This document shows positions 1-23,104 of a DNA stretch of 23,104 bases, one piece after another. The notes beneath the pieces are model-generated. The model was given only the letters and a program-made list of their open reading frames with translations, was not told the origin of the DNA and ran no database searches. The stretch comes from a virus. The stretch's first letter is position 1. Each line of letters begins with the position of its first letter. A program made the translations under genes and the position numbers. The DNA is taken from positions 1 through 23,104 of the IMG/VR virus record IMGVR_UViG_3300048527_000010; one strand, written 5' to 3'.

Positions 1-38
1 ACCTTGTTGCGCGTGTCCAAGATGATGCGCAACAAGGT
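1..38. repeat. Perfect 12-bp inverted repeat
   Basis: Bases 1-12 (ACCTTGTTGCGC) are the exact reverse complement of bases 27-38 (GCGCAACAAGGT), with a 14-base loop between. It lies just past the intrinsic terminator of the minus-strand operon and inside the possible end of a convergent gene. It could be a backup terminator stem, an RNA processing hairpin or a protein-binding palindrome. No T-run follows on either strand at close distance, so I do not call it a terminator. Confidence 0.55.
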
Positions 39-54
39 GGCGTTTGACCAATAA
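1..54 (+). CDS. Possible 3' end of a convergent plus-strand gene (partial)
   Basis: Frame 1 of the plus strand is open from the first base for 17 codons and ends in TAA at 52-54; its last residues read SKMMRNKVAFDQ. Codon choice (AAG, CGC, GTG, GAC, AAC) is like that of the real genes here. If real, this gene converges on the long minus-strand operon, and the terminator at 52-80 lies between the two, a common layout. So short a tail gives no function, and a chance open frame cannot be excluded. Confidence 0.3.
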   Translation, partial: TLLRVSKMMRNKVAFDQ

Positions 55-80
55 AAAACCCCGCCGGGTTAGGGCGGGGT
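52..80 (-). terminator. Intrinsic terminator of the minus-strand operon
   Basis: Read on the minus strand, a 7-bp GC stem CCCCGCC / GGCGGGG (73-79 with 59-65, 7-base loop), extended by an A-T pair (80 with 58), is followed directly by TTTTTT (53-58). It sits 34 bases after the stop of the last minus-strand gene. This is a textbook rho-independent terminator and should end the late transcript. Confidence 0.9.
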
Positions 81-113
81 GAAAGCCCTGTTTCCAGGAC
101 CGGAGACAACTGC

Positions 114-2117
114 TCATTTCGGCTTGAGGTCCGCCTCAATATCCGCCTCAATGTCCGGGCCAGATGCCGACGCTGGAAACGCCTCGTCGGTCTGAATGTC
201 TTGTTCAATGTCGCCGCCCATGCCGCCGCGCTGACCGGACTCAACTTGCGGAGCAGGCCAAACGGTGGACGTGCTGCCCATGACCGCGCCGCGCTCTGCA
301 GCCGTTGATCGCACAGCTTTGGGTGCCAGGCCCTTCTCGTACTGCTCCAAGAACTTCACCACCGATGCAACCTCGGCGGGGTTCTTGGACATCAGCATGT
401 CGGAGAGCTTGTCGGCCACCTGGGGCGTGATGGTTGACGACCGTGCAACCCGTGCCGCCATGCTGGTAAGCGATGGCCAGAAACCGCCAGTGACTGCGTT
501 GGCCACGGCCTCGCCGACGCCTGGGCCCTCATCCAGCGCGTCGCTCATGGCGCTGCGTTTTGCTGTTTGAGAGCCACCCAAAATTTTGTTGGCTTGTTGG
601 TACAACTGCGACTCGCGCTCCATTGCGGTCTGGAACAAGCGGAAGTGCGCCGGGTCGTCAAACAGCGGCTGCATTTTGGCCACAGTCTCGGGAGAGTTGA
701 TGATGCGGCTGGCGGCGTTGAAGTTGGTCGATGGGTCCATGACCTTGCCGTACAAATTGCGCGCCACACCGGTGCGAAACGCCTCCTTCTCGGCCTTGCT
801 CATGCCGGCCACCATCTTGACCACCTGCTCGCTGTCGAGCTTGCCAAAATCAGACAGGCCTGCGCGCATGGCGTCGATCACCTCCATGTCGCCGCTGTAT
901 TCAGACAACGCTTTTTTGTACGGCGGTACAAGATCTTTTAATCTGTCGCGCAAATCATTTCTGATTTCTTTGATCGTTGAAATATTTGCCAAAACAGCGG
1001 CGTTATCGCTTTTGTAGCCCGCTTTTATTTGAGCATCTAAACCTCTTTTCATGAAGTCCAGTGTTCGCACATCAGGCAGCGTGGTCAGCTCCAATATTTC
1101 CGACCCACTGTCTGTGAATTTTCCAGTGGGTTTGTAAATCTCAGGCATAGCAAACTTTGACGGGTCTTCGCCACGAATTTTTGCCAAAGACGCTTGCGCA
1201 TTTGCAATGCTTCGAGCGGTTTCAAATGCGCCCTGAACCTCTGGTGTTTGCATGATCTGTAGGATTTTTGGGTCATCCACATCGCCCCAGGCATAAGCCT
1301 CGTCGTACATGGTGCTCGCCTTGCTGCGCAGGTCTTGCACCATCCGGGCTTCGTCGTCGTAGTAATTGCCAGGCTTGAGTCCTTTGGCCACCTGCTGGTA
1401 AGCGCGCTCGCGGGAGCCTGCTTTTTGCTGGGTCAGCGTCTTTTCAACCTTGCGCGTGCCCTTGCCGGTGCGCTGGGCCACAGCCTCAGCCAAGTCGGCC
1501 AGCGCGGCGTCCGTATTTGCCAAGGTGCTGGGCACACCCATGGAGCGATCGCGCGCCATCATCTGCTCGATCTGCTGGGGCGTGAGGTTTGATTCCTTGA
1601 TGGCCGAGCTCAGCTTCTCACCGGCTCGGGAGGCAATACCGGCCTCGCTGGGTGCCAGCCGCTCGCGCAGCCATTTCGCACCTCCGGTTACGCTTCGCAT
1701 ACCAACAGGCACAGCAAGGCCAAGCGTGCCGCCAAGGAGGCCACCAGAAGTGGCTCCACTGGCGCGTCCGTCTTCTGTGGCCGAACCAGCGCCCGACACC
1801 GCACCGGTGGCCGCGCCAAGGCCTGCCAAGCGGGCAAGGGCCCCACCTGTTGAGCGCGCTGCCTGTGCGGCACCTGCTGCCTGCGCACCGGGAACAAACA
1901 TCATCCCAACGGCTGGAGCCATACCGCCAACAAACTCGGCAGCAGTGGATACCACAGGCGAATCTTTGGAGTACTGCGCATACTCTTGGCGGATTTTTTT
2001 CAGAGCTTGCTCATAAGGTAGATCACTAAGATAGTTTGCCTCCAGTTCATCGCCCCAGCCCATGCCAAGACCTTGCCCCAAGGATGCCCTTAAAAATCCA
2101 GCGAGTTGATCAGCCAT
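114..2117 (-). CDS. Large Ala/Gly-rich putative internal virion / ejection protein
   Basis: This is a 667-aa protein and the last gene of the operon. The N-terminus (about 1-50) is polar and helical with a GLGMGWGDELEA segment. Residues about 55-145 form an Ala/Gly-rich hydrophobic stretch with glycine-zipper spacing (GGMAPAVG, GLLGGTLGLAVPVG) that could insert in a membrane. About 150-520 is predicted mostly helical. The acidic tail (about 625-667) repeats DIEQDI / DIEADIEADL. Proteins of this make-up are common at the end of podophage structural operons and are usually annotated hypothetical or DNA-ejection-associated; that role is inferred from position and composition. The start ATG overlaps the upstream stop (TAATG), so translation is probably coupled. 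Codons from about 275 to 407 lie in a patch of clearly lower GC. No lytic transglycosylase motif was recognised. Confidence 0.85.
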   Translation of the reverse strand: MADQLAGFLRASLGQGLGMGWGDELEANYLSDLPYEQALKKIRQEYAQYSKDSPVVSTAAEFVGGMAPAVGMMFVPGAQAAGAAQAARSTGGALARLAGLGAATGAVSGAGSATEDGRASGATSGGLLGGTLGLAVPVGMRSVTGGAKWLRERLAPSEAGIASRAGEKLSSAIKESNLTPQQIEQMMARDRSMGVPSTLANTDAALADLAEAVAQRTGKGTRKVEKTLTQQKAGSRERAYQQVAKGLKPGNYYDDEARMVQDLRSKASTMYDEAYAWGDVDDPKILQIMQTPEVQGAFETARSIANAQASLAKIRGEDPSKFAMPEIYKPTGKFTDSGSEILELTTLPDVRTLDFMKRGLDAQIKAGYKSDNAAVLANISTIKEIRNDLRDRLKDLVPPYKKALSEYSGDMEVIDAMRAGLSDFGKLDSEQVVKMVAGMSKAEKEAFRTGVARNLYGKVMDPSTNFNAASRIINSPETVAKMQPLFDDPAHFRLFQTAMERESQLYQQANKILGGSQTAKRSAMSDALDEGPGVGEAVANAVTGGFWPSLTSMAARVARSSTITPQVADKLSDMLMSKNPAEVASVVKFLEQYEKGLAPKAVRSTAAERGAVMGSTSTVWPAPQVESGQRGGMGGDIEQDIQTDEAFPASASGPDIEADIEADLKPK

Positions 2118-3376
2118 TATTCAAGTCCCCCAGTGTCGACTTCACCAGTGTTGCGGTACAAACCAGAGCTGATTTCATTGAGGCGCTTCTGACGAGCGGC
2201 ACGTACAGCCTTGAGCTTGATGTACGTGTTTTTCATGATCTTGCCGCGCTCTTCAATCCTCTTGGCACCCAAGCCTTCCAGGCTCAACGAAATTTCTCGC
2301 TCGCCCTCGGTTGGGTTTGCACCAAACGCCGCTCTGAGTTTGTCAACCGCACCGGAGCTGAGCAGGTTTTCCATTTCCCGTGTGTTTTGAACCCTGGGGT
2401 CTTTGGAGCCTGTTTCTTCCAGCAGTTTGCGCTGAGCTTTGCTCATCAATGAAGCATCAAACGTATTTGGATTGAGCTTGTAAGCCTTCTGCAAAGAAGT
2501 GATAGACGAGTCCAGTCCAGTCAGTGCGTCCTCGGCCTCTGACTTCATCTTGACCTCGGCAGGGGTCAGCTTGGTGGCCTGCTGCTCTTGGAATTGGAAT
2601 TTCTGTTGAGCCAGCGCTTGATTGGCCTGCGCCACAGACACATTGGCCAGCGTGGCGTTGATCTTGTCGAGCTGCTGGCTGACGTTGTTTTCGGCGATCT
2701 TTGCCACCCGAGCTTGATACTCGGCAGTCCCTGGAACCAAACCCTCGTCCTTGGCTTGCTTGCCAGCGGCAGACTCGGGTTGGCCGGACTTTACGTATTC
2801 CTTGATCAACTCGGTGGCCACGGCGCGCTTGTCTTTCATGCCCTCGGCGGCCAGTTGACGCAGCGTGGTCAGGTCCTCTTTGGCACCGGTCATGCGCAGC
2901 TTTTGAGCCTCAAGGCCCAACTGCAACTTGCGAGCACGCTCAGCGGTTGCCGACTTTCGTTGCTCCTTGTTCATGACGGCCGCAGCCTCGCCGGCCTTGC
3001 CCAGCGACTCCATGAAGTTGCCGGTCTTGGTTGGTGCACCAAACGCGGCGGCCAAGCGGAAATACATCTCGGCCTTGCTGGGGCCGGATTCCTGGGGTTG
3101 CTTGATGGCGTCCTGCAAGAGCTTGTTGAAAGCATCGGACTCTTTGGTCATCGTGGCGCGCGCAGCGGTGAGCTCCTTGCCGTAGTCATCACCCTGTGGG
3201 AAATACTTACCCAACATGGCCATGAGCGCCTGATTGCGGTCGCCACCAGGAGCCATACCGGGCGCGGCAGGGGCCGCAGCGATAGCAGGAGCCGGGGCGG
3301 CATCTTGAGCGGGCATCGGAATATCCATCGCGCCACCCATCCCATAAGTTCCCGCCAGATCGTAAATCGATGCCAT
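2117..3376 (-). CDS. Coiled-coil putative internal virion protein
   Basis: This 419-aa protein has an N-terminal Ala/Pro/Gly/Met-rich linker (about 15-50) followed by long Ala/Gln/Lys-rich helices likely to form coiled coils (about 60-275). The C-terminal helical part carries a FGANPTEGER motif (about residues 348-357) that I recall from other phage internal or structural proteins near ejection genes. There is no signal peptide or transmembrane segment. The start is supported by an AGGAG site six bases upstream. The gene is separated from the previous one by 15 bases and overlaps the next by one base. A role as an ejection-complex protein, comparable in position to P22 gp7/gp20/gp16 or T7 gp14-16, is inference; no sequence identity to those is claimed. 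Confidence 0.85.
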   Translation of the reverse strand: MASIYDLAGTYGMGGAMDIPMPAQDAAPAPAIAAAPAAPGMAPGGDRNQALMAMLGKYFPQGDDYGKELTAARATMTKESDAFNKLLQDAIKQPQESGPSKAEMYFRLAAAFGAPTKTGNFMESLGKAGEAAAVMNKEQRKSATAERARKLQLGLEAQKLRMTGAKEDLTTLRQLAAEGMKDKRAVATELIKEYVKSGQPESAAGKQAKDEGLVPGTAEYQARVAKIAENNVSQQLDKINATLANVSVAQANQALAQQKFQFQEQQATKLTPAEVKMKSEAEDALTGLDSSITSLQKAYKLNPNTFDASLMSKAQRKLLEETGSKDPRVQNTREMENLLSSGAVDKLRAAFGANPTEGEREISLSLEGLGAKRIEERGKIMKNTYIKLKAVRAARQKRLNEISSGLYRNTGEVDTGGLE

Positions 3377-3391
3377 GTTCTTCTCCTGTTT

Positions 3392-4831
3392 TTACTGGCC
3401 GAGCAACTTGGTCAAGCCAGCGCCAGCCGACAAACCGGTGGCCAACTGCTGCAACGGAGACGCCGAGTAAGAGGCCCCGGTGCTTGTTGTGCCTTGCGTG
3501 GTGGACGACTGCACGTTGGGGGCCATGCCGCGAACCTGAGTGGACAACCAGTCGAGCTGCGACTTGGGGTACTGCTGCTCGAGCATGTACTGCTGGTACT
3601 TTGCGTCGGCCTCGCGCTGCGCTTGTGTTTGCTGGGCAGACCCTGCGGCCTCCAAGGATGCAACATCGGTCGAGCGCATCTGCTGACCCTGCTGGGCCAT
3701 GGCCGCCATCTGTTGCAACGCCGACTGCTGGCGCTGCAGGTCTGCACCCGTAAGCTGACCGGATTGGGAGCCCAGAGTCGCCAGCAACTGCTGCTGCTGT
3801 CCGGTAAGCGAGCCCGTTTGCTGCGCCGCGCTCATGAGGGCTTGTTGCTGAGCCTGCGTCAGACTGCCGAGCTGCGCGCCAACATTACCCACAGCCTGTG
3901 CGCGTGCGATTTCCTGCTGCGCCGCCTGCTGCTGTGCAGATGTGAGAGCTTGGCCACCAGACAGAATGGCCTGCTGCTGCGCTGTACCCAAACCGCCGGC
4001 AGTCGATGCCAGCTGAGCCTGGCGCGCGGCTTCTTGCTGGGCTGCGGACAATGCTTGACCATACCCAGCCTGCAACGCCTGCGACTGCTGGCCAAGAACG
4101 GACTCTTGCGTGTCGCGCAATGCTCGGCTGCCAAACTCGCCCATGCGCGTGCCTCCAAATTGGCCCGCACGAATGAACGAGTCCGACACCGCAGGCAGCA
4201 AGTTTTCCGAAAGGTTACGCGCCCCGAGCTTGGCGATCTGGTTGGTCACCGACTCGGTGTAGGGGTTAAAGAACTGCCCAATATCCTGCTCAGATGTTTG
4301 TGCAGCCTGCTGCATGTACGGAGCGGCAGCGGTCAGGCCTGAGCCCTCAAGGCTGGCCTGTACATACGGCGAGAGCGTGCGAGCACCGGCACCGGTGTCA
4401 ACGCCACCAAGCGCAGATGCTTGCTGGTTCAAAAAAGGCTGCGCCGCATTAACGCCGCTTGTGCTTGTGGCCTGAGACAGCAAAGGCTGTGCGGCCTGTA
4501 GTGGGCTCATGCCTGCGGCCTGCGTCATGTAAGGCGATGCCGCCGCCATGCCACCAGGCGCAGTGGACAGTGCTTGCACGCCCTCTTGCGCTTTTTCCAG
4601 GGCCGGCTGAAATGCACCAAAGTTGGCGCTTACCGCGTCGTAGGCCTGCTTTTGCTGCGGAGTTGCACCGGCCACCAGCGTCCCGCCATAAGGCGTAAAC
4701 GGCGTGTTGGCCACGTTGGTGGACTGGTAGATTTGGTTGTAAATCGCATCTTGCAGCCACTTCGGTGTCTCGGTGGTGCTGGTGACGTAGGACGTCGCTT
4801 TTTGGGGGTCACCCTGGAACAAGCTGGCCAT
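3392..4831 (-). CDS. Gln/Ala-rich virion-associated protein
   Basis: This is a 479-aa protein. The N-terminal segment (about 15-65) reads TPKWLQDAIYNQIY then a TPFTPYGG-type turn, followed by Ala-rich helices. The centre carries FFNPYTESVTNQI and the phrase FGGTRMGEFGSRALRDT. Residues about 235-410 are very rich in Gln and Ala, with many QQ and QQA repeats, consistent with a long helical or coiled structure. I recall proteins with this NPY...GGTR...Q/A-rich layout from many environmental podophages, where they are structural but functionally unassigned. The start has an AAAGGCG site and overlaps nothing, lying one base past the previous stop. Internal virion or ejection protein is the best guess from composition and context. 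Confidence 0.85.
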   Translation of the reverse strand: MASLFQGDPQKATSYVTSTTETPKWLQDAIYNQIYQSTNVANTPFTPYGGTLVAGATPQQKQAYDAVSANFGAFQPALEKAQEGVQALSTAPGGMAAASPYMTQAAGMSPLQAAQPLLSQATSTSGVNAAQPFLNQQASALGGVDTGAGARTLSPYVQASLEGSGLTAAAPYMQQAAQTSEQDIGQFFNPYTESVTNQIAKLGARNLSENLLPAVSDSFIRAGQFGGTRMGEFGSRALRDTQESVLGQQSQALQAGYGQALSAAQQEAARQAQLASTAGGLGTAQQQAILSGGQALTSAQQQAAQQEIARAQAVGNVGAQLGSLTQAQQQALMSAAQQTGSLTGQQQQLLATLGSQSGQLTGADLQRQQSALQQMAAMAQQGQQMRSTDVASLEAAGSAQQTQAQREADAKYQQYMLEQQYPKSQLDWLSTQVRGMAPNVQSSTTQGTTSTGASYSASPLQQLATGLSAGAGLTKLLGQ

Positions 4832-4832
4832 A

Positions 4833-6734
4833 TTAAGCGCCTTTCAGATATGCCAACGGCGATTTGGCGTTCGCGCTGAACTTGCCCCGGGCCATCGATT
4901 TGCCTTTGTGTTGACGGATTTTAGCCCGCATCTGGTCCAGACGGCGAGCCCCATCGCTGGTTGAGCCGTCGCCCAGAAGAGCCACCGTCTCGGCGTCCAT
5001 GACGTACTCGCCATCCGAAAGACGTGCCGGAATGGTGTCATCGCGGCCAGAGCCGCCGCCACGGGCCAAGCGGGTCAAAGCGCCGCCACGGGCGAGGTTT
5101 TGCGTTGGCTCTTCGGCGGGGTTGTCGTACATGCCGCCGCCGACCTTGTCCCAGTTGCGGGCAATGTAGCTGCCAACAGGCAGATTTTGCATTTTTGCCG
5201 CCGCGCTGAGCGTGTCCCAGTTCCAGCTGCGCATTGGGCGGTTGAAGTATTCCTGCTGCTCTGGCGTCATACCAGCCACAACTTGCTGCACTTCTTCCGG
5301 CGTCTGTGCGCTGCCAAACAAACTGAGCAAAGGCAGCATCGAGGCGGCGTTGCCAAGGCTGAAGCCTTTGTTGGCCGTCCCTGCTGGTGTTTTGGGCACC
5401 AAAGAGGTTGCGTCGGTTGTTTGCGCCGCAATCGTGGTCAGTGGCGAGGCTTTGATGCCGGTGCCGGTGTAAGGCTCGGCAGATGCAGAATCGACGGTAG
5501 CGGGGCCGTACAAAGAGTAATCGGGCGAGAAGCTGTCAGGCCCGCTGAATGTCGGCGTGTTTCCACCGGTCAGGCTGTAATTTGTGCCGAGGCCAATTTC
5601 CGGCATGCTGGACGTGTTGACCTGTGGGACCTTCAAGCCCTCGATCACCAGGTCGGAAGGAGCCTTCAGACCAATCCCACCAGTCTCGGCGGGCGTGATG
5701 TCGTAGATTGATTTTGGCTCGGGTGCCGATGGGGCCTGATAAGCCGAAGCCAAACCAGACAACGCGCCTTGGACAAGCGCTTGCTGAGGGTCGGCTCCCA
5801 TGGTGAGGGCGTTGCCAAACTGCTGGCCTGCGGTCTGCAATCCAGCGCCCATCTTGCCATCGAGGCCGCTGGCCATACCGCTGAGCGTGCTGCCTGCATA
5901 ACCACCCAAGCCGCCTTGCACAGCGCCGGTCAGGAAGTCACCACCCGTGGCGGCGCTTTGTGCGCCACCAATCAGGGAGCTGCCCAGCACGTTTTGCGCC
6001 GTGTTGCTGAGTGTCATGCCCGTGGCGTCACCGATGGCGCTGCCCAAGGCTCCACCAGCGCCAGCGCCAAGAGCGCCACCAAGAGCGCCTTTGAGGGCGT
6101 CGCCACCGGCTGCGGCCGATGACAGACCGCCAATCGTTGCGCTGCCCAACATGCCGGCAGCCGTTCCAGCCAAAGCGCCGCCAGACAATGCTGATCCAAT
6201 TGCGGTACCGATACCTGGTGCAAAAATGCTCAAGGCAATCGGCAAAATTGGAGCGATCTTCTTGAACAGCTTTTTAAGCCACCCAAATTCACGCAGGCCA
6301 GTTCGTGGGTTGATCGTGCCCGAGCCGCCGTAAGACTCAAGCAAGCGGCGCTCAAAAGGATTGATGTGCGCCAGCTCGGAGTCGCCGCGACGCCCCATTT
6401 GTGCAATCTTGTTCAGGCCACCACGCGCAAAGCCTGGTCCGCCGTCGGTCATTTGTTGCTGCACAACTTTGAGGGCCAGCAAAACAATGGTGAGCATGTC
6501 CGGGTTGAATTGCTCTGGCAAATCCTCCGGGTCAAGCATGCCGCCCTGAATGGCGGTCTGGCGGAACTCGTTGTAAGAGTCCGGGTTTTGCATGACGAAC
6601 TCGAGCATTCGAACCAACTGATCAACCGAGTCCCGATCAATGTCTTGGTCCTGCAAAAGCTCCTGAACTGCCTCTCCAACAGCCTGCATGGCTTGTGGAT
6701 TGTTTTGGATCGAACCTAAAATTTCTTGATTCAT
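4833..6734 (-). CDS. Glycine-zipper protein with conserved C-terminal DDxIPARLSDGEYVM module
   Basis: I start this 633-aa protein at ATG 6734 (MNQEILGS), because that ATG overlaps the upstream stop as ATGA; an in-frame ATG at 6764 would only add ten unlikely residues. The N-terminal 100 residues are helical and acidic. Residues about 155-300 form a long Gly/Ala hydrophobic region with glycine-zipper repeats (for example GGALGAGAGGALGSAIG), suggesting membrane insertion or tight helix packing. The final 75 residues carry ARGG repeats and a module with DDTIPARLSDGEYVMDAE, an LDQMR helix and a basic KGK/ARGKF end. I recall this C-terminal module from many phage structural proteins of unknown role. 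It fits the ejection-type block with its downstream neighbours; a direct function in DNA delivery is inferred. Confidence 0.85.
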   Translation of the reverse strand: MNQEILGSIQNNPQAMQAVGEAVQELLQDQDIDRDSVDQLVRMLEFVMQNPDSYNEFRQTAIQGGMLDPEDLPEQFNPDMLTIVLLALKVVQQQMTDGGPGFARGGLNKIAQMGRRGDSELAHINPFERRLLESYGGSGTINPRTGLREFGWLKKLFKKIAPILPIALSIFAPGIGTAIGSALSGGALAGTAAGMLGSATIGGLSSAAAGGDALKGALGGALGAGAGGALGSAIGDATGMTLSNTAQNVLGSSLIGGAQSAATGGDFLTGAVQGGLGGYAGSTLSGMASGLDGKMGAGLQTAGQQFGNALTMGADPQQALVQGALSGLASAYQAPSAPEPKSIYDITPAETGGIGLKAPSDLVIEGLKVPQVNTSSMPEIGLGTNYSLTGGNTPTFSGPDSFSPDYSLYGPATVDSASAEPYTGTGIKASPLTTIAAQTTDATSLVPKTPAGTANKGFSLGNAASMLPLLSLFGSAQTPEEVQQVVAGMTPEQQEYFNRPMRSWNWDTLSAAAKMQNLPVGSYIARNWDKVGGGMYDNPAEEPTQNLARGGALTRLARGGGSGRDDTIPARLSDGEYVMDAETVALLGDGSTSDGARRLDQMRAKIRQHKGKSMARGKFSANAKSPLAYLKGA

Positions 6735-6958
6735 GATAGTGCTCCAACAAGCCTCTCGGCCCATTCTCTCCAGTCGGTAAATCCGTAGGGAATCGGCAAA
6801 TTGCGGCCGATCGTTGTGTTGTTCAAAAACTGCATGCCCCAGTCCTGCCAGTGGCTCGCGTCGTCCAAACGACCAAATGAGCCGTAGGCATCCAGGTCGA
6901 TGATGATCTGAGACGCCCAGTCAAGCAGCTCCATACCCGTTGGCATCGTGATGATCAT
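6731..6958 (-). CDS. Small hypothetical protein in the tail module
   Basis: This 75-aa acidic protein is rich in aromatic residues (six Trp or Tyr in the second half, e.g. HWQDWGMQF and FTDWREWAERL). No transmembrane segment, signal peptide or known motif is visible. Both ends are coupled: its start overlaps the stop of the 609-aa gene as ATGA and its stop overlaps the start of the next gene as ATGA. That double overlap, and conserved-looking coding, is the main evidence that it is real. Later ATGs at codons 5 and 9 are possible starts. It may be a small tail or ejection accessory protein, but function is unknown. Confidence 0.75.
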   Translation of the reverse strand: MIITMPTGMELLDWASQIIIDLDAYGSFGRLDDASHWQDWGMQFLNNTTIGRNLPIPYGFTDWREWAERLVGALS

Positions 6959-8784
6959 CCCAGCACCGTCCTGTCGCCAGACTCGATGTGCGCAATGATC
7001 TGGCCCATCTGGTAGTCGCCGTACAGCGCGTTGGACTCAAAGCGCGCACGCAACTCGCGGCGCTGCTCTTTGAGCATCACGATCTGCTCATACGGCAGGT
7101 TGGCCTGCTCGGGGAATGTGAAGATTGAGCTTGTCACTTCAGGTGCGCGTGCGTTGGCACGGCCGGTGATCTGCACGGTCATCGGACCCTTTTGCACAAA
7201 GTCCGGCTCGATGGTGCTGATGCGCAGATAGCCGTCTTGGCCCTGCACGATCGAGGACAGGTCGGCGGTCTCAAAGTAAGACTGGATGGGCGCGGCCAGC
7301 GTGCCGTCGATCTCGTCCACACCCTGCTCATGCACCCAGGTGCGGTAGCCGCTGGCCGTTGGCACGGCATCCACCAAGATGGGGGCCATGAATGCGTTGT
7401 TGTATCCGCCAGCCGATCGGCCAACCACCGGCAGCGCGGTGTCGTACCAAGTGTTCTCGCGCACGTTGTAGATCACGGCGTGCGTGCATTCGGTGGCGTC
7501 GCCCTTGGGGTAGGCCCACCAGATTTCACCAAAGCGGGGCACCTTCCAAGCAAACACCTTGCTGTGCTGCTGGGGGTTCAGGCCTTCAAGGAAGTAGTTG
7601 ATGTTCATCTGGTTGGGCACATCGCGCACCACACCGTTGAACATGAAAAACCGGTCAACGCCCGCCCAGTAGAAAACGCCGTCATAGTCCACCACCGAGT
7701 CGGCCGACAGGATGGATGTGTCGGTGGCGATCGTGTCAAACTGAAACACCGTAGCGCCACCGCTGAATGTGGCACGAATCACCGCGTCGTAGGCCCAGAA
7801 GATTCCAGCCGGAGCAGAGCCAGAGCCAGCACGCAACGGCATGCCTTTGACAATTTTTTGGCTCCACACGCGGGCAATACCAGAGCCTGATCCGGTCAAA
7901 TCAGTCGGCTCACCAGCCACGGACCAGCCGATGATGCCAGCCGTGCCGTAGTAAAACAGGTAAGGGTGCAGCGCCACGATGCCGCCCGTTACGTTGGCAC
8001 CAGCGGGGAGCTGCACGCTCTTTAAAGGCGCGGTGCCAAGCAAGTCGCCATAGAAAATCTGACCACCCACGTCGTTGCACAGGCAGCGTCCGTTGGGCGA
8101 GACGTGAGCAAGCAGCGCGTTGTACTGCGTGGACGAGTCAAACACCGCCTGGAACATCCAGCGGTTGGCATCCGAGGCCGTCAGCGCGTCAGAGCCGCCA
8201 ACCATGTCCGTGTCTGTGACCGTGATGGTGGTGGCCGATGCCACGACCGCATACCCGTTGGTGGCCGCGTTAGCCGTCACGGCCGTGATGGTGATCAGGG
8301 TACCAACGGCCACGGCGGTGTAATTTGGCACCGACACATGCAGGTTTATGTTTGTCGCCACAGCCGTTGCCGTGGTGGCCAAGTCTGTGGTGAAGGACAC
8401 CGCGCCCGACATGATCTGCACGCCGTTGACGGTGATGCCGTCCACAGAGCCGGCCGCGCCGCCGGTCAGCGTGACCGCGCCTGTCGCAGCCACAGCAATT
8501 GGAGTGCGGCTGGTAATCAGGCTGGCGTTCTTGCTGGCATCAATCGTGAAGCGTTCCAGCGAGCTGGGGCCGCCGCTGTGGCAATACTGCAACAGTTGTT
8601 GGGTGAAGCTCATGAAGCCGCGTGAAATCTCGGTCAGGTACTTGGAGATCGAGCGGTACCCGCCAATCTTGCGCGGCAGGCCACGCTGGAACCGCACCCA
8701 CTGTCCGTCGACATAGAAGTCGCCTTCGAACTTGGTGCCGTCGCGTTTGATGCCCGGCTGCGAGCGCAGGATTTGCGTTGGCAT
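6955..8784 (-). CDS. Tail hub / packaged-DNA stabilisation-like protein with an inserted Ig-like domain
   Basis: This 609-aa protein starts with a segment (about 8-45) containing PGIKRDGTKFEGDFYVDGQWVR split by turns, then beta-rich repeats through the C-terminus with WAYD, YYGTAG, WAGVDRFFMFNG and EIWWAYP strands. The pattern resembles beta-propeller-like podovirus proteins grouped with P22 gp10 (packaged DNA stabilisation protein), though the match is from memory and not certain. Residues about 98-198 are a distinct Thr/Val/Ala-rich insert with SVDGITVNGVQI and NYTAVAVGTLITITA, a module that I recall recurring in unrelated phage tail proteins. The gene follows a 399-aa structural gene with a TGATG overlap and precedes the ejection-type genes, as expected for a tail-closing or hub component. 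Confidence 0.8.
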   Translation of the reverse strand: MPTQILRSQPGIKRDGTKFEGDFYVDGQWVRFQRGLPRKIGGYRSISKYLTEISRGFMSFTQQLLQYCHSGGPSSLERFTIDASKNASLITSRTPIAVAATGAVTLTGGAAGSVDGITVNGVQIMSGAVSFTTDLATTATAVATNINLHVSVPNYTAVAVGTLITITAVTANAATNGYAVVASATTITVTDTDMVGGSDALTASDANRWMFQAVFDSSTQYNALLAHVSPNGRCLCNDVGGQIFYGDLLGTAPLKSVQLPAGANVTGGIVALHPYLFYYGTAGIIGWSVAGEPTDLTGSGSGIARVWSQKIVKGMPLRAGSGSAPAGIFWAYDAVIRATFSGGATVFQFDTIATDTSILSADSVVDYDGVFYWAGVDRFFMFNGVVRDVPNQMNINYFLEGLNPQQHSKVFAWKVPRFGEIWWAYPKGDATECTHAVIYNVRENTWYDTALPVVGRSAGGYNNAFMAPILVDAVPTASGYRTWVHEQGVDEIDGTLAAPIQSYFETADLSSIVQGQDGYLRISTIEPDFVQKGPMTVQITGRANARAPEVTSSIFTFPEQANLPYEQIVMLKEQRRELRARFESNALYGDYQMGQIIAHIESGDRTVLG

Positions 8785-9983
8785 CAGAAGGTCCCGCCCA
8801 CCACCACGCCAGATGGCGCAACGCCCAGTGCGGCATAAGCGGCCGCGCCATCGGCGGCGGTAAACACCGCATCACCCACAGCCGTGGCTCCAAGGTTGAT
8901 GCGAGCGGCCCCGGCCGTTGTCGCGCCAGTGCCGCCGTCTGACACCTGGATGGGAACGGCCAGGCCGCCCGTGTCGGCGTTGACCACATCGGTGCCATCG
9001 CAATACAGGATCGAGCGCGAGCCGGATGCCACCAGCACGCCAGCGCCAGCCGATGTTTTGATGGTGAAGTTGTACGCACCCGTGGTCTCGTTGTTCACCC
9101 AGTACTGCTGCACCGTGGCTGGAACGATGATGTTGCGGTTGCCCGTCAGCGTTCCGGTGAATCCGTAGGCGATGCGGTTGAGCTCGGTGCCGGTCAGCGT
9201 GTAGTTTCCGGTACCGGACACGTTGATCGAGGTGTAGTCGAAGGCGAAGGTGGCGGACTGGCCAAAACCGATCGTGTAGTAGTTGATGCCGTCCGAGACG
9301 ATGATGGCCGACTCGCCAGGCTGGAAAGACAGCGTTGCGCTGCCGTCAATGAAAACAGTGCCCGTTGGGTCGGCCACGATCGCACCAGACCCCGAGTTGC
9401 GCAAGTAGCAAAACCAGTCATTTCCGACGGTGGTGGGGGCCGGCAGCGTCAGTGTTCCGCCAGCGCCAGTCCAAACAAACATGCGCGCTCTGTCTTGCAC
9501 GCCTGCGCTGTAGTTGCTGTTGAACTCAGTGATTGGAACGGACTGCGATAGCAGCGTGCCGGTGGCCACAATACCGTTGCCAGCAAGCGATGAGGCGTTG
9601 ACCGTGGATGTGGTTGCGCCGTACTGCAGAGCAACCCAAGCGCCTGCGGCCGTGCTGTTGTTGGTGAGGTAAACCTGCCACAGCGTGCCGGACGCCACGG
9701 TGACGATTTGGGTGCCGGCCGCGTTTTTGACAGTGAACGTCGATGCGCCCAGGTTGTTAAACAGGATGGTTTGGCCCGTACCGGTACCGTTTGCAGGCGG
9801 CAGCGTGATGGATAGGCCTGCGGACGCCGGTGTGACGTCCATGATCTTGGTGGCCAGGTTTGAGCTTGTCGAGGTCTCGTCGGGCCAGCTCAGCGTAATG
9901 TCGGCAACCAGGGCCGTCGAGCTGTAATCTATCTCGCTGGGGTAAATATTCGCCCCACCGAAAACGTCGGTGTATGTGGTCAT
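8784..9983 (-). CDS. Beta-repeat tail structural protein
   Basis: This 399-aa protein contains three imperfect copies of a beta module, at about residues 58-120, 178-240 and 285-337. Each has a LP-A or VPA start, an N-x-G turn, a G-T strand and a final dG or sDG turn before aromatic residues. Residues 350-366 read GGTGATTAGAARINLGA, a sequence typical of phage tail fibres, and the protein ends in VVVGGTF. The nearby 806-aa fibre has the same two features. The start overlaps the upstream adaptor stop as ATGA. It probably forms a fibre, spike base or carbohydrate-binding appendage attached to the tail hub coded just downstream. Cys191 and Cys328 are isolated. No enzymatic motif is visible. Confidence 0.8.
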   Translation of the reverse strand: MTTYTDVFGGANIYPSEIDYSSTALVADITLSWPDETSTSSNLATKIMDVTPASAGLSITLPPANGTGTGQTILFNNLGASTFTVKNAAGTQIVTVASGTLWQVYLTNNSTAAGAWVALQYGATTSTVNASSLAGNGIVATGTLLSQSVPITEFNSNYSAGVQDRARMFVWTGAGGTLTLPAPTTVGNDWFCYLRNSGSGAIVADPTGTVFIDGSATLSFQPGESAIIVSDGINYYTIGFGQSATFAFDYTSINVSGTGNYTLTGTELNRIAYGFTGTLTGNRNIIVPATVQQYWVNNETTGAYNFTIKTSAGAGVLVASGSRSILYCDGTDVVNADTGGLAVPIQVSDGGTGATTAGAARINLGATAVGDAVFTAADGAAAYAALGVAPSGVVVGGTF

Positions 9984-10609
9984 GCTTCAGTCCTTTGGGC
10001 GCTGCGGTCCATGATTTTCTTCAGGTCCTCGCCGTTGATCGCCTGGGCGGCGCGGTCGTACATTTGCTGCCATGTGCCGATGCGCTCGTCCTTCTTCAGG
10101 AACGGCGTGGCCTCCAGCAATGTGGCGTACAGCAGCAGGTCGGGCGCGTACTCGGTCAGCCAGTTGGTCTGGAAGTCCTCGCCCAAAAAGCGCGGCTGCT
10201 CGTAGTAAAGAACCTCAAGCGTCTGCGCAGCGATGGGCGTTGGCGTGATCAGCCAGTGGTTGTAGTCGTAGTCCGCATAAAACTGCGGAACAGCCGTCTC
10301 GGCCTCGTCCGGCCAGTAGCCTCGGCAATACTCATAGGCGCGGGCAAAAATCGGCTGTCCGTCCAGCGTCATGCTGATCGTGTCGCGCCAACGGTCGGGC
10401 TTGCGGTAGGTGGCGACGCCAATTTGCAGCGGGGTTTGAACGGCGCGAATGAAGCCCTGAATCTTGAGCTCGCGAGAGATGCGGCGCTCGCCAAGTGTGA
10501 CCAGGCGAGGCAGCTGCTCATAAACGATCTGGTCGCTCTCAGCGGTAAAGCCCCGCTCAAGGTAGCGGCGCACATCTTCCAGCAAGCTGCTGTACGTCAT
10601 CGTGTACAT
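9980..10609 (-). CDS. Phage adaptor / head-tail connector protein
   Basis: This 209-aa protein begins with helices (MTYSSLLEDVRRYLERG, then EQLPRLVTLGERRISREL), followed by beta strands and a YWLITPTP-like strand (here HWLITPTPIAAQTLEVLYYE), and ends with helices containing NWLTEYAPDLLLYATLLEA and GTWQQMYDRA. This helix-beta-helix plan with a PTP strand is characteristic of the phage adaptor family that forms a ring under the portal. The chosen start, ATG 10609, has a TGGAG site five bases upstream; an ATG at 10600 is less well placed. It is the first gene after a putative promoter at 10664-10692, and heads the tail/ejection unit. Confidence 0.85.
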   Translation of the reverse strand: MYTMTYSSLLEDVRRYLERGFTAESDQIVYEQLPRLVTLGERRISRELKIQGFIRAVQTPLQIGVATYRKPDRWRDTISMTLDGQPIFARAYEYCRGYWPDEAETAVPQFYADYDYNHWLITPTPIAAQTLEVLYYEQPRFLGEDFQTNWLTEYAPDLLLYATLLEATPFLKKDERIGTWQQMYDRAAQAINGEDLKKIMDRSAQRTEA

Positions 10610-10663
10610 GGGGACTCCAAATGGTTATGAAGCCGCTGGTCCAGCTGGCGCGTTGTTGCGGGA

Positions 10664-10692
10664 ATTATAGGGCTCGGCAGACATTTTGGGAA
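10664..10692 (-). promoter_or_regulatory. Putative sigma70-like promoter for the tail/ejection unit
   Basis: On the minus strand, TTCCCA (10687-10692, 4 of 6 to TTGACA) is followed by a 17-base spacer and a perfect TATAAT (10664-10669). The core CCTATAATTCCC (10660-10671) recurs at the two other module boundaries. It lies in the 90-base gap between the endolysin stop and the adaptor gene. Transcription should start near 10657 and run into the adaptor gene. Nothing else is evident in this gap. Confidence 0.6.
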
Positions 10693-10699
10693 ACAGGCG

Positions 10700-11212
10700 T
10701 CAGGCGGCCATGTTGCCGGCCACGGACGCCACCTCTGTGACACGGCGGCTCCAGCCTTTGCCGAATGTGTCCCAGTTCTGCAAGTCCATCAAGAACGACA
10801 GGCGGCGCTTGTTGTAGTCCTCAACCAGGTCAGCGGGGCCAAATCCAGCCACGGCAGCCAGCGTCTTGGGGCCAATACCGCCATCGGGCTCAACGCCAAC
10901 GCAGGCCTGCAACCACTTGGCCGCACGGCCTGGACCGCTGTTGACGGCCGCGTCAAACACGGCGTAGTCCACGCCAGCCGGTAGATCGTCGCCTTTGATC
11001 TTGTCCCAGTATTTGGCCTTGTACATGGGGCCAACAATCTCGGGTGTCAGTGCGCGCATGGCCTTCTCGTCAACCTCGTGGCCAACCCACTCCTCCCAAA
11101 CCTTCTTGGTCACGCCAAGGTTGGTCATGCCGCCGGGGTCGGCAGGGTGGTTCACAAAGCCGCCTTCGTGATGCAAAACGGCTTTGAGCGCGGATTCGAA
11201 GTTGTCTTTCAT
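10700..11212 (-). CDS. Endolysin, glycoside hydrolase family 108 type
   Basis: This 170-aa enzyme should cleave the glycan strands of peptidoglycan (N-acetylmuramidase activity in characterised relatives). The N-terminal catalytic domain shows HHEGGFVNHPADPGGMTNLG (residues 14-33), the family hallmark; Glu16 in EGG is the expected catalytic acid. The C-terminal part has a peptidoglycan-binding segment of the family-108 partner type (WLQACVGVEPDGGIGPKTL, about 100-118). No signal peptide or signal-anchor is visible, so release depends on the holin. The start overlaps the holin stop as ATGA, making a coupled holin-endolysin pair. Length is usual for the family. Confidence 0.93.
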   Translation of the reverse strand: MKDNFESALKAVLHHEGGFVNHPADPGGMTNLGVTKKVWEEWVGHEVDEKAMRALTPEIVGPMYKAKYWDKIKGDDLPAGVDYAVFDAAVNSGPGRAAKWLQACVGVEPDGGIGPKTLAAVAGFGPADLVEDYNKRRLSFLMDLQNWDTFGKGWSRRVTEVASVAGNMAA

Positions 11213-11673
11213 TTCATGTCCTTAAGTTTCTGGATTTCACTGCCCTTGTCTTTGGAGCCTTGGGAACTTCCACGGTGGAAGTTCAGCACGGTGCCGGACA
11301 TGGTGATGAGAGAGCCGAGGGCCATGTAGACCAGCTCTTTATTCTGCTCGGGCACGCCTTTGATGAATGCAAACCACGCCAAGAAGATGGTGGCAGCAAC
11401 GATTCCAACGTCCAAAGCATAGGCGGTGTTTTTGGCCAGCCACGATGCCTCTGTGGACTCCTGAATCTTAGCGTTCATGTCCCGCGCGCTGTCGGTGTTG
11501 GCGTTGCTCAACTCGACCAGCTTGGTGTCGTTGGCCATTTGAGCCAATTCGCCGTTCTGCTGCATCTGCGCCAACTCTTGCTTTGCGGCTGCGGCGGCTG
11601 CCGGGTCAGGCAGGAAACGGTCGATCAGTTTTCCGCCAATAGCAGCCAGTGGGTTCAAGTCACTTAGGTTCAT
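11209..11673 (-). CDS. Holin, 3TM/GTA-holin-like family
   Basis: This 154-aa membrane protein has an N-terminal amphipathic segment with AIGGKLIDRFLPDP (about 10-24), a charged Ala/Gln helix (25-80), and two clear hydrophobic segments (about 84-104 and 112-132). A basic tail with RGSSQGSKDK (134-143) follows. The GSS-GSK tail after the last hydrophobic helix and the LIDRFLPDP start are typical of the 3TM holin family known from gene transfer agents and many phages. I chose ATG 11673 because it overlaps the previous stop as TGATG; an in-frame ATG at 11883 would add 70 residues overlapping the previous gene. Directly upstream of the endolysin, it should form the membrane lesion that releases the enzyme. 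Confidence 0.88.
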   Translation of the reverse strand: MNLSDLNPLAAIGGKLIDRFLPDPAAAAAAKQELAQMQQNGELAQMANDTKLVELSNANTDSARDMNAKIQESTEASWLAKNTAYALDVGIVAATIFLAWFAFIKGVPEQNKELVYMALGSLITMSGTVLNFHRGSSQGSKDKGSEIQKLKDMK

Positions 11674-12290
11674 CAGTTGCCCCTTTTGGTTAGCATAGCG
11701 CTGGCGATCTCCAGCATGAATTTCACCTGTTCTAAGCTCTCGGGCTGTTGCGCCCAACCAACAGTGATCTGGCCAACAAAGCGATGACTGTCTGGCGGCA
11801 CGCTGACTCGGCAGGTGTAGCCGACGCCCTTCTCGATGTACCACAGGCCAACCTCGGACTGGGCGTAGCGGTACTCGCTGCACGGAATCTGGTTGGTCAT
11901 CAGGGCGATCACGTCGTTGTTGTTTCCTGAGTTCTGGCTAAACAGACCAACGTCGATGTCCTCAATGCTCTTGTCCCGGCCGTCCTTGGTGTACGCCTTG
12001 TGCAGCACGCGGCTGTTGAACAAGGGGTTGACCTTGAACACGGCCACCACCGTTGCGCCCGTCTTTTTGAAAAGCATGGTGGAGGCCTCGTCAACCCGGC
12101 CAACATTGATCTCGGGCAGCTTCTTGGACTCCTTGTAGGCGTCGCGCATGAACTCTTGGTTCTGCCACAGGAAGTAGCCGGTGAACGCCACCACGCCCAT
12201 GATGAGGATGGCAAACAGCTTGAACGGCGAGTCCACATACCCGAGCACCTTGTCGAGGGTGGAGTTGGCATTTAGCTTATCGTCGCTCAT
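11673..12290 (-). CDS. Membrane-anchored protein of unknown function in the lysis block
   Basis: This 205-aa protein has one transmembrane helix near the N-terminus (about 23-42, FKLFAILIMGVVAFTGYFLW), preceded by a short polar tail. A soluble domain of about 155 residues follows. The domain contains a KVNPLFNSR segment, two cysteines (in IPCSEY and YTCRVSVPP) and a GQITVGW strand; the folding pattern recalls GAF-like alpha/beta domains but I cannot confirm it. Orientation could put the domain in the periplasm, where the two Cys could pair, or in the cytoplasm. It is coupled upstream by ATGA and downstream to the holin by TGATG, so it is expressed with the lysis genes. An inner-membrane spanin, antiholin or signal-sensing role is possible, but none is shown. 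Confidence 0.8.
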   Translation of the reverse strand: MSDDKLNANSTLDKVLGYVDSPFKLFAILIMGVVAFTGYFLWQNQEFMRDAYKESKKLPEINVGRVDEASTMLFKKTGATVVAVFKVNPLFNSRVLHKAYTKDGRDKSIEDIDVGLFSQNSGNNNDVIALMTNQIPCSEYRYAQSEVGLWYIEKGVGYTCRVSVPPDSHRFVGQITVGWAQQPESLEQVKFMLEIASAMLTKRGN

Positions 12291-12733
12291 CGCAGGTGCT
12301 TCACATACAAGACGATGCCGTAGCCTATCAAGGCCGCCAGAATCACGGTGGCGACCCCCACGGCTATGTACTCGGACCAGCGATCAATTGCCCGCTTGCG
12401 CAAAACGATGCGGCGTGCTTCGGCCTCCTTAGCCTCACGACGACGCCTGGCTGCGGCGGCCTGGAATTTAACCCAGTCCTCCCACATGCCAGGGCGGCCG
12501 GCGTAGACCATCGACTCGCGCAGGTGTTCTTCCTGCTGCCTGAGCTGCTCCAGCGCCATGAATTCTTCCATGTCGGAGCCGCCACCCTTCTTGGTGGCTT
12601 TTTCCTGAATCTTGGCCTTGTTGTCAAAGTAGTCGAACACCCGAGACCCAAGCGCAGACAGCTCTTTTCCGTTGGCCAGCGCCGCCTTGATGACATTAAA
12701 AGCCGCGTTGGCAGCGGCGAGCTCTGCAATCAT
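12287..12733 (-). CDS. C-terminally anchored basic membrane protein, lysis block
   Basis: This 148-aa protein has an Ala-rich N-terminal helix (1-30), a charged linker, a conserved-looking YAGRPGMWEDWVKFQ patch (77-91), a strongly basic helix (ARRRREAKEAEARRIVLRKR, about 95-114) and one transmembrane helix near the C-terminus (about 122-144). Such tail-anchored topology leaves the bulk in the cytoplasm. I recall proteins with the AGRPG-W motif from other phage genomes next to lysis genes, always uncharacterised. Its start overlaps the stop of a 31-aa membrane gene (ATGA) and its stop overlaps the start of the 205-aa membrane gene (ATGA). A holin partner or regulator is a reasonable guess only. 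Confidence 0.8.
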   Translation of the reverse strand: MIAELAAANAAFNVIKAALANGKELSALGSRVFDYFDNKAKIQEKATKKGGGSDMEEFMALEQLRQQEEHLRESMVYAGRPGMWEDWVKFQAAAARRRREAKEAEARRIVLRKRAIDRWSEYIAVGVATVILAALIGYGIVLYVKHLR

Positions 12734-12825
12734 CTCAGCACCTCAATCAGGGTCTTGGTTGTCCAAATAACAATGCCAACAATCAAAATTGCCGCGACAA
12801 GAGCCTCGGCAAAGTCTCTCATCAT
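12730..12825 (-). CDS. 31-aa single-helix membrane microprotein
   Basis: ATG at 12825 opens a 31-codon frame ending in TGA at 12730-12732. The product starts MMRDFAEAL and ends KTLIEVLR; the centre (about 8-22, ALVAAILIVGIVIWT) is a single hydrophobic helix. Both ends are coupled: its ATG overlaps the stop of the 106-aa gene (ATGA, 12822-12825) and its stop overlaps the ATG of the 148-aa gene (ATGA, 12730-12733). It fills the only gap in the coupled chain exactly, which a random frame would rarely do. A second ATG at codon 2 could also serve. By size it could be a pinholin-like, antiholin-like or holin-modulating peptide; function is unknown. Confidence 0.7.
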   Translation of the reverse strand: MMRDFAEALVAAILIVGIVIWTTKTLIEVLR

Positions 12826-13142
12826 GCAGCCCAGGGCAGTGCAGGCGTTACCACTGGCGGGTTGATCTGGTTTTGGATTTGCTGCTCAACAGCGGCCTCT
12901 GTGGCGTCTTTGTCCACGCCGTTGGCCCAAATCCAGCCCAGCACTTGTTCTTGCGTCAGGTCGGCGTAGGGTGTGAAGCCGGAGCCTGTTGGGGCTGGCA
13001 GTGAGCATGTGGAGTACACCGAGGCAGTGTAGGCGTCTTGCACACCGGAGCATGTCCAGTGGGCATTGAACACCACATCAGTTTCGTTGTCGGCCTGTGG
13101 GTAGCAGTCCATTGCGGTAATTGTCCAGTTGATTGTCGTCAT
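12822..13142 (-). CDS. Small conserved-type phage protein, DUF7936-like
   Basis: This 106-aa protein starts MTTINWTITAMDCYP and contains VVFNAHWTCSG, a TASVYSTCSLP segment, then FTPYADLTQEQVLGWIW and a helical C-terminus. I recognise the layout from small phage proteins coded next to tail fibres, which I recall being grouped as DUF7936; the assignment is from memory. Three cysteines (13, 31 and 46) are present and no membrane helix. An AAGGA site six bases before the ATG supports the start. It lies 9 bases after the VanZ/YfiM-like gene and overlaps the 31-aa gene. It may be a fibre accessory or structural protein rather than a lysis protein. Confidence 0.8.
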   Translation of the reverse strand: MTTINWTITAMDCYPQADNETDVVFNAHWTCSGVQDAYTASVYSTCSLPAPTGSGFTPYADLTQEQVLGWIWANGVDKDATEAAVEQQIQNQINPPVVTPALPWAA

Positions 13143-13151
13143 GGTGAGTCC

Positions 13152-13406
13152 TTAAAAGTGAGAGCAATAAAAACCCAGAGCGCCACCAGCCGATGTGACC
13201 AGAGCGTCCCAGATGTCAGGGGTGTGATTTTCTTTGTTCAAAGCGTCATAGAGTTCCTTGATGAACCCTGCAACAACCGATAAAGCAAAGGCGTACTGAG
13301 GGCCAGTGAACGGCAAGAACACAGCGAACAGGATGACCCCGGCAGCAAAGTGGAGGGCTTTGTCAGCGGGGATGCTGTTCAGGCGTGTGAGGACTTGATC
13401 GATCAT
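13152..13406 (-). CDS. Small multi-helix membrane protein, VanZ/YfiM-like
   Basis: This 84-aa protein has hydrophobic segments at about 17-32, 37-50 and 66-82. Motifs DKALHFAAG (15-23), KELYDALNK (50-58) and D...ALVTSAGGALG (64-78) match the pattern DK-HF...KE-YD...D---GG--G of the small YfiM/VanZ-related membrane proteins. Their function in phages is not established; holin-like or envelope roles have been suggested by position only. The start overlaps the S74 fibre stop as ATGA, so it is translated from the fibre message. It leads into the lysis block. Confidence 0.8.
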   Translation of the reverse strand: MIDQVLTRLNSIPADKALHFAAGVILFAVFLPFTGPQYAFALSVVAGFIKELYDALNKENHTPDIWDALVTSAGGALGFYCSHF

Positions 13407-15319
13407 GCTGCTTCCAGTGCTGCAAGGCGTTGACGGAGGGATTGGATTTCCTTGACCAACATAGGCACAAGTTTGGAATAGTCCACTGCCATCATTGCTT
13501 CTGGGTCAGCGGGTTGATGCACAGCTTCGGGAGCAACAGTCACAAGTTCTTGGGCAATAAATCCGTAACGTTGGTGTGAACCGTCTGATTTCCAGTCGTA
13601 TTCACGCACTTGCAAAGCATCAATCAAGGCAGAAGCTGAAGCGGCGTCTTGGATGTTCTCTTTCAGGCGTTGGTCTGAAGTTGTGTTGTACAGCACTGCC
13701 GTTGTGCCTGATTGGGTGATAGAACCGATTGACGATCCGTTGTAGCCAAATCCAACGTAACCAAAACCAGTAGTAGTTCCGTTAATGTGATTTACGTACA
13801 AGCCTTTGTTGGTTTTGTCGAAGTTAAAACTGTCGGAGTTTTGATACGCCGTTCCAGTAGTCCCCACCAGCAAGTTACCGCTGGAGTCAATACGGGCGCG
13901 TTCTGTGGTGGCTGTGCCAAACAACATTGCGTCCAAGATGTGGTTGTATTGCAGGTAGCCACGATAGCGGTCAGTTCCTGATGCTCCATCAGCAAAGCAC
14001 AGGTATCCGCTACTCGCAGTGCCCGTGTAAATGGTTGCGCCCCAGTCGGATGTGCCTGAACCAATGCCAACCCCGTTTACAAGCCAAGCAGACGGGTTCG
14101 TCTGGCCAACCCCCAAATTCCCACTCGCATCCAGCGTCATCGCCTGAGTAAAGCTAATAGCGTTACCTGCTGTGCCGGAGGGGGCGGTGAACCATGCGTG
14201 AAAACCGTTAAACGACTGATACTGAGTGGCGGCAGCGGAAATACCATAGCGCCACCCCGAGCCGTTGTACCAAGCGTTTGCCGAAAGGAATACGTTGTTG
14301 TTTGCTGCGCTGGCAAGGCTTGAACCAACTCCAGCAAACTCAAATGCTTTTAATCCACTCCAAGCACTCGGAGTAACCCCCAAGCCGAGGTTGCCGGAGG
14401 AGTCGAGGCGCATACTTTCCGTGGCGTAGTTGTTGCGCGAGAAAATAATTGGCTGAGTCGTTCCAAGTGTTGAAAACGCCAAACCAGTGCCATCTACAGC
14501 AATGTCGCCACCGTTGACGTTATCGCTGCTCATGCGAATTCTTCCGCCAGCAACTTGTAGTTTCTGTGCAGGCGAACTCGTCCCAATACCCAGACCTGTG
14601 CTGGTCAGGCGCATTTGTTCGCCGCTTACGTTCCATGCTTGGTATGAGCCAGCAATAGAAATCAGAGGCGAATAGGCAGCGCCAGTTCGGTCGTACGATG
14701 TGTAGTAAGCGATACCGCCAGACGCAAAGATTTCAGCGCCGACCCCCGTACCTGCAAGCGCAGAACCAGTGCCTTCAATTCGACCACCATTACCAAACCG
14801 ACCAAAACCTATCGTGGCAAACGTAGTCCCATCAAACGTCAGCGCACTACCAGAGGTCAGTACTTTGGAGCCGTTGAGGTAGGCCACGCCGTTGGCTGTG
14901 CCGCCTGAGAGGGTTACAGCGCCCGACGCGCTCAGCGTGGTGAACGCGCCCGTGTTCGGTGTCGTAGCGCCCACGGTGCCGTTCAGGGCACCAGCGAACG
15001 AGGTCGCGGTGACGGCTGCCAAACCACTCAGGTTCCCCGAGTCGTCCAAGATGCCAGCCGAGTTTTGCACCAGCTTGCCGGTGGTGGTGTCAAAACGCAC
15101 CAGCGCGTTGTCCGTGGCTGAGGCTGGGCCAACAACATCACCGCTTGCGCCAGCCGCAGAAGCCAGCAGTGTGACCACACCGCTGTTGTTTTTGTAGTAC
15201 AGCTTGCCGTCCGTGATGTTCAGAGCTGGCTCGCCGTTGGCCAGGTTGCCTGCAGATGGCACGGCCGATGCTGTGGTGCTGTAGTACAGCTGGATGGGTG
15301 TGTAGCCTGCTTGGGACAT
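13403..15319 (-). CDS. Tail fibre with C-terminal S74 intramolecular chaperone
   Basis: I start this 638-aa fibre at ATG 15319 (MSQAGYTPIQLYYS), which has GAGAGG eight bases before it; an in-frame ATG at 15367 would overlap the previous gene. The N-terminal part (about 5-60) resembles virion-attachment ends of fibres (NLANGEPALNITDGKLYY). The shaft has recurring LDSSGNLGLG-type repeats at about 236-248, 303-314, 394-405 and 475-486. The last 91 residues are a peptidase S74 chaperone: TTSDQRLKENI carries the Ser548-Lys553 dyad expected for self-cleavage just before Ser548, followed by YGFIAQEL. In known fibres and endosialidases this domain drives trimer folding and is then cut off. The C-terminal half of the gene has lower GC, suggesting exchange of the receptor-binding part. 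Confidence 0.92.
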   Translation of the reverse strand: MSQAGYTPIQLYYSTTASAVPSAGNLANGEPALNITDGKLYYKNNSGVVTLLASAAGASGDVVGPASATDNALVRFDTTTGKLVQNSAGILDDSGNLSGLAAVTATSFAGALNGTVGATTPNTGAFTTLSASGAVTLSGGTANGVAYLNGSKVLTSGSALTFDGTTFATIGFGRFGNGGRIEGTGSALAGTGVGAEIFASGGIAYYTSYDRTGAAYSPLISIAGSYQAWNVSGEQMRLTSTGLGIGTSSPAQKLQVAGGRIRMSSDNVNGGDIAVDGTGLAFSTLGTTQPIIFSRNNYATESMRLDSSGNLGLGVTPSAWSGLKAFEFAGVGSSLASAANNNVFLSANAWYNGSGWRYGISAAATQYQSFNGFHAWFTAPSGTAGNAISFTQAMTLDASGNLGVGQTNPSAWLVNGVGIGSGTSDWGATIYTGTASSGYLCFADGASGTDRYRGYLQYNHILDAMLFGTATTERARIDSSGNLLVGTTGTAYQNSDSFNFDKTNKGLYVNHINGTTTGFGYVGFGYNGSSIGSITQSGTTAVLYNTTSDQRLKENIQDAASASALIDALQVREYDWKSDGSHQRYGFIAQELVTVAPEAVHQPADPEAMMAVDYSKLVPMLVKEIQSLRQRLAALEAA

Positions 15320-15336
15320 AGTTTTCCTCTCGAAAT

Positions 15337-17757
15337 TTAGAACGTGCCGCCGGAAATGCCCGACCACACTGGTGTGCCTGCGCCCGCCGACGTGAGCACC
15401 TGCCCCGCCGTGCCGTTGGCGATGAACCCGGTCGTGCCTGCGCCGGTCTGATACGGGATCTGGGAAGCTGCGCCGCCGTCCAGGTTTGTCGCCTTGCCTG
15501 CGGTAAGCGTTGACTGCGCAACGTACTGCGGGCCTGCCGCGCCTGCCGTGAGCACGTAATTCAACGTGCCAAGCGCCAGCATCGCGGTGGTGCCGGACGC
15601 GGACTGGTACGGCAGCGAGCCTGCGGTGCCGCCAGCCAGGTTGGTGGCTGTACCGACGGACAGGGTGGACTGCGCTCTGTTTTCCCAGCGCTGATCGCCG
15701 GAGTCGTAGACGATGACGTCACCTGAAACCAGCGTGCCAAACTGCACGTTCCCGTCCGTGCCGCCGAGCACGGAGCCGAAGGTCGGACGCACAAACAAGA
15801 TGCCGTTTGAGACGCCAACGTTCACCACAGCGGCCACGAGGGCGATCGCGTTGGGCGTGTTGGGTTTGGTCTTTGTGAGGCCACCAGCCACCGATGGGTT
15901 GTAGTAAAGAATCTGGCCCTGCGTCCAGGCCTCTGCGCCACCCGTGGTGTTGATGTTTTTCACCTCGCCAAACTCAACGACCGTGATCCAGTCGTTTGTC
16001 GTGCCCGTCTGCATGGCCACGCCAAGGATGTAGTTCGACTGGTCTGGCTGCAAACCTGTGGCTGGAGCGGCTTGCAAACCTCCCGAAGCGCCCAGCGTGC
16101 CAGTGAACATCAAAACCTGACCTTTTGTGGCCGGTGCGCTGAGCTTCACACGGTAGTACAGCTCCTCGCCGACGTGTTGAATCACCGCGCCATTCATCTG
16201 GAATGCCAGCGTCTGGAACATGTCGGCGTCGTCGTAGTACAGACGACCGGTCGCATCGGTTACCGTGGCCGTTGTGTCAAACTGAATGAAATCAGGCGAC
16301 GAGATACCGCCGGTCAAGGCGGTCATCGACGTAATGTCGTTGTTGGCCCCCAGCACCGCAGCGGACAAATTCAGGCGCGCTCCTGCGGCCGTAGTGGCAC
16401 CAGTTCCGCCGTTGGCCACAACCAGCGTGCCGCCCAGCGTCACAGCGCCCGTGGTGGCCGTCGCAGGCGTCAGGCCAGTGGTGCCGCCGCTGAACGAAAG
16501 AACGCCCGTGTTGGCGATCGTGACCGCCGTGCTGCCGTTATAACTTGTGCCCGACAGACCAGTGCCGATCGTCAGTGCCTGCGAGGCCGTGGCCGTCACC
16601 GTGATCGAGCCGCCAAGCGACACCGACGAGCCGTTAATCGTGACCGACGAGAAGCTCAGCGCCGCATTCGGGATATTCGACAGCGTGTTCAGAGACGCGT
16701 CGATGGTCTTGTTTGTCAGCGCCTGCGTGCCGGTCAGCGTCACGCCATCAAGAATGCCGTACCCAGCGATCGTGGTCGGTGTGCCGGTCACATTCAGCCA
16801 CGCGGGCGTCACATCCACTGCGCTGGCGCTGGTCACCACGCCCTTGCTGTTGACCACCAGCACAGGCACCTGCGTGCCCGAGCCATATGTGTTTGCCACC
16901 ACGCCCGAGTTGGGCAGGTCGGCGTTCACCATCGTCCGGAACACCGGGTCGGCCACGCCGCCAGACGTTGGGCCCGCAAAAAAACTGTTTGCCGCCACAG
17001 GAGCCAAAATCAGCGTCGAGCCCCATGTGGGTGCGCCGGTACCGCCGGACACCAGCACCTGGCCAGAAACACCAGCGGGGCCAACATAAAAACCATCAGA
17101 GCCAGACCAGATCACAGCGCCGGGCTGCATCGTCAGGCTGCGGGCCGTGCCACCGCTTTGCAGGCCCAGAATGTTGTCCACCTGAGCGTCGTCGGCCAGG
17201 TCAACCGCTGGGTGACGGTGGTCAGAGCGGGACAAGGTCAGCGCCGTGCCTGCCGAGCCCGAGCCGGTACCGGTCAGCGGCGTGCCGCCGTAATTCACAG
17301 CAAGCGTGACGTTCGAGGACAACGCGCCGCCGCCGGTCAGGCCGTTTCCAGCGATCACTTGGCGGGTGGTGGGCACGTAGCCGGAAATCGAGATCGGCAC
17401 CGACGTCGCAGCCATCACGCGGCCCGTGGCGTCAACGGTGAGCTGCGGCACATTCGAGCCGTCGCCATACACACCAGGCGTCACGCCCGAGCTGGCCAAC
17501 TGCGTGGTACCGATGCCGCCCGGGGCAACCGACAGGGTCACGTTTGCGGACAGCGCACCGCCGCCCGTAAGCCCCGTGCCAGCAATCACCTGGCGGCTCA
17601 AAGGCACACCAGCCACCTGCAGCAGGTCACCGGCGCGGATTTTGTACGTCACGCCCTGGTAGACGCCAACCAGCAGCGTGTCTTCCGAGGCGGGCGTTAC
17701 AGGAACGGGCAGCTGGGTGATGCTGACCGGAATGAGGTTTGATGGAACGGTTGCCAT
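15337..17757 (-). CDS. Large tail fibre protein
   Basis: This 806-aa protein has internal repeats typical of fibres: RQVIAG-GLTGGGALS-NVTL at 55-76 and 132-153; GQVL-S-G-G-P-W at 232-245 and 792-806 region; and a 52-residue repeat starting AQSTL at 695 and 747. It also has ALTNKTIDASLNTLSNI (346-362) and GGTGATTAAGARLNL (450-464). Residues about 500-665 form a separate globular beta domain (ELYYRVKLSAPATKGQVL, ILGVAMQTG, GQILYYNPSVAGGLT) of a kind I recall from many phage fibres. A single SDHRHP motif at 178-183 could bind a metal in a trimer. It ends in GGTF like the 399-aa tail protein. It lacks a chaperone domain, so it may need a partner or fold alone. The stop lies 18 bases before the S74 fibre start. 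Confidence 0.88.
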   Translation of the reverse strand: MATVPSNLIPVSITQLPVPVTPASEDTLLVGVYQGVTYKIRAGDLLQVAGVPLSRQVIAGTGLTGGGALSANVTLSVAPGGIGTTQLASSGVTPGVYGDGSNVPQLTVDATGRVMAATSVPISISGYVPTTRQVIAGNGLTGGGALSSNVTLAVNYGGTPLTGTGSGSAGTALTLSRSDHRHPAVDLADDAQVDNILGLQSGGTARSLTMQPGAVIWSGSDGFYVGPAGVSGQVLVSGGTGAPTWGSTLILAPVAANSFFAGPTSGGVADPVFRTMVNADLPNSGVVANTYGSGTQVPVLVVNSKGVVTSASAVDVTPAWLNVTGTPTTIAGYGILDGVTLTGTQALTNKTIDASLNTLSNIPNAALSFSSVTINGSSVSLGGSITVTATASQALTIGTGLSGTSYNGSTAVTIANTGVLSFSGGTTGLTPATATTGAVTLGGTLVVANGGTGATTAAGARLNLSAAVLGANNDITSMTALTGGISSPDFIQFDTTATVTDATGRLYYDDADMFQTLAFQMNGAVIQHVGEELYYRVKLSAPATKGQVLMFTGTLGASGGLQAAPATGLQPDQSNYILGVAMQTGTTNDWITVVEFGEVKNINTTGGAEAWTQGQILYYNPSVAGGLTKTKPNTPNAIALVAAVVNVGVSNGILFVRPTFGSVLGGTDGNVQFGTLVSGDVIVYDSGDQRWENRAQSTLSVGTATNLAGGTAGSLPYQSASGTTAMLALGTLNYVLTAGAAGPQYVAQSTLTAGKATNLDGGAASQIPYQTGAGTTGFIANGTAGQVLTSAGAGTPVWSGISGGTF

Positions 17758-17760
17758 TTT

Positions 17761-18069
17761 TTAATCCACGATGTAGATGAACCGCTGCCCATCTTCAGTC
17801 ACAACAAAACGCGACCCGTCTTGCGTGATCACGCCGGAGGGGCTGGTTGTCACGGGCACATCGGGCCGCACAAACGGCAGCACGATCTGGTCCTCCTTGC
17901 GCGGGGCCAGGCGGTAAGGGTCGTAGTCGTCCGTGTCCTCATCGCAGACCATCAACGCCGGGTAGTTTGGGTCCGGGTGCAGCTCAGCCAGCCGAAACTT
18001 GCGCGAGCAACGCGCGCAAATGCCAATCCCGTAGGTTGGCTCGCCGGTGGGGTCAATAAAGCGCGGCAT
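17761..18069 (-). CDS. Small zinc-ribbon-like phage protein
   Basis: This 102-aa protein starts MPRFIDPTGEPTYGIGICAR and has a CxxC pair (Cys18, Cys21), then a third cysteine in LMVCDEDTDD (Cys42) followed by Asp residues. A usual zinc ribbon would have a second CxxC; here the fourth ligand may be Asp45. I recall close-looking phage proteins with the same Cys-Asp arrangement and a DPYRL segment, so this may be normal for the family. The C-terminal half holds two short beta repeats (TQDGSRFVVTEDGQRFIYI). It lies between the 330-aa connector (3-base gap) and the 806-aa fibre (3-base gap), so it could help fibre attachment or be a virion-bound metal protein. Confidence 0.8.
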   Translation of the reverse strand: MPRFIDPTGEPTYGIGICARCSRKFRLAELHPDPNYPALMVCDEDTDDYDPYRLAPRKEDQIVLPFVRPDVPVTTSPSGVITQDGSRFVVTEDGQRFIYIVD

Positions 18070-18072
18070 GTC

Positions 18073-19065
18073 TTACTTCGTGTAGCAGCCGATGCCGGGG
18101 TTGATGTACGTTGGTGAGCCGTCGTTGTCGCCGTCCCACGCAGCCTGACGCGCAAGGTACCACTTCTGGTCCAGCATGCCGACCAGCGATGGGTCAACCG
18201 ACGGGGTCTCGGCGGCCACGCGCGAGGCCAGGCCTGCCACGATCGCCTCAAGCCAACGCTGGGGCACCTCGACGTCTTGGCGCAGGTTTTGCGTGTCCAT
18301 GATGTGGCGGTGACGCCAGACAATCAGCTGCTGGTGCTCAGCAGCCAGATTCGGGCTTGGCCACAAGTTCATCACGGGCTGAGGCAGGTCGCGCTGGAAC
18401 CAGTAGGTAAGGGGCCGGCCCAAGAACACCTTGTTGCTCTGAGCCACGTAGGTGTCGCGGTTCAAAGGTCCCATGGGGATTTCCTGCGGCAGCGTGCCCA
18501 GGTAAACCTCCTCGATAAGCATCGGAGCGGTGCTGGTGATGCGGAAGAACTCTTTGGCCAGCGCAGGCACAACGTCCGTCCATGTCCACTCGCCAGAAGA
18601 TGCCTCGGTTGTTTGCGTGCCAACGGTGGTCCAGATGATCCCGTCGCGCGAGGTCTGGAATGTCAAGTCCACGGCAGCACCAAGCCATTTAACGCCCACG
18701 GTGTTGACGGTACCGACGCCGCCATCTTGGTCCGTGAAGTCCACGGTGTAGCTCTGAGACAGCGCCACAGTGGTGCCGGTCAGCTCCTGCAGCGTGCGCA
18801 GGTTTGCGTTCAAAACCTCAACGGTGCCGTTCGTCAGCGTGACGATGGGTTGACCTTCGTAGAACGGGTAAATCTGGCGCTCAATGCACCAGCTTGGGGT
18901 CTTGGTGTTGGCCAGGTCGCTCAGCAGCAGATACAGGGCTTCAAGCGCGTAGCTTTGCATTTCCGCTGTGATCGCTTGCGCTGGCAGGCGGCAACGACGA
19001 AAGGCGGTATCGACCACCTTCAGTGCATTGAATGTCGTGTTGCTTATGCTGCCGGAAAAGGCCAT
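18073..19065 (-). CDS. Head-tail connector / adaptor-like protein with inserted beta domain
   Basis: This 330-aa protein has N-terminal helices (TTFNALKVVDTAFRRC; YALEALYLLLSDLANT) followed by WCIERQIYPF and strands, as in podovirus connector proteins of the P22 gp4 type. Residues about 95-190 form a separate beta domain (VKWLGAAVDLTFQTSRDGI, WTTVGTQ, FFRITS) resembling discoidin-like carbohydrate-binding folds. After it come MNLWPSPNLAAEHQQLIVW and helices with EVPQRWLEAIVAGLASRVA. The strand with P-x-P then helices is the same plan as the 209-aa adaptor further down. An ACGGAG site precedes the ATG by five bases. It is the first gene after the putative promoter at 19130-19159. Confidence 0.75.
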   Translation of the reverse strand: MAFSGSISNTTFNALKVVDTAFRRCRLPAQAITAEMQSYALEALYLLLSDLANTKTPSWCIERQIYPFYEGQPIVTLTNGTVEVLNANLRTLQELTGTTVALSQSYTVDFTDQDGGVGTVNTVGVKWLGAAVDLTFQTSRDGIIWTTVGTQTTEASSGEWTWTDVVPALAKEFFRITSTAPMLIEEVYLGTLPQEIPMGPLNRDTYVAQSNKVFLGRPLTYWFQRDLPQPVMNLWPSPNLAAEHQQLIVWRHRHIMDTQNLRQDVEVPQRWLEAIVAGLASRVAAETPSVDPSLVGMLDQKWYLARQAAWDGDNDGSPTYINPGIGCYTK

Positions 19066-19129
19066 GCTAACTCCGTGTTGGGTCGTCAGATGGCCGCCGT
19101 TCCAGCGTGCCCTTTTGAGGGTTTTGGGA

Positions 19130-19159
19130 ATTGTAGATCAAGAGGATGCAAAGCGGCAA
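19130..19159 (-). promoter_or_regulatory. Putative promoter for the connector/fibre/lysis unit
   Basis: On the minus strand, TTGCCG (19154-19159, 4 of 6 to TTGACA) is separated by 18 bases from TACAAT (19130-19135). The core CTACAATTCCC (19126-19136) matches the cores at 10660 and 23070. It sits in the 117-base gap before the connector gene. The -35 hexamer lies inside a hairpin that may weaken or tune read-through from the head genes. It is the weakest of the three sites. Confidence 0.5.
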
Positions 19160-19171
19160 ACCTGCCGCCTT
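19150..19171 (-). terminator. Hairpin after the head genes (weak terminator or attenuator)
   Basis: Minus-strand AAGGCGGCA (19163-19171) pairs with TGCCGCTTT (19150-19158) across a GGTT loop, with one G-U pair. It starts 11 bases after the stop of the basic repeat protein. No T-run follows, so termination would be incomplete. It overlaps the -35 region of the next putative promoter. Confidence 0.4.
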
Positions 19172-19182
19172 GCTCACACTGA

Positions 19183-19707
19183 TCAGCACATCGAGGCTTT
19201 GCCGCCTTTTTTCATGGCCAGCATCGGCTCGCGGGGAGAGACGGGGACCATTTTGCGAACGGGAGCTTGCACCTTGCGGCTGCTCATGGCCGACTCGCGG
19301 CGCATGCTTGGTGTCTCGGCCATCTCGCGCTTTTCCATCGCCTCAACGCGTGGCACCTTGCCGCCCTTGGCCAGCTTGGTCAAAGGCTCACCCTTGTGCA
19401 GAGCTTTTTCGTGCTTGTGCACAGCCTTGGCCATGCTTTTCTTGTCCATCGCCGCGTCGCTGTGGACCTTGCCACCCTCTGCGTAAGCGGACTTGCAAGC
19501 GCCGCCCTTGGCCAGCTTCAAAGTTGGCAGGTTTGGAGCCACCGGCTTTGAGCCTTTGATGCCAGGGTTCTTGTTGCCTTTGATGCCAAGATTGCTGTTG
19601 TCGGCCAGCATGCCAGGGTTTTGAACCTTGCCGCCCTTGGCGTAGTTTTGTTTGTTGTCCGAGGCCTTCTTGCCGAAGTCGAACTCTTTGACGTATGTGC
19701 AGCCCAT
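19183..19707 (-). CDS. Basic Lys/Gly-repeat structural protein
   Basis: I start this 174-aa protein at ATG 19707 (MGCTYVKEFDFGKK), which has AAGGAG six bases before it; an in-frame ATG at 19722 overlaps the upstream stop (ATGA) and would add MKEHI. The protein is highly basic and low-complexity. A short motif, [YLM]-[AK]-[KE]-GG-[KA], occurs five times at about residues 22-28, 65-71, 75-81, 112-118 and 165-171, and GIKG twice. No membrane helix or fold is visible, so it is probably disordered and may bind DNA or other virion parts. Three scattered Cys are present (in MGC, GACK and the C-terminal SMC). Similar ARGG repeats occur in the 633-aa ejection-type protein. Confidence 0.8.
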   Translation of the reverse strand: MGCTYVKEFDFGKKASDNKQNYAKGGKVQNPGMLADNSNLGIKGNKNPGIKGSKPVAPNLPTLKLAKGGACKSAYAEGGKVHSDAAMDKKSMAKAVHKHEKALHKGEPLTKLAKGGKVPRVEAMEKREMAETPSMRRESAMSSRKVQAPVRKMVPVSPREPMLAMKKGGKASMC

Positions 19708-19718
19708 GATGTGCTCCT

Positions 19719-19961
19719 TCATTCCCGGTCGGAATGACCTTTTAAATTGTCGATCTTGCGCTCAATCCGGTCAAACCGATCAAGCAGTTGTTGCATGTCC
19801 GCTCTGAACTCAGTGCGGGTAATGTGGTCTCGAGCAACCTCTTCACGGGTTCGGTTGAGCAAAATACTCAACCGATCCAGCTCGTCAAACTTGCTCTTAA
19901 GTAAAAAGCCCATGACCGCCACAATTGCGCTGAGGGCCACATTCCAAAGCATCATCTCCAT
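19719..19961 (-). CDS. Small membrane protein with coiled coil
   Basis: This 80-aa protein has one N-terminal transmembrane helix (about 4-22, MLWNVALSAIVAVMGFLLK) followed by a charged helical region (25-75) with heptad spacing (FDELDRLSILLNRT; FRADMQQLLDRFDRIERKIDNL), likely a coiled coil facing the cytoplasm or periplasm. A perfect AGGAGGT lies nine bases before the ATG, the strongest ribosome site in the window. Proteins of this size and plan are widespread in phages, often called holin-associated or hypothetical. It lies away from the lysis block, among the head genes, so a lysis role is not implied. Function unknown. Confidence 0.8.
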   Translation of the reverse strand: MEMMLWNVALSAIVAVMGFLLKSKFDELDRLSILLNRTREEVARDHITRTEFRADMQQLLDRFDRIERKIDNLKGHSDRE

Positions 19962-19985
19962 GACGACTTACCTCCTCGCCCAGAG

Positions 19986-20399
19986 TTAAGCTGGGACATT
20001 GTAGGTTTTGATGCCTTCAATGGTGATGGTGTACCGGTCGCCCGATGCTGCCCCCACAGTTGAAAACAGCACGTCGCCAGTCTTGCCTACGCCAGCGTTG
20101 TTTGGGAAGCCACCAAACGAGCTGTAGTCCATCAAGTAAAACTGATTCTCGGGAATGGTCTCGCACAACAGGTCGGTCGTGGCATCCCAAAGGATGTCCA
20201 CAGACATGCCAATAGTTTGAGCCCAAATCTTGTTGATCTTGATGCCGTTGCAGGCGTTGCCCGATGCATTTGGGGCAAGGGTGGACACGTCGATCTTGAG
20301 AGCGCCGGTCTCGCCGGTGCCGTCGCTGATGTTCGTGAACTTGCCGATGAACAGGCGCTCACCGTCAAGGATTGTTTGTGATGTTACTGCGTCAGCCAT
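19986..20399 (-). CDS. Small beta-rich virion structural protein
   Basis: This 137-aa protein is beta-rich, with GERLFIGKFTNISDGTGET, INKIWAQTIGMSVDILWDA, FYLMDYSSFGGFPNNAG and a YTITIEGIKTYN end. No enzyme motif or membrane helix is visible. Alternating strands and a TGDVLFST turn suggest a decoration, stopper or tail-ring protein. AGGAG six bases before the ATG supports the start. It lies three genes after the major capsid gene among head genes; structural role by context. Confidence 0.75.
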   Translation of the reverse strand: MADAVTSQTILDGERLFIGKFTNISDGTGETGALKIDVSTLAPNASGNACNGIKINKIWAQTIGMSVDILWDATTDLLCETIPENQFYLMDYSSFGGFPNNAGVGKTGDVLFSTVGAASGDRYTITIEGIKTYNVPA

Positions 20400-20425
20400 G
20401 TTGCGCTCCTGTTTGAATGATGGAG

Positions 20426-20447
20426 CCGGGGCCAGTCAAGGCCCCGG
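20426..20447. other. Intergenic GC hairpin
   Basis: CCGGGGCC (20426-20433) and GGCCCCGG (20440-20447) form a perfect 8-bp stem with a 6-base loop in the 54-base gap between two small structural genes. No T-run follows on the minus strand; only TTT follows on the plus strand. It may be an RNA stability or processing element, or a weak terminator. Confidence 0.6.
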
Positions 20448-20453
20448 TTTGAA

Positions 20454-20825
20454 TTAGGCCGCAACAGCGCCGTTCAAAGCAACGATGGCCCAGCCAGCAC
20501 CGGTGTACACCAGCATGGCGGACTCGCCAACACCGGTGAACGTGATGGTCGAGAAACCAATCTTGGTGGTGGGCGTCAGCACAGCGGAGCCGCCGTCCAC
20601 AACGTGGCTGATGATTTTGAGTTGACCCAAAGTACCGTTGGCCAACGTGAGCGCCTGGGCTGAGCCAGTGCTTGTAAGGCTGGTCAGCATGTCTGTCAAA
20701 TTGACAGCGCCAGCGCCAGACAGGGCTTGGTTAGTGGCAATAAGGTCGCCAGTGACGTTGCCGGTGACTGCGCCGATAAAGCCGTTGGTGGAAGTAACTG
20801 GACCAGAAAAAGTCGTAGAGCTCAT
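20454..20825 (-). CDS. Small beta-rich structural / head-decoration-like protein
   Basis: This 123-aa protein begins MSSTTFSGPVTSTNGFIG and GNVTGDL, like an extended fibre or sheath strand, followed by LTLANGTLGQLKIISHVVDG, GFSTITFTGVGESAMLVY and GWAIVALNGA. The GQLK--V-DGG and TITFT-GESA-L-YTG-GW patterns recall small proteins coded after phage capsid genes that fold as beta decoration or head-fibre proteins. GAGGAAAT precedes the ATG. It lies 128 bases after the capsid gene, beyond a terminator, so it is probably expressed by read-through. Confidence 0.75.
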   Translation of the reverse strand: MSSTTFSGPVTSTNGFIGAVTGNVTGDLIATNQALSGAGAVNLTDMLTSLTSTGSAQALTLANGTLGQLKIISHVVDGGSAVLTPTTKIGFSTITFTGVGESAMLVYTGAGWAIVALNGAVAA

Positions 20826-20898
20826 GATGATTTCCTCACATGCGAGTTGTGCGCAGCCGTCTGCATGTCGTCGGCCTGGGCGGGCCGTCTGCTGCGCG

Positions 20899-20942
20899 AA
20901 AAAAGGTGCCCAACAAAGCCCCCGCCTTTTGAGCAGGGGCTT
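20899..20942 (-). terminator. Terminator-like hairpin after the major capsid gene
   Basis: On the minus strand a 10-bp stem, AAGCCCCTGC with GCGGGGGCTT (20933-20942 and 20916-20925, one G-U pair, 7-base loop), starts 11 bases after the capsid stop. It is followed by TGTTG and, 11 bases further on, by TTTTTT (20899-20904). The displaced T-run suggests partial termination, which would lower expression of downstream genes relative to capsid. The rest of the 128-base gap shows no clear promoter. Confidence 0.6.
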
Positions 20943-20953
20943 CAGTTGGCATC

Positions 20954-21868
20954 TTAGATGCCGGAGGTGCCGAACACGCCGCGTGGGTCAGTCCAGCCCA
21001 GAACGTAACGCTCTGTGGCCTTGTAACGCATGCTGTCGGTTTCGAAGTCGCCTTCCATGGATTTCTCCAGGCCGCGACGCATCAACAGTTTCAGACCTTC
21101 GGGAGCGTCGGTCTGAACCCACCAAGCTGTGGTGGAAGTGATACGCGACAAGTTGGCTTGGCCTTCGGCCAGCAAGCCCATCGATTTCACAGGGTTGATG
21201 TCGTTGTCAGCAGTGCCAGTGCGCAGCACGGACTTCAGCAGCACTTCAGCCGAGAACACGTTGGAAGGACCGGTGACGATCTTCTTGGGTGTCAGGCGGA
21301 TGCGCTTGCCGTTGTTGTCCACAGCATTGCGGATCTGGATCAGCATCTGCTCGAGGGACGTCTGCGACAGGGCAGCGGCGGTGGACAGCTGGTTGCTGAA
21401 CGTGCCGTTGACGATGGGGTGAGCTGTGGAAACCAGAGCCACGCCGTCGCCACCTGTGTACGCGCCGTTGAAAGCGCGGTTCAAGATGTTGGCAGCCAGG
21501 GTCTCTTTGGTCTCGATCAGCGACTGAGCCAAGTGCTTGGCGTAAGTCTGGCCGATACGGATGTGGTCGCCGTCTTCAACCAAAACTTTGGTCAAAGCGA
21601 AGGCCAAGCCGTACACCTTGTATAGGTAGCGCTGCAAGAACAGCACGCCGCCGGACTGGTACGTCACTGCCATGCCGTCGGGCAGCTCAGGAGCTGCGCC
21701 GAAGCCGTACAAGACGGGCTCTTCATGGTAGTTGCGTGGGATGCCTTTTTGCTCGCGGAACACTTGTTTCCACTCGTCGGCACGTTGCTCGTAAACACCA
21801 TCGAACACTTCGTTCAGGATGGGCTCGACTACGGAACGGAAGTCCGTACTGCGCATTGGGGTTGCCAT
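20954..21868 (-). CDS. Major capsid protein
   Basis: This 304-aa protein should form the icosahedral head shell. The N-terminal helix (RSVVEPILNEVFDGVYEQ) is followed by YHEEPVLYGFG, a VYGLAFALTKVLVEDGD strand-helix, an AANILNRAFN helix, the STAHP segment (147-151), LRTGTADNDINPVKSMG, and ERYVLGWTDPRGVFGTSG at the end. The overall pattern, with STAHP and the terminal GWTDPRG, resembles HK97-fold major head proteins of the Mu gpT-like type. A strong AAGGAGG lies eight bases before the ATG, as expected for the most abundant protein, and a terminator hairpin follows. No N-terminal scaffold domain or protease site is evident. Confidence 0.9.
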   Translation of the reverse strand: MATPMRSTDFRSVVEPILNEVFDGVYEQRADEWKQVFREQKGIPRNYHEEPVLYGFGAAPELPDGMAVTYQSGGVLFLQRYLYKVYGLAFALTKVLVEDGDHIRIGQTYAKHLAQSLIETKETLAANILNRAFNGAYTGGDGVALVSTAHPIVNGTFSNQLSTAAALSQTSLEQMLIQIRNAVDNNGKRIRLTPKKIVTGPSNVFSAEVLLKSVLRTGTADNDINPVKSMGLLAEGQANLSRITSTTAWWVQTDAPEGLKLLMRRGLEKSMEGDFETDSMRYKATERYVLGWTDPRGVFGTSGI

Positions 21869-21881
21869 GTTTCAGCCCTCC

Positions 21882-22475
21882 TTAGATGCTGTTGACTGCT
21901 GCTTTGTAGGCGTGTTCGTTGATGCGAACAGTGGCCGTGACATAAGCGTCAGTCAGCGAGTCGTTGATGTTGTATCCGAAGCCGGTGATCTGGAACTGGC
22001 CAGAAGTCGACTGGATGGCGGTGAGGTAGGTGTTGCTCAGGCCCGTTTGGGTTGAGCCACCAGGCGAGGCAACAGTCCAATCGCACTCTTCGCCGACAGC
22101 CGTTTGCACGGTGGTACCAGCGGAGGGGTTGTTGTACTGCACATCGAACAGCGTTTCTGGATCGTCAAACACCCAGGCAGTGATTTCAGTGCCTGTGGTG
22201 CCGCTTGGCCAGAATGGGCTGATGGTGGGCTTGCCGGTAGCGTCCAGGTACTGGCAGCCAGCAAAGATACCCAAAAGGGTAATGCCGTCTGTAGTGCCGG
22301 AACGGGTGCCGTCAGAGGTGCCCAGTTGAATAACACCAGCGTCAGTCAACTTCACGGGGTCGCCCGAGAAAATGTTGGCGGCGTAGGTGCTCGCTACGGT
22401 GTAGGCTTTGGGACGCATCTGACCACTGTTGTGGTAAGAGGCGCGAAAGCCAAAAGGTGCGCTTGTCGAGGACAT
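21882..22475 (-). CDS. Virion structural protein upstream of the capsid gene
   Basis: This 197-aa protein starts MSSTSAPFGFRASYHNSGQM, then RPKAYTVASTYAANIFSGDPV, LLGIFAGCQYLDATGKPTIS, FWPSGTTGTEITAWVFDDPE and a C-terminal INEHAYKAAVNSI. Beta-rich, with no membrane helix. The order GFRAS-H...Y.IA..YA.NIFSGDPV...GIFAGCQY followed by the capsid gene is one I recall from environmental podophages, where it is called a structural or capsid decoration protein. AAGGAG is eight bases before the ATG. The capsid gene starts 13 bases after its stop. Confidence 0.82.
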   Translation of the reverse strand: MSSTSAPFGFRASYHNSGQMRPKAYTVASTYAANIFSGDPVKLTDAGVIQLGTSDGTRSGTTDGITLLGIFAGCQYLDATGKPTISPFWPSGTTGTEITAWVFDDPETLFDVQYNNPSAGTTVQTAVGEECDWTVASPGGSTQTGLSNTYLTAIQSTSGQFQITGFGYNINDSLTDAYVTATVRINEHAYKAAVNSI

Positions 22476-22515
22476 TTAGCGTTCTCCTTGAGGGATTGAT
22501 GAATGAACCAGAAAA

Positions 22516-23046
22516 TCAGGTCAGCTCAAAACGAGCGTCCCTGCGTTGTCCAATTTCCGTCATGCCATCACCCGCATCCATGCGTGAACCAGAAGCGCGA
22601 GCTTGTTGCTCCATGAAATCAGCGGTGTCGGTGAGCTTTTCCTCTTCGCGCATCGGCGCGTCGTGGTGAGCTTCCTGCATGTACTTTTCGTACAAGCTGA
22701 TCGGGAGTTTGAAAGCGAGCATCTCGTTCACCCCAATAAAGCCAGTCCAGTCGCCCGTCTTCAGGGTGACATATTCCCAGCCTGGAACATCCTCAGGCTT
22801 CAGTGGCTCATAACCCAGCCGCATTCTCATGTGGATGGAGTCTCTTGGGTTGGTTGTGGTCAGCCAGCACGTGTGCCAGCCATTAAGTTTCGGCAAGTCC
22901 GGAAGTGAGGACTGGTGAAACTGCTGTCGGAACATTTCAACCCGCTCGTCATCGGACAAAGTACGTGATTCAGTTGCAGCGCGATCTACCATCGCACGGC
23001 TCTCACGGTTGTCACCAGCAGATTTCTTTAAGCGTTCATCGGACAT
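22516..23046 (-). CDS. Unknown head-module protein, possible scaffold or assembly protein
   Basis: This 176-aa charged protein has disordered ends: residues 1-40 are polar with many Arg/Asp/Glu, and about 130-176 are acidic then basic with Met and Gln. The middle (about 50-125) is more ordered, with NGWHTCWLTTTNPRDSIHM, GYEPLKPEDVPGWEYV and TGFIGVNEMLAFKLPISLY. I recall this domain from proteins coded just before podophage capsid genes. Scaffolding is suggested by its position and charged helical tails but not by a recognisable scaffold motif. AAGGAG is eight bases before the ATG. It is the first gene after a putative promoter. Confidence 0.75.
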   Translation of the reverse strand: MSDERLKKSAGDNRESRAMVDRAATESRTLSDDERVEMFRQQFHQSSLPDLPKLNGWHTCWLTTTNPRDSIHMRMRLGYEPLKPEDVPGWEYVTLKTGDWTGFIGVNEMLAFKLPISLYEKYMQEAHHDAPMREEEKLTDTADFMEQQARASGSRMDAGDGMTEIGQRRDARFELT

Positions 23047-23075
23047 TTTTCTCGCTCCTTTCAGCGATTGGGGAA

Positions 23076-23104
23076 ATTATAGGCTTGCGATTTTCAAAAA
23101 ACAA
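23076..23104 (-). promoter_or_regulatory. Putative sigma70-like promoter for the head unit
   Basis: On the minus strand TTGTTT (23099-23104, 3 of 6 to TTGACA) is 17 bases from a perfect TATAAT (23076-23081). The core CCTATAATTTCCCC (23070-23083) matches the ones at 10660 and 19126. The ribosome site AAGGAG at 23055-23060 follows. The window ends at the -35 box, so upstream context is unseen. Confidence 0.6.

Follow-up and report, generated by a model that had tools for sequence, protein, structure and literature searches.

A gene of only 30 codons in the lysis block of a virus appears to encode a membrane peptide that helps to control host lysis. This gene, here called the mini-gene, lies in a 23,104-nucleotide stretch of viral DNA (IMG/VR record IMGVR_UViG_3300048527_000010; hereafter the window). 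Patterns of substitution among its relatives indicate that the mini-gene is real and translated, and that its peptide is under strong purifying selection. The mini-protein is most likely an inner-membrane lysis micro-protein that tunes the holin or holins of its cassette, either as an accessory factor or as an antiholin-like regulator, a reading to which we assign a probability of about 0.45. The location of the gene suggests that its product probably acts in the timing or assembly of lysis holes. Hundreds of freshwater phages keep a mini-gene beside the genes used to burst their hosts.

The mini-gene reading frame and its start codon

The window carries a minus-strand frame that runs from an ATG at position 12825 to a TGA at 12730, as reported in the initial annotation, and this frame is joined to both of its neighbors by ATGA overlaps. 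At the 5′ end, the ATG at 12825 overlaps the TGA of the upstream gene, and at the 3′ end the stop codon of the mini-gene overlaps the ATG of the next gene at 12733. Among the 54 ATG-started frames of 25 to 40 codons on both strands of the window, the mini-gene alone has a 19-residue hydrophobicity of at least 2.0 (its value is 2.25), which agrees with the original description of a short, single-helix membrane gene within the lysis block.

The length of 31 residues first given for the product is probably one residue too long. A near-identical relative (L085, on the same contig as L001) has only the second ATG and reads ...GCCTAATGAGAGAC (CCTAATGAGAGAC), with the first ATG missing. Because of this relative, and because M[KR]D[WF] is the consensus start of the family, we prefer the start at 12822. 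The mini-protein is thus likely to have 30 residues, and the window could use either ATG. A lambda-style dual start (S107 type) from the two ATGs was ruled out by the missing first ATG in L085. The mini-gene is an independent gene, not the dual-start product of a holin gene as expected for one type of antiholin.

The mini-gene had also been said to close the only gap in a chain of coupled genes. This is not the case, as gaps of 9 nt (13152/13142) and 17 nt (11673/11655) remain. On the minus strand at 13152-13406, the window encodes a membrane protein of 84 aa that weakly resembles VanZ and whose gene is directly coupled to an S74 tail-fibre gene.

Table 1. Features of the lysis block, in window coordinates
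Feature	Position	Strand	Description	Evidence
Upstream gene	12822..13142	(-)	106 aa, DUF7936	Pfam PF25590, E 1.6e-28
Alternative upstream ATG (31-aa form)	12823..12825	(-)	ATGA overlap with TGA of upstream gene	Absent in L085
Mini-gene, preferred start	12730..12822	(-)	30 aa, MRDFAEALVAAILIVGIVIWTTKTLIEVLR, single membrane helix	Family alignment, L085 comparison, dN/dS 0.20
Hydrophobic helix codons	12757..12810	(-)	Residues 5-22; small A/S7, A10, A11, G16 and W20 conserved	Column counts, 19-residue hydropathy 2.25
Shine-Dalgarno site of 148-aa gene	12739..12744	(-)	GAGGTG, inside mini-gene codons E27-V28	5 nt before P148 ATG
P148, downstream gene	12287..12733	(-)	148 aa, helical with C-terminal membrane helix	phrog_32327, no assigned function
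P205	11673..12290	(-)	205 aa, N-terminal membrane helix and GAF-like domain (predicted)	AlphaFold2 pLDDT 79; Foldseek and VIA top match T4 holin T
3TM-holin-like gene	11209..11655	(-)	148 aa	PF11351 E 3.8e-5, just under Pfam cut-off; phrog_3427 holin E 2.5e-7
Endolysin	10700..11212	(-)	GH108 N-acetylmuramidase	PF05838 E 8.2e-29; phrog_315 endolysin

A conserved peptide family

Viral contigs were searched with the downstream 148-residue protein (P148), and the region before P148 was inspected in 80 loci. The initial annotation proposed a check for a coupled short frame at the same place in relatives, and this check was positive: 59 of the 80 loci encode a protein of 30 to 35 residues in this slot. 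Disrupted frames, which were named there as evidence against the gene, were encountered as one truncated remnant, and 20 further loci have no copy at all. The remnant (L026) lies just before the P148 start and is truncated at its 5′ side, with the 3′ half and end retained (KIGPVLWCIYIYWWIYV). Because 21 of the 80 loci lack an intact copy, we conclude that the mini-gene is dispensable in some lineages. When searches with the mini family itself were added, the total rose to at least 205 loci in at least 162 distinct contexts.

To assess selection, dN/dS was computed over codons 3-24, a range that leaves out the overlap as well as the codons of the ribosome site. The value was 0.20 (bootstrap 95% 0.16-0.24) for 70 independent pairs, compared to approximately 1.0 for randomly placed changes, and there is a third-position excess (304 versus 163 and 73). 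In the alignment, columns A10, A11, and W20 are near-invariant, residue 16 is nearly always small (G16), and position 7 is always small (A/S). The low dN/dS together with these conserved residues leads us to conclude that the frame is translated and its peptide selected. The hydrophobic helix is therefore conserved at the amino acid level, as the initial annotation required of a genuine gene.

The mini-protein yielded no significant match in Pfam, PHROGs, or NCBIfam, including matches to known holin families, and no model in these libraries covers the family. A search of isolate phages with the mini-protein from the window likewise gave no match, and the same search with the W-type consensus returned one homologous record, MW202710.1, in which the mini-gene relative UOF80813.1 is a GenBank hypothetical protein. 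When 84,980 species genomes were searched with the mini family, pattern matches were obtained but none were confirmed, a test weakened by the short query. The proposal that annotation overlooks this gene is thus largely correct, except that the relative in MW202710.1 had been annotated. The family has been seen almost exclusively in metagenomic viruses, and the libraries we searched contain no model of it, so that routine annotation will mostly overlook it.

Coupling of the mini-gene to its neighbors

The overlaps seen in the window are conserved in relatives, in agreement with the coupling first described. An overlap of -4 (ATGA) with the upstream stop is present in 118 of 159 contexts, and the spacing to the downstream start is -4 in 54, -11 in 28, and -1 in 22 of approximately 158 contexts. 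The match to a ribosome site of the mini-gene's own spans 3 nt or fewer in 126 of 162 contexts, and this near absence suggests that expression is modest. In 122 of 155 contexts, the mini-gene contains the whole ribosome site of the next gene, and codon choice is biased where this site resides: E27 is GAG in 107 of 112 cases, and V28 is GTG in 81 of 101 cases, versus 120 of 803 valines elsewhere. Because codon choice is constrained in this way, the last codons have a double purpose. The geometry of the overlaps suggests that ribosomes ending the upstream gene could re-initiate at the overlapping ATG of the mini-gene. Those ribosomes would then meet a strong site in its last codons and may proceed into the 148-residue gene.

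Two explanations would deny the peptide any function of its own. The frame might be suspected to have arisen by chance and to yield no product because it is short and has no database family, but this is exceedingly improbable given a protein conserved in 162 contexts, and it is rejected by the selection test and opposed by the third-position excess. A leader frame, whose translation serves to open the P148 ribosome site while the peptide is incidental, is in keeping with the GAGGTG-type site found within the frame in most relatives, with the biased codons at E27 and V28, and with the truncated remnant that retains the 3′ end. Even so, we judge it very unlikely because the low dN/dS was obtained with the site excluded, near-invariant residues lie in the N-terminal half, and the mini-gene is retained where another gene replaces P148. 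Duty as a ribosome site accounts in part for the conservation of E27-V28, but not for that of the helix.

The lysis neighborhood

P148 is the next gene in 139 of the 158 contexts with a called downstream gene, and a Foldseek search with this protein found unnamed phage proteins only. Among the 115 contexts that extend 3.3 kb or more downstream, an endolysin cluster is found near the mini-gene in 109 and a 3TM-holin-like cluster in 95. The accompanying endolysins belong to four unrelated families (GH24, GH19, GH108, and M15). The mini-gene has no single holin family as its constant companion; nearly all cassettes for which sufficient sequence is available encode one or more other candidate holins of the 3TM-like, 2TM, or T-like type.

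In 116 of 159 contexts, the gene immediately preceding the mini-gene encodes a coiled-coil membrane protein of 59-77 residues, and this arrangement rules out a strict swap of one for the other. The coiled-coil protein has no significant Pfam match, XhlA included. Its slot (e.g., in L118, L152, and L168) holds three unrelated-looking families with one membrane helix each.

In another group of loci (L121, L127-L129, and L141), the mini-gene directly precedes a GH108 endolysin gene that is followed by a 3TM holin gene. Because the mini-gene is retained in these cassettes without P148, P205, or the coiled-coil gene, we conclude that it tracks the lysis function and not any single neighbor. The compact cassette in L121 (3669-5017), L127, L129, and L141 reads DUF7936, mini-gene, GH108 endolysin, and 3TM holin, and the SU10-type adaptor gene known from the window comes after it.

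A cassette in a Rhodoferax MAG (JAURGS010000011.1, L230 3278-5038) has a coiled-coil gene, a P148 relative, a holin-like gene, and GH108, with no mini-gene, and it hints at Burkholderiales hosts. Since this cassette and some P148 loci exist without an intact copy, lysis does not require the mini-gene. The steady partnership of the mini-gene with lysis genes offers a simple genetic handle on the timing of multi-gene lysis cassettes in uncultured phages.

P205, a candidate T4-T-like holin

The initial annotation placed a holin two genes downstream of the mini-gene. The gene at this position encodes P205, and one gene separates it from the endolysin gene. Its AlphaFold2 model (pLDDT 79) has a single N-terminal helix of membrane-spanning length and a GAF-like domain, the predicted combination that characterizes class III holins of the T4 T type. 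With both Foldseek and VIA, the T4 holin T periplasmic domain is the top PDB match (Z 13.6, 3.0 A, 130 residues). Generic GAF domains come to within one Z unit of T4 T, however, and the fold by itself therefore lacks specificity. At the sequence level, no similarity to T4 T was detected (hhalign probability 2.4%), and P205 has no name in Pfam, PHROGs, or NCBIfam.

Phages of Edwardsiella, Cronobacter, Vibrio, and Citrobacter encode relatives of P205, most of which carry a hypothetical-protein annotation. The relative in Edwardsiella phage GF-2 lies between antiterminator Q and lysozyme, directly before the lysozyme gene, which provides the endolysin adjacency expected of a holin. The slot between Q and lysozyme is the usual holin location in lambdoid phages. 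On the basis of the modeled fold and this gene order, P205 is a probable class III holin candidate of the T4 T type, and the placement of a holin at this position is supported. Study of the mini-gene thereby exposes a holin candidate that is currently annotated as function unknown. Because the mini-gene is also present in cassettes that have no T-like gene, it is unlikely to be a regulator dedicated to the T-like holin alone.

Function of the mini-protein

The initial annotation proposed a pinholin, an antiholin, or a regulator of the downstream holin. We favor a regulator or accessory factor of the holin step because other holin candidates are nearly always present, some lineages do without the gene, and its expression signals seem modest. 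The mini-protein would insert in the membrane as a single helix, and this helix could pack via its small face (A/S7, A10, A11, and G16) against itself or against another membrane protein of the cassette. In this manner, it may tune when or how the cassette holin or holins open. Counting against a holin regulator are the 21 P148 loci and the Rhodoferax MAG cassette that have no intact mini-gene, as well as the variety of holin families beside it. Likewise, a location in the late operon would also suit accessory genes unrelated to lysis.

This last consideration leads to an unlikely alternative, in which the mini-protein is a membrane effector with no part in lysis that might, for example, exclude superinfecting phages or inhibit a membrane protein of the host. 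Many phage micro-proteins target host proteins (reviewed in PMC11323111), the slot adjoins tail-fibre genes, and the loss of the gene is patchy. However, an accessory gene without ties to lysis should move about among loci, whereas the mini-gene remains beside lysis genes that span four endolysin families and several types of holin, and is retained in lysis cassettes that lack the other downstream genes of the window. A hole-forming role, in which the mini-protein would oligomerize and depolarize the membrane as a tiny holin or pinholin, is doubtful to a slightly greater degree. A lone hydrophobic helix, conserved in small residues along one face, would fit such a role, as would the usual holin position directly before the endolysin gene in the L121 group. 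Yet that same group has a 3TM holin after the endolysin, nearly every other cassette likewise has another holin candidate, some relatives dispense with the gene, and the near absence of its own ribosome-binding site suggests modest expression. To return to the favored regulatory role, we speculate, at rather low odds, that the family is a dedicated lysis-timing subunit for varied holins (T-like, 3TM, and 2TM), often with the coiled-coil protein and P148, and thus part of a modular holin control complex in freshwater phages.

Comparison with known systems

By predicted hydropathy (2.25) and by the endolysin in 109 of 115 contexts, the mini-protein resembles a holin in being a small integral membrane protein of a lysis cassette. 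The S21 pinholin has two helices, whereas the mini-protein has 30-35 residues with one hydrophobic stretch. The resemblance to the T4 pair RI and T is that the cassette in the window encodes a predicted T-like holin, which could be under the control of a membrane partner. The predicted architecture of P205 matches that described for T4 T, which consists of a short cytoplasmic segment, one helix, and a periplasmic domain (PMC11413866, PMC12162936). In contrast, RI-type antiholins combine an N-terminal hydrophobic segment with a periplasmic domain, and the mini-protein has no residues left for such a domain.

Two further phage systems can be likened to the mini-gene and its cassette. Phage N4 uses the lysis regulator gp62 with the pinholin gp63, and thus has a second small membrane protein that modulates a holin (PMC12642591), although gp62 is approximately three times longer than the mini-protein. 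Gordonia phage lysis cassettes carry several proteins of 1-4 helices beside the endolysin, with holin, antiholin, and timer roles undivided among them (PMC9671378). The cassette in the window similarly has several small membrane proteins, but the Gordonia phages have actinobacterial hosts. Outside of phages, bacterial proteins of the YohP type (27 aa) undergo SRP insertion and dimerize through small residues (PMC7549839). They resemble the mini-protein as single helices of fewer than 35 residues, but are cellular and stress-related, and we claim no homology.

The closest counterpart is UOF80813.1 from Caudoviricetes sp. isolate ctnlZ23 (MW202710.1), a homologous protein of 30 aa (MKDWLLSFMAAASLIGLTIWTVKIMIEVLK) encoded in the same slot. 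Downstream of its gene are those for a P148 relative, a 50-aa protein, a holin-like protein, and a lysozyme. This record differs from the window in that a coiled-coil membrane gene, not DUF7936, lies directly upstream, and in that the endolysin is GH24. The mini-family is a new and well-conserved family of a known kind, the small single-helix proteins of lysis cassettes (PMC9671378).
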